A DNA stretch of 64,000 nucleotides. Origin: Shinella sp. CPCC 101442 (lineage in GTDB: Bacteria > Pseudomonadota > Alphaproteobacteria > Rhizobiales > Rhizobiaceae). The stretch is from the NCBI RefSeq assembly GCF_024704725.1, contig NZ_JALIQS010000006.1, positions 186,001 to 250,000 of the forward strand. Reading direction: 5' to 3'. The translations under genes were made by a program, and so were the position numbers. Shown in pieces: positions 1 through 64,000 of the stretch (positions are counted from its first letter, which is position 1; every line of letters begins with the position of its first letter). The notes under the pieces were generated by a model. It ran no database searches, had not been told where the DNA came from, and was given only the letters and a program-made list of their open reading frames with translations.

Positions 1-573
1 GCGCTGATGCGGGCCGCCGGAGGCGTCGATGTCTGCGTCGTCTCGGGTGGCGATCCCGGCGTCTTCGCCATGGCGGCTGCGGTCTGCGAGGCAATCGATG
101 CCGGGCCGGAGGAGTGGAAATCCGTCGATCTCACCGTAGTGCCGGGCGTGACCGCCATGTTGGCCGTCGCCGCACGCATCGGTGCGCCGCTCGGCCACGA
201 TTTCTGCGCCATCTCGCTCTCCGATAACCTGAAGCCCTGGGACATCATCGAGAAGCGGCTGCGTATGGTGTCCGAGGCGGGCCTGGTGATCGCGCTCTAC
301 AATCCGATCAGCAAGGCGCGGCCCTGGCAGCTTGGCCGGGCCTTCGAAATCCTGCGCGAAACCCTGCCGGCCACGACCCCGGTCATCTTCGGCCGCGCCG
401 CCGGCCGGCCGGACGAGCGCATGCTGGTCATGCCGCTCGGCGAGGCGGAAGCGGAGCGCGCCGACATGGCGACCTGCGTCGTCATCGGCTCGCCGGAAAC
501 CCGCGTCATTGCCCGGCCCGGCCTGCCGGAGCTGGTCTATACGCCGCGTTTCCTGAAGGACGCCAGCAAATGA
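1..573 (+). CDS. cobJ: Precorrin-3B C17-methyltransferase, 5'-truncated by the window edge
   Basis: This enzyme uses SAM to methylate C17 and drive ring contraction in the aerobic cobalamin pathway. The frame is open from the first base, so the true start lies outside; about 190 residues are visible of a family length near 250. The tetrapyrrole-methylase core is visible as a GGDPGVFAMA loop near visible residue 18 and ALYNPISKARPWQ near residue 99. The last 37 bases overlap the 3' end of cobK on the other strand. cobL and cobM lie downstream on the same strand, which supports the call. The family is clear; the specific CobJ call rests on the motifs plus the cob neighbours. Confidence 0.9.
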   Translation, partial: ALMRAAGGVDVCVVSGGDPGVFAMAAAVCEAIDAGPEEWKSVDLTVVPGVTAMLAVAARIGAPLGHDFCAISLSDNLKPWDIIEKRLRMVSEAGLVIALYNPISKARPWQLGRAFEILRETLPATTPVIFGRAAGRPDERMLVMPLGEAEAERADMATCVVIGSPETRVIARPGLPELVYTPRFLKDASK

Positions 574-1307
574 TCGGCGTGCCGCACCGCATCCTCGACC
601 GTCTCGGCCCGGTGCTCATCGGCGACTGCCGGGCGCTCGACGAGAATGACGGGAAGGCCGAGTGCGCGTGCGGCGATGATTTTTCCGTAGGTCGCGTCTC
701 CGCCGGAATTCTTGCTGACGATCACGTCGATCTTTCTCGTCCGCAGAAGCGCGACCTCTTCCTCCACCGCGAAAGGTCCCCGCGCGAGCAGGTATTCGAC
801 ATCGGGCGCCTCGAGCGGCGGATCGACCGGATCGACGCTGCGCACGAGATAGTGGTGCTGCGGGGCGGCGTCGAAGGTTTTCGCCTCCTGCCGGCCGATG
901 GCGAGGAAGACGCGACGCGGCATCCCACCCAGCGCCGCCACCGCCGCCGTGACCGAGGTGACATGCGTCCAGCGGTCGCCGGAAACCGCCTCCCAGCCAA
1001 GCCGCTCCAGCCGCAGCAGCGGAACGCCGGCCGCCGCCGCTGCCGTGCGGGCATTGGCGGAAATCTGCTTGGCGAAGGGATGGGTCGCGTCGATGAGAAG
1101 ATCGATCGCATGCGTTGCAAGATAGGCTTCAAGGCCCTCCGCGCCGCCAAAACCGCCGGTGCGCACCGGCACGGGTTGCTGCGCGGGATCGAGCGTGCGG
1201 CCGGCGAGCGACAACGTGACGGCAAGATCAGGCCTTTCGCCGAGACGGCCCGCCAGGTCGCGTGCCTCCGTGGTGCCGCCCAATATGAGGATGCGTCGCT
1301 TGTCCAC
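537..1307 (-). CDS. cobK: Precorrin-6A (6x) reductase
   Basis: CobK reduces the precorrin-6A macrocycle with NADPH in aerobic B12 synthesis. The 256-residue product begins [19 protein letters not shown], with the typical N-terminal GGTTEAR nucleotide-binding loop, then DATHPFAKQIS near residue 75 and GGDATYGKIIAARALGLP near the C-terminus. I chose the GTG at 1305-1307 because the upstream extension is not CobK-like and this gives the family length. It lies opposite the other cob genes: its 3' end overlaps cobJ by 37 bp and its 5' end overlaps the likely start of cobL by about 23 bp. Confidence 0.88.
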   Translation of the reverse strand: MDKRRILILGGTTEARDLAGRLGERPDLAVTLSLAGRTLDPAQQPVPVRTGGFGGAEGLEAYLATHAIDLLIDATHPFAKQISANARTAAAAAGVPLLRLERLGWEAVSGDRWTHVTSVTAAVAALGGMPRRVFLAIGRQEAKTFDAAPQHHYLVRSVDPVDPPLEAPDVEYLLARGPFAVEEEVALLRTRKIDVIVSKNSGGDATYGKIIAARALGLPVILVERPAVADEHRAETVEDAVRHADHLLASFRKRGV

Positions 1308-2562
1308 GCCTGATCGATCCCTTGTGCCTGCCGCCCCGTGGCTTTCCATCGTCGGGATCGGCGAGGACGGTCTAGCCGGTCTCGGCGAAGAGGCCAAGGC
1401 CGCGATAAGCCGCGCGGACATCGTCTTCGGCGGCGCGCGGCACCTGGAGCTTGCGGATACGGCCATTCGCGGCGAGCGCTGCGGCTGGCTCAGCCCGTTC
1501 GAGCGCTCCGTGGAGGCGGTTCTGGCCGTACGCGGACGACCGGCCGTCGTGCTCGCCTCGGGCGATCCCTTTTTCTACGGCGTCGGCGTGACGCTCTCGC
1601 GCCGCATCCCGCGTGCGGAAATGCGGGTCTTCCCCGCGCCCTCTGCCTTCAGCCTCGCGGCATCCCGCATGGGCTGGGCGTTGCAGGATGCCGTTTGCCT
1701 GTCGCTGCACGGTCGACCTATCGACCTGATCCGCCCGCATCTGCATCCGGGCAGTCGCATCCTCGCACTGACGTCCGACAGTGACGGTCCTGCTGCGCTC
1801 GCCGCCCTGCTCGCTGAAAGCGGTTTTGGAAGATCGACGCTGACGGTTCTCGAAGCGCTCGGTGGAGCACGCGAACGCACAAGCAGCCAGCAGGCGAAAA
1901 CCTTCGCGCTGGCGGATGCCGACATGCTGAATGTCTGCGCGGTAGAGGTTTCGGCCGACGAGACGGCGCGTATTCTCGCCTATACGCCGGGTCTCGACGA
2001 CGCGCTTTTCGAGCATGACGGCCAGATCACCAAGCGCGAGGTGCGCGCGCTGAGCCTCTCGGCGCTGGCGCCGAAGCGGGGTGAACTGCTGTGGGATGTC
2101 GGGGGCGGTTCCGGCTCCATCGGCATCGAATGGATGCTTGCCGATCCCTCGCTCAGGGCGATCGCCATCGAGGGCCATAGCGACCGCGCCGCGCGCATCC
2201 GGCGCAATGCGCAGAATTTCGGCGTGCCGGGCCTTGTCGTCGTGGAAGGCACCGCGCCCGCGGCGCTGGAAGGGCTCGCTGCGCCCGATGCCATCTTCAT
2301 CGGCGGCGGCGGCAGCGAGGCGGGCGTGATGGCGGCGGCGCTGGCCGGGCTGAAGCCCGGCGGCCGGCTCGTCGCCAATGCGGTGACGACGGAAATGGAG
2401 GCGGTGCTGCTTTCCCGCCATGCCCGGCTGGGCGGGTCGCTCATTCGCATCGATATCGCCCGCGCGTCGCCTGTCGGACAGATGACGGGCTGGAGGCCGG
2501 CCATGCCGGTCACGCAATGGAGCTGGGTGAAGCCGGCCAAACAGTTTGAGGATCAGCAATGA
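1285..2562 (+). CDS. cobL: Precorrin-6Y C5,15-methyltransferase (decarboxylating), CbiE-CbiT fusion
   Basis: CobL methylates C5 and C15 of precorrin-6B and removes the C12 acetate carboxyl. Its two halves are both visible: an N-terminal CbiE-type tetrapyrrole methylase ([12 protein letters not shown], then [11 protein letters not shown]) and a C-terminal CbiT-type Rossmann methyltransferase with the SAM loop [17 protein letters not shown]. The length, about 425 residues, fits the fused aerobic enzyme. Start candidates are ATG 1285, ATG 1291 and GTG 1324; none has a strong ribosome site. The 5' end overlaps divergent cobK. The stop overlaps the cobM start as ATGA, so cobL and cobM are probably translationally coupled. 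Confidence 0.92.
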
Positions 2563-3323
2563 CCGTTCACTTCATCGGCGCCGGCCCGGGTGCCGCCGAC
2601 CTTATCACCGTGCGTGGCCGCGACCTCATCGGTAAATGCCCGGTCTGCCTCTATGCCGGCTCGATCGTCTCACCGGAGCTTCTGCAATATTGCCCGCCCG
2701 GTGCGCGCATCGTGGACACCGCGCCGATGTCGCTCGACGAGATCGAGGCGGAATATATCAGGGCCGATGCGGCGGGCGAGGACGTGGCGCGGCTGCATTC
2801 GGGCGACCTTTCGGTGTGGAGCGCCGTTGCCGAGCAAATCCGGCGGCTCGCGAAAAACGGCATCGGCTATACGATGACGCCGGGCGTGCCCTCCTTTGCG
2901 GCCGCCGCCGCAGCGCTTGGCCGCGAACTCACCATTCCCGCCGTGGCGCAGAGCCTCGTGCTCACCCGCGTTTCCGGCCGCGCCTCGCCGATGCCGAACC
3001 GGGAGACGTTGCAGGGATTTGGCGCGACGGGCGCGACGCTCGCCATCCACCTCGCCATTCATGCGCTCGACCAGGTGGTGACGGAACTGACGCCGCTCTA
3101 TGGCGCCGATTGCCCGGTGGCGATCGTCGTCAAGGCCTCCTGGCCGGATGAGCGCGTCGTGCGCGGCACGCTTTCCGACATCACGGCGCAGGTGGCGCAG
3201 GAGCCAATCGAGCGCACCGCGCTGATCTTCGTCGGCCATTCGCTGGCGGCGGAGGATTTTCGCGAAAGCTCGCTCTACGATCCCGCCTATCAGCGTCGTT
3301 TTCGCGGCCGCGACGGGTTCTAG
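2559..3323 (+). CDS. cobM: Precorrin-4 C11-methyltransferase
   Basis: CobM transfers a methyl group from SAM to C11 of precorrin-4. The 254-residue protein starts [20 protein letters not shown], the classic tetrapyrrole methylase start, and carries [16 protein letters not shown] and [15 protein letters not shown], which are characteristic of CobM/CbiF. It begins inside the cobL stop (ATGA) and is the last gene of this visible cob segment. Its TAG stop forms the edge of a palindromic intergenic repeat. The gene looks complete and ordinary. Confidence 0.93.
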
Positions 3324-3373
3324 CGCATTTCCGGGCGCAAAACCGCGTCGCACTTTTGCTGGAAGCGCTTTAG
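3321..3373. repeat. Palindromic intergenic repeat between cobM and the LysR gene
   Basis: Between two convergent genes lies an imperfect dyad with outer arms AGCGC...GCGCT and inner TTCC...GGAA, enclosing GGGCGCAAAACCGCG and CACTTTTGC. From memory, this AGCATTTCC / GCAAAACCG / CACTTTTGCTGGAA layout recurs in many rhizobial intergenic spaces. It fills nearly the whole spacer and may double as a bidirectional terminator, but there is no clear T-tract. The family assignment is recall, not a search result. Confidence 0.5.
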
Positions 3374-4245
3374 GCAAGAAGCGCCTCGAAGGCGAGCGCG
3401 GCCTTGGAGCGGTAGCGCTCCTTGTGCCGCAGCAGGCGAAAGGCCCGTTCCGGCAGGTCGAAGCCGACGGGTGACAATCGCCCGGCCGCGATGTCGTCCG
3501 CAACGACGGCAAACGAGACCGCCGTCAGCGCATTGCCGGTGAGCACCGCGCTGCGCACGGCCTCGTTGGAGGGGAGCGACAGCATCACGTCAAGCGCATC
3601 CTCCTTCACGCCATGCGCCGCAAGTGTCGCGGTAAGGGCGCTGCGCGTGCCGGAGCCCGGCTCACGCAACACCCAGCGGGCCGATGCCAGCGTTTTGGCA
3701 TCCGCCGGCTGGCCGGCGAGCGGATGGCCGGGCGGCGCCACGATCATCACCCGGTCGCGGGCGACGATGCGCTCGGCCAGGGCGGGGTGGTCCACGGCGC
3801 CTTCGACAAAGCCCAGTTCCGCCTGCCCGTCCAGCACGGCCTCCGCGACATGTTCGGTGTTGCTGGCCTCGAGCCTGACATCGATGGCCGGATAGGCTGC
3901 CTTGAAGCGCATCAGCCGTGGCGGCAGCCAGGAACCCGCGACCGTCTGGCTTGCCGCGAGCGTCAGCGTGCCGCGCTTCAGGCCGCCGATTTCGGTGAGG
4001 AAGAGGTCGGCGCTCGCCGCCCGTGCGAGCGTCGCCTTCGCCTCGGGCAGAAAGGCCTCACCCGTTTGCGTCAGCTCGATGCGCCGGCCCGTACGGTGAA
4101 ACAGCGCGATACCGTAGCGCTCCTCCAGCACGCGGATTGCCGAGCTGACGGCCGATGGTGTGAGGTTCAGTGCCTCGGCCGCCTGGGTCAGGTGCTCACG
4201 CTCCGCCACGGCGATGAAAATGCGGAGCTGTTCGAGCGTCATCAT
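3370..4245 (-). CDS. LysR-family transcriptional regulator (divergent from YeiH-type exporter)
   Basis: This is a 291-residue LysR-type regulator. The N-terminal helix-turn-helix is clear (LRIFIAVAEREHLTQAAEALNL, then TPSAVSSAIRVLE, residues about 6-43), followed by the linker helix and a periplasmic-binding-like effector domain (LTLAASQTVAGSWLPP, then GFVEG). Two adjacent ATGs (4245, 4242) are possible starts. It is divergent from the YeiH-family gene, an arrangement well known for the YeiE/CbbR-like branch, so it probably controls that gene. A TTCGAT-N3-ATCGAA dyad lies just upstream of its start. The effector is unknown; sulfur compounds are a guess from the neighbour. Confidence 0.88.
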   Translation of the reverse strand: MMTLEQLRIFIAVAEREHLTQAAEALNLTPSAVSSAIRVLEERYGIALFHRTGRRIELTQTGEAFLPEAKATLARAASADLFLTEIGGLKRGTLTLAASQTVAGSWLPPRLMRFKAAYPAIDVRLEASNTEHVAEAVLDGQAELGFVEGAVDHPALAERIVARDRVMIVAPPGHPLAGQPADAKTLASARWVLREPGSGTRSALTATLAAHGVKEDALDVMLSLPSNEAVRSAVLTGNALTAVSFAVVADDIAAGRLSPVGFDLPERAFRLLRHKERYRSKAALAFEALLA

Positions 4246-4248
4246 CTG

Positions 4249-4298
4249 TTCGATCCAATCGAATGAAATGTGCGATATTTACCGATGGATCGAATGAA
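4249..4298. promoter_or_regulatory. Candidate LysR operator between the divergent genes
   Basis: A perfect interrupted palindrome TTCGAT-CCA-ATCGAA sits at 4249-4263. The 10-mer ATCGAATGAA at 4258-4267 recurs as a direct repeat at 4289-4298, 31 bp (three helical turns) away. This fits a LysR regulator contacting recognition and activation sites between divergent promoters. No binding data; inference from symmetry and position. Confidence 0.5.
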
Positions 4299-4320
4299 TT
4301 TTCAAGCGCACGTTTGGCGC

Positions 4321-5355
4321 ATGGAAAATTCAGCCAATAATCGCAAGAATCTTGGAATTCGATCCCTCCTTCCCGGTGTCATTCTCTCGGCGCTGGTCTC
4401 CGGCGTCGCCCTTGTCGTCGAGCGGCTGGAACTGCGGCTGACGGGCGGTGCCTGGATCGAGGCGCTGGTGTTGGCGATCCTCGTCGGCGCTCTCTGCCGG
4501 CTGCTGTTGCGCCGGCCGGAAGTTTTCGATCCGGGTATCGCCTTTTCGGCAAAGTATTTTCTGGAGATTGCCATCGTGCTGCTTGGCGCGGGTGTAAGTG
4601 CGACGGCGGTCGCGGAAATGGGCTTTCCGCTCATCGGGGCCATTGCGATCGTGGTCGGCGTCGCCCTCCTCGCAAGCTATGCGATCGGTCGTGGGCTGGG
4701 GCTTTCCCGCTCCGTTGCGCTGCTTGTCGCCTGCGGCAACTCGATCTGCGGCAATTCCGCGATCGCCGCGACGGCGCCCGTCATCCGGGCGGATGCGGAG
4801 GATGTCGCCTCTTCCATCGCCTTTACCGCGGTTCTGGGCATGCTGACCGTGCTCGCCCTGCCGGTGCTGGTGCCGTTGCTCGGGCTTTCGGCGACGGGCT
4901 ATGGCGTGATGGCGGGCATGACGGTCTATGCGGTGCCGCAGGTGCTGGCCGCCACCGCGCCGGTCTCGGCGCTCAGCATCCAGATCGGCACCTTCGTCAA
5001 GCTGGTGCGGGTGCTGATGCTCGGTCCGGTCATCTTCCTGCTGTCGCTCGCCTCCGGCACCGCGCGCGGAGAACGTCCGGCGATCCACCGGCTGGTGCCG
5101 TGGTTCATCCTCGGTTTCCTCGCGCTGCTTTTTGCCCGCAGCGTCGGCCTTGTCGATGCCGCGCTCGCGGGCCGGATGAGTGACGTCGCGACGGCCTTGA
5201 CGATCCTTTCCATGGCAGCCCTCGGGCTCGGCATCGATCTTCGCCGGGTGATGCGCGCCGGCCCGCGCGTGACGGTTGCGGTGGTGCTGTCGCTCGGTGT
5301 CCTCATGGCCGCGAGCTACGTCATGGTGCTGCTTCTCGACCTTGCGACGGCCTGA
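4321..5355 (+). CDS. YeiH/UPF0324 family membrane protein (putative sulfate exporter)
   Basis: This 344-residue inner-membrane protein belongs to the YeiH/UPF0324 family, annotated by homology as putative sulfate exporters. It has about ten hydrophobic segments and the family hallmark CGNSICGNSAIAATAPVI around residues 138-155. Upstream in-frame ATGs at 4285 and 4294 lie inside the suspected LysR operator, so ATG 4321 (MENSANNRKNLG) is preferred; none has a convincing ribosome site. The start is therefore uncertain by up to 12 residues. Transport substrate is not established from sequence. Confidence 0.85.
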   Translation: MENSANNRKNLGIRSLLPGVILSALVSGVALVVERLELRLTGGAWIEALVLAILVGALCRLLLRRPEVFDPGIAFSAKYFLEIAIVLLGAGVSATAVAEMGFPLIGAIAIVVGVALLASYAIGRGLGLSRSVALLVACGNSICGNSAIAATAPVIRADAEDVASSIAFTAVLGMLTVLALPVLVPLLGLSATGYGVMAGMTVYAVPQVLAATAPVSALSIQIGTFVKLVRVLMLGPVIFLLSLASGTARGERPAIHRLVPWFILGFLALLFARSVGLVDAALAGRMSDVATALTILSMAALGLGIDLRRVMRAGPRVTVAVVLSLGVLMAASYVMVLLLDLATA

Positions 5356-5361
5356 GAAGCC

Positions 5362-8300
5362 TCAGGCCGCGTTTTCCCGCACGGTCGAGGGCACGTAGTT
5401 GAGCACCGGCCCGAGCCAGCGCTCGACCTCGGAAACCGTCATGCCCTTGCGGCGGGCATAGTCCTCCACCTGGTCACGCTCCACCTTGGCGACGCCGAAA
5501 TAGTAGCTTTCGGGCGAGGCGATGTAGAGGCCGGAGACGGAGGAGCCGGGCCACATGGCAAAACTCTCCGTCAGCGTCACGCCGATCTCTCTTTCCGCAT
5601 CGAGCAGGCGGAAGAGGGCGGTCTTTTCCGTGTGGTCGGGCTGGGCGGGGTAGCCCGGCGCCGGGCGGATGCCGGCATAGGGCTCGCCGATGAGATCGGT
5701 CGGGGCAAAGGTCTCGTCGGCTGCATAGCCCCAGAGCTCCTTGCGCACGACTTCGTGCATGCGCTCGGCGAAGGCCTCGGCGAAGCGGTCGGCCAGCGCC
5801 TTGACGAGGATCGAGTTGTAATCGTCGTTCGCCCGCTCGAAGCGTTCGGCGATGGCGATCTCGCCGATGCCCGCCGTCACGACAAAGCCGCCGAGATAGT
5901 CCTGCTTGCCGCTGTCTACCGGAGCGACGAAGTCGGACAGGGCGACGTTCGGCCGGCCGTCGCGCTTGGAAAGCTGCTGGCGCAGTGTGAAGAAGGTCGC
6001 AAGGTCCTTGTCGCGTGCCTCGTCGGTGAAGAGGCGGATATCGTCTCCGACGGTGCCGGCCGGCCAGAAGCCGACGACGGCCTTCGGGGTGAACCATTTT
6101 TCCGCGATGATTTTTTCCAGCATCGCCTGTGCGTCCGCAAAGAGCTGGCGGGCGGCCGGGCCCTGCTTCTCGTCATCGAGGATTTTCGGATAGACGCCCT
6201 TCAGTTCCCAGGTCTGGAAGAACGGCGTCCAGTCGATATAGCGGGCGAGGTCGGCGAGATCCCAGTCCTGCCAGACGCGGGTGCCGAGGAAGGACGGCAC
6301 CTTCGGCCGATAGGCGGACCAGTCGGCCTTGAAGGCGTTGTCACGGGCCTTGGCGAGCGGCAGGCGCTGTTTTTCCGCTTCGCTGCGCGCATGGGCATCG
6401 GCCACCTTGCGGTATTCCGCCTGCAGCGTCTCGACGTAACCGGGCTTCATTTCGGCCGACAGCAGGCTGCCGACGACGCCGACGGCGCGACTGGCATCGG
6501 TGACATAAACGGTCTGGCCGCGATCGTAGCGCGGGTGGATTTTCACCGCCGTATGAACCCGGCTCGTCGTTGCTCCACCGATGAGGAGGGGGATGTCGAA
6601 GCCCTCGCGCTCCATTTCCGAGGCGACATGCACCATCTCGTCGAGCGAGGGGGTGATGAGGCCGGACAGGCCGATGATATCGACCTTCTCGACCTTGGCC
6701 GTCTCGAGGATCTTCGTCGCCGGCACCATGACACCGAGGTCGATGATCTCGTAATTGTTGCAGGCGAGCACGACGCCGACGATGTTCTTGCCGATATCGT
6801 GCACGTCGCCCTTGACGGTGGCCATCAGGATTTTCCCCGCGCTCTGGCGTTCGCCGGTGCCGCCATTGGCAAGCTTTTCGGCCTCCATGTAGGGCAAGAG
6901 CACGGCGACGGCCTGCTTCATGACACGAGCGGATTTGACGACCTGGGGCAGGAACATCTTTCCGGCGCCAAAAAGGTCGCCGACGACGTTCATGCCGGCC
7001 ATCAGGGGGCCTTCGATGACATGCAGCGGACGTTGGGCGTTCTGCCGCGCCGCCTCCGTGTCTTCTTCAACGAATTCGGTGATGCCGTTGACGAGGGCGT
7101 GTTCGAGGCGTTTTTCCACCGTCCAGTCGCGCCAGGCAAGATCGCGTTCCCGGGCCTCCTTGCCGGCCGCGCCCTTGAAGCGTTCGGCGATATCGAGCAG
7201 GCGTTCGGTCGCCGTGCCGCCGGCCTTGGGGACGCGGTTCAAAACCACATCCTCGCAGGCCTCGCGCAGGTCGGCCTCGATCGTATCGTAGACGACAAGC
7301 TGGCCGGCGTTGACGATGCCCATGTCCATGCCAGCCTGGATGGCGTGGTAGAGGAAGACGGCGTGCATCGCCTCGCGCACGGGCTCGTTGCCGCGGAAGG
7401 AGAAGGAGAGATTCGAGACGCCGCCTGAAATATGGGCATGCGGCAGCGTAGCGGTGATTTCTGCGGTCGCCTCGATGAAATCGACGCCGTAGTTGTCGTG
7501 CTCCTCGATGCCTGTGGCGACGGCGAAGATATTGGGGTCGAAGACGATGTCTTCCGGTGCGAGGCCGGCAATTTCGGTGAGGATTTTATAGGCGCGCGTG
7601 CAGATTTCCACCTTGCGCGCCTTCGTGTCCGCCTGTCCTTTTTCGTCGAAAGCCATGACGACGACCGCGGCGCCATAGGCCTTCACGAGTTTGGCGTGGT
7701 GCAGGAAGGCTTCCTCGCCTTCCTTCAGCGAGATCGAATTGACGAGCGGCTTGCCCTGCACGCATTTCAGGCCGGCCTCGATGACTTCCCATTTCGAGCT
7801 GTCGATCATCACGGGGACGCGGGCGATGTCGGGTTCGGCGGCGATGAGGTTCAGATATTCCACCATCGCCCTGGCGGAATCGATGAGACCCTCGTCCATG
7901 TTGATATCGATGATCTGCGCGCCGTTCGCCACCTGGTCGCGCGCGACGTCGAGCGCGGCCGCGTAGTCACCCGCCGTGATCAGCTTGCGGAATTTGGCCG
8001 AGCCCGTGACGTTGGTGCGCTCGCCGACATTCACGAAAGGAATGGCGTCGGTCAGCGTGAAAGGCTCGAGGCCGGAAAGACGCATATGGCGCGGGATGGC
8101 CGGAATGGCGCGGGGTCGGTGACGCGAAGCGGCCTCGGCAATCGCGCGAATGTGGTCCGGGGTCGAGCCGCAGCAGCCGCCGACGATGTTGACCAGCCCG
8201 TCGCGCATGAACCCTTCGATCTGGGCGGCCATCTCGTCCGGCGTCTCGTCATACTGGCCAAACGCATTGGGCAGGCCGGCATTGGGGTAGGCGCAGACGA

Positions 8301-9153
8301 AGGTTTCGGCGATGCCGGAGATTTCGGCGAGATGGGCGCGCATCGCATTTGCGCCAAGGGCGCAGTTGAGGCCGATGGAGAACGGGTCCGCGTGGCGCAC
8401 GGAGTTCCAGAACGCCTCGGGCGTCTGGCCCGACAGGGTGCGGCCGGAGAGATCGGTGATGGTGCCCGAGATCATGACGGGCAGGTCGATGCCCTTTTCC
8501 TCGAACACTTCCCGCGTCGCGAAGATCGCGGCCTTGGCATTCAGCGTGTCGAAGATGGTTTCGATGAGGATGATGTCGGCGCCGCCGTCGATGAGGCCGC
8601 GCACCTGATCGGCATAGGCGATGCGCAGGTCGTCGAAGGAGACGGCGCGGTAACCGGGATTGTTGACGTCGGGCGAAATGGAGGCGGTTCGGTTCGTCGG
8701 CCCGAGCGCGCCGGCAACGAAGCGGCGACGGCCGTCCTTTTCCTGCGCGCGCAGGCAGGCGCGGCGGGCAAGGCGCGCGCCGTCGCGGTTCAGTTCATAG
8801 ACCATGTCTTCCATGCCGTAATCGGCCTGGGCGATGGTGGTGGAGGAGAAGGTGTTGGTTTCGAGGATGTCGGCGCCCGCCAGCGCATAGCGGTAGTGGA
8901 TGTCCTCGATCGCGCCCGGCTGGGTCAGCGTCAGGAGGTCGTTGTTGCCCTGCTGGTGGCAGGCGCAGTCGCCGAAGCGGTCGCCACGGAAATCGTCCTC
9001 GACCAGTTTCAGCGTCTGGATTTCCGTACCCATCGCTCCGTCGAGCACCAGAATGCGCTCGCGCGCAGCGCTCTCAAGCGCCGAGCGAATCTCGGCGCCA
9101 TTCCGTTTCGGCTGTTCAGGGCCGAACAGGGTGTCCAGGTGGGATGCGGCCAT
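5362..9153 (-). CDS. metH: Cobalamin-dependent methionine synthase
   Basis: MetH transfers the methyl group of 5-methyltetrahydrofolate to homocysteine through cob(I)alamin. The 1263-residue protein shows all four modules. The homocysteine-binding domain has [12 protein letters not shown] and zinc cysteines in GLNCALG and [11 protein letters not shown]. The folate domain has [15 protein letters not shown]. The B12 domain has the cobalt-ligating [12 protein letters not shown] near residue 783. The C-terminal SAM/activation domain includes [15 protein letters not shown] chose ATG 9153 because GGAGGG lies about 8 bases upstream; a start at 9195 would fall inside the palindrome. The leader carries a hairpin overlapping that ribosome site and a SahR-like operator. 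Confidence 0.97.
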
Positions 9154-9160
9154 GGGAAAA

Positions 9161-9190
9161 CCCTCCGATGCAGGCGATACTGCATCGGAG
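9161..9190 (-). promoter_or_regulatory. metH ribosome-binding site partly inside a 10-bp stem-loop
   Basis: On the minus strand the metH leader has a perfect 10-bp stem (CTCCGATGCA paired with TGCATCGGAG, 9163-9190) with an 8-nt loop. The 3' arm ends in GGAG, which is part of the GGAGGG Shine-Dalgarno sequence (9161-9166). Folding would mask the ribosome site, so this could be a translational switch or a protein-controlled element. It does not resemble the SAM-II consensus that I know. Confidence 0.5.
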
Positions 9191-9193
9191 TTC

Positions 9194-9213
9194 ACATAAA
9201 GATATCTTTATGT
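9194..9213. promoter_or_regulatory. Perfect 20-bp palindrome upstream of metH, SahR-like operator
   Basis: ACATAAAGATATCTTTATGT is a perfect 20-bp palindrome 41 bp upstream of the metH start. From memory it resembles the AAAGATATCTTT core described for SahR, an ArsR-family repressor that responds to S-adenosylhomocysteine and controls metH and related genes in Proteobacteria. A partial copy (ACCTTTATG) follows at 9220-9228. Repressor identity is inference; no SahR gene is in this window. Confidence 0.65.
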
Positions 9214-9237
9214 CAATATACCTTTATGCGCTTGACC

Positions 9238-9453
9238 CTAGTGTTTAGGTCCGTCCGCGCCCGCGAGGGAGGCAAACAGCGTCCTGAGGCGGAGGATATC
9301 GGGATCGGCGCTTTGGCAGCGGGCGAGATTTTCCACCTCCTTCAGCGCCTCGACCGCAAGGTCGGCGCCGCGCGGCTGCCAGAGCAGCCAGGAGATGAAG
9401 ACGGATTCCGGCTTGCCGGTGCCGGATGGCTTGATGTCGGTGAATTGAAACAT
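9238..9453 (-). CDS. Small protein of unknown function downstream of the cobalamin riboswitch
   Basis: This 71-residue protein (MFQFTDIKPSGTGKPESVF...) has no family I recognise. It is soluble, with a WLLWQPRGADLAVEALKEVENLA helix-like middle and no signal peptide. I chose ATG 9453 because GGGGAAG lies a few bases upstream; an alternative ATG at 9498 adds 15 residues whose DNA contains a strong hairpin. It is the first gene after the cobalamin riboswitch and ends 84 bp before metH on the same strand, so it could be co-transcribed with metH. Its coding reality rests on position, a ribosome site and a plausible protein-like sequence. Confidence 0.6.
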   Translation of the reverse strand: MFQFTDIKPSGTGKPESVFISWLLWQPRGADLAVEALKEVENLARCQSADPDILRLRTLFASLAGADGPKH

Positions 9454-9458
9454 TTCTT

Positions 9459-9477
9459 CCCCAATCGAAAATTGGGG
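9459..9477 (-). promoter_or_regulatory. RBS-sequestering hairpin, probable riboswitch expression platform
   Basis: A perfect 7-bp stem (CCCCAAT and ATTGGGG, minus strand) with a 5-nt loop lies directly before ATG 9453; its 3' arm supplies the GGGG of the Shine-Dalgarno sequence. It lies about 85-110 bases downstream of the B12 box, so it could be the translational switch of the riboswitch. Inference only. Confidence 0.45.
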
Positions 9478-9561
9478 GATGACCGGACGCACGCTCATGG
9501 AGGCTCGCCCGAGGGCGACAACAAGCGCACCCTTGGGACACCCCGCCCATGGACGTTACTG

Positions 9562-9757
9562 ACGTGTCGGGGCAGGTCTCCTGGCTTGCGGGTCATTGCC
9601 TTTGTCTCGCCTTCCCGGTGGTTCACACCAGTGGCATGGATCGACATCGGCTCGCCGTTCACAGTTGCGGGGGCAGCGCCGGTCTTGATGCTCTCTCAAG
9701 CATCGCACCGGCTTCCCTCTTAGCCTCCGAGCCGCAAACGACTCGGAAGACCCTGAC
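9562..9757 (-). ncRNA. Cobalamin riboswitch
   Basis: The minus strand reads, in order, a GGCTAAGAGGGAAGCCGG element, CTGCCCCCGCAACTGTGA, a CACTGGTGTGAACCACCGGGAAGGC segment and the B12 box AAGCCAGGAGACCTGCC (9571-9587). All are conserved blocks of the adenosylcobalamin riboswitch in the right order and spacing. It faces the small ORF at 9238-9453 and then metH. The outer boundaries are approximate, as the P1 stem cannot be placed exactly by eye. Confidence 0.93.
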
Positions 9758-10178
9758 GGCCGGAGACTGGCTTGGCGGGGAGGGCAAGTCAATGGTGCGG
9801 GGTGATGATGCACAGGCCCGGAACTTTTTTCCACCCAGTGCATTTGGCCTTCCGCCTGTCTCCTGCCCCTCGCCCGTCTCGCTGGCGAGGGCGTGATTCA
9901 CCAAAACCGCAGATGAGGACCTATGCCGAGCCATCCCGACACGCTCAGATGTTGCAAGTCTCTGTCCTTACGGCTAAAAAATGCCGTTTTCATGCACCAC
10001 GCGGCCAGGATGCCAAACAGCGTGTCGCCTGAGCCATGTTCCATCCATTCGCGCCTCGAAGGTGCCGTATGGTGTCATGGCTGATCGCGGCACAGAGACG
10101 AAACCTGCCCGCAAAAAACCTTCCGGCGCAAAGGCCGCTGTCGGATGGTTCAACATGGCCGGATCCAGATTAAGAAAT
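9758..10178. other. Noncoding divergent region between the riboswitch and ndvB
   Basis: These 420 bases hold no convincing gene. They must contain the promoter of the minus-strand riboswitch transcript (TTGACT on the minus strand near 9790 is a possible -35 box) and the ndvB promoter and leader on the plus strand. In-frame upstream starts for ndvB at 9981, 10077 and 10155 are possible but not preferred. I see no strong repeats or terminators. Confidence 0.5.
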
Positions 10179-13100
10179 ATGTCCCTTAACAATACGCCGC
10201 CCGCCTCCCGCGACGCAGACGCCAAGCAGATCGATTATAACGATTCGATCCGCGCCAACTATCTGACGCTGGAGGAGCTGGCCGATTGCGGCGAGGCTCT
10301 GGCGCGCGACAAGACCGCGCCGCTGCCGGGCTACCGGCCCTTCGAATTCCGTCCGCGCCACAAGGAAAACGAGAAGGAAATTTTCCGCGTCTACCAGACG
10401 ACGGCCAAGGACGTTGAATCCGGGGCACAGATCACGCCCGCCGCCGAATGGCTGCTCGACAATTATTACGTCATCGAAGAGGCCATCCAGGAGGTCCGCC
10501 GCGACTTCCCGCGTCGTTTCTACCGCCAGCTCCCGACCATCGAGATCGACGGGCAGCAGGTGCCGCGCACGCTGGTGCTCGCCTGGCTCTACGTTGCCCA
10601 CACCCAGAGCAATATCGCGCATGATAGCCTGACCGCCTTCGTGCAGGGCTTCCAGAAGATCGATGCGTTGAAGATCGGCGAACTCTGGGCGCTGCCTTCG
10701 TTCATTCGCTTCGTGCTACTCGAAAACCTTCGCCGCATTTCCAGCCGCGTCGAGCGCTCCCGCAAGATGCGCTTCAAGGCCAACGATGTCGCCGACGAAC
10801 TGGTTCGCCTCAACGATCCCGAGAAGAGCATCCAGTATCTGCGCTCGATCGAGAATTTCGTCGAGGACAACACGTTCGTCACGCAGCTGCTTTACCGGCT
10901 GCGGGATGGCCTGCAGGCCTCCGGTGCGGTGATCCAGTGGCTGGAACGCAAGATCGAGAGCCGCGGCAGCGATCTCGAAGAGCTGATCGTCTCGGAAAAC
11001 AACCGCCTGTCTTCCGGCAATGCGACGATGAGCTCGCTCATCAAGAGCCTGCGCACCGTCGACGACACGGAATGGCCCGTCTGGTTCGAGAGCGTCAGCC
11101 GCCTCGACGAGGCGCTGCGCCAGGGCTCGGACTATTCCGATCTCGATTTCGGCTCGCGCAACAAGTACCGCAACACGATCGAGCGCTTCGCCCGCCGTTC
11201 CGGCAAGACGGAACTCGAAGTCACCGAGATCGCGCTCGCCATGACGGCCGAGGATGCGGCCGCCCATGTCGAAGATCTCGACTACGAGGCCAATGTCGCC
11301 GCCTTTCTCGTCGGCAAGAAGCGCAAGCAGCTCGAAAAGCGCATCGGCTACCGCCCGTCCATCGTCCAGCGCATCGTGCGCTTCGGTCGCAAGCTCGACT
11401 GGTTCGCCATTGCCGGGCCGATTATCCTCCTGACGCTGCTCGCGATGATCGCGGTCTTCTACTTCCTCGATCAGCTCGACATCCCGAACGGCGCCTGGCT
11501 GATCATGCTGGTGCTCTTCGCGCTGCCGGCCTCCGAGGGGGCGTCGGGCCTGTTCAACACGCTTGTCACCTTCTTCGTCACGCCCTCGCGCCTCGTCGGC
11601 TACGAGTTCAAGGACGGCATTCCCGACGATGCGCGCACGCTCGTCGTCGTGCCCTGTCTCATTTCCAAGCGCGACCATGTCGACGAACTCGTGCGCAATC
11701 TCGAAGTGCACTATCTCGCCAATCCGCGCGGCGAGATTTACTTCTCGCTGGTCAGCGACTGGACGGACGCCCAGGTCGAGGAAACGCCCGCCGACCTCGA
11801 AGTGCTGGAATATGCCAAGCGGGAGATCGCAGCCCTCTCGGCGCGCTATTCCTATGACGGCCGCACGCGCTTCTACCTCTTGCACCGCCGCCGGCTCTAC
11901 AATCCCTCCGAGGGTGCCTGGATGGGCTGGGAGCGCAAGCGCGGCAAGCTGCACGAGCTGAACCTGCTCCTGCGCGGCGACGGTGACACGACCTTCCTGC
12001 CGGGCGCCAACATGGTGCCGCCGGATGTGAAATACGTCATGACGCTCGATTCCGACACGCGCCTGATGCGCGATGCCGTGACGAAGCTCGTCGGCAAGCT
12101 GCACCACCCGATCAACCGCCCGGTCATCGACGCGGAAAAGGGTAAAGTCACCGCCGGCTACAGCATTCTCCAGCCGCGCGTTACGCCGTCGCTCACGACC
12201 GGCAAGGAAGCCTCGACCTTCCAGCGCATCTTCTCCGCCGACCGCGGCGTCGACCCCTACGTCTTCACCGTCTCCGACGTCTATCAGGACTTTGCCGGCG
12301 AAGGCACCTTCACCGGCAAGGGTCTCTATCACGTCGATGCCTTCGAGGCCGCCGTGAAAGGCCGCATCGGCGAAAACGCCGTGCTCAGCCACGATCTGCT
12401 CGAAGGCTCGCTCGCGCATTGCGCGCTCGTCACCGACGTCGAGCTCATCGAGGACTTCCCGACCCGCTACGGTGTGGAAACCTCGCGCCAGCATCGCTGG
12501 GCGCGCGGCGACTGGCAGTTGCTGCCCTACATCTTCAATCCGGCAAGCGGCATTTCCATGCTCGGCCGCTGGAAGATGTACGACAACCTGCGCCGCAGCC
12601 TCATCCCGATCGCCTGGCTCGTCGCCTCCGTCATGGGCTGGTATTACATGGAGCCCCGCCAGGCGCTGATCTGGCAGCTCGTGCTGATCTTCCTGCTCTT
12701 CGTCGCCCCCACGCTGTCGCTCATTTCCGGCATCATGCCGCGCCGCGGCGATATCGTCGCGCGCGCCCACGTGCATCGGGTCTTTTCCGATATCCGTGCT
12801 TCCAATGCGCAGGTCGCGCTGCGCATCGCCTTCATCGCCCATTCGGCGGGACTGATGGCCGATGCCATCGTGCGCTCGCTCTACCGTACCTTCGTCAGCC
12901 GCAAGTTGATGCTGGAATGGCGCACGGCCGCACAGGCCGACAGTGCCTCGCGCGGCGGCATTCTCGATCATTACAAGTCGATGTGGCAGGCACCGGCGCT
13001 GGCCGCCGTTTCCGTGGCGCTCGCCATGATCTCGGATACGGGCCTGCCTTTCATCGGTGTGCCCTTCGCGCTCGTCTGGGCGCTCTCGCCGGCGATCGCC

Positions 13101-16100
13101 TGGTATGTCAGCCAGACGGCGGAGACCGAAGACCAGCTCGCCGTTTCCGACTATGTGGCGACGGAACTGCGCAAATATGCCCGTCGCACCTGGCGCTATT
13201 TCGAGGATTTCGTGACCGCCGAGCAGCACTACCTGCCGCCGGACAATTTCCAGGAAACGCCGCAGCCGGTGCTGGCCGAACGCACCTCGCCGACCAATAT
13301 CGGCGTCTACCTGCTGTCCGCCATCTCGGCGCGCGATTTCGGCTGGATCAGCTTCGAGGAGACGGTCCGTCGCCTCGAGCAGACCATCGCCACCATCGAC
13401 GGCATGCCGAAATATCGCGGCCATCTCTACAACTGGTATCGCACCAACACGCTGGAAACGCTCGGCCCCCGCTACGTCTCGGCGGTCGACAGCGGCAACC
13501 TCGCCGGCCACCTCATCGCCGTCTCCTCCATGTGCCGCGAATGGGCGGAAGCGCCCTCGGCGCACCTTCAGGGAAGTTTGGACGGTATCGGCGACGTCGC
13601 CTCGATCCTGTCGGAAACCTTGAAGAAGCTGCCGGATGACCGCAAGACCGTGCGTCCGTTGCGCCGTCTCATCGAGGAGCGCATCGTGGGCTTCCACAAT
13701 GCGCTCGCCGCCGTCAAACGCGAGCACGAATTCGCCTCGATCCGCGTCATCAACCTCTCGGTGCTGGCGCGCGACGTCAACAAGCTGATCGTCAATCTCG
13801 ACCACGAAATCAAGTCGGCTGACAGCGGCGAACTGGCCAAATGGGCGGGCGCGCTGGTCGCCACCTGCGAGGCGCATATCGCCGACAGCGTCTTCGACCT
13901 CGGCTCGATCGAGGGCCTGCGCGACCGGCTCATCGTTCTGCGCGACCGTGCTCGCGACATCGCCTTCTCGATGGATTTCGGCTTCCTGTTCCGCCCGGAG
14001 CGGCGCCTGCTCTCCATCGGTTATCGCGTCGAGACCAACGAACTCGACGAGGCCTGCTACGACCTTCTGGCCTCGGAAGCCCGCCTCACCAGCCTCTTCG
14101 CCATCGCCAAGGGCGACCTTCCGACCGAGCACTGGTACAAGCTCGGCCGCCCGGTCGTGCCGGTCGGCTCGCGCGGGGCCCTGGTCTCCTGGTCCGGCTC
14201 GATGTTCGAATATCTGATGCCGCCGCTCGTCATGCAGGAGCGTCAGGGCGGTATCCTCAACCAGACCAACAATCTGGTCGTGAAGGAACAGATGAACCAC
14301 GGCCGCCGTCTCGGCACGCCCTGGGGCATTTCGGAAGCGGCCTTCAATGCCCGCGACCACGAACTGACCTACCAGTACACGAATTTCGGTGTGCCGACGC
14401 TCGGCCTCAAGCGCGGTCTCGGCCAGAATGCCGTCATCGCGCCCTATGCCTCGCTGCTCGCCGCGCAATACGCACCGAAGGAGGCGCTTGAGAATCTCGA
14501 GCGCCTGCGCAAGCTCGGCGCGCTCGGCGTCTATGGTTTCCACGATGCCGTCGATTTCACGCCGACGCGCGTGCCCGAAGGCAAGACCTGCGCGGTGGTG
14601 CGCAACTACATGGCCCACCATCACGGCATGTCGATCGCCGCGGTTGCCAACGTGGTCTTCAATGGTGCGCTGCGCGAACGCTTCCATGCCGATCCGGTCA
14701 TCGAGGCCGCCGAACTTCTCCTGCAGGAAAAGGCGCCGCGCGACATTCCGGTTATCAACGCCAAGCGCGAGCCGGAAACCGTCGGCAGCACGCAGGCCGA
14801 CCTGCTGCGCCCGGAAATCCGCATCATCGAAAACCCCTTCGCCAAGGAGCGGGAAACCGTTTTCCTGTCGAACGGACACTATTCGGTGATGCTGACGGCG
14901 AACGGTTCGGGTTACTCGCGCTGGAACAACCAGTCCGTCACGCGCTGGAAGCCCGATCCGACGGAAGACCGCTGGGGTTCCTTCCTCTTCCTGCGCGACA
15001 CCGTTTCCGGTGAATGGTGGTCCGCCACCGCGGAGCCGAAGCGCATCGAAGGCGAGAAGACGAAGACGCAGTTCGGCGACGACAAAGCGGAATTCGTCAA
15101 GACGATCGGTTCGCTGACCAGTGAGGTCGAGGTCATCGTCGCCACCGAGCACGATGCCGAGGGCCGTCGCCTGACGCTTCTCAACACCGGCACGGAAGAC
15201 CGCTTCATCGAAGTGACCTCCTATCTGGAGCCCGTCATTTCAACGGACGACGCCGACAGCGCCCATCCGCTGTTTTCCAAGATGTTCATCCGCACGGAGA
15301 TCGGCAAGCGCGGCGACGTTATCCGGGCGGAGCGCAACAAGCGCAATCCGAACGAGCCGGACATGACGATCGCCCATCTGATCGTCGACAATGCCGGCCC
15401 GTCGCGCCGCACCGAGATCGAGACCGACCGCCGCCGCTTCATCGGTCGAGGCCGCACGCTCGCCACCGCTGCGGCTTTCGATCCGGGTGCGCAGCTTTCG
15501 GGCACGGACGGCTTCACGCTCGATCCGGTTCTGGCGCTGCGCCGCGTGGTGCGCGTGCCCGCCGGCAAGAAGGTCAAGGTCATCTTCTGGACCATTGCGG
15601 CCCCGAGCCGCACCGAGGTGGATTCCGCGATCGATCGCTACCGCCACCCGGAAAGCTTCAACCAGGAAATGATCCATGCCTGGACGCGCTCGCAGGTGCA
15701 TATGCGCCATGTCGGCGTCACCTCGCAGGAGGCGGCGAGCTTCCAGATGCTCGGTCGCTATCTCATCTATCCCGACATGCATCTGCGCGCCGACGCCGGC
15801 ACCATCCAGACGGGGCTGACCGCCCAGTCGGCGCTGTGGCCACTGGCGATCTCCGGCGACTTCCCGATCTTCGTTTTGCGCATCAACGACGAGATCGATC
15901 TCGATGTTGCCCGCGGGGCGTTGCGTGCGCAGGAATATCTGCGCCATCGCGGCGTGACCGCCGATCTGGTCATCCTAAACGAACGCGCCTCTTCCTATGC
16001 GCAAGACATGCAGCACACACTGGACCAGTTGTGCGAAAACCTGCGCCTGCGCGGCCAGTCCGACGGCATGCGCCAGCATGTCTTCGCGGTGCGTCGCGAC

Positions 16101-18674
16101 CTGATGGAAGTCTCCACCTGGCAGGCGCTGCTGGCGACCGCCCGCGCCGTCTTCCATGCGCGCAACGGCACGCTCTCCGACCAGATCGCAAGAACGGTTT
16201 CGCTCTTCTCCTCGCCGCGCGGCGAGGAGGAGACGAAGACGGAAGCAACGGTGGCCCCTTCGAAGTTGCCAGCGCCCGTTGCCGTCGAGCCGGTCAAGAT
16301 CGACGGCGAAGGCCTTACCTTCTGGAACGGCTTCGGCGGTTTCAATGCCGACCGTCGCGAATATGCCGTGCGTCTGCGCGGCGGCGCGGCAACGCCGCAG
16401 CCGTGGATCAACGTCATCGCCAACAAGGACTTCGGTTTCCACGTCTCCGCGGAGGGTGCGGGCTTCACCTGGAGCCGCAATTCACGCGACTTCCAGTTGA
16501 CGCCCTGGACGAACGACCCGGTCGTCAACCGCCCCGGCGAGGCCTTCTATGTGCGCGATCGCGACCGGGGCACGGTCATGTCGCCGTTTGCGGCACTGTC
16601 GCAGCGCCCGTCGGTGAAGTTCGAGACCTGGCATGGCCTCGGCTACACGGCCTTCCGCAGCTGGGAGGACGGCATCGAGCTCGATCTCGTGCAGACCGTC
16701 GATCCGCAGGACCCGGTCAAATATTCGCGCCTCGTGGTGAAGAATACCGGCGAAACGGATCGCAGCCTCTCCGTCTACGGCTATGTCGAATGGGTGCTTG
16801 GCAACAATCCCGCCAAGACCGCTCCGTTCATCTTGACGAGCCATGACGAGGAGAGCGGTGCGCTCCTTGCAGCCAATCCCTACAGCTTCGATTTCTCGGG
16901 GCGGACCAGTTTCTTTGCCGTCGATGCGCCGCTTGCCGGTTTCACGGCAAGGCGCCGGGACTTTATCGGCAAGGGCGGCGATATCGCGTCTCCTTCGGCC
17001 ATTGTTGCCGGTCAGCCGCTTTCCGGCGCGACCGACGGCATGGGCGATCCCTGCGCCGCGCTGAATGTCGACATCACGCTGAAGCCGGGTGAAAAGCGCG
17101 AGCTGCTTTTCGTGCTTGGCGACACGGCCGATGCGGAAAGCGCCAGGGCGCTGGCCGAAAAGAGCCGCAAGGTCGATTTCGATGCCGTCATGACGGCGGT
17201 GCGCGCCTTCTGGGAAGACTTTACCGGCACCTTGCAGATCAAGACGCCGGACGCAGCACTCGACCGCATGGTCAACGACTGGCTGCCCTATCAGGCGCTC
17301 GGTTGCCGCATCATGGCGCGCTCGGCCTTCTACCAGGCAAGCGGCGCCTATGGTTTCCGTGACCAGCTGCAGGATACGCTGGCCTTCGTGCTGCACAGGC
17401 CGGAGCTTGCCCGCAAGCAGATCCTCAACGCCGCCTCGCGCCAGTTTGTCGAGGGTGACGTGCAGCATTGGTGGTTGCCGGACAGCGGTGCCGGCGTGCG
17501 TACGATGATCTCCGACGACGTGGTGTGGCTTGCCCATGCGGTGGAATACTACTGCCGTGCCTCGGGCGACCGTGCCGTGCTCGACGAGACGCTTGCCTTC
17601 ATCGAGGGCCAGCCGCTCGCCGAGGGGCAGCACGATTCCTTCTACAAGCCGGGCCGCTCTTCCGAGGCGGTATCGCTCTACGAGCATTGCATCCGTGCGC
17701 TCGATCTCGCGATCCAGCGCACCGGCGAGAACGGCCTTCCGCTCATCCTCGGCGGCGACTGGAACGACGGTATGAACCGGGTCGGCGAAGCCGGCCGCGG
17801 AACCAGCGTCTGGCTCGGCTGGTTCCTTGCCGGCACGTTGCGCGGCTTCATCGCCATTGCGCGCGAACGTGGCGATCATGGCCGGGCGGATGCGTGGGAA
17901 GGCCATCTCGGCCGTCTCAAGCAGGCGCTGGAAACGGCGGGCTGGGACGGTGGTTACTACCGTCGCGGCTACTTTGACGACGGCACGCCCCTCGGCTCGT
18001 CGGCAAGTGCCGAATGCCGGATCGATTCCATCGCCCAGAGCTGGAGCGTGCTCTCCGGAGAGGGCGATGCCGAACGGTCGCGCCTGGCGATGGATGCCGT
18101 CATGGAAAATCTCGTCGACCGGGAAAACGGCATCATCCGCCTGTTCACCCCGCCGCTGGTCGAGACCCCGCAGGATCCCGGGTACATCAAGGCCTATCCG
18201 CCGGGCGTTCGCGAAAACGGCGGACAATATACCCATGCCGCGACCTGGGTCGTGCTGGCGCTGGCTCGCCAGGGCCGGGCGGACGACGCGTTCGCCTGCT
18301 TCGATATCCTCAACCCGGTCAAGCATTCGCTCGATCCGCAAGCGGCCGAACGTTATCGCGTCGAGCCCTATGTGGTGGCCGCTGACGTCTATGGCGAAGG
18401 CGAGCGCACAGGGCGGGGCGGCTGGAGCTGGTATACCGGCTCGGCGGGCCTGCTCTACCGCGCGGCGGTCGAGGGCATTCTCGGCATCCGCAAGGAAGGC
18501 GATCGCCTCTTCGTCAATCCGGTCCTGCCCACGGCGTGGAACGGTTATGGCGCGACGCTCAACCTCGATGGCAAGAAGGTCACGATCCGCGTCGATCGCG
18601 ATGACGATGGTGGATGGCAGGCAAGTGTGAACGGCACTGTCATCAAATCTTCAAACGAGGGTTATTTGCTCTGA
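10179..18674 (+). CDS. ndvB: Cyclic beta-1,2-glucan synthase
   Basis: NdvB (ChvB, Cgs) is a large inner-membrane protein that initiates, elongates and cyclises periplasmic beta-1,2-glucans from UDP-glucose. From ATG 10179 the product is 2831 residues, matching the known family size, which is why this start was chosen. A GT84 domain carries MTLDSDTRLM near residue 623 and QHRWARGDW near 770. Hydrophobic pairs lie near residues 410-470, 800-850 and 940-980. The C-terminal GH94 phosphorylase-type domain has LGGDWNDGMNRVG near residue 2523 and is thought to trim chain length. opgC follows closely and ndvA is convergent. The frame is intact over its whole length. Confidence 0.96.
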   Translation: MSLNNTPPASRDADAKQIDYNDSIRANYLTLEELADCGEALARDKTAPLPGYRPFEFRPRHKENEKEIFRVYQTTAKDVESGAQITPAAEWLLDNYYVIEEAIQEVRRDFPRRFYRQLPTIEIDGQQVPRTLVLAWLYVAHTQSNIAHDSLTAFVQGFQKIDALKIGELWALPSFIRFVLLENLRRISSRVERSRKMRFKANDVADELVRLNDPEKSIQYLRSIENFVEDNTFVTQLLYRLRDGLQASGAVIQWLERKIESRGSDLEELIVSENNRLSSGNATMSSLIKSLRTVDDTEWPVWFESVSRLDEALRQGSDYSDLDFGSRNKYRNTIERFARRSGKTELEVTEIALAMTAEDAAAHVEDLDYEANVAAFLVGKKRKQLEKRIGYRPSIVQRIVRFGRKLDWFAIAGPIILLTLLAMIAVFYFLDQLDIPNGAWLIMLVLFALPASEGASGLFNTLVTFFVTPSRLVGYEFKDGIPDDARTLVVVPCLISKRDHVDELVRNLEVHYLANPRGEIYFSLVSDWTDAQVEETPADLEVLEYAKREIAALSARYSYDGRTRFYLLHRRRLYNPSEGAWMGWERKRGKLHELNLLLRGDGDTTFLPGANMVPPDVKYVMTLDSDTRLMRDAVTKLVGKLHHPINRPVIDAEKGKVTAGYSILQPRVTPSLTTGKEASTFQRIFSADRGVDPYVFTVSDVYQDFAGEGTFTGKGLYHVDAFEAAVKGRIGENAVLSHDLLEGSLAHCALVTDVELIEDFPTRYGVETSRQHRWARGDWQLLPYIFNPASGISMLGRWKMYDNLRRSLIPIAWLVASVMGWYYMEPRQALIWQLVLIFLLFVAPTLSLISGIMPRRGDIVARAHVHRVFSDIRASNAQVALRIAFIAHSAGLMADAIVRSLYRTFVSRKLMLEWRTAAQADSASRGGILDHYKSMWQAPALAAVSVALAMISDTGLPFIGVPFALVWALSPAIAWYVSQTAETEDQLAVSDYVATELRKYARRTWRYFEDFVTAEQHYLPPDNFQETPQPVLAERTSPTNIGVYLLSAISARDFGWISFEETVRRLEQTIATIDGMPKYRGHLYNWYRTNTLETLGPRYVSAVDSGNLAGHLIAVSSMCREWAEAPSAHLQGSLDGIGDVASILSETLKKLPDDRKTVRPLRRLIEERIVGFHNALAAVKREHEFASIRVINLSVLARDVNKLIVNLDHEIKSADSGELAKWAGALVATCEAHIADSVFDLGSIEGLRDRLIVLRDRARDIAFSMDFGFLFRPERRLLSIGYRVETNELDEACYDLLASEARLTSLFAIAKGDLPTEHWYKLGRPVVPVGSRGALVSWSGSMFEYLMPPLVMQERQGGILNQTNNLVVKEQMNHGRRLGTPWGISEAAFNARDHELTYQYTNFGVPTLGLKRGLGQNAVIAPYASLLAAQYAPKEALENLERLRKLGALGVYGFHDAVDFTPTRVPEGKTCAVVRNYMAHHHGMSIAAVANVVFNGALRERFHADPVIEAAELLLQEKAPRDIPVINAKREPETVGSTQADLLRPEIRIIENPFAKERETVFLSNGHYSVMLTANGSGYSRWNNQSVTRWKPDPTEDRWGSFLFLRDTVSGEWWSATAEPKRIEGEKTKTQFGDDKAEFVKTIGSLTSEVEVIVATEHDAEGRRLTLLNTGTEDRFIEVTSYLEPVISTDDADSAHPLFSKMFIRTEIGKRGDVIRAERNKRNPNEPDMTIAHLIVDNAGPSRRTEIETDRRRFIGRGRTLATAAAFDPGAQLSGTDGFTLDPVLALRRVVRVPAGKKVKVIFWTIAAPSRTEVDSAIDRYRHPESFNQEMIHAWTRSQVHMRHVGVTSQEAASFQMLGRYLIYPDMHLRADAGTIQTGLTAQSALWPLAISGDFPIFVLRINDEIDLDVARGALRAQEYLRHRGVTADLVILNERASSYAQDMQHTLDQLCENLRLRGQSDGMRQHVFAVRRDLMEVSTWQALLATARAVFHARNGTLSDQIARTVSLFSSPRGEEETKTEATVAPSKLPAPVAVEPVKIDGEGLTFWNGFGGFNADRREYAVRLRGGAATPQPWINVIANKDFGFHVSAEGAGFTWSRNSRDFQLTPWTNDPVVNRPGEAFYVRDRDRGTVMSPFAALSQRPSVKFETWHGLGYTAFRSWEDGIELDLVQTVDPQDPVKYSRLVVKNTGETDRSLSVYGYVEWVLGNNPAKTAPFILTSHDEESGALLAANPYSFDFSGRTSFFAVDAPLAGFTARRRDFIGKGGDIASPSAIVAGQPLSGATDGMGDPCAALNVDITLKPGEKRELLFVLGDTADAESARALAEKSRKVDFDAVMTAVRAFWEDFTGTLQIKTPDAALDRMVNDWLPYQALGCRIMARSAFYQASGAYGFRDQLQDTLAFVLHRPELARKQILNAASRQFVEGDVQHWWLPDSGAGVRTMISDDVVWLAHAVEYYCRASGDRAVLDETLAFIEGQPLAEGQHDSFYKPGRSSEAVSLYEHCIRALDLAIQRTGENGLPLILGGDWNDGMNRVGEAGRGTSVWLGWFLAGTLRGFIAIARERGDHGRADAWEGHLGRLKQALETAGWDGGYYRRGYFDDGTPLGSSASAECRIDSIAQSWSVLSGEGDAERSRLAMDAVMENLVDRENGIIRLFTPPLVETPQDPGYIKAYPPGVRENGGQYTHAATWVVLALARQGRADDAFACFDILNPVKHSLDPQAAERYRVEPYVVAADVYGEGERTGRGGWSWYTGSAGLLYRAAVEGILGIRKEGDRLFVNPVLPTAWNGYGATLNLDGKKVTIRVDRDDDGGWQASVNGTVIKSSNEGYLL

Positions 18675-18692
18675 TCCACAGATGTGGATCAG
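18671..18692 (+). promoter_or_regulatory. Inverted repeat over the ndvB stop, just before opgC
   Basis: CTGATCCACA and its exact reverse complement TGTGGATCAG are separated by GA. The element overlaps the ndvB TGA stop (18672-18674) and ends 6 bases before the opgC ATG at 18699. There is no T-tract, so a Rho-independent terminator is unlikely; an mRNA processing or stability element, or a control on opgC translation, is more plausible. Confidence 0.5.
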
Positions 18693-18698
18693 ACTGAC

Positions 18699-19850
18699 AT
18701 GACAGACAAAGCTGGACTGACGGGCGCCGTGCCGCGGCAACGCGACACGCGCCTTGATGTCTTCAGGGCCATCGCCCTCCTGACGATTTTCGTCAATCAC
18801 GTTCCGGGCCAGTATCTGGAACACCTGACGCACAAGAATTTCGGCTTTTCCGATTCGGCTGAAGCCTTCGTTCTGATTTCGGGCATGTCGGTGGGCCTCG
18901 CCTATGGATCGCGCTTCGCCGTCGGCGAGCGGCTGGCGGTGACGCTGCGCATCCTGCGCCGGGCGCTGACGCTCTATATCGCCCATATCATGACGAGCAT
19001 TCTGACCTTCGCGATTTTCGCGGGCGGTGCCTTGTGGTTCGAACGCCCCGACCTGATCTCGGAGATCAACCTGCGCGCCGTCGTCGACCGCACGGAGCAG
19101 GGTGTCGTCAGCATGGTGCTGCTCGGCCATCAGTTCGGCTACAACAACATCCTGTCGATGTATGCCGTGTTGTTCCTGATGCTGCCGGGCTTCCTCTGGC
19201 TCTACCGGCAGAGCGCGCTGCTGTTGCTCGCCGTCTCCGGCACGCTCTGGCTTTGCGCCGGCATCTGGCAGATCGCGCCGTCGAATTTTCTCGATGACGG
19301 CAAGTGGTTCCTCAATCCCTTGTCCTGGCAGTTCCTCTTCGTCATCGGCTTCGTCGGCGTGCTCAAGGCGAAGCGAACGGGTATTCCCCGCAACATCGGG
19401 CTGACGGTGCTTTCCGCAGCCTATCTTTTCGTCGCGATGCTCTGGGTCGTGTTTTCCTGGTGGAACATCGACTTCTCCTACGGTCTGCCGGCCGTGTTGA
19501 CCGGTTTCGACAAGACGTTCCTCTCGGCCACCCGCCTGCTGCATGTGCTTGCCGGCGCCTATCTGGTGGCGACGATCCCGGTTCTGTCGAACTGGGCGGC
19601 GCTGCCGCTCTCCCATCCGCTGGTGGCCGTCGGCCGGCATTCGCTCGCCGTCTTCATCTTCGGCACGATCCTCGCCATGGTCGGGCAGGTGATGATGTTC
19701 GTCACGGGCAAGAACCCCCTCATCGGCACGCTCTATGCCCTTGCTGGCATCGTGCTGCATGTCGTCTATGCGCGGTATCTCGACTGGCAGGCCGCCGTTA
19801 TCGGCAGCACGAATGCAAAACGGCAGGGCGTGCGAGGCCCTGCCGGTTAA
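18699..19850 (+). CDS. opgC: OpgC/Cgm-type acyltransferase, probable cyclic glucan succinylation
   Basis: This 383-residue polytopic membrane protein opens with RDTRLDVFRAIALLTIFVNHVPG, the hallmark of OpgC and related acyltransferase-3 proteins, with the proposed catalytic His in the first membrane segment, followed by about nine more hydrophobic segments. OpgC in Rhodobacter and Cgm in Brucella add succinyl groups to periplasmic glucans. It lies 24 bp after ndvB and is convergent with the glucan exporter ndvA, which strongly supports a role in modifying cyclic glucan. ATG 18699 is preferred; a GTG at 18684 lies within the inverted repeat. The acyl group is inferred, not shown. Confidence 0.85.
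   Translation: MTDKAGLTGAVPRQRDTRLDVFRAIALLTIFVNHVPGQYLEHLTHKNFGFSDSAEAFVLISGMSVGLAYGSRFAVGERLAVTLRILRRALTLYIAHIMTSILTFAIFAGGALWFERPDLISEINLRAVVDRTEQGVVSMVLLGHQFGYNNILSMYAVLFLMLPGFLWLYRQSALLLLAVSGTLWLCAGIWQIAPSNFLDDGKWFLNPLSWQFLFVIGFVGVLKAKRTGIPRNIGLTVLSAAYLFVAMLWVVFSWWNIDFSYGLPAVLTGFDKTFLSATRLLHVLAGAYLVATIPVLSNWAALPLSHPLVAVGRHSLAVFIFGTILAMVGQVMMFVTGKNPLIGTLYALAGIVLHVVYARYLDWQAAVIGSTNAKRQGVRGPAG
19822..19844 (-). terminator. Probable terminator for ndvA
   Basis: GGCAGGGC and GCCCTGCC pair over a 7-nt loop. On the minus strand the stem is followed by GTTTTGC, a short T-run, and it lies about 40 bases after the ndvA stop. It overlaps the end of opgC on the plus strand, where no T-tract follows. 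Confidence 0.5.
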
Positions 19851-19882
19851 AAGGGGCGCGAAGCCCGAAGCACTGCCTGGGA

Positions 19883-21640
19883 TCAGGCTGCGGTGTGGCT
19901 CTTGCGCACGTCGTCGTCCGTCAGGATGCCGCTGGCGCGCAGCAGGGCGGCGAAACGGCCGTTGCTCTGGCTGAGATCGTTGAACGTGCCCATTTCGGCA
20001 ACCTGGCCGTGATCCATGAAAACCACCAGATCGGCTTCACGGACCGTCGAGAGGCGGTGCGCGATGATGAAGGTCGTGCGGTTGCGGCGCAGCTGGTCGA
20101 TCGCCGCCTTGACCCGCGCTTCCGTCTCCACGTCGAGCGCGCTGGTCGCCTCGTCGAGAACCAGGATCGGCGCGTTCTTCAGGATGGCGCGGGCAATCGC
20201 GATGCGCTGGCGCTCGCCGCCCGAAAGGCGGTTGCCGCGCTCGCCGACATGCGTGTCGTAGCCGCTCTGGCGCGACGCGATGAAGTCGTTCGCCGCTGCG
20301 GCTTCCGCGGCCACCATGACCTCGTCTTCCGTGGCGCCCTCGCGACCAAGACGGATGTTGTCCGAGATCGAGCGGTTGAGCAAGCCGGCATCCTGGAAGA
20401 CCGTGGCAATCGAATGGCGCAACGACTTGCGCGTCACCTTGGATATATCGACGCCGTCGATGAGGATCTGGCCCGATTGCGGCTCGTAGACGCGCTGCAG
20501 CAGGTTGACGAGCGTCGTCTTGCCGGCACCCGTCGGGCCGACGATGGCGACCGTCTGGCCGGCTTCCGCCGTGAACGAGACGTCGCGCACGCCCTGGGTG
20601 GCATTGGCGAAGTCGAAGCTGATATTGCGGAATTCGACCCGGCCCTTGACGTCGCCGAGATCGCCGGCGCCCGCAGGCTCCTCGCGCTCCTTGACGGCGT
20701 CTTCCAGCGTGAAGAAGTCCTCGAGCTTCGAGCGGGCTTCGAAGATCTGCGTCACGAAGGCCTTCATCTGGTCGAGACGGCCGATGAGCAGGCCGGCAAA
20801 GCCGATGAAGGCGATGACGTCACCCACCTTGATTTCACCGCGCTGCACCAGAACCGTGCCGATGACGAGGATGGTCATCATGGAAATGGTCGAGGCGATG
20901 CGGTTGAGCGCGCTGGCGAGCGCCCACCAGTCGAGCACCGGATACTGGGCATTGATCAGCCGCTCGGCAAAACGCTTCAGTTCGCGCGTCTCCGCCTCGA
21001 TGCGGTTGTAGCTGTGTACGACCGAAACGTTGCTGATGGAGTCGGACACATGCGAGAAGACGGTGTGGTAGTGGTTCTCGACAGAGGCCTGGCCCTCACG
21101 GGTGCGGTTCATCACCACCTTGCCGATCAGCACATAGAGCGCGCCGAGCACGACCAGCACCATCGAAAGACGATAATCCATCACGAAAGCGGTGGGCACG
21201 AGCAGCACGAGCGCCACGGCGGTCGCAAGGTGCGTGCGCATGAATTCGAGCCAGAGGCCGAACAGCGTCTCGCAGGCGCGCAGCAACGTGTGCAGGGCAT
21301 TCGAGGTGCCGCGCTGGCTATGCCAGGCGAGCGGCATGGAAATGATACGGCCGAAGGCTTCCGTCAGCAGGCTGGCGCGGCGGCCATGGGCCAGCCGGTC
21401 GGCCTCGCGGGCGACGAGCACGAAGGCGATGGTGTTGAACAGGCCGAAGCCCGCCCACATCAGCAACAGTGGCGTGACGTTCCCCTGGGAAGAGATGGCA
21501 TCGATGATGCGACCGAACAGGATCGGTTCGGCAATGGCGATCACGGCGAGCACGACGTTGGCGGAGACAACCGAACCAACACGGAGCTTGTAGACGCTCA
21601 GATAGCTGAGCGCCCTTGCATAGACCTGAAACAAAGACAC
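19883..21640 (-). CDS. ndvA: Cyclic beta-1,2-glucan ABC exporter (permease-ATPase)
   Basis: NdvA (ChvA) is a half-size ABC exporter that moves cyclic beta-1,2-glucan across the inner membrane, working as a homodimer. The 585-residue protein begins VSLFQVYARALSYLSVYKLRVG, matching the start of known NdvA proteins, so the GTG at 21638-21640 is preferred over the longer frame. Six membrane helices fill the first half. The ATPase half has Walker A GPTGAGKTTLVNLL, signature LSGGERQRIAIARA and Walker B ILVLDEATSALD. It faces opgC and ndvB, so synthesis, modification and export genes form one convergent cluster. Confidence 0.93.
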   Translation of the reverse strand: MSLFQVYARALSYLSVYKLRVGSVVSANVVLAVIAIAEPILFGRIIDAISSQGNVTPLLLMWAGFGLFNTIAFVLVAREADRLAHGRRASLLTEAFGRIISMPLAWHSQRGTSNALHTLLRACETLFGLWLEFMRTHLATAVALVLLVPTAFVMDYRLSMVLVVLGALYVLIGKVVMNRTREGQASVENHYHTVFSHVSDSISNVSVVHSYNRIEAETRELKRFAERLINAQYPVLDWWALASALNRIASTISMMTILVIGTVLVQRGEIKVGDVIAFIGFAGLLIGRLDQMKAFVTQIFEARSKLEDFFTLEDAVKEREEPAGAGDLGDVKGRVEFRNISFDFANATQGVRDVSFTAEAGQTVAIVGPTGAGKTTLVNLLQRVYEPQSGQILIDGVDISKVTRKSLRHSIATVFQDAGLLNRSISDNIRLGREGATEDEVMVAAEAAAANDFIASRQSGYDTHVGERGNRLSGGERQRIAIARAILKNAPILVLDEATSALDVETEARVKAAIDQLRRNRTTFIIAHRLSTVREADLVVFMDHGQVAEMGTFNDLSQSNGRFAALLRASGILTDDDVRKSHTAA

Positions 21641-21762
21641 GAATGCGGCCTTTCCGGGCAAAACCTGTTGTGCAGTGCGATATTCGCACCTCTCAATCCC
21701 TTGGCTTCAGGCATTAAGCAGCGCAAGGGGCGAAAGTTCTTCGCGGCGGAGCAAATTTCATG

Positions 21763-21782
21763 ACGCAATTGAAATCTTGCGT
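21763..21782. promoter_or_regulatory. 20-bp dyad upstream of the LuxR-type regulator
   Basis: ACGCAA and TTGCGT flank an 8-base spacer, giving a 20-bp dyad, the same total length as a lux box. It sits between divergent ndvA and the luxR-like gene. The sequence does not closely match known lux boxes, so this is only a candidate operator. Confidence 0.3.
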
Positions 21783-21941
21783 GATGTCAGTGTTTTGCGC
21801 GCCACGACGTCCTTATCCGATTGATTTTCATCATTCGATCCTGCCAAGTGTAGGCGGGGCAACATGAATGGGACATGACTGGCCGGAATACGGTCGGTTA
21901 TTTCTTCGAATTTGAATTGGGGCGCTTCGAGCGCGGGGCAT

Positions 21942-22682
21942 ATGAAGATCAACTTGCTGGTGCAGTTCCTTGCACTGATCGACGAGTTGCGGGGCCGTGA
22001 GGAGACGACGGCCGAATTCGAGCGTCTGCTGACACTTTGCGGCTTCGACTATTATTGGCTGACCCTGGCACCGAAGCCGGTGGAGAGCTTGTCCGGTCTG
22101 ATGCTCGCCGGGCGCTGGCCGCGAGGATGGCCGGAAACCTATCTTCAGAAGCGCTACATGCAGGTCGATCCGACGGTGCGGTATCTCGGTCATGCGCAGA
22201 CGGGTTTCCGCTGGCGCGACACGTTGAGCGCCTTCCGCGCGAGCCCGCATCGCAAGCGCATGGAGCGCATGATGGTGGATGCGCGGCAGAACGGGCTGGA
22301 GGATGGCTACCTTTTCCCCGTCCACGGGCGGCGCGGCCTTGTCGGCAGCCTCAGCCTGGGCGGCAAGCCCGTCGAACTCGAAGGTGTCGAGATCGGCCTT
22401 CTCGACAGCATCGCCCGGCGGCTTTACTGGAAGCTCGTCCATATCGAGAATCCGGATATGGCGGCGCGTCTGACGGCCGTCGTGGATGTCGAGCTGACGC
22501 GGCGTGAAATGGAAGCGCTGAGCCTGCTTGCCGAAGGCATGACCTCGCCGGATATCGGCCGTGTCCTCGGCATTTCCAGCCATACGGTCGATTGGTACAT
22601 GAACGGCATCCAGGAAAAGCTCGACGCCCGCAATCGCCATCACGCTGTTGCGATCGCTTTCCGTCTGGGCCTTGTGTCGTAA
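21942..22682 (+). CDS. LuxR-family regulator with autoinducer-binding domain (LuxR solo)
   Basis: The 246-residue protein has an N-terminal autoinducer-binding domain and a C-terminal GerE-type helix-turn-helix (LTRREMEALSLLAEGMTSPDIGRVLGISSHTVDWYM, about residues 183-218). Residues usually needed for acyl-homoserine-lactone binding appear to be kept: W and Y in GRWPRGWPETYLQKRY, D in QVDPTV, W in FRWRD and G in EDGYLFPVHG. No luxI-type synthase is in the window, so it is a candidate LuxR solo. ATG 21942 gives a normal length; an in-frame TTG at 21912 is weaker. It stands alone between ndvA and pyc, and its target genes are unknown. Confidence 0.85.
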   Translation: MKINLLVQFLALIDELRGREETTAEFERLLTLCGFDYYWLTLAPKPVESLSGLMLAGRWPRGWPETYLQKRYMQVDPTVRYLGHAQTGFRWRDTLSAFRASPHRKRMERMMVDARQNGLEDGYLFPVHGRRGLVGSLSLGGKPVELEGVEIGLLDSIARRLYWKLVHIENPDMAARLTAVVDVELTRREMEALSLLAEGMTSPDIGRVLGISSHTVDWYMNGIQEKLDARNRHHAVAIAFRLGLVS

Positions 22683-22808
22683 GCGCACGTTTTCGCGCGC
22701 GTGCATCAACTGCTTGTTTTGAAACAACCTATGGCGGAAAATTACCCTCTGGCGCGACCGGGATTGTTTCCTGCGGCGCAAATCTTTTGTTCCGTGACGA
22801 CTACAAAA

Positions 22809-22836
22809 TTGCACTTTGGAAATTAGCCGCTAATAA
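22809..22836 (+). promoter_or_regulatory. Candidate pyc promoter
   Basis: TTGCAC and TAATAA are separated by 16 bases and lie about 65 bases upstream of the pyc start. This is a sigma-70-like arrangement in an A+T-richer stretch; spacing is slightly short. Confidence 0.35.
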
Positions 22837-22900
22837 TTCTCTTCGCGGGTGCAGCATTTCCCGTTTTCGAGTCCCCACCCAAGTCAATGAGGAGTTCGAC

Positions 22901-25900
22901 TTGCCCATATCCAAGATCCTTGTCGCCAACCGTTCAGAAATCGCCATCCGCGTGTTCCGCGCGGCCAATGAACTGGGCTTGAAAACGGTCGCGATATGGG
23001 CGGAAGAGGACAAACTGGCGCTGCACCGCTTCAAGGCCGACGAGAGCTACCAGATCGGCCGCGGCCCGCATCTGGCCCGCGATCTCGGCCCCATCGAAAG
23101 CTACCTGGCGATCGAGGAAGTGATCCGTGTCGCCAGGCTTTCGGGCGCCGACGCGATCCATCCCGGCTACGGCCTGCTCTCGGAAAGCCCGGAATTCGTC
23201 GATGCCTGTGACGCCGCCGGCATCACCTTCATCGGCCCGCGTCCGGCCACCATGCGCCAGCTCGGCAACAAGGTCGCCGCGCGCAACCTCGCCATGTCCG
23301 TCGGCGTACCGGTCGTGCCGGCCACCGATCCGCTGCCGGACGACGAGGCTGAAATCCATCGCCTCGCCGCCGAGATCGGCTATCCCGTCATGCTCAAGGC
23401 CTCCTGGGGCGGTGGCGGGCGCGGCATGCGCGCGATCCGCGATGCGAAGGATCTGATCCGCGAGGTGACGGAAGCCAAGCGCGAGGCGAAGGCCGCCTTC
23501 GGCAAGGACGAGGTCTATCTCGAAAAGCTCGTCGAGCGTGCCCGCCACGTCGAAAGCCAGATTCTCGGCGATACCCACGGCAATGTCGTGCATCTCTTCG
23601 AGCGCGACTGCTCCATCCAGCGCCGCAACCAGAAGGTCGTCGAGCGCGCGCCCGCCCCCTATCTTTCCGAGGCGCAGCGCCAGGAACTGGCGAACTATTC
23701 GCTGAAGATCGGCCAGGCGACGAACTATATCGGCGCCGGCACGGTCGAGTACCTGATGGATGTCGAGAGCGGCAAGTTCTACTTCATCGAAGTCAATCCG
23801 CGCATCCAGGTTGAACACACCGTCACGGAAGTCGTGACGGGTATCGATATCGTCAAGGCGCAGATCCACATCCTCGACGGTGAAGCGATCGGCACCCCGG
23901 AATCGGGCGTTCCCGCGCAGGAAAACATCCGTCTCAACGGCCATGCGCTGCAGTGCCGCATCACCACGGAAGACCCCGAACAGAACTTCATCCCGGACTA
24001 CGGCCGCATCACCGGCTACCGCTCGGCGGCCGGCTTCGGCATCCGTCTCGACGGTGGCACGGCCTATACCGGCGCCTACATCACCCGCTACTACGACCCT
24101 CTGCTCGTCAAGGTCACGGCATCGGGCAGCACGGCGGCAGAGGCCATTACCCGTATGGACCGCGCGCTGCGCGAGTTCCGTATCCGTGGCGTTGCGACCA
24201 ACCTCACCTTCCTCGAGGCGATCATCGGCCACGAGGCCTTCCGCAACAACACCTACACGACCCGCTTCATCGATACGACGCCGGAGCTCTTCCAGCAGGT
24301 GAAGCGCCAGGACCGCGCGACGAAGCTGCTCACCTATATCGCCGACGTCACCGTCAACGGCCATCCGGAAGCCAAGGGCCGGCCGAAGCCGCCGTCCGAC
24401 GTCGCCAAGCCCGTCGTACCCTATATCAACGGGGATATTCCCGACGGCACCAAGCAGAAGCTCGACGAACTCGGACCGAAGAAGTTCGCCGAATGGCTGC
24501 GCGCGCAAAACCAGGTACTGCTGACCGATACGACGATGCGCGATGCGCATCAGTCGCTGCTGGCGACCCGCATGCGCACGCATGACATCGCCCGCGTCGC
24601 CGGCACCTATGCCCGGGCGCTTCCGCAGCTCTTCTCGCTGGAGTGCTGGGGCGGTGCGACCTTCGACGTCTCCATGCGCTTCCTGACGGAAGATCCGTGG
24701 GAGCGTCTGGCCCGCATCCGCGAGGATGCGCCGAACCTGCTGCTGCAGATGCTGCTGCGCGGCGCCAACGGCGTCGGCTACAAGAACTATCCCGACAATG
24801 TCGTGAAGTATTTCGTGCGCCAGGCCGCCAAGGGTGGCATCGACGTCTTCCGCGTGTTCGACTGCCTCAACTGGGTCGACAACATGCGCGTCTCGATGGA
24901 CGCCATCGCCGAAGAGAACCGCATCTGCGAGGCGACGATCTGCTATACCGGCGATCTCCTGAATGCCGCCCGCCCGAAATACGACCTGAAGTATTATACC
25001 AATCTTGCCGGCGAGCTGGAAAAGGCCGGCGCGCACATGATCGCGCTGAAGGACATGGCGGGTCTCCTGAAGCCCGCCGCTGCCCGTGTGCTGTTCAAGG
25101 CGTTGCGCGAGGCGACCGACCTGCCGATCCATTTCCACACCCATGACACGTCGGGCATTGCGGCGGCGACCGTGCTTGCCGCGGTGGATGCCGGCGTCGA
25201 TGTCGTGGATGCCGCGATGGATGCGCTGTCGGGCAACACGTCCCAGCCCTGCCTCGGCTCGATCGTCGAGGCGCTGAAGGGGTCCGAGCGTGATCCGGGC
25301 CTCGATCCGGAATGGATTCGCCGCATCTCCTTCTACTGGGAGGCCGTGCGCTTCCAGTATGCCGCCTTCGAAAGCGACCTCAAGGGGCCGGCCTCCGAGG
25401 TCTATCTGCATGAAATGCCGGGCGGCCAGTTCACCAACCTCAAGGAGCAGGCCCGTTCGCTCGGTCTAGAGACCAAGTGGCACCGCGTCGCCCAGGCCTA
25501 TGCCGACGCCAACCAGATGTTCGGCGATATCGTCAAGGTGACGCCCTCCTCCAAGGTGGTCGGCGACATGGCGCTGATGATGGTCAGCCAGGACCTCACC
25601 GTCGCCGATGTCGAGAACCCGGCCAGGGACATCGCCTTCCCCGATTCGGTCGTGTCGATGCTCAAGGGCGATCTCGGCCAGCCCCCGGGCGGCTGGCCTG
25701 CCGCCCTTCAGAAGAAGGTGCTGAAGGGCGAGGAACCCTATACCGCCGTGCCGGGTTCGCTGCTGCCGCCTGCCGATCTCGCTGCCGAGCGCAAGGCGAT
25801 CGAGGACAAGCTGGAGCGTCCGCTCGACGACTTCGAGTTCGCCTCGTATCTGATGTATCCGAAGGTTTTCACCGACTACGCGCTGGCCGTCGATACCTAC

Positions 25901-26359
25901 GGTCCCGTCAGCGTCCTGCCGACACTGGCCTATTTCTACGGGCTTGCGCCGGGTGAGGAGCTTCAGCCGGAGCTGGAGAAGGGCGTCTCGCTCGTCATCC
26001 TGCACCAGGCGATCAGCGAGCCGGATACGCAGGGCATGGTCAAGGTGTTCTTCGAGCTGAACGGCCAGCCGCGCCTCATCAAGGTGCCGGATCGCAACCG
26101 TGCCGCAACGTCTGCCGTGCGCCGCAAGGCCGAAAGCAGCAATGCTGCCCATCTCGGCGCCCCGATGCCGGGCGTCATCTCGACGGTCTCGATCTCCGCC
26201 GGCCAGCCGGTCAAGGCCGGCGACGTGCTGCTGTCCATCGAGGCGATGAAGATGGAAACGGCGCTGCACGCCGAAAGGGACGGCATGATCTCGGAAGTGC
26301 TGGTGCGCGCCGGCGACCAGATCGACGCCAAGGACCTCTTGATCGTCTACGGCGCCTGA
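22901..26359 (+). CDS. pyc: Pyruvate carboxylase
   Basis: Pyruvate carboxylase makes oxaloacetate from pyruvate and bicarbonate with ATP and biotin, refilling the TCA cycle. The 1152-residue product has, in order, biotin carboxylase (ATP-grasp with SWGGGGRGMR and EVNPRIQVEHTVTE), carboxyltransferase (LLTDTTMRDAHQSLLATRMRT) and a C-terminal biotinyl domain with EAMKMET, modified Lys near residue 1117. The start is TTG 22901: AGGAG (22890-22894) sits six bases upstream and the protein then begins PISKILVANRSEIAIRVF, as in known rhizobial Pyc. The open frame extends further upstream but that part is not Pyc-like. A strong terminator follows. Confidence 0.96.
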   Translation: MPISKILVANRSEIAIRVFRAANELGLKTVAIWAEEDKLALHRFKADESYQIGRGPHLARDLGPIESYLAIEEVIRVARLSGADAIHPGYGLLSESPEFVDACDAAGITFIGPRPATMRQLGNKVAARNLAMSVGVPVVPATDPLPDDEAEIHRLAAEIGYPVMLKASWGGGGRGMRAIRDAKDLIREVTEAKREAKAAFGKDEVYLEKLVERARHVESQILGDTHGNVVHLFERDCSIQRRNQKVVERAPAPYLSEAQRQELANYSLKIGQATNYIGAGTVEYLMDVESGKFYFIEVNPRIQVEHTVTEVVTGIDIVKAQIHILDGEAIGTPESGVPAQENIRLNGHALQCRITTEDPEQNFIPDYGRITGYRSAAGFGIRLDGGTAYTGAYITRYYDPLLVKVTASGSTAAEAITRMDRALREFRIRGVATNLTFLEAIIGHEAFRNNTYTTRFIDTTPELFQQVKRQDRATKLLTYIADVTVNGHPEAKGRPKPPSDVAKPVVPYINGDIPDGTKQKLDELGPKKFAEWLRAQNQVLLTDTTMRDAHQSLLATRMRTHDIARVAGTYARALPQLFSLECWGGATFDVSMRFLTEDPWERLARIREDAPNLLLQMLLRGANGVGYKNYPDNVVKYFVRQAAKGGIDVFRVFDCLNWVDNMRVSMDAIAEENRICEATICYTGDLLNAARPKYDLKYYTNLAGELEKAGAHMIALKDMAGLLKPAAARVLFKALREATDLPIHFHTHDTSGIAAATVLAAVDAGVDVVDAAMDALSGNTSQPCLGSIVEALKGSERDPGLDPEWIRRISFYWEAVRFQYAAFESDLKGPASEVYLHEMPGGQFTNLKEQARSLGLETKWHRVAQAYADANQMFGDIVKVTPSSKVVGDMALMMVSQDLTVADVENPARDIAFPDSVVSMLKGDLGQPPGGWPAALQKKVLKGEEPYTAVPGSLLPPADLAAERKAIEDKLERPLDDFEFASYLMYPKVFTDYALAVDTYGPVSVLPTLAYFYGLAPGEELQPELEKGVSLVILHQAISEPDTQGMVKVFFELNGQPRLIKVPDRNRAATSAVRRKAESSNAAHLGAPMPGVISTVSISAGQPVKAGDVLLSIEAMKMETALHAERDGMISEVLVRAGDQIDAKDLLIVYGA

Positions 26360-26390
26360 CCGGCGCAAGGACGTGAAGGCCTGATTGATA

Positions 26391-26420
26391 GGGATGGGGA
26401 TTAACCCCATCCCTTTTTTT
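26391..26420 (+). terminator. Rho-independent terminator after pyc
   Basis: GGGATGGGG and CCCCATCCC form a perfect 9-bp stem with an ATTAA loop, followed by seven T residues. It lies 31 bases past the pyc stop. Confidence 0.93.
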
Positions 26421-26475
26421 ATCTTGCTTTCCGGCAATTGCGGACGCACAACGCGACGAAATTGTTCAACAAACC

Positions 26476-27036
26476 ATGGCTTCCATGAGCTTCGTCATCC
26501 GCACTGCCGCGCTCGGCGACATCGCCGCCTTCACTGAAATCTATCGCGAATCCGTGCTGAACGGGGTGGCGAGCTACGAGATCGACCCGCCCTCGCTCGA
26601 CGCGATGGAGGCGCGCTTCACCGCGATCACCGGCAAGGGCTATCCCTATATCGTCGCGGTCGAACAGACCGGGCTGATCCTCGGCTATGCCTATGCTTCG
26701 GCGTTTCGCACGCGGCCGGCCTATCGCTGGCTCGTCGAGGATTCGGTCTATCTGGCGCCCGAAGCGCGCGGCAAGGGCGTCGGCAAGGCGCTGCTCGCCG
26801 AACTGATCCGCCGCGCCACCGATCTCGGTTTTCGCCAGATGGTGGCCGTCATCGGCGGCGCCCATCCCGCATCGATCGCCGTGCACAGTGCTGCCGGCTT
26901 CGAGCATTCCGGCCGCATGACGGCGACGGGCTTCAAGCACGGGCGCTGGCTGGATACGGTCTTCATGCAGCGCGCATTGGGAGAGGGCGCGGAAAATGAG
27001 CCTTCGGCGACGGACTATCCGGGCACGATGGCCTGA
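26476..27036 (+). CDS. GNAT-family N-acetyltransferase (phosphinothricin acetyltransferase-like)
   Basis: A 186-residue GNAT protein of the PAT/bar-like branch. It shows IRTAALGDIAAFTEIYRESV at the N-terminus, YAYASAFRTRPAYRW in the middle and the acetyl-CoA loop PEARGKGVGKALLAELIRRA (about residues 95-114), then IGGAHPASIAVHSAAGFEHSG. Such enzymes acetylate amino groups of methionine sulfoximine-like compounds or amino acids; the true substrate cannot be read here. ATG 26476 and ATG 26485 are both possible starts. It has its own unit between the pyc terminator and the convergent DUF2794 gene, with no gap between the stops. Confidence 0.85.
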   Translation: MASMSFVIRTAALGDIAAFTEIYRESVLNGVASYEIDPPSLDAMEARFTAITGKGYPYIVAVEQTGLILGYAYASAFRTRPAYRWLVEDSVYLAPEARGKGVGKALLAELIRRATDLGFRQMVAVIGGAHPASIAVHSAAGFEHSGRMTATGFKHGRWLDTVFMQRALGEGAENEPSATDYPGTMA

Positions 27037-27411
27037 TCACGTCTCGATGAGGCGCAAGACCTTGTCGAACAGCTTTAGCACCTGCTTCAGCTCGTGGCCG
27101 CGCTTCAGGATCGTGCCGTGCTGGTTGATGACGCTGTAGGCACCCTGCTTGGCGGCGAGCTTCGGGTCCTTCTCGATGCGGTAAAGCGGCATTTCGCCGG
27201 AGCGCTTGAAGACGGAAAAGACCGCTTTGTCGCGCATATGGTCGATGGCGTAGTCGCGCCATTCGCCTTCGCCGACCATGCGGCCATAGACCCACAGGAT
27301 CGCATCGAGCTCGCGTCGATGGAACGTGACGGGCAGCGGATCCTTGCTGCTCTTGTATTCCCTGAGGTCGACCACGACATCGGACGCCTGCAAATCCGGC
27401 TGATCAGTCAT
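27037..27411 (-). CDS. DUF2794 family protein
   Basis: A 124-residue protein starting MTDQPDLQASDVVVDLREY. The core TFHRRELDAILWVYGRMVGEGEWRDYAIDH, KAVFSVFKRSGEMPLYRIEKDPKL and ILKRGHELKQVLKLFDKVLR is typical of DUF2794, a family widespread in Alphaproteobacteria with no known function. ATG 27411 is preferred over a longer frame from 27441, whose first ten residues are not family-like. It ends base-to-base with the convergent GNAT gene. No membrane segment or signal peptide is seen. Confidence 0.85.
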   Translation of the reverse strand: MTDQPDLQASDVVVDLREYKSSKDPLPVTFHRRELDAILWVYGRMVGEGEWRDYAIDHMRDKAVFSVFKRSGEMPLYRIEKDPKLAAKQGAYSVINQHGTILKRGHELKQVLKLFDKVLRLIET

Positions 27412-27755
27412 CGAATCTCCGCACTCTACCTGTGACGGCACGGTGACAGTGTGCCTGACCGGAGATGAAATGCAAGGCGCGTGGCCAAGTCTGCGGCCCG
27501 GACTTGCGTTTTCGCAAAAATCCGTCCTGCCGCATTTCAGACAAACAGACGCCCAAATTTAAAGAGAGAGTTCGCCCGTCGCAGCCTGTCCCGGCCATCC
27601 GCTTCACGCGGAAGCCTGGCCGGTCCGGCCAGCGTCTGTCGAAGTTGCCCTGTATTCCGTTGTCGGCAGCTTCGTCCCGGTCCGGTCCGTCTCCTTCGAA
27701 CCCTCAAGCCCCAGCCCCTCGAAGAAGCCGGACCGGACCTCCCCCGCGGGGGAGG
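27412..27755. other. Noncoding spacer with GC-rich palindromes
   Basis: This 344-base spacer holds no supported gene. It contains CTGGCCGG-T-CCGGCCAG at 27616-27632, the repeated word CCGGTCCGGTCCG near 27690, and a perfect 20-bp palindrome (27737-27756) right after the stop of the DUF1223 gene. The upstream part (27412-27550) should carry the DUF2794 promoter. The palindromes look like rhizobial intergenic repeat elements. Confidence 0.5.
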
Positions 27756-27756
27756 T
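27737..27756. repeat. Perfect 20-bp GC palindrome at the end of the DUF1223 gene
   Basis: ACCTCCCCCGCGGGGGAGGT is a perfect palindrome touching the first base of the DUF1223 TAA stop on the minus strand. It has no loop or T-tract, so it is not a standard terminator. It may be a fragment of a palindromic intergenic repeat. Confidence 0.55.
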
Positions 27757-28517
27757 TATCGGGTCGCTTTGTCCCCGGTCAGCACCATTGCGCCGAGAAT
27801 GTCGCCGGGCGTATCGGCCGTCTTCATGCGTTGCAGCAGGATGGCGCAGCCGCCGGATTTCTTTTTCTTCTTCAGCATGTCGGCGGGAAGTACGAGGTTG
27901 GTTTCCTTGCCTTCCCACATGCCGATCGTTTCCATGTCGGTGACGGCGTGCCAGTAGTTGACCGTCTTGCCGACGTTCTCGCCCTTGTCGATGTTGATCG
28001 TGCGCTCGCGCTCGAAATAGGCGATGACGATATTGGCCTTGCCCTCGCCGGGGCCGACGCGGATGCGCAGTTCATCGTTCTTCACCTCGACATCGACCGG
28101 CACCGTCAGCCCCTTGCCTTCGTCGGGCATGGCGCCGATGCGCGCGCGGATGCCGCTGATGTCGGCGCCGTTGATGTGCTCGCGGCCGTTCAGCACGGCC
28201 TGTGGGGTGTAGACGCCGTTGCGGCCGAACATGCGGGCATAGGCATATTGCCGGTCGGTATTGTCCTTGGAGGCGAGCGTGTCAGCCCAGCCGAGATAGT
28301 TCCAGTAGTCGACGTGATAGGAGAGGGCCACGACTTCACCCTCGCGGGCGAGCGTTTCCAGCGCCTTGTCGGCTGGTGGGCAGGAGGAGCAGCCCTGGCT
28401 GGTGAAAAGCTCGACGACGCCCTTGGGCTTGATGGCTTCCTCAGCGGAGGCGGTGCTGGCCCCGAGCATCAGCAGGATCGCCAGACATTCCGGTATGTAC
28501 GGTCTCGGCATGATCAT
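27756..28517 (-). CDS. DUF1223 family secreted thioredoxin-like protein
   Basis: The protein has an N-terminal signal peptide (MIMPRPYIPECLAILLMLGASTASAEE) and the DUF1223 core GVVELFTSQGCSSCPPADKALETLA with a CSSC pair near residue 40, so it resembles an exported thioredoxin-fold protein. The middle has VDYWNYLGWADTLASKDNT and RQYAYARMFGRNGVYTPQAVLNG, also typical of the family. The total is about 253 residues. ATG 28517 and ATG 28511 are both possible; a TTG at 28523 is less likely. A run of five lysines sits near residue 218. Its role is unknown; a periplasmic redox function is inference. Confidence 0.85.
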   Translation of the reverse strand: MIMPRPYIPECLAILLMLGASTASAEEAIKPKGVVELFTSQGCSSCPPADKALETLAREGEVVALSYHVDYWNYLGWADTLASKDNTDRQYAYARMFGRNGVYTPQAVLNGREHINGADISGIRARIGAMPDEGKGLTVPVDVEVKNDELRIRVGPGEGKANIVIAYFERERTINIDKGENVGKTVNYWHAVTDMETIGMWEGKETNLVLPADMLKKKKKSGGCAILLQRMKTADTPGDILGAMVLTGDKATR

Positions 28518-28616
28518 TTCCAATGAAGCGCCGGCAAAGGCCGACCTTTTGAAGCCGTCATACGCGCTTGGCCCTTCAACAGGAAGTCACGATGGAGTGA
28601 GATTTTTACCTCCCAA

Positions 28617-28651
28617 AACGAAAAATGCCGGGGTTTGAGGCCCCGGCATTT
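28617..28651 (-). terminator. Rho-independent terminator after acnA
   Basis: On the minus strand ATGCCGGGG pairs with CCCCGGCAT over a 7-nt loop and is followed by TTTTCGTTTT. It lies about 20 bases after the aconitase stop. Confidence 0.9.
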
Positions 28652-28672
28652 CTTGTTTCACGCTGAAACCGA

Positions 28673-31366
28673 TCAGGCGGCGAGGTCGCGCAGAACGGTC
28701 TGCAGGATGCCGCCATTGTTCATGTAGGTGACTTCGTCGAGCGTATCGATGCGGCAAAGCAGCGGAACCTCCTTCACCGTGCCGTCGGCATAGGTGATCT
28801 TGGCGATCTTCTTCTCGCGCGGCTTGATGTCGCCTTCCAGGCCCTCGATCGTGACGACTTCGTCGCCCTTGAGGTCGAGCGACGCCCAGGTCGTGCCTTC
28901 CTCGAAGACGAAGGGCACGATGCCCATGCCGACGAGGTTGGAGCGGTGGATACGCTCGAAGGACTGTGCCACCACGGCCTTGACGCCGAGCAGGTTGGTG
29001 CCCTTGGCCGCCCAGTCGCGCGACGAACCGTTGCCGTATTCGACGCCGGCGAAGATGACGAGCGGAACGCCCTCGGCCTTGTACTTCATGGCCGCGTCGT
29101 AAATCGACATCTCTTCCTTCGTCGGATAGTGGATCGTGTAGCCACCTTCCTTGCCGTTCGGGCCGAGCATGTGGTTGCGGATGCGGATGTTGGCAAAGGT
29201 GCCGCGCATCATCACTTCATGGTTGCCGCGGCGCGTGCCGTACTGGTTGAAGTCGGCAACGGCAACGCCGTTGTCCGTCAGGTAGGCACCGGCCGGAGAC
29301 GCAGCCTTGATCGAACCGGCCGGCGAAATGTGGTCGGTGGTGATCTTGTCGCCGAACAGGCCGAGGACGCGGGCACCCTCGATGTTCTTGAGGCCCGAGC
29401 CGGTCTTGCCCATGCCGACGAAGTAGGGCGGGTTCTGCACATAGGTCGAGTGGTCGTCCCAGGCATAGGTCTGGCCGGCGGGTACCTGCACGGCCTGCCA
29501 GTTCTCGTCGCCCTTGAACACGTCGGCATATTTCGCGGCGTAGAGCGCGCGGGTGACGTATTTCAGGATGAACTCCTGGATTTCCTGCGAGGTCGGCCAG
29601 ATGTCCTTGAGGTAGACCGGGTTGCCGTCCTTGTCTTCGCCGAGCGGCTCCGTCGTCAGGTCCTTCTGGACCGAACCGGCGAGTGCGTAGGCGACGACGA
29701 GCGGCGGCGAGGCGAGGTAATTCGCCTGCACATCCGGCGAGATGCGGCCTTCGAAGTTGCGGTTGCCGGAGAGAACGCCGGCGGCAATCAGGCCCTTGTC
29801 GTTGATCGTCTTGGAGATCGGCGCCGGCAGCGGGCCGGAATTGCCGATGCACGTCGTGCAGCCGAAGCCGACGAGGTTGAAGCCGAGCTTGTCGAGGTCG
29901 GCCTGCAGGCCGGACTTGGCAAGGTATTCGCCGACGACCTGCGACCCCGGTGCCAGCGACGTCTTGACCCACGGCTTCGTCTTCAGGCCCTTGGCGACCG
30001 CGTTGCGGGCGAGGAGGCCTGCGGCGATGAGAACCGACGGGTTGGACGTGTTGGTGCACGACGTGATGGCGGCAATGGCGACGTCGCCGTGGCCGAGATC
30101 ATAGTCGGTGCCTTCGACCGGGTAGCGGTTGGAAAGCTGGCCCGGCTTCTTGTAGTCGGTGTCCATCGAACCGGCGAAGCCCGACGCGATGTTTTCGAGC
30201 GGGATGCGGCCTTCCGGACGCTTCGGGCCGGCCATGGCGGGCACGACGGCGCCGAGGTCGAGTTCGAGCGTGTCGGTGAAGACGAGGTCAGACCCGTCAT
30301 TGTCACGCCACATGCCCTGCGCCTTCGAATAGGCTTCGACCAGCGCGATGCGCTGCTCTTCGCGGCCGGACATGGTGAGGTAGTTGACGGTTTCGCCGTC
30401 GACCGGGAAGAAGCCGCAGGTCGCGCCATATTCCGGGCCCATATTGCCGATCGTCGCGCGGTCGGCGAGCGTCATGTTGTCGAGGCCGGGGCCGAAGAAT
30501 TCGACGAACTTGGAGACCACGCCCTTCTTGCGCAGCATCTGCACGACCATCAGCACGAGGTCGGTCGCAGTGACGCCTTCCTTGAGCTTGCCGGTCAGCT
30601 TGAAGCCGATGACCTCGGGCAGCAGCATGGAGACCGGCTGGCCGAGCATGGCGGCTTCGGCTTCGATGCCGCCCACGCCCCAGCCGAGAACGCCGAGGCC
30701 GTTGATCATGGTCGTGTGGCTGTCGGTGCCGACGCAGGTATCCGGGTAGGCGATGATCTCGCCGTCTTCTTCCTTGGTCCAGACCGTCTGGCCCAGATAT
30801 TCCAGATTGACCTGATGACAGATGCCGGTGCCCGGGGGAACGACGCGGAAGTTCTTGAACGCCTGCTGGCCCCACTTGAGGAAGCGGTAGCGCTCGCCGT
30901 TGCGCTGGTATTCCAGCTCGACGTTGCGGGCAAAGGCGGTCGGCGTGCCGAATTCGTCGACGATGACGGAGTGGTCGATGACGAGGTCGACGGGAACGAG
31001 CGGGTTGATCTTTTCCGGATCACCACCGAGCGACACCATCGCGTCGCGCATGGCCGCAAGGTCAACGACGGCCGGAACGCCGGTGAAGTCCTGCATCAGC
31101 ACGCGCGCCGGGCGATAGGCGATCTCGTTTTCGACGGTGCCCTTGTTCGTCAGCCAGTCGACGACGGAGAGGATCTGCTCCTTGGTGACCGAACGACCGT
31201 CCTCGAAGCGCAGCAGGTTCTCCAGAAGCACCTTCATCGAATAGGGGAGCTTCGAGACGCCGGCCAGCCCGTTCGCCTCAGCCTTGGGAAGGCTGTAATA
31301 CACATAGTCGGTGCCGTTGACCGTAAGGGTCGAACGACAATTGAAACTGTCTAGGGATTTGGACAC
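28673..31366 (-). CDS. acnA: Aconitate hydratase A
   Basis: Aconitase converts citrate to isocitrate in the TCA cycle with a [4Fe-4S] cluster. The 897-residue protein starts MSKSLDSFNCRSTLTVNGTDY and shows the AcnA/IRP1-type pattern. Cluster cysteines lie in ITSCTNTSNPSVL and FGCTTCIGNSGPL. Further signatures are DSHTTMINGLGVLGWGVGGIEAEA and the C-terminal swivel domain GVEYGNGSSRDWAAKGT. The start is a GTG at 31364-31366 with GGGG about eight bases upstream. It is divergent from ccmA; the 267-base gap contains a short TTTCT-A-AGAAA dyad (31545-31555) of unknown meaning. A clear terminator follows. Confidence 0.96.
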   Translation of the reverse strand: MSKSLDSFNCRSTLTVNGTDYVYYSLPKAEANGLAGVSKLPYSMKVLLENLLRFEDGRSVTKEQILSVVDWLTNKGTVENEIAYRPARVLMQDFTGVPAVVDLAAMRDAMVSLGGDPEKINPLVPVDLVIDHSVIVDEFGTPTAFARNVELEYQRNGERYRFLKWGQQAFKNFRVVPPGTGICHQVNLEYLGQTVWTKEEDGEIIAYPDTCVGTDSHTTMINGLGVLGWGVGGIEAEAAMLGQPVSMLLPEVIGFKLTGKLKEGVTATDLVLMVVQMLRKKGVVSKFVEFFGPGLDNMTLADRATIGNMGPEYGATCGFFPVDGETVNYLTMSGREEQRIALVEAYSKAQGMWRDNDGSDLVFTDTLELDLGAVVPAMAGPKRPEGRIPLENIASGFAGSMDTDYKKPGQLSNRYPVEGTDYDLGHGDVAIAAITSCTNTSNPSVLIAAGLLARNAVAKGLKTKPWVKTSLAPGSQVVGEYLAKSGLQADLDKLGFNLVGFGCTTCIGNSGPLPAPISKTINDKGLIAAGVLSGNRNFEGRISPDVQANYLASPPLVVAYALAGSVQKDLTTEPLGEDKDGNPVYLKDIWPTSQEIQEFILKYVTRALYAAKYADVFKGDENWQAVQVPAGQTYAWDDHSTYVQNPPYFVGMGKTGSGLKNIEGARVLGLFGDKITTDHISPAGSIKAASPAGAYLTDNGVAVADFNQYGTRRGNHEVMMRGTFANIRIRNHMLGPNGKEGGYTIHYPTKEEMSIYDAAMKYKAEGVPLVIFAGVEYGNGSSRDWAAKGTNLLGVKAVVAQSFERIHRSNLVGMGIVPFVFEEGTTWASLDLKGDEVVTIEGLEGDIKPREKKIAKITYADGTVKEVPLLCRIDTLDEVTYMNNGGILQTVLRDLAA

Positions 31367-31633
31367 TTGATACCCCGTCTCGTCTGGCGCCAGAAAGCTG
31401 ACGTACGAACGCCCTTGCGCTGTTCAAGCGCGTTATGGGATGCGGGTGCGGTCATTTCCGCTGTCCGTACGCGGAATTCATTCCGGTTCGGCGCTTGGAT
31501 GAAATTCACGCCGACCGCTGGCGTGTTGCGGGGGTTATAGATAATTTCTAAGAAACGTTCCAGAGCGCCAAAGGGCAAATCGGGACAATTTTTTTGCGTT
31601 GCGACCAAGGTCGTAAAGGGAAAGTGAACAGTC

Positions 31634-32278
31634 ATGCGGCTCGTCGCCGAAGGGTTGAGCGCCAGGCGCGGCGAAGACCTGATTTTCCAAGACATTTCCT
31701 TTGAAATCGCGGCCGGCGAGGCGCTCGTCGTCAAGGGGCCGAACGGTTCCGGCAAGTCGACGCTGCTGCGCGTTCTGGCGGGCCTTCTGCCGGCGGAGGC
31801 AGGCACGGCGAAACTCCTTGCTGCAGCGCAACCGGTGGAGCGCCTGAGTGAGGCCGCGCACTATCTAGGCCACCGCAACGCGATGAAGCGCGAACTGACC
31901 GTCGAGGAGAATCTCGCCTTCTGGAAAGCTTTTTTGGGTGATTTCGCAAACGGCGCCGCGGTCTCCGTCGACGAAGCGGCCGAATCGGTCGGCCTCGGCA
32001 GCATCGCGCATCTTCCCTTCGGCTATCTCTCCGCCGGTCAGCAGCGCCGCATGGCCATGGCAAAGCTGCTCGTCGCCTGGCGTCCCGTCTGGATCCTCGA
32101 CGAGCCGACGGCGGCGCTCGATGTGGACGCCGAAAAGATGTTCACCGGTCTCGTCACCACTCACCTTGCCCGTGGCGGCATCGCGATTGCCGCAACGCAT
32201 CAGCCGCTCGGGCTGGAGGGGGTGAAGGAACTCAGGATGGAGGGGTTTGTCTACGCCCATCCGGAGGCCTGGGCATGA
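31634..32278 (+). CDS. ccmA: Heme exporter ATP-binding protein CcmA
   Basis: CcmA is the ATPase of the CcmABCD complex, which releases heme-loaded CcmE for cytochrome c maturation. The 214-residue protein has Walker A GPNGSGKSTLLRVLAGL (about residues 37-53), signature LSAGQQRRMAMAKLL and Walker B VWILDEPTAALD. It starts the ccm operon and overlaps ccmB by ATGA. The gene order ccmA-B-C-D-G supports the call. ccmE, F and H are not in this window. Confidence 0.93.
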   Translation: MRLVAEGLSARRGEDLIFQDISFEIAAGEALVVKGPNGSGKSTLLRVLAGLLPAEAGTAKLLAAAQPVERLSEAAHYLGHRNAMKRELTVEENLAFWKAFLGDFANGAAVSVDEAAESVGLGSIAHLPFGYLSAGQQRRMAMAKLLVAWRPVWILDEPTAALDVDAEKMFTGLVTTHLARGGIAIAATHQPLGLEGVKELRMEGFVYAHPEAWA

Positions 32279-32934
32279 TCGCGCTCCTCTTGCGCGATCT
32301 CAAGCTCTCCGTCCGCTCCGGCGGCGGTGCGCTGATCGGCGTGCTTTTCTTCATGACGGTCGTCGCCGTCATTCCCTTCGGTGTCGGGCCGGACCTCAAC
32401 CTTCTCTCGCGAATCGGCCCCGCCATCCTCTGGATCGGCGCTCTGCTCGCCTCGCTGCTCGGCCTCGACCGGCTGTTCCAGGCCGAGCGCGAGGATGGCT
32501 CGCTCGACCTGCTCCTCATGCAGGAAACGCCGCTGGTCCTGACGGTCTTCGTCAAATGCGTCGCGCACTGGATAGCGACCGGCCTGCCGCTCGTCATCGC
32601 CTCGCCGCTGCTCGGCCTGTTCATGAACATGGACGAGGTGGCGATCGGCGCGACGACGCTGACGCTCCTGGCCGGCACGCCCGCCATCACTTTCATCGGG
32701 GCTGCCGGCGCCGGCATTGCCGTGGCGCTGCCGCGCGGCGGGCTGCTCGTCTCCATCCTCGTGCTGCCGCTCGCCATTCCCGTGCTGATCTTCGGCGTCA
32801 GCGCGGTCTATGCGGCGATCCAGGAACCGGCTCCCTTCCTGCCGCCGTTCCTCATTCTCGTGGCGCTCAACCTGTTCTTTGCCGTCATCGGTCCCGTCGC
32901 GGCGGCCGCGGCGCTTCGTCTTTCGAGCGACTGA
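32275..32934 (+). CDS. ccmB: Heme exporter membrane protein CcmB
   Basis: CcmB is a 219-residue inner-membrane protein with six hydrophobic segments, partner of CcmA. Typical features are the N-terminal LLLRDLKLSVRSGGGALIGVLFFMT and LDRLFQAEREDGSLDLLLMQ, and the C-terminal FLILVALNLFFAVIGPVAAAAALRLS. The start ATG overlaps the ccmA stop (ATGA). A gap of 60 bases separates it from ccmC. Confidence 0.93.
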   Translation: MIALLLRDLKLSVRSGGGALIGVLFFMTVVAVIPFGVGPDLNLLSRIGPAILWIGALLASLLGLDRLFQAEREDGSLDLLLMQETPLVLTVFVKCVAHWIATGLPLVIASPLLGLFMNMDEVAIGATTLTLLAGTPAITFIGAAGAGIAVALPRGGLLVSILVLPLAIPVLIFGVSAVYAAIQEPAPFLPPFLILVALNLFFAVIGPVAAAAALRLSSD

Positions 32935-32994
32935 CGGGAATGTGATTGCGGCAGATCAATTGAAGCCGAGGGGCTTCCGCGTTAAAGAACCATC

Positions 32995-33756
32995 ATGAGC
33001 GAACCGAGCCTTGCCATCCGCAAATTCAGCGACCTCGCCAACCCGACGCGGTTTTTGGCGCTGGTTTCGACCGTCTGGCCCTGGCTTGCCGGACTGACGC
33101 TCTGTCTGTTCGCGATCGGGCTCTACCTTTCCTTCACGGGGCTGGGGGACTACCAGCAGGGCGAGACGGTGCGCATCATGTATGTGCATGTGCCGGCCGC
33201 CTGGCTTTCCATGATGTGCTACACGGTGATGGCGCTTTCGGCGCTCGGCACCCTGGTCTGGCGTCATCCGCTCGCCGATGTCTCGGCCAAGGCCGCCGCC
33301 CCCATCGGCGCCTGCTTCACACTCGTCGCCCTCATCACCGGCTCGCTCTGGGGCAAGCCCATGTGGGGCACGTGGTGGGTCTGGGATGCGCGGCTCACCT
33401 CGGTCTTCGTGCTCTTCCTGATGTATCTCGGCCTGATCGCGCTCAACCGCGCCATGGACGACCCGACGCGCGCCGCCAAGGTGAGTGCCGTCCTCATCCT
33501 CGTCGGTTTCGTCAACATCCCTATCATCAAGTTTTCCGTGGAGTGGTGGAACACGCTGCACCAGCCGGCGAGCGTCATCCGCATGGATGGCCCGACGATC
33601 GATCCCGCGTTTTTGTGGCCGCTGCTGGTGATGGCGATCGCCTTCACCATGCTGTTCTTCACGCTGCACATCCTCGCCATGCGCAATGAAATCCTGCGTC
33701 GCCGCATCGCCGTGCTGCGCCGCCATGCCGCCCGCTCGGCCGGAGATGCCGCATGA
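32995..33756 (+). CDS. ccmC: Heme-handling protein CcmC
   Basis: CcmC loads heme onto CcmE. The 253-residue protein has about six membrane segments and the periplasmic tryptophan-rich WWD motif WGKPMWGTWWVWDARLTS (about residues 118-135), with heme-ligand His candidates in YVHVPAAWLSM and WWNTLHQPASV. It overlaps ccmD by ATGA. There is nothing odd in length or frame. Confidence 0.95.
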   Translation: MSEPSLAIRKFSDLANPTRFLALVSTVWPWLAGLTLCLFAIGLYLSFTGLGDYQQGETVRIMYVHVPAAWLSMMCYTVMALSALGTLVWRHPLADVSAKAAAPIGACFTLVALITGSLWGKPMWGTWWVWDARLTSVFVLFLMYLGLIALNRAMDDPTRAAKVSAVLILVGFVNIPIIKFSVEWWNTLHQPASVIRMDGPTIDPAFLWPLLVMAIAFTMLFFTLHILAMRNEILRRRIAVLRRHAARSAGDAA

Positions 33757-33920
33757 GCCACGCCTTCTACGTCACGGCATCCTATGTCGCTGCCTTTGCC
33801 GTCACCTTTGGTCTCGTGCTCTGGGTCTGGCTCGATCACCGTGGCCGTCACCGTGAGCTGCAGCGCCTGGAAGCGGCCGGCATCCGCCGCCGCTCGGCCC
33901 GATCAGAGGATGCCCGATGA
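33753..33920 (+). CDS. ccmD: Heme exporter protein CcmD
   Basis: CcmD is a 55-residue single-span membrane protein that helps CcmABC release holo-CcmE. The peptide begins MSHAFYVTASYVAAFAV, continues through one hydrophobic helix to LVLWVWLDHRGRHREL, and ends with the usual basic tail. It overlaps ccmC (ATGA at 33753-33756) and ccmG (ATGA at 33917-33920), so all three are translationally coupled. It is small, but the position and sequence are diagnostic. Confidence 0.9.
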   Translation: MSHAFYVTASYVAAFAVTFGLVLWVWLDHRGRHRELQRLEAAGIRRRSARSEDAR

Positions 33921-34525
33921 GCGAGACGGAAAACCATGCCGAACGGGGCGGCACGCGTATGCGTCTCATCCTCGCCGCGCTGCCGCTTGCGATTTTCCTC
34001 GGCCTGGCGCTGATCTTCTGGACGCAGCTCAATTCCGGCCGCAACATCTCGGAAATCCCCTCCGCGCTGATCGGCACCAAGGCGCCCTTCCGCAATCTCG
34101 ATCCGCTCGTTGGCGCTACGAAGGACGGCTTGCCGGTGCCGGCGCTGACAACGGAAACCGGCAAGGGCAAGGTGACCCTCGTCAATTTCTGGGCCTCCTG
34201 GTGCGTGCCCTGCCGGCAGGAACACCCCGTCATCCTTGAACTCTCCAAGGATCCGCGTCTCACCGTCGTCGGCGTCAACTACAAGGACGGCAGCGAAAAC
34301 GCGCTGCGCTTCCTCGGCGAACTGGGCAATCCCTTCTCCGCCATCGGCCTCGATCCCGTCGGCAAGATGGCCATCGACTGGGGCGTCTACGGCATTCCGG
34401 AAAGCTATCTCGTCGGCCCTGACGGTACGATCCTCTACAAGCGGGTCGGGCCGTTCGACGAAAAGAGCCTCAAGGATGGCCTCTATCCGGCGATCGAAAA
34501 GGCGCTGGGCAAACCGGCCGGCTGA
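33917..34525 (+). CDS. ccmG: Thiol:disulfide interchange protein CcmG (DsbE)
   Basis: CcmG is a membrane-anchored periplasmic thioredoxin that reduces apocytochrome c (or CcmH) before heme attachment. The 202-residue protein has one N-terminal membrane anchor (MRLILAALPLAIFLGLALIFW) and a thioredoxin fold with active site NFWASWCVPCRQEHP near residue 95 and the cis-proline region YGIPESYLVGPDG. It is the last gene of the visible ccm operon and begins inside the ccmD stop. Confidence 0.94.
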   Translation: MSETENHAERGGTRMRLILAALPLAIFLGLALIFWTQLNSGRNISEIPSALIGTKAPFRNLDPLVGATKDGLPVPALTTETGKGKVTLVNFWASWCVPCRQEHPVILELSKDPRLTVVGVNYKDGSENALRFLGELGNPFSAIGLDPVGKMAIDWGVYGIPESYLVGPDGTILYKRVGPFDEKSLKDGLYPAIEKALGKPAG

Positions 34526-34568
34526 TTTCCCCCCATTCTCATTCCCGTGTCCGCGAATCAGACGTGAT

Positions 34569-34591
34569 GCACGAACGTCCTCGGGCGTTCG
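34569..34591 (+). other. Hairpin after the ccm operon
   Basis: ACGAACG and CGTTCGT pair over an 8-nt loop about 45 bases after the ccmG stop. There is no T-tract downstream, so at best it is a weak or Rho-assisted terminator. Confidence 0.35.
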
Positions 34592-34627
34592 TGTCCGTCT
34601 GCAATCAAATGTGACGATCCTCGTTTG

Positions 34628-34671
34628 TTGACGTTTATGCCTGATTGTGCGTATTTATGCATAGTAACGCA
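34628..34671 (+). promoter_or_regulatory. Promoter and candidate operator of the DeoR-type gene
   Basis: TTGACG (34628) and TATTTA, 18 bases apart, form a possible sigma-70 promoter. Overlapping it are TGCGT-N14-ACGCA (34648-34671), a centred TATGCATA palindrome and a direct repeat of TTTATGC at 34634 and 34654. This suggests autoregulation by the DeoR-family protein. Inference from sequence symmetry only. Confidence 0.45.
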
Positions 34672-34687
34672 TGATTTGGTGACGACG

Positions 34688-35458
34688 ATGTCCATGCAGG
34701 ACCTTCTTCTCGGGGAGCGACAGGCGCTCATTCGCACGCGGCTCGACCTGTCGGGACGGGTGATTGCGGCGGAACTGGCGCAGGAACTCGGCGTGTCGGA
34801 AGACACGATCCGGCGGGATCTGCGCGAAATGGCGTCCGCCGGCTTGTGCCGCCGGGTCTATGGCGGGGCTTTGCGCATTTCCCAGTCGCAGGTCTCGATG
34901 ACCGAGCGCATCGCGATCGGCGGCGAGCGCAAGGCCGCGCTGGCGCAAGCCGCAGCAGAACTCATTCCGGCCGGCTGCAACGTCTTCCTCGATGCCGGCA
35001 GCACCAATCTGGCGCTTGCCCGCGTGCTGCCCATTGGCGGCGACCTCACGGTGGTGACCAATGCCCCCGCCATCGCGGCGGCGGTGCTGGAGCGCGATAT
35101 CAGGACAATCCAGCTCGGCGGCATGATCGATCCGGGTGTCGGCGGGGCCGTCGGCGCAAAGGCATTGCGCGATGCGGAGGCCTTTCGCCCCGATATCCTG
35201 GTGCTCGGCGTCTGCGGCATCGATGCGCAAGCGGGTGTCACCGCCTATTCGTTCGAGGATGCCGAGTTCAAGCGATCCCTTGTCTCGCGCAGCAAGTCCG
35301 TGCTCATCGCCGTCACCAACGACAAGCTTTCGAGCGCCGCGCCCTATTCGGTCGTGCCGCTGTCGCGCGTTACGCGCGCCGTGCTGGAGGCCGATGCGGA
35401 CGACGCGGAAGCGGCGGCCCTCGAGCGCGCCGGCATCGAAATCATCCGGGCCAGTTAG
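34688..35458 (+). CDS. DeoR/GlpR-family transcriptional regulator
   Basis: A 256-residue DeoR-type regulator. The N-terminal helix-turn-helix reads GRVIAAELAQELGVSEDTIRRDLREMASAGLCRRVYGGAL (about residues 22-61), and the C-terminal sugar-phosphate sensor domain has the DAGSTNLALARVLP loop and the VLGVCGIDAQAGVTAYSFEDAEFKRSL signature. These proteins respond to phosphorylated sugars. ATG 34688 was chosen because the family start MSMQDLLLGERQALI follows it. It lies 30 bases before an MFS transporter gene in the same direction, so it probably regulates that gene; the sugar is unknown. Confidence 0.88.
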   Translation: MSMQDLLLGERQALIRTRLDLSGRVIAAELAQELGVSEDTIRRDLREMASAGLCRRVYGGALRISQSQVSMTERIAIGGERKAALAQAAAELIPAGCNVFLDAGSTNLALARVLPIGGDLTVVTNAPAIAAAVLERDIRTIQLGGMIDPGVGGAVGAKALRDAEAFRPDILVLGVCGIDAQAGVTAYSFEDAEFKRSLVSRSKSVLIAVTNDKLSSAAPYSVVPLSRVTRAVLEADADDAEAAALERAGIEIIRAS

Positions 35459-35488
35459 GCCGCAGATCTCCCAAGCAATGGACCTCCC

Positions 35489-36682
35489 ATGACACCGTCC
35501 GAAAACGCCGTCTCCGGCAAATCCTTCGCAAGAACCTACTTCCCCTCGACGCGGCTTGCCGTCTCCGGCCTCTTCCTGCTCAATGGCACCTTCGCCGGTG
35601 CCTGGGCGACGAAGATCCCGGAATTCGCCACGCGCCTCGGCCTTTCCGAATCGGGCCTTGGCCTGATGATCATGTTCTTCGGGGTCGGCTCGCTCGTGCT
35701 GATGCCGATTGCCGGCATCCTGATCGCCCATTTCGGCACGACGCGCACGGTCAAGGGGGCGACGCTCCTCTTCCTGACGACCATGCTGCTGCTTTCGATT
35801 GCACCGAACATCGCCGTCGGTGCCGTCGCCATCTTCTTCTTCGGCGGGCTGATGGGGGGGATGGATGTCGCGATGAACGGCAACGCCGTGGAGGTGGAGA
35901 AGTCGATGCGGCGCGCCATCATGTCGTCCTGCCACGCTTTCTGGAGCCTCGGCGCCTTCATCGGCGCGGCGACGGGCGGTTTCCTCATCGAGACGCTCGG
36001 CGTCATGGGGCATGCGGGCCTGCTTACCGCCGTGGGCGCGGTCGCGCTTCTCGTCATCTGGCCCTTCGTGCTGCACGATGCGCCGCATCCGAGCGAAGAG
36101 CGCCAGAAGGTGCGCCTGCCGATGACATTGCTGCCCTGGCTGATCGGCATCATGGCGCTGTTCTCGATGGTGCCGGAAGGCGCGATCCTCGACTGGGGTG
36201 CGCTTTACATGCGCGACGAACTCGGCGCGTCGCTGGCGCTCTCCGGCTTCGCCTTCGGTGCCTTCTCGCTGACCATGGCCGTCATGCGCTTTGCCGGCGA
36301 CCATGTGCGCGACCGGTTCGGCGCGGTGAAGACGCTGCGCTTCTGCACGGTCACGGCGATGGTCGGCATGGTCATCGCCGGCCAGGCGCCCAACGCCTAT
36401 GTGGCGATGATCGGCTTTGCGCTGTGCGGTGTCGGCATTTCCAACATGGTGCCGATCGCCTTCTCCGCCGCCGGCAATCTGCCGGGCTTCGCGCAGGGCG
36501 TGGCGCTGTCGGTCGCGACCGTCATGGGCTATTCCGGTTCGCTCTTCGCCCCCTCGGTCATCGGTTTCATCGCCGAGCATACCGGCTTTGCCATCATCTT
36601 CACGCTCCTGCCGGTGCTTTTCATCGTGGTGCTCCTGCTGTCGCGCCATGCGGTGCATGCGGACGTGCGCGAACACCACTGA
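35489..36682 (+). CDS. MFS transporter (YbjJ-like)
   Basis: A 397-residue, 12-segment major facilitator protein. It has the early FLLNGTFAGAWATKIPEFATRLGLSESGLGL, a segment typical of the YbjJ-type MFS branch, and AHFGTTRTVKG in the place of the usual loop 2-3 motif. The central loop (HDAPHPSEERQKVRLP) splits the two six-helix halves. It directly follows the DeoR-type regulator and likely shares its promoter. Substrate unknown; a sugar or sugar derivative is suggested only by the regulator. Confidence 0.82.
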   Translation: MTPSENAVSGKSFARTYFPSTRLAVSGLFLLNGTFAGAWATKIPEFATRLGLSESGLGLMIMFFGVGSLVLMPIAGILIAHFGTTRTVKGATLLFLTTMLLLSIAPNIAVGAVAIFFFGGLMGGMDVAMNGNAVEVEKSMRRAIMSSCHAFWSLGAFIGAATGGFLIETLGVMGHAGLLTAVGAVALLVIWPFVLHDAPHPSEERQKVRLPMTLLPWLIGIMALFSMVPEGAILDWGALYMRDELGASLALSGFAFGAFSLTMAVMRFAGDHVRDRFGAVKTLRFCTVTAMVGMVIAGQAPNAYVAMIGFALCGVGISNMVPIAFSAAGNLPGFAQGVALSVATVMGYSGSLFAPSVIGFIAEHTGFAIIFTLLPVLFIVVLLLSRHAVHADVREHH

Positions 36683-36817
36683 GAGAGCGGCGCGCGGCGA
36701 TCAAATCGTCGCGCGTGCCCGCCCTTGCGGTTGACAAGCCCCGTTTCCTGATCCACCTGAGGGCAAAGGCCGCGTCCCAGGCTGGCGGTGGCCGCGTTTC
36801 GAGCAAGAGGCTCCAAA

Positions 36818-38071
36818 ATGTCCTTTTCCTTCGATTTTGAACCGAAGCCGCGACGCTCGTCCGTCGGTGTCGATGTCGGTGGCGTGCTTGTCGGTGGCGG
36901 CGCGCCTGTCGTCGTCCAGTCGATGACCAATACGGATACGGCCGATATCGACGGCACCGTGGCGCAGGTGGCGGCCCTCCATCGCGCCGGTTCCGAGATC
37001 GTGCGCATCACGGTGGACCGCGACGAGAGTGCCGCGGCGGTGCCGAAGATCCGCGAACGCCTGGAGAGGCTCGGCCTCGACGTGCCGCTCGTCGGGGACT
37101 TCCACTATATCGGCCACAAGCTGCTTGCCGAGCATCCGGCCTGCGCCGAGGCGCTGGCGAAATACCGCATCAATCCCGGCAATGTCGGTTTCAAGGACAA
37201 GAAGGACAAGCAGTTCTCGGCGATCGTCGAGACGGCGATCCGCTATGACAAGCCCGTGCGCATCGGTGTCAACTGGGGCTCGCTCGACCAGGAACTGCTG
37301 ACGCGGCTGATGGACGACAACCAGGCCAAGGGTTTTCCGCTGACCGCCCAGCAGGTGATGCGCGAAGCGATCTGCCAATCGGCGCTGATGTCTGCGGAAC
37401 TCGCCGAAGAGATCGGCCTGCCGCGCAGCCGCATCATCCTTTCGGCAAAGGTGTCCAATGTGCAGGACCTCATTGCCGTCTATGCGATGCTGTCGACGCG
37501 CTCCGATCATGCGCTGCATCTCGGCCTCACGGAAGCCGGCATGGGCACCAAGGGTATCGTCGCCTCCTCGGCCTCGCTCGGCATCCTCCTGCAGCAGGGC
37601 ATCGGCGATACGATCCGCATTTCGCTGACGCCGGAGCCCGGCGGTGACCGTACCCGCGAGGTGCAGGTGGCGCAGGAACTGCTGCAGGTCATGGGCTTTC
37701 GCCAGTTCATTCCCATTGTCGCCGCCTGTCCGGGCTGCGGCCGCACGACCTCGACGGTCTTCCAGGAACTCGCGCAAAAAATCCAGGACGATATCAGAAA
37801 GAACATGCCGGTCTGGCGCGAAAAATATCCCGGCGTCGAGGCCCTCAAGGTCGCCGTCATGGGTTGCATCGTCAACGGGCCGGGCGAGAGCAAACACGCC
37901 GATATCGGCATCTCGCTGCCGGGCACCGGCGAACTGCCGATCGCGCCCGTCTATGTCGATGGCAAGAAGGCGATGACGCTGCGCGGCACCGACATTGCCG
38001 GCGAATTCGAGACGCTGGTCAACGACTATATCGAGAAACGCTACGGCCAGGGGCAGGCTGCCGCCGAGTGA
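36818..38071 (+). CDS. ispG: 4-hydroxy-3-methylbut-2-en-1-yl diphosphate synthase
   Basis: IspG (GcpE) is the [4Fe-4S] enzyme that makes HMBPP in the MEP isoprenoid pathway. The 417-residue protein shows [21 protein letters not shown] near the N-terminus, YRINPGNVG, and the cluster cysteines in AACPGCGRT and [27 protein letters not shown] 36818 has AGAGG upstream and gives [15 protein letters not shown], the usual rhizobial start; a longer frame adds 10 doubtful residues. It ends exactly where the convergent LysE gene begins. Confidence 0.95.
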
Positions 38072-38716
38072 TCAGAGTCGTGTCGTCAGCAGCTTGAAGC
38101 CGGCAAAGGCGAAGAAGGCGGCCATGACGCCCTCGATGGCACGGCGCGACTTGAGATAGGCGCGGTGCACCGGGCCGAGCGAAAAGACCAGCGCGAAGCC
38201 GAGGAAGACGCAGACGCCGATCACCATGCAGCCGGCGATGAAGGTTGCCATGACCCCGCCCGGCGCGCCCGGCGGCATGCCGAGCGATGTCAGCATGATC
38301 CAGTTGAAGATCGCCTTGGGATTGGTGATGTGAATGCCAAGGCCCTTCAGATATTGCCGGCGTGGCGAGAGAGCCGGAAGGGCGGCCATCTGCGCGCGAT
38401 AGGTCTCCTCGCTCTTGCGCGCGGCGCGATACGCGTTCCAGGCCAGCCACAGCAGGTAGCAGCCGCCGACGATCTTCAAGACGACGATCGCTTCGCCATA
38501 GGTGCGGATAAGGGCGGAAAGGCCGGACGCGGTGAGGATCGCCCAGATATAGGAGCCCGTCAGCACGCCCGACGCGAGCGCCAGGCCGGCGCGCCTTCCC
38601 TGGCTGATCGAGGTTGCGATGATGGCGATGATCGCCGGGCCCGGTGAGGCCGTGGCGATGAAATAGGCCGTCCAGGCGACGGCGAGCTGGGGCAGGTAGG
38701 GCGTGAGATCGGTCAT
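38072..38716 (-). CDS. LysE/RhtB-family amino-acid exporter
   Basis: A 214-residue membrane protein of the LysE/RhtB family, with five to six hydrophobic segments. Signatures are the N-terminal ATASPGPAIIAIIATSISQGRRAGLALASG and the middle YLKGLGIHITNPKAIFNWIMLTSLG. Such proteins export amino acids such as lysine, threonine or homoserine; the substrate cannot be told. Its stop abuts that of ispG. It is one of three LysE-type genes in this window. Confidence 0.87.
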   Translation of the reverse strand: MTDLTPYLPQLAVAWTAYFIATASPGPAIIAIIATSISQGRRAGLALASGVLTGSYIWAILTASGLSALIRTYGEAIVVLKIVGGCYLLWLAWNAYRAARKSEETYRAQMAALPALSPRRQYLKGLGIHITNPKAIFNWIMLTSLGMPPGAPGGVMATFIAGCMVIGVCVFLGFALVFSLGPVHRAYLKSRRAIEGVMAAFFAFAGFKLLTTRL

Positions 38717-38794
38717 GGTTCACCGCTTGATGTCGGTGAACGATAATCCATCCCCTTTTTCTCTCCTATACGGAGAATTGCACCACATGTCCCC

Positions 38795-38822
38795 CTCATC
38801 CGGCCCGGAAAAGCCGGATGAG
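38795..38822. repeat. Palindromic intergenic repeat fragment (RIME-like)
   Basis: CTCATCCGGC and GCCGGATGAG form a perfect 10-bp stem with an 8-nt loop between a LysE gene and hisC. The CCCCCTCATCCGGC wording resembles, from memory, the edge of RIME-type rhizobial intergenic mosaic elements. On the minus strand it could act as the hisC terminator, but no T-run follows. Confidence 0.55.
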
Positions 38823-38842
38823 AAGGCTAGCGTCCAACCGCC

Positions 38843-39898
38843 TCAGACGATCTCTTCGATTGCCGAAATCAGCCGGTCACATTCCTCTTGCGTACCGATG
38901 GTGATGCGCAAAAAGTCCGAGATACGGGGTTTGGCGAAGTGGCGCACCAGCACGGCGCGCTCGCGCAGGCCCTTGGCGAGCGCCTCGCCGCTGTGGGCCG
39001 CATGGCGGGCGAAAACGAAGTTCGCCTGCGAGGGCAGCACCTCGAAGCCGCGCTGGCGCAGCGCCCCGGTGACGCGTTCGCGCGTCTCGATGACCTTGTT
39101 CCGCGTCTCGTCGAACCATTCCCGGTCGTCCACGGCGGCGGCGGCACCGGCCTGCGCGACGCGGTCGAGCGGGTAGGAGTTGAAGCTGTCCTTGACGCGC
39201 TCCAGCGCATCGATCAGCGGGCGCTGGCCGATGGCGTAGCCGACGCGCAGGCCGGCAAGCGAGCGCGACTTGGACAGCGTGTGCACGACGAGCAGGTTGT
39301 CGTATTTCTTCGTCAGCGGAATCGCGCTCTCGCCGCCGAAATCGATATAGGCCTCATCGACGACGACAGGCTGGTCCGGATGCTCGGCGACCAGCTTCTC
39401 GATGGCCGCAAGCGGCAGGCCGATGCCGGTCGGCGCGTTCGGGTTCGGGATGATGATGGCGCCGCAGGGGCGTTCATAGTCGCCGAGATCGATGGTGAAA
39501 TCATCCGTCAGCGGGATTTCTTCCGACTCGATGCCGAAGAGGCGGCAATAGGTCGGATAGAAGCTGTAGGTGATGTCGGGATAGACCAGCGGCTTGTCGT
39601 GTTTGAGAAGAGCGACGAAGGCGTGCGCCAGAACCTCGTCCGACCCGTTGCCGACGAAGACTTCGTCCGCACCGACATCGTAGAAGCGGGCGATCGACTG
39701 GCGTAGCGCCAGTGCCGACGGGTCCGGATAGAGCTTCAGACTGTCGGCCACGGCGGCCTGCATGGCGGCGATGGCCCTGGGTGACGGGCCGTAGGGGTTC
39801 TCGTTGGTGTTGAGCTTGGTGAGGTTTTGAATGCGCGGCTGTTCGCCTGCGACATAGGGCTTGAGCGTGGCGACGATCGGCGACCAGAATTTGCTCAT
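38843..39898 (-). CDS. hisC: Histidinol-phosphate aminotransferase
   Basis: HisC is the PLP-dependent transaminase that makes histidinol phosphate; related enzymes can also act on aromatic amino acids. The 351-residue protein shows [12 protein letters not shown] near the N-terminus, [10 protein letters not shown] and the PLP lysine in [22 protein letters not shown] start it at ATG 39898 ([16 protein letters not shown]), the family start; the frame extends 25 residues further without family character. It begins 4 bases after the ispA stop, so ispA and hisC form an operon. Confidence 0.92.
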
Positions 39899-39902
39899 GA
39901 CG

Positions 39903-40820
39903 TCAGTTCCTGCGATTGGCGATGAAATGGGCGGCTTCAACAAGGATGCCGGCCCGATGGCTGAACGGCGCAAGATGCGCCTCAGCCTCCGTCACAAGCG
40001 CCTGAAGGCGATCTTCAGCCCAGGCCTGGCCGCGACGCGAAACGAGCGTCGCCTTGCCGCGCTCGGCATCCTTGCCCGTTGCCTTGCCCATTGCTGCCGC
40101 ATCGGCGGTGAGGTCCAGCAGATCGTCGGCGATCTGGAAGGCGAGGCCGACGGTTTCGCCGTAACCACGAAGGGCTGCGCGCTCGCGATCCGAAGCGCCG
40201 GCGATGATCGCACCAGCCTCGCAGGCAAAACGCAGGAGCGCGCCGGTCTTCATCGCCTGAAGGGTGACGATGCCGTTTTCGTCCGGCGCCACCTTCTCTG
40301 CAGCAAGGTCGAGGGCCTGGCCGCCGGCCATGCCGCCGAGGCCGCCGGCACGGGCGAGCGCCAGCACCAGCGCCGTCTTCGTGGCGTCCGGAAGACGTGT
40401 TTCGGGCGCGGCGACGATGTCGAAGGCAAAGGTCAGCAGGCTGTCGCCGGCAAGGATGGCGGCAGCCTCGTCGAAGGCGATGTGCACGGTCGGCTGGCCG
40501 CGGCGCAGGTCGTCGTCGTCCATGGCCGGCAGGTCGTCATGTACGAGCGAGTAGCAGTGGACGCATTCGAGGGCCGCGCCGATGCGCAGCGCCGTCTCGC
40601 GCTCGACCTCGGCGAAGAGGGCGGCGGCTTCGATGACGAGAAAGGGACGCAAGCGCTTGCCGCCGTTCAGCACGCCATGGCGCATGGCGGCCAGCAGGCG
40701 CTCGGGGCGGGCGATTTCGTCCGGTTGCGTGTCGGCAGACAAGAGCGCCGCCAGCAGTGTTTCGACCGCTTCGGCATTGCTCTTCAGGCGAGACTGGAAT
40801 TCCTGGTGACGTTCGCTCAT
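39903..40820 (-). CDS. ispA: Polyprenyl (farnesyl) diphosphate synthase
   Basis: A 305-residue trans-prenyltransferase, most likely farnesyl diphosphate synthase, condensing IPP with DMAPP/GPP. The first aspartate-rich motif is in [19 protein letters not shown] and the second in [20 protein letters not shown] is also present. ATG 40820 ([12 protein letters not shown]) gives the family length; the open frame runs further upstream without support. It overlaps the divergent region of mtgA by only the start codon area and is followed at 4 bp by hisC. Confidence 0.92.
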
Positions 40821-41028
40821 GGCCGCTCTTTGGCATGGGTGCCCGGTCGAGGCAACGGGAATGCCGGGATGGCGGCAAAGAATCGCGGCGGAGTGCTGGT
40901 TTTTGGCACGCCGTGACGGTATGAAAGCGCAACGACGCAAGGATGGGCGCCGGCATTTGGACATCGTACCGGAAACACGGGCAGAAACGATCAATTCGGA
41001 GACAGACGCCGGTGGCAAGGATGGCTGG

Positions 41029-41712
41029 ATGACCCGCCTTCGCCGGAACTGGCGACGGATCGTTCTTGCCGTTCTGGCCTTCGTCGCGCTGCCCTATGTG
41101 CTGATCCTGCTCTATGCGATCGATTTCATCCGTCCTGTTTCGACCCTCATGCTGCGCGATCTCGTGCTGCTGCGCGGCTATGACCGGCAGTGGGTGGAAT
41201 TCGAGGATATCTCGCCCATGCTGGTGCAGTCGGTGATGATGTCCGAGGACGGGCAGTATTGCCGCCATGCCGGCGTCGACTGGGGGCAGATGCGCGCCGT
41301 CGTCAACGAGGCGCTGGCGGGCGAGCAGACACGCGGTGCGAGCACCATCCCCATGCAGACGGCAAAGAACCTCTTCCTCTGGAACGGGCGCTCCTTCGTG
41401 CGCAAGGCCATGGAACTGCCGCTGGCGGTCGCGGCGGATTTCGTCTGGAGCAAGCAGCGGCTGATGGAGATCTATCTCAACATCGCCGAATGGGGCCCGG
41501 GTATCTACGGCATCGAGGCGGCGGCCCAGCACCATTTCAATGTGCCGGCGGCAAAGCTTTCGCGCCGGCAGGCGGCTCTGCTCGCCGTCTCGCTGCCCAA
41601 TCCCTACGAGCGCAATGCCGGCAAGCCGGGACGCGGGCTGCAGCGTCTTGCACGGCTCATCGAACGGCGGGCGAGCGGCTCGGGCGATTATATCAAATGC
41701 CTTTATGAGTGA
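41029..41712 (+). CDS. mtgA: Monofunctional peptidoglycan glycosyltransferase
   Basis: MtgA polymerises lipid II glycan chains without a transpeptidase domain. The protein has one N-terminal membrane anchor ([23 protein letters not shown]) and a GT51 domain with [21 protein letters not shown] (catalytic Glu in the SED motif), [16 protein letters not shown] and [28 protein letters not shown] 41029 has AAGGA upstream and gives 227 residues, a usual size. ATG 40921 would add 36 hydrophilic residues and cannot be excluded. Confidence 0.92.
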
Positions 41713-41779
41713 CGTCAGGGCTTTTCATTGGCGCTGTAGCCGCTGAACCTCTACGGTCCCCGCTCGCAAGGAGCATCCT

Positions 41780-42427
41780 ATGTCGGACCTCATCCTCTAT
41801 GTCGGCAACAAGAACTATTCCTCGTGGTCCTTCCGGCCCTGGATCGCGATGGAAGCGGCGGGCGTCGCCTTTACGGACCGGGTGATTCCCTTCGATTTTG
41901 CCGCTGGCAATCCGCAGTTCCGCGACATCTCCCCGACGGGCAAGGTGCCGGTGCTGCATCATGGCGCGGTGCGGGTCTGGGAATCGCTCGCCATCATCGA
42001 ATATGTCGCCGAGCTTTTTCCGGAGAAGGGCATCTGGCCGAAGGACGCGGCCATGCGTGCCGAGGCGCGGGCGATCTCTATGGAAATGCTCTCCGGTTTC
42101 CGCGCCATCCGTAATGCCTGCCCGATGAACATCCGCCGCAAGCCGGGCGCAATCGACCTGCCCGAGGGCGTGATGGGCGACGTCGCGCGCATCGAGACGA
42201 TCTGGAAGACGGCGCTTGCCCGCTCCGGCGGTCCGTTCCTCTTTGGCGCGTTTTCGGCGGCGGATGCGATGTATGCGCCGGTCGTCAGTCGCTTCGAGGC
42301 CTATTGCCTGACCAGGGACGATACGATACTCGCCTATATGGCTCGGATAAAAGCCCACCCGGCCTGGCAGAAGTGGCAGGCAGCGGCCGAGGCCGAGCCC
42401 TGGATCGTTCCGGAAGACGAAGTCTGA
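41780..42427 (+). CDS. Glutathione S-transferase family protein
   Basis: A 215-residue GST. The thioredoxin-like N-terminal domain begins LILYVGNKNYSSWSFRPWIAMEAAG, with Ser/Tyr near residue 13-14 as likely glutathione-activating residues, and continues with SPTGKVPVLHHG and VWESLAIIEYVAELFPE. The helical C-terminal domain ends FLFGAFSAADAMYAPVVSRFEAY. This wording is like YfcF-type GSTs. Substrate unknown. It stands alone between mtgA and rpmF. Confidence 0.87.
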   Translation: MSDLILYVGNKNYSSWSFRPWIAMEAAGVAFTDRVIPFDFAAGNPQFRDISPTGKVPVLHHGAVRVWESLAIIEYVAELFPEKGIWPKDAAMRAEARAISMEMLSGFRAIRNACPMNIRRKPGAIDLPEGVMGDVARIETIWKTALARSGGPFLFGAFSAADAMYAPVVSRFEAYCLTRDDTILAYMARIKAHPAWQKWQAAAEAEPWIVPEDEV

Positions 42428-42574
42428 CCCCGGAATCGAAAAAAACGGTTCGGGGACTGGTCAAGCGGGGTTTTGCTGTGTATAAGCCGGCCCAATTTCC
42501 GAGATAAAGACATGTCCCTTGTCAGCCATTCGGTGGCGTGAGGATGTGTTTGCCCGATAAGTGGAGTTAGTGAA

Positions 42575-42760
42575 ATGGCTGTACCTAAAAGAAAAACGAG
42601 CCCGTCCAAGCGCGGTATGCGCCGTTCCGCAGACGCTCTGAAGGGTTCGACCTACGTCGAAGACAAGAATTCTGGCGAACTGCGCCGTCCGCACCATATC
42701 GACCTGAAGACCGGCATGTATCGCGGTCGCCAGGTCCTGACGCCGAAGGAAAGCGCATAA
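42575..42760 (+). CDS. rpmF: 50S ribosomal protein L32
   Basis: The 61-residue protein [18 protein letters not shown]... is L32, with the conserved N-terminal basic block and [17 protein letters not shown] at the end. GGAG lies just upstream and a strong terminator follows, so it is likely a single-gene unit here. The alphaproteobacterial L32 lacks the zinc-binding CxxC pairs seen in some bacteria, and none is present. Confidence 0.98.
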
Positions 42761-42788
42761 TCTGCGCTTCGGCATCTGCTGAGATCAA

Positions 42789-42815
42789 GGCCCGCGAAAG
42801 CGGGCCTTTTCTTTT
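42789..42815 (+). terminator. Rho-independent terminator after rpmF
   Basis: GGCCCGC and GCGGGCC pair over a GAAA tetraloop and are followed by TTTTCTTTT, 28 bases past the rpmF stop. Confidence 0.95.
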
Positions 42816-42916
42816 GGCCTGGCCTTTCCGGCAGGCGTGACATTTTCTCGAACCGAATCTTCCGCTAAGACCACGGGAACGCCGCCAGATCCGTGCGGCC
42901 ACTGGAGCCCTTGCCG

Positions 42917-43324
42917 ATGCTTTTGGCTATACCGCTGCTGATCATCCCCTTCGCCCTCTACAACCTCGCCATGACAGGGCTGTTCGGCGATGGCGGCATC
43001 GCCGTGCTCGACAACGAGGTGCTGGCGGTCAACATGCTCTCGGGCACGACCTGGACCATGGCCTTCGGCGACCTGCTCATCTTCATCGCACTCGTGCTGC
43101 TCTTCGTGGAAATCCTGAAGGCCACGCGGCCGGGCTCGCGGGCTCTTCTCGATCACATGCTGTCGATGGTGCTGTTCGTGGCCGCACTGGTCGAGTTCCT
43201 GCTGGTGCAGGCCGCAGCGACGCAAATCTTCTTCATTCTCATGACGATCTGCTTCATCGACGTCATTGCCGGCTTTGCGGTATCGATCCGCACGGCGGGC
43301 CGGGATCTTTCGATCGGGCTTTGA
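42917..43324 (+). CDS. Small membrane protein of unknown function
   Basis: A 135-residue protein made almost wholly of four hydrophobic segments: LLAIPLLIIPFALYNLAM, TWTMAFGDLLIFIALVLLFVEIL, MLSMVLFVAALVEFLLV and IFFILMTICFIDVIAGFAVS. A conserved-looking GDGGIAVLDNEVL loop lies between the first two. ATG 42917 has GGAG nine bases upstream and is preferred to GTG 42893. I do not recognise a named family. It lies between rpmF and convergent phaR; its role cannot be inferred. Confidence 0.75.
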   Translation: MLLAIPLLIIPFALYNLAMTGLFGDGGIAVLDNEVLAVNMLSGTTWTMAFGDLLIFIALVLLFVEILKATRPGSRALLDHMLSMVLFVAALVEFLLVQAAATQIFFILMTICFIDVIAGFAVSIRTAGRDLSIGL

Positions 43325-43359
43325 GGCGGCGCGGGCTTGCCCGCGCCAACCCGGTTTCC

Positions 43360-43938
43360 TCAGCTCAGATTGTCGAGCTTCGTCTGGAGCGCGCGCAGCT
43401 GTTCCTTCAGCTCGTCGAGATCCTTCGGCTCCGCCTTGCGCGTTTCCTTCGGCGGCGCGGCATTGGCGAAGGGCGTAAACATCTTCATCGCCTGCTGGAA
43501 GAGTTCCGTGTTGCGCCGCGTCGTTTCCTCGATGAGCGCCATCGGCACCTGCAGGTTCTTGGCGAGCGGCGTGTCGCCCAGCGCCTTGTTGATCTGCTCG
43601 CGCATCTGCGACTGCTGGTCGGTGAAAGCCTGCATGGAGTGCTCGAGATAGCTCGGCACCACCATCTGCATCTGGTCGCCGTAGTAGGAGATCAGCTGGC
43701 GCAGGAACGAGATCGGCAGAAGCGTGTTGCCGGTCTTGGATTCCTGCTCGAAAATGATCTGGGTCAGCACCGAATGGGTGATGTCCTCGCCGGATTTCGC
43801 GTCCTGTACGGTGAAGTCCTCGCCCTTCTTCACCATGACCGCGAGATCGTCGAGCGTCACATAGGTGCTCGTGCCGGTGTTGTAGAGGCGCCGGTTCGCA
43901 TATTTCTTGATGACGATCTGACCGTCGTTCCTGGCCAT
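43360..43938 (-). CDS. phaR: Polyhydroxyalkanoate synthesis repressor PhaR
   Basis: PhaR senses PHB and represses phasin and other PHB-related genes. The 192-residue protein starts MARNDGQIVIKKYANRRLYNTGTSTYVTLDDLAVMV, the family's N-terminal DNA-binding/PHB_acc_N region, followed by HSVLTQIIFEQE and QLISYYGDQMQMVVPSYLEHSM. The C-terminal end is a Lys/Glu-rich coiled-coil-like segment. ATG 43938 has GGAG upstream. It is divergent from phaA; the gap holds an inverted repeat that could be its operator. Confidence 0.95.
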   Translation of the reverse strand: MARNDGQIVIKKYANRRLYNTGTSTYVTLDDLAVMVKKGEDFTVQDAKSGEDITHSVLTQIIFEQESKTGNTLLPISFLRQLISYYGDQMQMVVPSYLEHSMQAFTDQQSQMREQINKALGDTPLAKNLQVPMALIEETTRRNTELFQQAMKMFTPFANAAPPKETRKAEPKDLDELKEQLRALQTKLDNLS

Positions 43939-44054
43939 TAGGGTCTCCTCATCCCCGTTTTCTAGTTCTTTTTGATCCGGCGGAGTATCCGCAAAAAGTC
44001 GGCGGCTGACAATCGAATTGTGCGATGCGGCGAGGAATGCTGCGCAACATGGAT

Positions 44055-44082
44055 TTTCATGCTGCGGGCCTCCCGCATGAAA
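44055..44082. promoter_or_regulatory. Inverted repeat between phaR and phaA, candidate PhaR operator
   Basis: TTTCATGC (44055-44062) and GCATGAAA (44075-44082) are exact reverse complements around a 12-base GC-rich centre that itself pairs GCGGG with CCCGC. It lies in the divergent phaR/phaA spacer. PhaR proteins bind TGC-rich dyads in other Alphaproteobacteria, so an operator is plausible. Not a terminator, as no T-run of four or more stands next to it on either strand except a loose TTTT. Confidence 0.4.
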
Positions 44083-44226
44083 TTTTAGCGGCACGGGATA
44101 TCCCGTTTGACTCTCCCCGTTCGCTTTGCCAGTTTTGATTTCGGGAGAACCGCCGGCTCGCGCCGTTCGTGCGTCGAGGCCGGTTCCAAGACCGACCATC
44201 CGGTCGCAGAATTGAGGAAGCACACC

Positions 44227-45408
44227 ATGAGCACTCCGTCCATCGTCATCGCCAGCGCCGCCCGTACCGCGGTCGGGTCCTTCAACGGATCCTTCGCCAA
44301 CACGCCTGCCCACGAACTCGGGGCGACGGTCATTTCGGCGGTTCTGGAGCGCGCGGGCGTTGAAGCGGGCGAGGTCAACGAGGTGATCCTCGGACAGGTT
44401 CTGCAGGCGGGCGAAGGCCAGAACCCGGCCCGACAGGCCGCCATGAAGGCCGGTGTCCCGCAGGAGGCGACCGCCTGGAGCATGAACCAGCTCTGCGGCT
44501 CGGGGCTTCGCGCCGTGGCGCTCGGCATGCAGCAGATCGCCACCGGCGACGCCGGCATCATCGTGGCCGGCGGCATGGAGTCCATGTCGATGGCGCCGCA
44601 TTGCGCGCATCTGCGTGGCGGCGTGAAGATGGGCGACTTCAAGATGATCGACACGATGATCAAGGATGGCCTGACCGACGCCTTCCATGGCTACCACATG
44701 GGCATTACCGCCGAAAACGTCGCCAAGCAGTGGCAGCTTTCCCGCGACGAGCAGGATATTTTTGCCGTCGCCTCGCAAAACAAGGCCGAGGCCGCCCAGA
44801 AGGAGGGCCGCTTCAAGGACGAGATCGCTGCCTTCATCGTCAAGGGGCGCAAGGGCGACGTGTCGGTCGATGCCGACGAATATATCCGCCATGGCGCGAC
44901 GCTCGAGCAGATGGCCAAGCTTCGCCCCGCCTTCGACAAGGAAGGTACGGTCACTGCCGCCAACGCGTCGGGCCTCAACGACGGTGCCGCCGCGGCGCTT
45001 CTGATGTCGGAAGCCGAAGCCTCGCGCCGCGGCATCCAGCCGCTCGCCCGCATCGTTTCCTGGGCGACGGCCGGCGTCGATCCGAAGATCATGGGCACCG
45101 GCCCGATCCCGGCGTCGCGCAAGGCGCTCGAGCGCGCCGGCTGGAAGATCGGCGACCTCGACCTCGTGGAAGCCAACGAAGCCTTTGCGGCGCAGGCCTG
45201 CGCGGTCAACAAGGATCTCGGCTGGGATCCCGCCATCGTCAACGTCAACGGCGGCGCCATCGCCATCGGTCACCCGATCGGTGCCTCCGGCGCCCGTATC
45301 CTCAACACGCTCCTCTTCGAGATGAAGCGTCGCGGCGCCCGCAAGGGTCTCGCCACGCTCTGCATCGGCGGCGGCATGGGCGTGGCGATGTGCGTCGAGA
45401 GCCTGTAA
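44227..45408 (+). CDS. phaA: Acetyl-CoA acetyltransferase (beta-ketothiolase)
   Basis: PhaA condenses two acetyl-CoA to acetoacetyl-CoA, the first step of PHB synthesis. The 393-residue thiolase has the nucleophile Cys in [15 protein letters not shown] near residue 89, [13 protein letters not shown], the His in [12 protein letters not shown] and the second Cys in [18 protein letters not shown] 44227 gives the usual [17 protein letters not shown] start; the upstream frame is not conserved-looking. phaB follows 87 bases later on the same strand. Confidence 0.95.
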
Positions 45409-45495
45409 GCATCGACTGACATTCTGCTTTACCAAGACCTGCCGCCCGCAGGGCGTCAGGCCGACTCAAAAAAACAGTTTAGGGGAGTGAGCCAG

Positions 45496-46221
45496 ATGAG
45501 CAGGGTAGCGTTGGTAACGGGCGGATCGCGCGGCATCGGTGCCGCCATTTCGGTGGCGCTGAAGGCGGCCGGATACAAGGTGGCGGCAAGCTATGCCGGC
45601 AATGACGATGCCGCCAACGCCTTCAAGGCGGAAACGGGCATTCCGGTCTACAAGTGGGACGTCGCAAGCTACGAATCCTGCGTCGAGGGCATCGCCAAGG
45701 TGGAGGCCGACCTTGGCCCCGTCGAAATTCTCGTGAACAACGCGGGCATCACCAAGGACGCGATGTTCCACAAGATGACGCCGGACCAGTGGGGCGCGGT
45801 CATCAACACCAACCTGACCGGCCTCTTCAACATGACCCATCCGGTCTGGACCGGCATGCGCGACCGCAGTTTCGGCCGCGTCATCAACATTTCCTCGATC
45901 AATGGCCAGAAGGGCCAGATGGGCCAGGCGAACTATTCCGCCGCCAAGGCCGGCGATCTCGGCTTCACCAAGGCGCTCGCCCAGGAGGGGGCCGCCAAGG
46001 GGATTACGGTCAATGCCATCTGCCCCGGCTATATCGGCACGGAGATGGTGCGCGCCATTCCGGAAAAGGTGCTGAACGAGCGGATCATCCCGCAGATCCC
46101 CGTGGGTCGCCTCGGCGAGCCGGAAGAAATCGCCCGCGTCGTCGTTTTCCTTGCCTCCGACGATGCCGGCTTCATCACCGGCTCGACCATCTCGGCGAAT
46201 GGCGGGCAGTTCTTCGTCTGA
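45496..46221 (+). CDS. phaB: Acetoacetyl-CoA reductase
   Basis: PhaB reduces acetoacetyl-CoA to (R)-3-hydroxybutyryl-CoA with NADPH. The 241-residue SDR protein has VALVTGGSRGIGAAIS for cofactor binding, NNAGITKD, the active-site Ser region INISSINGQKGQMGQ and YSAAK. ATG 45496 has AGGGGAG eight bases upstream, so the GTG at 45487 (inside that site) is rejected. It forms the phaAB pair; the PHB synthase phaC is not in this window. Confidence 0.95.
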   Translation: MSRVALVTGGSRGIGAAISVALKAAGYKVAASYAGNDDAANAFKAETGIPVYKWDVASYESCVEGIAKVEADLGPVEILVNNAGITKDAMFHKMTPDQWGAVINTNLTGLFNMTHPVWTGMRDRSFGRVINISSINGQKGQMGQANYSAAKAGDLGFTKALAQEGAAKGITVNAICPGYIGTEMVRAIPEKVLNERIIPQIPVGRLGEPEEIARVVVFLASDDAGFITGSTISANGGQFFV

Positions 46222-46297
46222 CCGTCGGCCATGAAACGGAACACGGCGCCCTCGGGCGCCGCTTTCACGTGGTATCATGAGAAAAAGCGAGGGCGCC

Positions 46298-46606
46298 ATG
46301 AAACAGGAAAAGCTTGATGAAGCGACGATCGCCGAGGCGTTGAAGGGTCTCGATGGATGGACGCGCGCCGATGACGGCATCGCCATCGAAAGGAAATTCA
46401 AGTTCAGGACGTTCCGCGAGGCCTTCGGCTTCATGACCGAGGCGGCGCTGGCGGCGGAGAAACTCGATCACCATCCCGAGTGGTTCAACGTCTACAACCG
46501 TGTCGACGTGCGGCTCACCAATCACGATGCCGGCGGCCTGACCGAACTCGACTTCAAGCTGGCGAGCGTGATGGACAAGGCTGCGGTCCTTCGCACGAAG
46601 AGTTGA
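46298..46606 (+). CDS. phhB: Pterin-4a-carbinolamine dehydratase
   Basis: A 102-residue PCD/DCoH-family protein that recycles pterin cofactors, for example for phenylalanine hydroxylase. The catalytic signature [32 protein letters not shown] carries the paired His and the downstream His (about residues 54-75). ATG 46298 ([17 protein letters not shown]) is preferred to ATG 46277. No phenylalanine hydroxylase gene is nearby. Confidence 0.9.
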
Positions 46607-46677
46607 AGGCGCGTGAAGGCATCCCCATATGCTTCCGTGCCGGGCTTTGCCGGCGCTGCCACCCGAGGGAGGCCTGA

Positions 46678-47067
46678 ATGGATGATGTGAAGATCGGAGA
46701 GATCCTTCTCCCCGGAGACCCGGACGAGCAGGAGCGTCAGAGGGGCCGCGTGAAGAAGCGGTTCTGGCCGGTTTTGAAGCGCGCGATGCGGCAGGTGCCG
46801 TTCTCGCGCGATCTCGTTGCATCCTACTATTGCGCGCTCGACCCCCGCACACCGGCAAAGGTGCGCGGTATCCTGCTCGCGGCGCTCGCCTATTTCGTGC
46901 TGCCGCTCGACGGCATTCCGGATTTCTTCGCCCTCGTCGGCTTTTCCGATGACATTGCGGTCCTCACCGCCGCCTTCGCGGCCATCCGCGGCCACGTTCG
47001 CGAGGACCACTACAGATCGGCCGACAAGGCGCTTCAGGATGAGCCGGACATGCAGCCTGCGGGCTAG
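46678..47067 (+). CDS. YkvA/DUF1232 family membrane protein
   Basis: A 129-residue protein with the DUF1232 core: PAKVRGILLAALAYFVLPLDGIPDFFALVGFSDDIAVLTAAFAAI (about residues 59-103), including the LPLDGIPD motif. The N-terminal part is hydrophilic and basic (RGRVKKRFWPVLKRAMR). DUF1232 proteins are small and of unknown function. It lies 71 bases after phhB and may be in the same unit. Confidence 0.85.
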   Translation: MDDVKIGEILLPGDPDEQERQRGRVKKRFWPVLKRAMRQVPFSRDLVASYYCALDPRTPAKVRGILLAALAYFVLPLDGIPDFFALVGFSDDIAVLTAAFAAIRGHVREDHYRSADKALQDEPDMQPAG

Positions 47068-47389
47068 TGTGGTTGTGCCGGTTTTGCCCGCAACTTCGCG
47101 GGTCAAATTCTTGCCCTAATCGTTGTGCCATTAGTGAGTTTCGACGGGTTCTATCTCACCAAATGGGGACTGGGCATGCTTAGCCTTTCAGGCAAGGGCA
47201 AGCGCGGGTTTCAACGCAAATTTGTCCCGGTGCGGCACGGAAGACCTTCGGAAACTGGGTGCATGTTGACGGTTTGGTAACCTGAATTAAGTCAAAATGA
47301 ACCAAATCGTCATCATGCAAGGCCGACACCGGCGTGGCAGGCATCTGCCTTCGGCCGGCAATCACTGGCAAGACAACCGGCAGGAAAAC
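47068..47389. other. Noncoding region before the IalB-like gene
   Basis: These 322 bases hold no supported gene. A CCCGC-AACTTC-GCGGG hairpin near 47085-47102, followed by TCAAATTCTT, may terminate the DUF1232 unit. TTGACG near 47267 is a possible -35 box for the IalB-like gene. In-frame starts upstream of 47390 lack signal-peptide character. Confidence 0.45.
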
Positions 47390-47893
47390 ATGTTCGTAAG
47401 AAAGCTCGCAACCGCACTCGCCCTCGTCATCGCGACCGCAGGCGTTGCCTCGGCCCAGTCGCCGACGCGCATTCAGCAGTTCAACGCCTGGGGCGCCTAT
47501 TCCTATCAGGCGAATGGCGGCAAGGTCTGCTACGTTCTGTCCGTGCCGAAGGAAAAGACGCCCCCCGGCGTCGATCACGGCGATGTCTTCTTCCTCGTCT
47601 CGCAGCGCCCGGGCCAGAACATCAGCTACGAGCCGCAGGCGATGATGGGCTATCCGCTGCAGGAAAACTCCAAGGTCAACGTCGTCATCGACGGGCGCAC
47701 CTTCGTGATGTTCACCAAGGGCAATTCGGCCTGGGTGGAAAACGCCGCCGAAGAGCCGGCGCTCGTCAACGCCATGAGGACCGGCAAGGACATGCAGGTG
47801 CAGGCGAAATCGCGCCGCGGCACGGGCACGGCCTATTCCTATTCGCTTTCGGGTATTTCGGCTGCACTGAAGCAGATCGAAGGCTGCCGCTAA
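47390..47893 (+). CDS. Invasion-associated locus B (IalB) family periplasmic protein
   Basis: A 167-residue secreted protein. The signal peptide MFVRKLATALALVIATAGVASAQ is followed by the IalB-like fold with FNAWGAYSYQANGGKVCYVLSVPKEKTPPG, DVFFLVSQRPGQNISYEPQ and a C-terminal Cys (EGCR), which may pair with the first Cys. IalB family members are common in Rhizobiales and named after a Bartonella gene; they need not be invasion factors here. ATG 47390 has GGA upstream; an ATG at 47297 in the same frame would bury the signal peptide. Confidence 0.88.
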   Translation: MFVRKLATALALVIATAGVASAQSPTRIQQFNAWGAYSYQANGGKVCYVLSVPKEKTPPGVDHGDVFFLVSQRPGQNISYEPQAMMGYPLQENSKVNVVIDGRTFVMFTKGNSAWVENAAEEPALVNAMRTGKDMQVQAKSRRGTGTAYSYSLSGISAALKQIEGCR

Positions 47894-47918
47894 GGCACGC
47901 ACGCATGCACAGCAAAAG

Positions 47919-47948
47919 GGCCGGCGTAATGCCGGCCTTTTCCGTTTC
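47919..47948 (+). terminator. Rho-independent terminator after the IalB-like gene
   Basis: GGCCGGC and GCCGGCC pair over GTAAT, followed by TTTTCCGTTT. It lies 25 bases after the stop and just before the SixA-like gene. Confidence 0.9.
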
Positions 47949-47964
47949 GAAGCCGGAGTCTTCC

Positions 47965-48477
47965 ATGAAAACCCTTCTGCTGCTGCGTCACGCAAAATCC
48001 GCCTGGCCGGAGGGTGTCGACGATCATGACCGCCCGCTCGCCGACCGTGGCCGCCGCGACGCGCCGCGCATGGCTGCCTATATCGCCGAGGTGGGTCTCC
48101 AGCCGGATTTCGCTCTGGTCTCGTCCGCGCGGCGAACGCTGGAAACCTGGGCGCTGGTCGAGCCGGCGCTTGGCAAGGCCTGTCCGTCCCAGACCGTAGC
48201 CTCGATCTACGAGGCGGAACCGGCAGCCATCCTCGCGGCGATCCATGCGGCTCCACAGCAAAGCGAAACGCTGCTCGTCATCGGGCACAATCCGGGCTTC
48301 GAGGATCTGGCTGCGATGCTGGCGACGGCCGGGGATGCGGATGCAATCGGTCGGCTCAAGACAAAGTATCCGACGGCAGGCTTGGCCGTGATCCGCCTGG
48401 ACATCGAAAGGTGGAGCGATGTCGTGCCGGGAACCGGGACGCTCGATATGTTCGTAACACCGAAGACATTGCCGTAG
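47965..48477 (+). CDS. SixA-like histidine phosphatase
   Basis: A 170-residue histidine phosphatase of the SixA type. The catalytic RHA motif is at the N-terminus (MKTLLLLRHAKSAWPEG), with DHDRPLADRGRRDAPRMAAYI, the second Arg in VSSARRTLETW and the second His in LLVIGHNPGFEDLA. SixA removes phosphate from histidine on phosphorelay or PTS-related proteins; the partner here is unknown. ATG 47965 has GGAG upstream; a longer frame runs through the terminator and is rejected. Confidence 0.88.
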   Translation: MKTLLLLRHAKSAWPEGVDDHDRPLADRGRRDAPRMAAYIAEVGLQPDFALVSSARRTLETWALVEPALGKACPSQTVASIYEAEPAAILAAIHAAPQQSETLLVIGHNPGFEDLAAMLATAGDADAIGRLKTKYPTAGLAVIRLDIERWSDVVPGTGTLDMFVTPKTLP

Positions 48478-48650
48478 CGCCGACCATCCGGCGGTACGAA
48501 GCCACCGCCGGCGATTGCCGCGAGCGGGACGAATGCCGTTTTGCCGCAGGTTTCTATCAGAAAATGTGATTGATGAAGCTTGATCCGAGAATTGATCTGA
48601 AGGGCCGTTTTGCCTAGAACCGCCCTGAAATCATTCTAGGGAGACCCTTC

Positions 48651-49604
48651 ATGCGTCAACTTCTCCTCGCTCTCGCGGCCACGGTCGCGATTTCGCTGCC
48701 GGCACAGGCCGAAAACGTCACGGTTGCCGTGACCGCCATCGTCGAACATCCGGCCCTCGATGCCGCGCGTGACGGCGTCAAGGAAGCGCTGGAAGCGGCC
48801 GGCTACAAGGAAGGCGAGAACCTGACATTCATCTACGAGTCGGCGCAGGGCAACCCCGCGACGGCCGCGCAGATCGCCCGCCAGTTCGTCGGCGAAGAGC
48901 CGACCGTGATCGTGCCGATCTCCACGCCGTCGGCGCAGGCCGTGGTTTCCGCCACGAAGGACATTCCGGTCGTCTTCACGGCCGTGTCCGATCCGCTCGG
49001 CGCGCAACTCGTCACCGACATGGACAGGCCCGGCGGCAACGTCACCGGCCTTTCCGACCTGTCGCCGGTCGCCGAGCATCTGGCGCTGATCAAGGAAATC
49101 CTGCCGAACGCCAAGACGGTCGGCTTCCTCTACAATTCCGGTGAAGCCAACTCCGTGTCGCTGCTTGCCGTTCTGAAGGCTGAAGCCGAAAAGGCCGGCC
49201 TCACGGTCGTCGAATCCGCCGCCACCAAGTCGGCTGAAGTGCAGGGTGCTGCCCGCGCGCTCATCGGCCGCGCCGACGCGATCTACGTGCCCACGGACAA
49301 CACGATCATTTCCGCTCTCGAAGGCGCCGTCGCCGTTGCCGAAGAGGCGAAGCTCCCGCTCTTCACCGCCGATACGGATTCCGTTTCGCGTGGTGCCATC
49401 GCGGCCCTCGGCTTCAACTACAAGGATGTCGGCAAGCAGACGGGTGAAATCGTCGTGCGCATCCTCAAGGGTGAAAACCCGGGCGACATCGCCGTGAAGG
49501 TAGCCGCCGGTACGGACCTCGTCGTCAACAAGGGTGCTGCCGCCAAGATGGGCGTCACCCTGCCGGAAGCCCTTGTCGGTCGCGCGACCCGCGTCATCGA
49601 ATAG
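48651..49604 (+). CDS. ABC transporter substrate-binding protein (DUF534/TrpX-like family)
   Basis: A 317-residue periplasmic binding protein. The signal peptide is MRQLLLALAATVAISLPAQAE. The mature part starts VTVAVTAIVEHPALDAARDGVKEALEAAGYKEGENLTF and has VPISTPSAQAVVSATKDIPVVFTAVSDP and VYVPTDNTII-like segments, typical of the ABC_sub_bind (PF04392) family. In some Gram-positives related systems (TrpXYZ) are linked to tryptophan, but the ligand here is unknown. The permease and ATPase genes follow; a strong hairpin separates this gene from them. Confidence 0.88.
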   Translation: MRQLLLALAATVAISLPAQAENVTVAVTAIVEHPALDAARDGVKEALEAAGYKEGENLTFIYESAQGNPATAAQIARQFVGEEPTVIVPISTPSAQAVVSATKDIPVVFTAVSDPLGAQLVTDMDRPGGNVTGLSDLSPVAEHLALIKEILPNAKTVGFLYNSGEANSVSLLAVLKAEAEKAGLTVVESAATKSAEVQGAARALIGRADAIYVPTDNTIISALEGAVAVAEEAKLPLFTADTDSVSRGAIAALGFNYKDVGKQTGEIVVRILKGENPGDIAVKVAAGTDLVVNKGAAAKMGVTLPEALVGRATRVIE

Positions 49605-49630
49605 GCTTCGATTTTACATCGTTATGAGGA

Positions 49631-49664
49631 ATCAACCGCTGCCGGGTCGCCGGCAGCGGTTGAT
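49631..49664 (+). other. 15-bp intra-operon stem-loop after the binding-protein gene
   Basis: ATCAACCGCTGCCGG pairs perfectly with CCGGCAGCGGTTGAT over a GTCG loop. It lies 26 bases after the binding-protein stop and about 60 before the permease start, with no T-tract. Such hairpins usually protect the upstream message and give more binding protein than permease; leaky termination is also possible. Confidence 0.75.
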
Positions 49665-49725
49665 CTGTTAAAGGACCCATCCCGCAAGACCTGCGGAACG
49701 GGTGACAAAGAGAAAGCCGAGAGCC

Positions 49726-50604
49726 GTGAGCCTGATTGCCTTCTGGGGCGCCGTCGAACTGGGGCTGGTCTATGCCTTCGTCGCCATCGGCGTTTACCTT
49801 GCCTTCCGCGTGCTGGATTTTCCCGACCTGACCGTGGATGGCTCTTTCCCGCTCGGCGCGGCCGTCACGGCCGTGCTGATCATCGCGGGCGTGAACCCCT
49901 GGCTTGCCGCTTTCATCGCCATGCTGGCGGGTGCGGGTGCCGGTCTCGTCACGGCGATGCTCAATGTGCGTTTCCGCATCCTGAACCTGCTTGCCTCGAT
50001 CCTGACGATGATCGCGCTCTTCTCGGTGAACCTGCGCGTCATGGGCAAGCCGAACGTCGCGCTGATCAACGCCGAGACGATGCTGAGCCCGTTCTTCGGC
50101 CATGGTCTCCGCGATTTCTACGTGCGCCCGCTCTTCATCGGCATTCTGGTCGTCGTCGCCGTGATCCTCGTCTGGCGCTTCCTTGAAAGCGATGCGGGTC
50201 TTTCGATGCGTGCGACCGGGGCGAACGCCCGCATGGCGCGCGCGCAGGGTGTCGACACCAACCGCCAGATCTATCTTGGCATTGCGCTCTCCAATGCGCT
50301 CGTCGCTCTCGGCGGCGCGCTCTTCGCCCAGACGAACGGCTTTGCCGACGTCACCTCCGGCGTCGGTACCATCGTCGTCGGTCTTGCGGCCGTCATCATC
50401 GGCGAGACGCTCTTTGGCACGCGCGGCATTCTCATGGCCTTGATCGGCTGCGTGCTCGGCTCGATCCTCTACCGCATCGCCATCCAGCTCGCGCTGTCCT
50501 CCGATGTGCTCGGTCTTCAGGCCTCCGACCTCAACTTCGTGACGGCGCTGCTCGTCACCGTGGCGCTCGTTCTGCCACGCCTTCGCCGTGGGGGAGCCGC
50601 CTGA
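49726..50604 (+). CDS. ABC transporter permease (branched-chain type)
   Basis: A 292-residue permease of the BPD_transp_2 type with about nine hydrophobic segments. It starts MSLIAFWGAVELGLVYAFVAIGVYLAFRVLDFPDLTVDGSF, then has FRATGANARMARAQGVDTNRQIYLGIALSN-like and VVGLAAVIIGETLFG segments usual in this family. GTG 49726 is preferred, GTG 49702 is possible; neither has a strong ribosome site. The stop overlaps the ATG of the ATPase gene. Confidence 0.88.
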   Translation: MSLIAFWGAVELGLVYAFVAIGVYLAFRVLDFPDLTVDGSFPLGAAVTAVLIIAGVNPWLAAFIAMLAGAGAGLVTAMLNVRFRILNLLASILTMIALFSVNLRVMGKPNVALINAETMLSPFFGHGLRDFYVRPLFIGILVVVAVILVWRFLESDAGLSMRATGANARMARAQGVDTNRQIYLGIALSNALVALGGALFAQTNGFADVTSGVGTIVVGLAAVIIGETLFGTRGILMALIGCVLGSILYRIAIQLALSSDVLGLQASDLNFVTALLVTVALVLPRLRRGGAA

Positions 50605-51398
50605 TGATTTCCGTCTCCGATATCAAGGTCACCTTCGGCAAGGGCACCCCCCTCCAGAAGCAGGCGCTGAACGGTGTCAGCCTCACGATCGAAGAGGGGC
50701 AGTTCGTTACCGTCATCGGGTCCAACGGCGCCGGCAAGTCGACGCTGCTCGGCGTTCTCGCCGGCGACGTCATCGCGACTGAGGGACAGGTGAAGATCGG
50801 CACGACCGACGTCACCCGCCAGGGCACCGCCGCCCGCGCCGGCCGCGTCGCCCGCGTCTTCCAGGATCCGCTGACGGGAAGCTGTGGGGCGCTTTCCATC
50901 GAGGAGAACCTCGCGCTCGCTGCCCGCCGCGGTGAGCGCCGTGGCCTGTCCTCGGCGCTCGGCCCCCAGCGTCGCGCGCATTTCCGCGAGCGTATCGCCG
51001 AGCTCAATCTCGGCCTCGAGAACCGTATGCGCGATCGTATGGATCTCTTGTCCGGCGGCCAGCGCCAGGCCGTCTCGCTCGTCATGGCAACGCTTGCCGG
51101 TTCGGACGTGCTGCTGCTCGACGAACATACGGCAGCGCTCGATCCCGGCATGGCGGAGTTCATCATGACCCTCACGCAAAAAATCGTTTCCGAACGCAAG
51201 CTGACGACACTAATGGTCACGCATTCCATGCGTCAGGCACTCGACTATGGGCACCGCACCGTCATGCTGCATGGCGGCGAGATCGTGCTGGACGTGGCGG
51301 GCGACAATCGCAAGACCCTTCAGGTTGAAGACCTCATCGCCATGTTCCGCAAAATGCGCGGCCAGACGCTGGATGACGACGCCCTGTTGATCGGCTGA
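50604..51398 (+). CDS. ABC transporter ATP-binding protein
   Basis: A 264-residue ATPase. Walker A is VIGSNGAGKSTLLGVLAGD (about residues 38-56), the signature is LLSGGQRQAVSLVMATL and Walker B is VLLLDEHTAALDP. His-loop VTHSMRQALDYGHRTVMLHGGEI follows. It is the third gene of the importer with the binding protein and permease, and a terminator follows. Confidence 0.92.
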   Translation: MISVSDIKVTFGKGTPLQKQALNGVSLTIEEGQFVTVIGSNGAGKSTLLGVLAGDVIATEGQVKIGTTDVTRQGTAARAGRVARVFQDPLTGSCGALSIEENLALAARRGERRGLSSALGPQRRAHFRERIAELNLGLENRMRDRMDLLSGGQRQAVSLVMATLAGSDVLLLDEHTAALDPGMAEFIMTLTQKIVSERKLTTLMVTHSMRQALDYGHRTVMLHGGEIVLDVAGDNRKTLQVEDLIAMFRKMRGQTLDDDALLIG

Positions 51399-51429
51399 GA
51401 CCGCCGCACGATGTCACAATAGGACAAAG

Positions 51430-51460
51430 GCCGACTGTCATTGCAGTCGGCTTTTGTCGT
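51430..51460 (+). terminator. Rho-independent terminator after the ABC importer operon
   Basis: GCCGACTG and CAGTCGGC form an 8-bp stem with a TCATTG loop, followed by TTTTGTCGTT. It lies about 30 bases after the ATPase stop. Confidence 0.85.
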
Positions 51461-51568
51461 TATAGGTATTGTTTCCAATTGGTTAGCCGCAAGCCGAGGA
51501 GCGGAATCCGGCTGCAACAAAGGTGCAACAAAACTGTCGCACAGCGCCGCTATAGAGCGCGGATCGTG

Positions 51569-52751
51569 ATGCAAGCTACGGTGTTGGAAGCGCCAAGGGC
51601 GGTCTACAGACTGGAGAGGTTTTGTCCGCTCGAGAAGCCTTTGCGTGTCCTGTTCGTGCGCAAGGCCCCGAAAAACATGCTGCAGCAGTATTTTCCCGGT
51701 GAACGCGTGCGCTCGCGCAATAGCGTGCCTGCCCCGCTCTGAATTCTACACGAAATGGGCGCCCTGGCTGCTGGCCGATGGCCGGTCGCGCATCTATTAC
51801 GCAGACAGTCCGCGTCCATGTTTCATTCAGGCATTCTGCGCGCGCTTTCGCAGCCCTACCGTTGATCTCGTGCAGACCCGGCCCGATATTCCACTGAGCT
51901 TCCTGATGGTCCCATCCCCCCCCGGCTCGCGCGCATCGGCGGATGCCGAGCGCTCCATTCCCTCGTGGTTCCAATCCCGCCCGACCCTCTATACGAAAAT
52001 GGCGATCCTCTCGTGAGCGCATCGAAGATCCGGCCTATGAGATTCTACCCTTCGACATCATGAAGAATGTCGACAATAACGAGAACCGCCGCCGCATCCT
52101 GCGGTTCGCGCGCTCCAGTCCCAATCTCTATCGCCGGATGGTGGTGCGCCGCCTCGTGCCGATCCGCTCGCCCATCGCGGGCGTGATTGTGACGTTCGAT
52201 TGGGCGCCGGTCATGCGGACCATCGTGAGCGTCTGCCAGGAGCTTGGCTTCCGACGGTCCTCATTCCGCATGAATCGGTCTTCGTCAACCGGAGCAAGTA
52301 TTACTGGGCCCCCTCCAGCCAAGCGTCGATCCCGCTTTCGGATGTCATCCTCGGTTGGGGCAGCCTGCAGAAAGAAATCTTCGCCGGGCGTGGTTATGCG
52401 CTGATCGATCTCGCCGACATTGTTTTCGTTGTCTCGTCGCTCACCGGTTTCGAGGCGCTGATGGCCGGCCGGCAGGTCTATTGCTACGGCGCGCCCTTCT
52501 ATTCGGGCTGGGGCGTGACGGTGGATCATTGCGCAACCGGGCGCCGCAGCCGCAGGCGCACGATCGAGGATATCTTCCACTTCGCCTATATCGAAGCGTC
52601 GCGCTACGTGAACCCGCAGACCAACGAGCGGGTCGATGTCGAGGAGCTCGTCGATTTCGTGAGCCGGAAGAAAGCCGAGCTTGCCGCCGCCGAAAGACCC
52701 GTTCCGGCCCGCCTGCCGGAGCAGCGGAGCCTTGCGGCGCTCAGCGCCTGA
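51569..52751 (+). pseudogene. Frame-disrupted KpsC-like capsular polysaccharide biosynthesis gene
   Basis: Protein-like sequence runs through this region but in changing frames. A first part begins MQATVLEAPRAVYRLERF (51569); a second has EFYTKWAPWLLADGRSRIYYAD; a third has RIEDPAYEILPFDIMKNVD and VTFDWAPVMRTIVSVCQELGF; the last has PTVLIPHESVFVNRSKYYWAP and VSSLTGFEALMAGRQVYCYG then APFYSGWGV. The last block is typical of KpsC/LipB-type capsule proteins, thought to transfer Kdo. At least three, perhaps four, single-base shifts are needed, near 51725, at an 8-C run (51916-51923), possibly near 52010, and near 52248. Either the gene is dead or the sequence has homopolymer errors. Restored length would be about 395 residues. 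Confidence 0.75.
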
Positions 52752-52760
52752 TGCCGTCCG

Positions 52761-53402
52761 TCACCGCGCCTGCGTAAGCAGGATTTTCGCCGCGAAGACT
52801 GAAAAGACACCGGCGAAGGTGTAGTCGATGCTGCGCAGGATCTTCGGGTTTTGCTGCAGCCAGGTGGCGAGCTTGTCGGCGGCGAGGATGACGATCGTGT
52901 TCACGGGCACGCCGATGGCGATGAAGAGCAGACCGAGCACGATGAGCTTGCCGGTAATGTCGGGATCGCCCGCCGAGATGAACTGCGGCAGGAAGGTCAT
53001 GAAGAAGATGATGACCTTCGGGTTCAGCAGATTGACCCAGAAGCCGGACGAAATGTTGTTGAGGGCCGTGCCGCGCGGGCCGGTCGCGGCCTTGACCGTC
53101 AGGGTCGAGCCGTAGCGGATCGCCTGGATGGCAAGCCACAGCAGATAGGCGGCGCCGCCGGTCTTCAGGATCAGGAATGCTGTCGGCGAGGCTGTGATGA
53201 GCGCGGAAATGCCGAAGGCGACGAGCAGTGTGTGCACCACGATGCCGAGGCTGGTGCCGACGACCACATAGAGCGCCGGACCGCGGCCCTGCGACAACGC
53301 GCGGCTGATCGACAGCGTCATGTCGGGGCCGGGTGTCATCGCAAGCAGCAGGCTTGCGGCGGTGAAGGCGAGAAGCGTTGCGAGCGTGGGCAGGTAGTCC
53401 AT
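52761..53402 (-). CDS. LysE-family exporter
   Basis: A 213-residue LysE-type membrane protein: LLAMTPGPDMTLSISRALSQGRGPALYVVVGTSLG near the N-terminus and SSGFWVNLLNPKVIIFFMTFLPQFI in the middle are family signatures. Five to six hydrophobic segments are visible. ATG 53402 (MDYLPTLATLLAFTA) is preferred to a longer frame whose extra residues are hydrophilic. Substrate unknown. It ends 10 bases from the convergent broken capsule gene. Confidence 0.88.
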   Translation of the reverse strand: MDYLPTLATLLAFTAASLLLAMTPGPDMTLSISRALSQGRGPALYVVVGTSLGIVVHTLLVAFGISALITASPTAFLILKTGGAAYLLWLAIQAIRYGSTLTVKAATGPRGTALNNISSGFWVNLLNPKVIIFFMTFLPQFISAGDPDITGKLIVLGLLFIAIGVPVNTIVILAADKLATWLQQNPKILRSIDYTFAGVFSVFAAKILLTQAR

Positions 53403-53493
53403 GGCAAATCCCCGAAAGCCGGTGCGCACCGAGATGTCGTCCGGTCGTAAGCCGGCTTCCGGAAAATTACCAATCAAGCTTTGTGATGGGCGT

Positions 53494-54345
53494 TTATCGG
53501 TCTTCCAGGAAGGTCCGGAAGGCCTCGGAATAGTCCTTGTGCCAGCGCGACAGCGGCGGGCGGTTCTCGATGATATCGCCGATCGCCCAGGCCATGCGGT
53601 TTTCATCGAGTTTACGCGATACATCGTTGTCGGGGCACAGAATGTAGAAATCGCCGCGGGCGAGGCTCTCCAGCATGAAATCCACGGTCTGGGCAGGCGT
53701 CCAGGCGGCATCCGGTTTTTCCGTGCGGTCGCCCTTCGTCAGCGCGGTATAGACGAAGCCGGGGATGAGGAGATGGGCAGAGAGTTTTGCGCCCTCGGTA
53801 TTGCGCAGTTCGTGCTGCAAGGCCTCGGTGAAGACCTTCACGCCGGCCTTGGAGACGTTGTAGGCGGGGTTGCCGGGCGGTGTGGTGATGCCCTGCTTGG
53901 AACCGGTGTTGATGATGAGGCCGGGTTCGCCATGGGCCAGCATGTTCGGCCCGAAAACCTGCGTGCCGTGAATGACGCCCATCAGGTTGACGGCGAGGAT
54001 ATGGTCCCAGTTGGCTTCGGCACTGAAGATCGAGGTGTCCGGCTGGATGCCGGCATTGTTCATGAGAACATGCACACGGCCGAAGCGCTGCAGCACGGCG
54101 CGTTCCAGTGCTTCCAGCTGGTGGCGGTGGGCGACGTCCGTCTCCACCGCCATGACATTGGCCTCGCCGGCGATCGCCTCCAGTTCGAGGCGGGCTTTGC
54201 CAAGCCGGTCGCCGCCGAGATCGGCGATGGCGACGGCCATGCCGGCCTCGGCAAAGCGGCGTGCGGCGGCAAGTCCGATGCCGGAGGCGCCGCCGGTAAT
54301 GACGGCGACGTTGTCGCCCTTGATGATGTCCTTGAGGTCGGTCAT
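53494..54345 (-). CDS. Short-chain dehydrogenase/reductase
   Basis: A 283-residue SDR oxidoreductase. NVAVITGGASGIGLAAARRFAEAG (about residues 12-35) binds the cofactor, MNNAGIQ follows, a Ser in IINTGSKQGITTPPGNP and YNVSKAG complete the catalytic set. ATG 54345 (MTDLKDIIKGD) has an AGGGATG-like ribosome site upstream. The substrate cannot be told. The neighbouring LysE gene downstream is separated by about 90 bases. Confidence 0.88.
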   Translation of the reverse strand: MTDLKDIIKGDNVAVITGGASGIGLAAARRFAEAGMAVAIADLGGDRLGKARLELEAIAGEANVMAVETDVAHRHQLEALERAVLQRFGRVHVLMNNAGIQPDTSIFSAEANWDHILAVNLMGVIHGTQVFGPNMLAHGEPGLIINTGSKQGITTPPGNPAYNVSKAGVKVFTEALQHELRNTEGAKLSAHLLIPGFVYTALTKGDRTEKPDAAWTPAQTVDFMLESLARGDFYILCPDNDVSRKLDENRMAWAIGDIIENRPPLSRWHKDYSEAFRTFLEDR

Positions 54346-54454
54346 GGGTTCATCCCTTTCCATGGTCCAGTCCTCGCGCAATATGGGGTCGCTTGCGGCG
54401 GCGTTAAACCCGCTCGAAGGAAGTACAAGCCCTTAATTGCGCTGAAAGCGAGAT

Positions 54455-54483
54455 ATGGAAAGAAAGCCGGCTTGATGCCGGCT
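54455..54483 (-). terminator. Probable terminator for the 54519-55331 gene
   Basis: On the minus strand AGCCGGC and GCCGGCT pair over ATCAA and are followed by TTCTTTCC, 36 bases after the stop of the upstream gene. T-run is interrupted, so strength is uncertain. Confidence 0.65.
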
Positions 54484-54518
54484 GAAATGCTGTCGGTCGA
54501 TCGAATTCAGGCGATCCC

Positions 54519-55331
54519 CTATAGCTTGTCGCTCATTTCCGGGTCGATCAGGTTTGCAGCCTGTCCGGCCTCTACACCAAACAGCCGTTGGAATGCCTCA
54601 TCGCCCAGCAGCAATGCTGCCTGGTCGATGAAATGCTGATTTCTGGCATTCAACGCGGCAACGCCGGGTGGTTCGAACCCCGGTACCTTTACGCTTATAT
54701 AGGCTTGCACCTCGGTCCTGAGATGAAGCAGTGCCCTCAGTTGTTCTGGGTTATCGGCAAGAGCAGCGGAGGCGAGCTCGTCGAAATCGTCCGGTAAATC
54801 AATCATGTGCTGTGTTCCCGTCCCTCCGCTGCGTCTGATCAGTCGGGGGGCGACTGCGCCGCAGCCCTGTAGTTTGGCCCGCCAAGCCGTTTGCTGGGCG
54901 CCATATGTTCCATAGAGGAACGTGCTTAGCGCGTAGCCTCGAGCTTGCTTGACCGTCAAAGGTCGTGCTGAGCTTGTCCTCGTTGCATAAAGCACTTGAT
55001 TGGCCAATTGATGGCAGACACCATCGAGGCCATAAGTAAAGATCGTGCCCTGAGCCGGTGGATTGGGTTTGGTCTCGACATTGGGTCGAACGAGGCATTT
55101 GGCGAGTGTGCGGGAGCCGGATTGTTTACCCAATGCGCCGGTTGCGTTGGCGGGAACTCCGCCCTTTTCATGATAGGCGCCCCAGCAAAACCAATAGTTG
55201 AAGCCTGCTTTTGCAACTTTTGTCGCGTCAGGATATTGGTTCGTTTGATTGTCGAAGTCGGTCACCCATGTGTGGTCTAGCCAAGACTCGCTGAACCATG
55301 CAGGAACCGCCCAGGCGTAAAGTTTAGCCAT
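54519..55331 (-). CDS. Unrecognised 270-residue protein with conserved-looking Cys/His residues
   Basis: I do not recognise this protein. The N-terminal 180 residues are rich in aromatic residues ([40 protein letters not shown]) with Cys at 49, 79, 106 and 157 and His at 20, 54 and 107. The string [15 protein letters not shown] (103-117) suggests a Cys-His active site of a papain- or NlpC-like fold, but this is a guess. After a Gly/Arg-rich linker (about 164-173) comes a helical tail ([21 protein letters not shown], then [22 protein letters not shown]). There is no signal peptide or membrane segment. GGGAGG stands just upstream of ATG 55331. Base composition looks less GC-rich than its neighbours, and it follows a frame-broken capsule gene region, so transfer is possible. 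Confidence 0.8.
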
Positions 55332-55499
55332 TCCATCCTCCCTTGGTGTGCGAACAGCTTACGCTTGCACCCAGGGATTGCAATTGGCTCTTTTGTCTTT
55401 TCGGCTCCAGCCGCCTCCCTTGCGCAGGCGGATAATCTCGCTAAAAGTGCCACGAAATTTCATTTCGGCTGTTGCCGATCCACTGCGGACCTCATCATC

Positions 55500-56723
55500 A
55501 TGGCATCACATAAAGACGTGAAGAAAGTCGTTCTCGCCTATTCGGGCGGCCTCGACACCTCGATCATCCTGAAGTGGCTTCAGACCGAGCTCAACGCTGA
55601 AGTCGTGACCTTCACGGCCGACCTCGGCCAGGGCGAAGAACTCGAGCCGGCGCGCAAGAAGGCCGAGATGCTCGGCATCAAGGAAATCTTCATCGAGGAC
55701 GTGCGCGAAGAATTCGTGCGCGATTTCGTCTTCCCGATGTTCCGCGCCAATGCGGTCTATGAAGGCGTCTACATGCTCGGCACGTCGATTGCCCGTCCGC
55801 TGATCTCCAAGCACCTGATCGAGATCGCCGCCAAGACCGGCGCCGATGCCATCGCCCATGGCGCGACCGGCAAGGGCAACGACCAGGTCCGCTTCGAGCT
55901 TTCGGCCTATGCGCTGAACCCCGATATCAAGATCATCGCGCCCTGGCGCGACTGGTCGTTCAAGAGCCGCACGCACCTGCTCGAATTCGCCGAAGAGCAC
56001 CAGATCCCGGTCGCCAAGGACAAGAAGGGCGAAGCGCCGTTCTCGGTCGATGCGAACCTCCTGCACTCCTCCTCCGAGGGCAAGGTGCTGGAAGACCCGG
56101 CCGTCGAGGCTCCCGAATACGTGCACATGCGCACCATTTCGCCGGAAGCCGCGCCCGACAAGGCGACCACCATCAAGGTCGGCTTCGAGCGTGGTGACGC
56201 GGTCTCGATCAACGGCGTGCGCATGTCGCCGGCAACGCTGCTTGCGGCGCTGAACAACTATGGCCGCGACAACGGCATCGGCCGTCTCGACCTCGTGGAA
56301 AACCGCTTCGTCGGCATGAAGTCGCGCGGCGTCTACGAGACGCCCGGTGGCACGATCCTGCTGGCCGCGCACCGCGCTATCGAGAGCATCACGCTCGACC
56401 GGGGTGCGGCGCACCTCAAGGACGACCTGATGCCGCGTTATGCGGAGCTCATCTACTACGGCTTCTGGTTCTCGCCGGAGCGCGAGATGCTGCAGGCGCT
56501 GATCGACCGCAGCCAGGAGCATGTCGAGGGCGAAGTGACACTGAAGCTCTACAAGGGCAATGTCATGGTCACCGGCCGCGAATCCGACAAGTCGCTCTAT
56601 TCCGACAAGCTCGTCACCTTCGAGGACGACCAGGGCGCCTACGACCAGAAGGATGCCGCGGGCTTCATCAAGCTGAACGCGCTGCGCCTGCGCACGCTCG
56701 CCGCCCGCAACAAGCGCGGTTGA
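55500..56723 (+). CDS. argG: Argininosuccinate synthase
   Basis: ArgG joins citrulline and aspartate with ATP in arginine synthesis. The 407-residue protein has the PP-loop [18 protein letters not shown] near the N-terminus, [12 protein letters not shown], and [16 protein letters not shown] and [17 protein letters not shown], all family signatures. ATG 55500 ([17 protein letters not shown]) is the usual start; no clear Shine-Dalgarno sequence is seen, and the longer open frame upstream is not conserved-looking. A strong terminator follows. Confidence 0.96.
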
Positions 56724-56744
56724 TTAAGACAATATCGATCAAAA

Positions 56745-56779
56745 GGCCCGCTGCCGGGGACGGCAGCGGGCCTTTTTCG
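56745..56779 (+). terminator. Rho-independent terminator after argG
   Basis: GGCCCGCTGCC and GGCAGCGGGCC form an 11-bp stem with a GGGGAC loop, followed by TTTTTCG. It lies 21 bases after the argG stop and could also stop the convergent MFS gene. Confidence 0.95.
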
Positions 56780-56790
56780 TTTAAGGAGAT

Positions 56791-58011
56791 TTATTCTGCC
56801 GGTTCCGTCGCAAGCTGCGCCTCGCGGCTGCACACCGCGCGATACCAGGCATAGGAGAGGATCGCCATCAGGCCCATCAGGGGAATGATCGTGCCGAAGG
56901 CGAAGAGCGGCATGCCGATGGCGGCGGCGATCAGGCCGGCGATGAAACCGGAGCCCATCTGGATGAAGCCCATGGCGGCGGAGGCGGAGCCTGCGATATG
57001 CGGGAAGGGCTCCATGGCGGCGGTCATCATATAGGGCATGACGAAGGCGATGCCGAAGGCATAGAGGCCGACAGGGCCCATGACGCTGATGAAGCTCGGG
57101 GTGTCCACGAGATGCGAGGCGAGCGCGATGAAAACGCTGGCGACGCCGATGAAGCAGAGACCGGCCGGCACAAGCCGGTCGGGTGCGAATTTGCGCATCG
57201 AGAGGCGCACCGCGACGGTGCCGGCGAAGAAGAAGCCCGACTGCATCAGCATGCCGACGCCGAACTGGGTCGGCGTCAGGCCGACGCGGTCGATCAGCAC
57301 GAAGGGCAGCATGGTCGCCTGGCCGTAGAGCGCGCCGACGGCGCCCGCCATGACGAGCGTGGCGGAGACGAAGCGGCTGCTGGCGGCAAGGTCGCCATAG
57401 CCCCGCAGGATCGGGCCGATATGGCCCTTGGCCGGATCGGGCGTTGTCGTCTCGCTCATGCAGAAATAGACCGCCCCGCAGGCGGCAAGCGCAAAGCCGA
57501 CCATCAGGAAGAAGATCGACTGCCAGCCGAACAGGCCGAGCGCGAAGCCGCCGAGCGTCGGCGAGATCGCCGGGCCGATGGCAAGCATCATGCCCACCAT
57601 GTTCATGATGCGGGCGGCCTTGGTGCCGGTGAACTGGTCGCGCACGATGGCGCGCGAGACGGTCATTCCGACGGAGGCGCCGATGCCCTGGACGAGGCGT
57701 CCGGCGAGCAGCACGCCGACCGTGGGCGCGAAGGCGGCCATCAGGCTGCCGACGAGATAGACGGCCATGAAGATCAGCGTCGTCTTGCGGCGCCCGAGCA
57801 CGTCGGACATGGTGCCGGAAACCAGCTGCGCCAGCGCGAAACCGGCGAAATAGAGCGACAGCGTCAGCTTGATCGCCGATTCCGTCGAGGAAAAGGCATG
57901 CACCAGCTGTGGCATGGCCGGCGTATAGAGCGCCATGGAAACCGGACCGAGCGCCACGAGGAAGGCGGCGATGATGCTGGTGCGCCGTTCGCTCATGCGC
58001 GGCAATGTCAT
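56791..58011 (-). CDS. Bcr/CflA-family multidrug efflux MFS transporter
   Basis: A 406-residue, 12-segment drug:H+ antiporter. PVSMALYTPAMPQLVHAFSSTESAIKLTLSLYFAGFALAQLVSGTMSDVLGRRKT contains the DHA1-type loop motif, and LLAGRLVQGIGASVGMTVSRAIVRDQF is typical of the Bcr/CflA branch. The start overlaps the stop of the MarR-type regulator by 4 bases (58008-58011), so the two are co-transcribed and the regulator likely controls efflux. Substrates unknown. Confidence 0.9.
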   Translation of the reverse strand: MTLPRMSERRTSIIAAFLVALGPVSMALYTPAMPQLVHAFSSTESAIKLTLSLYFAGFALAQLVSGTMSDVLGRRKTTLIFMAVYLVGSLMAAFAPTVGVLLAGRLVQGIGASVGMTVSRAIVRDQFTGTKAARIMNMVGMMLAIGPAISPTLGGFALGLFGWQSIFFLMVGFALAACGAVYFCMSETTTPDPAKGHIGPILRGYGDLAASSRFVSATLVMAGAVGALYGQATMLPFVLIDRVGLTPTQFGVGMLMQSGFFFAGTVAVRLSMRKFAPDRLVPAGLCFIGVASVFIALASHLVDTPSFISVMGPVGLYAFGIAFVMPYMMTAAMEPFPHIAGSASAAMGFIQMGSGFIAGLIAAAIGMPLFAFGTIIPLMGLMAILSYAWYRAVCSREAQLATEPAE

Positions 58012-58493
58012 TGCGCCAGTTCTTTCACGAGGTTCAGCGCGGCGCTGTCTTCTTCCAGGGCGGACAGGTTGGCGCGCAGCCGCTTCAGCTTTTCGCGCAT
58101 CGCCTCGAGGTCCTGTTCGCCGATGCCGCTCGTCACATGCCGCATCAGCTCGATCTGCTCGTCGCGGATGTTGCTGATCAGCGCGCCGGCGGTCAATGTC
58201 GTGTAGATCAGCTTGGCGCGGCGGTCGGACGGGTCCGGGCGGCGTTCGATGAAGCCGAGGCTCTGCAGCCGGTCGAGATAGGTCGAAAGCGTCATCGGTT
58301 CGATGCCCATGCGCTGGGCGATATCGAGCTGGCGGCTGCCTTCCAGCGTGGCGATACGCACGAGCGTGCGGGCTTCGCCTGGTGTCAGCCCGAGGCCGGC
58401 GGTGGCGATACGGCGCTCGAAGGCGCTGCGGAGCATGCGGGCAACGTCGATGAGGACGAAACCGAGAGAGTCGGGATCGGGTCTGGAGGGCAT
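58008..58493 (-). CDS. MarR-family transcriptional regulator
   Basis: A 161-residue MarR-type regulator with a winged helix: LTPGEARTLVRIATLEGSRQLDIAQRMGIEPMTLSTYLDRLQSLGFIERRPDPSDRRAKLIYTT, including the DRR wing. ATG 58493 is preferred; a GTG at 58499 is possible. It is the first gene of a two-gene operon with the Bcr/CflA transporter. An AGCTTA-TTA-TAAGCT dyad lies 12 bases upstream of its start, overlapping a TATAAT box, as expected for autorepression. Confidence 0.9.
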   Translation of the reverse strand: MPSRPDPDSLGFVLIDVARMLRSAFERRIATAGLGLTPGEARTLVRIATLEGSRQLDIAQRMGIEPMTLSTYLDRLQSLGFIERRPDPSDRRAKLIYTTLTAGALISNIRDEQIELMRHVTSGIGEQDLEAMREKLKRLRANLSALEEDSAALNLVKELAQ

Positions 58494-58504
58494 GTTCACT
58501 TTCT

Positions 58505-58519
58505 AGCTTATTATAAGCT
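58505..58519. promoter_or_regulatory. Candidate MarR operator overlapping the -10 box
   Basis: AGCTTA-TTA-TAAGCT is a perfect dyad with a 3-base spacer. On the minus strand it includes TATAAT, a plausible -10 box of the marR-MFS operon. TAAGCTTA beside it is also palindromic. This fits autorepression by the MarR-type protein. Confidence 0.55.
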
Positions 58520-58658
58520 TAACTTACTATAGGGTGCCCAAACAGACAACTGTCAAGCTAGAGCCGCATTGCATGGCTGCTCTGCGAAACGGCAGATGCA
58601 CCCTTGACGAAACACGCCGCCCGGATTGGAATGTCTTGCGATTCAAGGGGATTTCTTC

Positions 58659-59300
58659 ATGACCAGCTCGATGCTATTCGGCGCCTTCATGGCTGCCTTG
58701 CTTTACGTGCTTATCCCGGGCCCGGCGTTTCTCGCGCTTCTCGGCATCGGGGCGGGACAGGGGCGCAAGGCGGGCGCGCTTTTCATGGGCGGGCACCTTG
58801 CCGGCGACCTGCTCTGGTCGACCCTGGCGCTGGTCGCCATCGTCGGCGCCAAGACGATAGGCACCATGGTGTTCGACGTGCTTGGCCTGTTGTGCGGTTT
58901 TTATCTCGCCTGGATCGGCTGGTCGGCGCTGCGTGCCAAGCCGCGGCAGGATGGCGGGGCCGTCATGACCGTCGAACGACCGCTGCGCCGCGGCCTCGTT
59001 TTCGGCCTTACCAATCCCAAAGGCTATCCGGTGGCGCTGGCGACGTTCACGGCACTGCTCGCGGGCTCCTCCAATGCGCTTGATTTCGATGCGTTGCCGG
59101 CGCTTCTCGGCGTCTCCTTCTTCGGCTTCCTGATGGCGGACATCATCCTGATCGGCATCATCGGCGCCGGCATGGTGCGTCGTTTCTATCGCCGGCATGA
59201 GCTGGCGATCGTGCGCATGTCCGGCCTGCTCTTCATGGGCTTTGCCGTTCAGGCCGTCTGGCACGCCGCCCCCGGCCTGTTGGGCTGGCGCAAACCCTAA
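58659..59300 (+). CDS. LysE-family exporter
   Basis: A 213-residue LysE/RhtB membrane protein: LLYVLIPGPAFLALLGIGAGQGRKAGALFMGGHLAGDLLW near the N-terminus and GLVFGLTNPKGYPVALATFTALL in the middle. Five to six hydrophobic segments. ATG 58659 has AAGGGG upstream, so the longer frame from 58626 is rejected. Its 3' end overlaps the convergent histidine kinase gene by 4 bases. Substrate unknown; third LysE-type gene in the window. Confidence 0.87.
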   Translation: MTSSMLFGAFMAALLYVLIPGPAFLALLGIGAGQGRKAGALFMGGHLAGDLLWSTLALVAIVGAKTIGTMVFDVLGLLCGFYLAWIGWSALRAKPRQDGGAVMTVERPLRRGLVFGLTNPKGYPVALATFTALLAGSSNALDFDALPALLGVSFFGFLMADIILIGIIGAGMVRRFYRRHELAIVRMSGLLFMGFAVQAVWHAAPGLLGWRKP

Positions 59301-60712
59301 AGCATGTCCGGCCGGAGCGGCTTCGCTTCGGCGGCAGGGAAGCGGATCGTCACGCGAAGACCCCGCTCGTTCGTGCCGCTTTCCAGTGCCATGGTCGCCT
59401 CGAAGAGGGTTGCGATTTCCTCCACGATCGGCAGGCCGAGGCCCATGCCGGGTGCATCGCGGTGTTCGCCGCGCGAAAACCGCTGGCGCACGAGGCTGCG
59501 GCGCTCGGGTGCAATGCCCGGACCGTTGTCCTCGACGGTGAGCAGCACGGCATCGGCGGCCCGGCGCACGCTCACGGTCACGATCGCGCCGTCGCCGGCA
59601 TAGGCCAGCGCATTTTCCACGAGATTGCGCAGCAGTTCGCCGAAAAGCAACGGCTCGGCGCGGGCGAAAGCCGGGCCGTCGCCTTCGTAGCCAAGGTCGA
59701 TGCCGGCTTCGGCGGCCGAAGGCACGCGGTCGGCGGTGAGCTGCTGGGCGAGAGCGGCGATATCGATCGGGGCGGGCTTCTGCGGCTCGTTGGATCCCGC
59801 CGCATCGATCTTCGCCATGAGCAGAAGCTGGGCGAGGATGCGCTCCGCATGGGCGACGGCGGCATCTCCCTTGCGGGCCGCCTCCTGCGCCTCGGCAAGC
59901 GTGCCGGCACGGCTGGCGAGCGCCAGCTGCGTGCGGATGATGGCGAGTGGCGTTCTGAGCTGGTGGCTGGCATTGCCGGAGAAATGCCGGAGCGCATCGA
60001 GTGCCGATTGCAGGCGCACCATGAAGGAGTTGACGGTCTCGACGAGGCCCTGAACCTCGCTCGGCACACGGTGCTCGATCGGGTGCAGGTCGTTCGGGCT
60101 GCGCTCGGCGATGGCGTCGCTGAGGCGGTAGAGCGGACGCAGAGACACGGTGACGGCGATCCAGACGATGGTGGCCGCACCCGCGATCATCATGGCGAGG
60201 CGCAGTGCCGAGCGGATCAGGATCGCCTGGGCGAGCTGTCGGCGGGCGATGGTGGTTTCGGCGACGGTGACGGCGAAGGGCACGGAGTTGATGCCTGTCG
60301 AGGCCGAGCGCTGCAATACGGCGATGCGGATCGGTTCGCCGCGGAAGGTTGCGTCCTGGTAGGCGGTCGATTGGCCTTGCATGTCGGCAATTGTCGGCAG
60401 CGTCTGGTAACCGGTGATGAACCGCCCGGGCGGGCCGTCGACACGGTAGAAGACGCGGTCCTGCGCGGCCGAGGTCAGCATTTCCAGCGCGACATAGGGA
60501 ATGTCGACTTCCAGTGCACCATTTTCCGCCACAACGACGCGCTCCGCGATGGCGAGCGCCGAGCCGGCGAGCACGCGGTCGGAGACGACGTTGGCGGTCT
60601 TGACGGCCTCGCGATAGGTGTCGATCAGGGCGACGATACCGATCACCGCCGTCGAGACGAGCAGCCAGGCGAGCAGGCGGCGACGGAGGGAGGAGGCAGG
60701 AAAGAGGGTCAA
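59297..60712 (-). CDS. tctE: TctE-like sensor histidine kinase
   Basis: A 471-residue sensor kinase. The N-terminus has a membrane helix (RRRLLAWLLVSTAVIGIVALI), a periplasmic 2CSK_N-type domain (YVALEMLTSAAQDRVFYRVDGPPGRFITGYQTLP), a second helix, HAMP, and the kinase core with H-box FSGNASHQLRTPLAIIRTQLA and ATP-lid motifs NLVENALAYA, VEDNGPGIAPE and GMGLGLPIVEEIA. No ATG precedes the first helix; TTG at 60710-60712 overlaps the response-regulator stop (TTGA), giving a full-length protein. It is paired with the OmpR-type regulator. In relatives, TctE senses tricarboxylates, and a Tct carrier gene lies nearby. Confidence 0.87.
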   Translation of the reverse strand: MTLFPASSLRRRLLAWLLVSTAVIGIVALIDTYREAVKTANVVSDRVLAGSALAIAERVVVAENGALEVDIPYVALEMLTSAAQDRVFYRVDGPPGRFITGYQTLPTIADMQGQSTAYQDATFRGEPIRIAVLQRSASTGINSVPFAVTVAETTIARRQLAQAILIRSALRLAMMIAGAATIVWIAVTVSLRPLYRLSDAIAERSPNDLHPIEHRVPSEVQGLVETVNSFMVRLQSALDALRHFSGNASHQLRTPLAIIRTQLALASRAGTLAEAQEAARKGDAAVAHAERILAQLLLMAKIDAAGSNEPQKPAPIDIAALAQQLTADRVPSAAEAGIDLGYEGDGPAFARAEPLLFGELLRNLVENALAYAGDGAIVTVSVRRAADAVLLTVEDNGPGIAPERRSLVRQRFSRGEHRDAPGMGLGLPIVEEIATLFEATMALESGTNERGLRVTIRFPAAEAKPLRPDML

Positions 60713-61383
60713 GCGACAGGCGCCTTGTCGAGGTAGTAGCCGATGCCGCGGGCGGTGCGCACGGTCAGCCCATGTGGGGCGAGGCGTTTCCTGAGCCGGC
60801 TCACATATTGTTCGATGGCATTGGCGGAGAGATCGTCGTCGAAGGCGGCGAGCGATTGCATGATCGCCTCCTTGGCGACCACCTTGCCGGCGCGCATGAA
60901 GAGGATTTCGAGCAGGCCGACTTCGCGGGCGGGAATATCGAGCGGCGCGCCCTCGGCGGAAAACGTGCGGGAATTGAGATCGAGCGCCACGGCGCCGAAG
61001 GTGATGGCGGAGGAGCGCAGGCCGGCCTGCCGGCGCAGCAGCATGCGCACGCGCGCCTCGAATTCCGAGATGTCGAACGGCTTGATCATGTAGTCGTCGG
61101 CGCCGAGATCGAGGCCGCGCACCCGTTCTTCCGGTGCGCCGCGGGCGGTCAGGATCAGCACCGACGCCTTGTCCTTGCGGGCGCGCATGGCGCGCAGCAC
61201 GTCGAGGCCATCCATTTCCGGCAATGTCAGGTCGAGGATGACGAGGTCGAAATTTTCCGACGCGATGGCCGCATCCGCAGACGCGCCGTCGCGCACCAGG
61301 TCGACGGCATGGCCGGTCCCCTTGAGGATGGCGGACAGGCCGTCCGCCAGGGCTTCGTTGTCCTCGACCAGTAGAATGCGCAC
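60709..61383 (-). CDS. tctD: TctD-like OmpR-family response regulator
   Basis: A 224-residue response regulator. The receiver domain has the acidic pair EDN near residue 7, phospho-acceptor Asp in LVILDLTLPEMDG (about residue 51) and the Lys in DDYMIKPFD. The C-terminal winged helix has LLEILFMRAGKVVAKEAI and ANAIEQYVSRLRKRL then TVRTARGIGYYL. It is first in the tctD-tctE operon, divergent from a periplasmic binding protein gene. Its likely target is the nearby tctC promoter. Confidence 0.9.
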   Translation of the reverse strand: MRILLVEDNEALADGLSAILKGTGHAVDLVRDGASADAAIASENFDLVILDLTLPEMDGLDVLRAMRARKDKASVLILTARGAPEERVRGLDLGADDYMIKPFDISEFEARVRMLLRRQAGLRSSAITFGAVALDLNSRTFSAEGAPLDIPAREVGLLEILFMRAGKVVAKEAIMQSLAAFDDDLSANAIEQYVSRLRKRLAPHGLTVRTARGIGYYLDKAPVA

Positions 61384-61461
61384 GCGTTTCGTCCTCCCGC
61401 CAGGACCTTAGCGGCGCCGCGCGCACTTGTGAACGGGCGTGCGCTTTGGCAAGGTCGCGCC

Positions 61462-62529
61462 ATGCGTCTTGTCCTCACCCTTCTCCTGCTTCTTGCCGCG
61501 CCGCTTGCCGCCTTCGCCAATGCGACGTCGTATCCCGCCAAGGATGGCAACGCCGACGCGCCTTTGCTTGTCGTGTATTCCTCGCTCGACGAGCCGCTTG
61601 CCCGGCCGATGATCCGGGGTTTCCAGGCGGCCAATCCCGATGTCGCCGTGCGCTATGAGGAAATGCTGACCGGCGAGGTCCACGACCGCATCGTGCGCGA
61701 GACTGATGCCGGCGAAAAAACAGCGGATTTCGCCTTCTCCTCGGCGATGGACCTTCAGGTGAAGCTGAGCAATGACGGCTACGCCCAGCGCAGCGACCTG
61801 CCGATGAGCGAGCGCTGGCCGCAATGGGCAAACTGGCGCAACACGGCCTATGCGCTGACCTTCGAGCCGGCCGTCTTCGTCTACCACAAGCCGAGCTTCA
61901 AGGATGAAAAGCCGCCCGCCTCGCGCGCCGAATTCGTCGAATACCTGAAACGGCAGGGCGAGAAGGTCTATGGCCGCATCGGCACCTATGACATCGAGCG
62001 TTCGGGGGTCGGCTTCCTCTTCATGGCGCGCGATCAGGAGCAGTTCGGTGATATCTGGACGGTGATCCAGGCGATGGGTGCGGCCGGCGTCAAACTCTAT
62101 TCGACCAGTTCGGCGATCCTGGAGCGTGTCGCCGACGGACGCTTCGTTCTCGGTTACAACATTCTCGGTTCCTACGCGGCGGACTGGGCTTCGCGCGATC
62201 CGAATGTCGGCATCATCCTGCCGAAGGACTATACGGTCGTCATGTCGCGCATCGGCCTTGTGCCGCAGGCGGCGGCGTCTCCCGAACTCGGCCGGCGCTA
62301 CCTTGCCTTCTTCATGTCGAAGGAGGGCCAGGAGATCCTGTCGCGCGAATTGCAGATCGCGGCCGTCAGCCCCGAAGTCTCCGGCTCCAACACCGCGCGT
62401 ACGATGAACGCGCTGCTTGGCGCGCAGCTGAAGCCCGTGCCCGTCAGCCCCGGCCTCATGGTCTATCTCGATCAGGTGAAACGGGCGCGGCTGATTGCCC
62501 GCTGGAACGAAGTTCTACGCACGCAATAA
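61462..62529 (+). CDS. Periplasmic substrate-binding protein (Fe3+/SBP type), no transporter partner in view
   Basis: A 355-residue secreted binding protein. The signal peptide is MRLVLTLLLLLAAPLAAFANA; the mature part begins with VVYSSLDEPLARPMIRGFQAANPDVAVRYEEML, an iron/type-2 binding-protein pattern, and has VFVYHKPSFKDEKPP, GVGFLFMARDQEQFGDIW and the C-terminal LGRRYLAFFMSKEGQEILS. No ABC permease or ATPase gene is next to it. It is divergent from tctD-tctE and upstream of tctC, so it may act as a sensor for the kinase. ATG 61462 has AAGG upstream; the GTG at 61429 is less likely. Confidence 0.85.
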   Translation: MRLVLTLLLLLAAPLAAFANATSYPAKDGNADAPLLVVYSSLDEPLARPMIRGFQAANPDVAVRYEEMLTGEVHDRIVRETDAGEKTADFAFSSAMDLQVKLSNDGYAQRSDLPMSERWPQWANWRNTAYALTFEPAVFVYHKPSFKDEKPPASRAEFVEYLKRQGEKVYGRIGTYDIERSGVGFLFMARDQEQFGDIWTVIQAMGAAGVKLYSTSSAILERVADGRFVLGYNILGSYAADWASRDPNVGIILPKDYTVVMSRIGLVPQAAASPELGRRYLAFFMSKEGQEILSRELQIAAVSPEVSGSNTARTMNALLGAQLKPVPVSPGLMVYLDQVKRARLIARWNEVLRTQ

Positions 62530-62588
62530 GTTCGGTTTTGCGCATGCAATAGCCCGTTTTGCCACTCGACAACCGACATCGGCGTCCC

Positions 62589-62606
62589 ATGTCAGTTAGA
62601 TGTCAG
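62589..62606 (+). promoter_or_regulatory. Tandem ATGTCAG repeat, candidate TctD-binding site
   Basis: ATGTCAG occurs at 62589 and again at 62600, 11 bp apart, i.e. one helical turn on the same face. OmpR-type regulators usually bind such direct repeats. It lies 178 bases upstream of tctC, in the 254-base gap after the binding-protein gene. No such repeat is seen in the tctD/binding-protein spacer. Confidence 0.5.
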
Positions 62607-62783
62607 CTTCTTGTGCTGGTTTAGGGCTCTTCATCGTCCGTGGAGGCGGATGGAAGACCGGGAGGAGACTTCAGCCGACATTTGTGCGCCCACGAACCGA
62701 TGTGTTCGTGCCGGTGTGGTTGGCCATCCTCTCGTCACAAGCAACGACGCGCGAAAAAAACGCGCCTGACGGAGGACACACTC

Positions 62784-63728
62784 TTGAAACATTTCTTCCT
62801 GGCATCCCTGATTGCCGGCGCCATGGCGCTTCCGGCCTTTGCCGCCGATTATTCGATCATCGCACCGGCAGGTCCCGGCGGCGGCTGGGACCAGACGGCC
62901 CGCTCGCTGCAGACGGTTCTGCAGGATGAGAAGATTTCCGGCAGCGTCCAGGTGGTGAACGTTCCGGGCGCCGGTGGCACGATCGGCCTTGCCCAGTTCG
63001 CCAGCCAGAATTCCGGCAATCCGAACGCGCTCATCGTCGGCGGCTACGTCATGGTCGGCGCAATCCTCACCAACCAGTCGCCGGTGACCCTCAAGGACGT
63101 CACGCCGATCGCCCGCCTGACCGGCGAGTACGAAGCGATCGTCGTTCCGGCCGCGTCGCCGATCCAGACCATGGACGATCTCGTCAAGGCGCTGAAGGCC
63201 GATCCGGGTGCCGTTTCCTGGGCTGGCGGTTCGGCCGGCGGCACGGACCACATCGCAGTCGGCCTGATCGCAAAGGCAGCCGGCGTCGACCCGACCAAGA
63301 TCAATTACATCGCCTATTCCGGCGGTGGCGAAGCGCTTGCCGCGATCCTCGGCAACCAGGTGACGGCCGGCATTTCCGGCTACGGCGAGTTCGAAGCCCA
63401 GGTCAAGGCCGGCACGCTGCGCCTGATCGCCATCTCCAGCGCCGAGCGTGTCGAAGGCATCGATGCCCCGACCATCAAGGAAGGCGGCCTCGACGTCGTC
63501 GTCGAAAACTGGCGCATGGTTGCCGCAGCTCCGGGCCTTTCGGCCGAGCAGGTTGCCGCGGTCAATGCCGATATCGAAAAGGTTGTGAACTCCGACGCCT
63601 GGAAGGGCATCTTGAAGACCAAGGGCTGGCAGAACACCTATCTCGCCGGTGACGCCTTCAACGCCCAGCTCGACAAGGACATTGCTTCGACCGCAAGCAT
63701 CCTCAAGGACATCGGGCTCGTCAAATGA
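62784..63728 (+). CDS. tctC: Tripartite tricarboxylate transporter substrate-binding protein
   Basis: TctC delivers tricarboxylates or related acids to the TctAB membrane part. The 314-residue protein has a signal peptide ([21 protein letters not shown]) and the Bug-type core [34 protein letters not shown] and [30 protein letters not shown]. The start is TTG 62784: GGAGG lies 8 bases upstream and the signal peptide follows directly; the longer frame upstream is not signal-like. The tctB gene overlaps its stop (ATGA). Confidence 0.92.
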
Positions 63729-64000
63729 GCGAGGTCCAGTCCTCCAACGAAAAGCGCCGCCCTGACAGGGCGGCGCTGGTCATCGCACCGGTCCTCTTCA
63801 TCATCGCTGCCGTGATCTGGTGGGATGCCGGCCGCCTTGCGGAGATGAGCAACTATTCGCGCATCGGCCCCGCCACCGTGCCGCATGTCGTCGCCATCGG
63901 CCTGGCGCTGCTCGCCATCTGGACGGCGTTTGAAGCCTGGCGCGGCGATTTTCCCGAGCGCGAACCGATCGAGGTGCAGCCGGTGGTCTTCATCGTCGCG
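63725..64000 (+). CDS. tctB: Tripartite tricarboxylate transporter TctB, 3'-truncated by the window edge
   Basis: The first 92 codons of the small membrane subunit are visible, starting [38 protein letters not shown]. Two hydrophobic segments are seen (VIAPVLFIIAAVIWW; VVAIGLALLAIWTAFEAW), with YSRIGPATVPHVV between them, typical of TctB. It overlaps tctC by ATGA and tctA should follow outside the window. Confidence 0.88.
   Translation, partial: MSEVQSSNEKRRPDRAALVIAPVLFIIAAVIWWDAGRLAEMSNYSRIGPATVPHVVAIGLALLAIWTAFEAWRGDFPEREPIEVQPVVFIVA

Follow-up and report, generated by a model that had tools for sequence, protein, structure and literature searches.

A cobalamin riboswitch, a gene for a protein of 71 residues and the B12-dependent methionine synthase gene metH follow one another on the minus strand of the window (the whole 64-kb stretch of DNA analysed here), and we think it likely that they represent two separately controlled genes in a row. 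The riboswitch would act on the small protein, a putative effector in B12 shortage, and metH would answer to the repressor SahR, with a hairpin insulating it from transcripts that come from upstream.

The order on this strand is the cobalamin riboswitch, the 71-aa ORF, a 20-bp palindrome, a hairpin and metH (Table 1). The initial annotation had placed the first, second and last of these in a row on one strand, and this was borne out by an RF00174 match of 125.8 bits (gathering score 31.5) over the full model, 1-189, at 9554-9770, by the coding part of the small ORF at 9241-9453 with its stop at 9238-9240, and by metH from 9153. The end assigned to the riboswitch, 9757, was short, as the model match extends 13 nt beyond it to 9770. 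This is the single Rfam match over the gathering score in the window. The metH ORF scores 1741 bits against TIGR02082 (equivalog, cut-off 1011) and 2163 bits against NF007024 (cut-off 1497). The divergent neighbour, at 9981-18674, is a long ORF that resembles a cyclic-glucan-synthase gene (ndvB-like). Beyond metH, the frames at 1-3323 presumably resemble the late cobalamin-synthesis genes cobJ, cobK, cobL and cobM, so that metH sits near a cob cluster. In a scan of named genomes the closest matches were Shinella species, and we take the window as belonging to this genus.

Table 1. Features between the cobalamin riboswitch and metH, in order of transcription
Feature	Position in window	Strand	Evidence
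Cobalamin riboswitch aptamer, RF00174	9554..9770	-	Rfam, 125.8 bits, E 3.4e-31; one of eight in the genome
Candidate P13/L13 hairpin of the expression platform, TGGGCGGGGTGTCCCA	9534..9549	-	Read by eye; GGGG complementary to CCCC of aptamer loop L5
Hairpin CCCCAAT..ATTGGGG that includes the Shine-Dalgarno G-run; the small-ORF ATG follows after 5 nt	9459..9477	-	Sequence and folding
Small ORF (71 codons and a stop) for a protein predicted to form three helices	9238..9453	-	ORF, homologues, codon bias, model
Conserved TTGACA, candidate -35 of the metH promoter, overlapping the operator	9211..9216	-	Conserved across metH leaders
Putative SahR operator, 20-bp palindrome	9194..9213	-	Genome recurrence, conservation before metH
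Hairpin over the metH Shine-Dalgarno sequence	9162..9190	-	Folding and compensatory changes
metH, B12-dependent methionine synthase, 1263 aa	5362..9153	-	NCBIfam TIGR02082 and NF007024

The leader between the aptamer and the small ORF carries a candidate expression platform. An L5-L13 kissing loop is described for cobalamin riboswitches in part of PMC9600662; here the complementarity of L13 and L5 at 9534-9549 was seen by eye, and the folding method used does not model kissing loops. The sequence TGGGCGGGGTGTCCC is present in all 19 Shinella-clade loci inspected (L009-L027), and the leaders of metE and nrdE in the genome under study each carry a near copy. With one simple test, a CCCC..GGGG hairpin was detected just before the start in 17/17 Shinella loci and in 16 of the 28 other directly placed loci (it was absent by that test in the remaining 12), compared to 6 positives among 1000 shuffled sequences; by eye, similar G-run hairpins precede metE and the nrd cluster in the genome under study. 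Folding of the small-ORF leader yielded no alternative (anti-sequestor) structure that would open the Shine-Dalgarno hairpin, the sole terminator-like site found lies inside the leader, and a consensus scan of the minus strand over 9100-9990 gave no sigma-70-like promoter. At high B12 the aptamer would fold with the L5-L13 contact and the hairpin before the small ORF would stay shut; when B12 is short, the 71-aa protein would be made along with the rest of the riboswitch regulon of the genome. We infer both this direction of control and the role of the Shine-Dalgarno hairpin as the switch. The metE gene of the same genome, which stands under a riboswitch (L001), shares by eye the GGGG-bearing L13-like hairpin and the G-run hairpin before the start; it differs in that metE encodes a B12-independent isozyme and is an expected target, whereas metH is B12-dependent. 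In Priestia megaterium, according to part of PMC9600662, metE is preceded by a SAM-cobalamin tandem riboswitch.

The metH gene has a regulatory element of its own. When up to 3 mismatches were allowed, the palindrome CATAAAGATATCTTTATG (9195-9212) occurred at five places in the 6.1-Mb genome, one perfect and four with 1-3 mismatches, and the reversed control at none. The five sites precede metH, a gene for a protein with an ArsR HTH and a methyltransferase domain (sahR-like, site at C3:526263), ahcY, bhmT and metK, and the SahR targets reported for Ensifer aridi, in the part of PMC8877191 that deals with them, are the same set: metH, sahR, ahcY, bhmT and metK. Assignment by gene set thus supports the palindrome as the SahR operator by its regulon in this genome. 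Compared to the SahR regulon as partly set out in PMC4239095 and PMC8877191, the 20-bp palindrome before metH, the sahR-like gene, ahcY, bhmT and metK is shared; the B12-riboswitch unit directly upstream of the SahR-controlled metH is the difference, and nothing else is unusual. The operator was found before metH in 33/33 loci with a riboswitch and the small ORF upstream, in 5/5 inspected loci of the nrdAB type, and in 18 of another 20 metH loci. In these 20 the 1.5 kb upstream of metH is free of riboswitches, though one of them, G228, has an nrdAB-type unit further upstream. A promoter for metH at the palindrome had been suggested in the initial annotation. This is supported by the operator, assigned by its regulon and kept before metH with or without the riboswitch. 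In the consensus scan mentioned above, neither a metH promoter nor a terminator between the small ORF and metH was found. Because of the former result, the position of the promoter is deduced from the operator together with the conserved TTGACA; because of the latter, read-through into metH is possible. Transcription of metH would start from a promoter of its own, controlled by SahR, which is a repressor answering to S-adenosylhomocysteine. In three genomes metH appears to be split into two adjacent frames, with roughly positions 2-340 of the model in the first frame and the remainder in the second (G200:C1:2995744-2999282, G039:C11:83392-86927 and G030:C11:611205-614800).

In 24 loci from Shinella and neighbouring genera, which comprise 20 distinct sequences, the metH Shine-Dalgarno sequence lies within a stem of 11 bp. 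Two-sided changes occur at six of its pairs, amounting to 18 cells compared to 6.4 in shuffles (0/500 as high), and 90.5% of the cells are paired, although kinship of the sequences alone can exceed shuffles without any structure. Pairing of the stem is kept, and the loop varies in length and in sequence. Leaders with a riboswitch unit fold with energies from -7.6 to -24.1 kcal/mol and those of four Shinella species without the unit are weaker (-10.3, -10.3, -4.9 and -4.9 kcal/mol); L027, from a riboswitch-bearing genus, is a counter-example to insulation, with a weak hairpin of -7.6 kcal/mol, and folding in other metH leaders that lack a nearby riboswitch likewise speaks against it. In this survey the starts of L117, L121, L187 and L188 look wrong, L191 and L201 gave no result, so the group means are rough and the comparison relies on the rows of the Shinella clade. 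The hairpin would be present in closed form on a transcript reading through from upstream, and absent from one that starts near or in its 5' arm; for this reason we regard it as a probable insulator of metH. The comparison, which is confounded by descent, suggests that the hairpin keeps riboswitch transcripts running into metH from being translated. That it is instead a sensor in its own right (a thermosensor or a further riboswitch) acting on all metH mRNA is a doubtful reading but the best of the alternatives: some metH leaders that lack a nearby riboswitch likewise have a hairpin behind the operator, and the native mRNA may hold the whole hairpin. The variable loop on a kept stem, the lack of any Rfam family match at this place and the weaker folding in the four Shinella species that have no riboswitch unit upstream argue against a sensor.

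Control of the small ORF and metH as one operon, in which B12 shortage would raise MetH too, is unlikely on balance. The two genes lie on the same strand, with 84 nt from the small-ORF stop to the metH start and neither a terminator-like site nor a consensus metH promoter in between, and in L132, L137, L142, L158 and L167 metH ends a row of the type riboswitch-nrdA-nrdB-small-(cobF)-metH. Against this reading stand the operator found before metH in all 33 and in all five nrdAB-type loci, the location of the metH Shine-Dalgarno sequence within a covarying hairpin that any read-through transcript would carry, and the fact that metH keeps both operator and position where the riboswitch and the small ORF are absent. 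Such is the case in four Shinella genomes (G002, G003, G005 and G020), in which metH lies beside the same ndvB-like gene with its operator, and neither the small ORF nor a riboswitch is present between the two. In a tree of metH, G003 and G020 are placed beside two species with riboswitch and small ORF (support 0.964) and G002 and G005 have no settled place; because of this nested position, the absence in G003 and G020 looks like a loss. As they are absent jointly in four species, the riboswitch and the small ORF appear to come and go as one unit, independently of metH. G002 and G005 also lack the B12-dependent class II ribonucleotide reductase that is present in 63 of 66 genomes searched, and among the riboswitch matches left in these two genomes some have low scores.

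The reading of two separately controlled genes requires that the riboswitch belongs to the small protein, as had been proposed at the outset, and the neighbourhoods of its homologues point the same way. Riboswitches were located with a profile built from 53 riboswitch sequences, since a regular expression for the aptamer had overlooked known cases. Surroundings were read for the non-Shinella matches of the family and order searches, and a rescan kept 79; outside these fell a 790-aa frame in G475 (E 0.009 on rescoring), a 25-residue match behind nrdB in G257:C9 with no riboswitch found, and a match in G045 under the rescan threshold, though with a same-strand riboswitch about 0.2 kb upstream. 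The second of these (L241, G257:C9:72000-84500) resembles a remnant, and its whole stretch is free of riboswitch matches. A cobalamin riboswitch was present upstream on the same strand in 76 of the 79 matches, at a distance of up to 400 nt in 28, of 2-3 kb in 36 (the distance of GbcA/GbcB-like operons), of 4-4.4 kb in 10 (that of nrdAB operons) and farther in 2. The three others are a partial copy (L123), where a wider stretch did show a riboswitch before nrdA, a locus whose contig ends about 2.6 kb upstream (L143), and a partial match of 36 residues and 31 bits with no riboswitch in the stretches read (L157). Rfam confirmed the riboswitch in 22/23 loci of various operon types, the exception being L143 at its contig end. 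Within Shinella the riboswitch accompanies the small ORF in 17/17 genomes (the one under study and 16 others), and a scan by named genomes, a largely overlapping set, gave 37/38; in the one exception the contig extends for 876 nt upstream. As background, 42 riboswitches over the cut-off were counted in 10 genomes (about 50.3 Mb), six of which carry the small protein; by our arithmetic, a random position has a chance of about 0.2% of a same-strand riboswitch within 5 kb upstream. Because the matches were selected by protein only, the link to the RNA is not circular. That the small protein is a member of the B12-riboswitch regulon and no leader of metH is therefore well supported by sequence comparison.

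The small gene changes its operon and keeps the riboswitch. The arrangements seen are riboswitch-small-metH, riboswitch-small-cobF, riboswitch-small-btuB/btuF/btuC-like, riboswitch-small-oxygenase, riboswitch-(GbcA-like)-(GbcB-like)-small, which is the commonest placement (36/79 by distance), and riboswitch-nrdA-nrdB-small, at times followed by cobF and metH. Partners were named with NCBIfam on one representative each: NrdA, NrdB, CobF and MetH scored over the cut-off and the GbcA/GbcB-like and BtuB/BtuC-like proteins below. The oxygenase reached 501 of the 670 required for GbcA and the reductase 378 of the 500 for GbcB, hence the term "like". L136 and L141 each have two units in opposed orientation, with riboswitch-small encoded on one strand and riboswitch-GbcA-like-GbcB-like on the other. 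The genome under study has 8 cobalamin riboswitches in total; others precede metE, a class Ib ribonucleotide reductase cluster (nrdE), a GbcA-like gene, a periplasmic-binding-protein gene (ABC), bluB and cbtA, the metE and nrdE frames being cut by the locus ends and scoring under the cut-off. The small ORF is thus placed like the other first genes of the regulon. A riboswitch with no clear target gene behind it (L007, G000:C1:1080182-1080351) lies about 2.5 kb downstream of the one of metE. A survey of the RF00174 regulon in 255 genomes sorted its genes into synthesis, B12 uptake, cobalt transport and isozymes (PMC3766115, in part). The aptamer is common to that regulon and the present loci, as are the classical targets nrdAB (B12-independent isozymes), cobF (synthesis) and btu-like genes (uptake); the directly controlled gene differs, encoding here a small protein that matches no described family.

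We propose with modest confidence, from genomic context, a role for the small protein as an effector or adaptor in B12 shortage, because cobalamin shortage, and not one enzyme, is what its operons share. It might serve several B12-linked operons in common, for instance as a helical adaptor on a shared partner, which is a guess. One operon partner, the GbcA/GbcB-like pair, is plausibly a B12-independent alternative by analogy, as other bacteria link the demethylation of betaine to a B12-dependent transfer of methyl groups (PMC12478193, in part). A fuller version can be put forward only tentatively, with the odds somewhat against it: an undescribed family of three-helix effectors made only at low cobalamin, moving between riboswitch operons and aiding the shift to enzymes that work without B12, perhaps through contact with B12 enzymes that stand idle or with a common partner, and set off near metH by a hairpin that silences read-through. 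A factor specific to MetH (for its loading, reactivation or inhibition) is improbable by comparison. The idea of a B12-linked accessory factor, voiced in the initial annotation, fits in its link to B12, and a MetH-specific role is not supported. In favour of such a role, a metH gene was called in 28 of the 76 non-Shinella stretches (21/69 without the near genera g55 and g12). Against it, none was called in the other 48, the commonest placement is behind GbcA/GbcB-like genes, and at E <= 1e-100 MetH is missing from 8 of the 38 genomes that encode the small protein. MetH at this threshold (30/38 genomes with the small protein, 18/28 without) and the class II ribonucleotide reductase NrdJ (37/38 and 26/28) gave no useful discrimination. 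Those 48 stretches, together with the joint absence of riboswitch and small ORF from four Shinella species with metH still in place, also favour the small protein as the true target of the riboswitch. Cobalamin riboswitches, SahR and metH are already known, and no description of the small-protein family or of its linkage to the riboswitch was found in the open-access literature. In more than 25 genera the cobalamin-riboswitch regulon, whose genes are taken as known, is accompanied by an unnamed protein family, which hints at a side of the B12-shortage response that has gone unstudied; its size and its known signal make the role directly testable. For metH, the paradox is resolved in that a B12-dependent gene is not necessarily the target of a riboswitch that precedes it.

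Evidence that the small ORF is a real gene comes from its homologues and its codon usage. A single-sequence search found homologues in 25/151 genomes, 17 of the own genus (the genome under study included) and 8 of other genera, and pairwise differences among nine Shinella copies number 322/259/848 at codon positions 1/2/3. A profile of 15 small-protein sequences, built on the protein alone and blind to RNA, detected it in 74/394 genomes and 28/109 genera of the bacterial family searched, which we take to be Rhizobiaceae in the GTDB sense; the frame thus recurs in relatives, and the search for homologues and neighbourhoods that the initial annotation had advised led to cobalamin-riboswitch operons in 76 of 79 cases. 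Matches were rare in the wider samples: 8/397 genomes from the order, of which three are from the same family (the genome under study included) and one is weak, and, with a second profile, 3/289 from the class (this genome and two weak matches). No relative was found in Pfam, NCBIfam or PHROG beyond chance-level matches, nor in the PDB by sequence or by fold, the best of eight structure-search matches not being under E 4. A search of plasmids matched two from Phyllobacterium, in which the features under the match are annotated as a hypothetical protein and a ribonucleotide reductase beta subunit, and a second query gave no plasmid match. The conserved pattern is PE..F..WL..P...D...A, with no Cys or His column invariant or nearly so, and the AlphaFold2 model, from 28 sequences, predicts helices at 15-24, 32-44 and 51-66 with a moderate mean pLDDT of 76. 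A leader peptide or chance frame whose translation regulates metH would fit the shortness of the ORF and its place between riboswitch and metH, but is very improbable given the third-position bias, the spread over 28 genera, the three-helix model and the frequent position of the gene as the last behind a riboswitch, often with no metH in the stretch.
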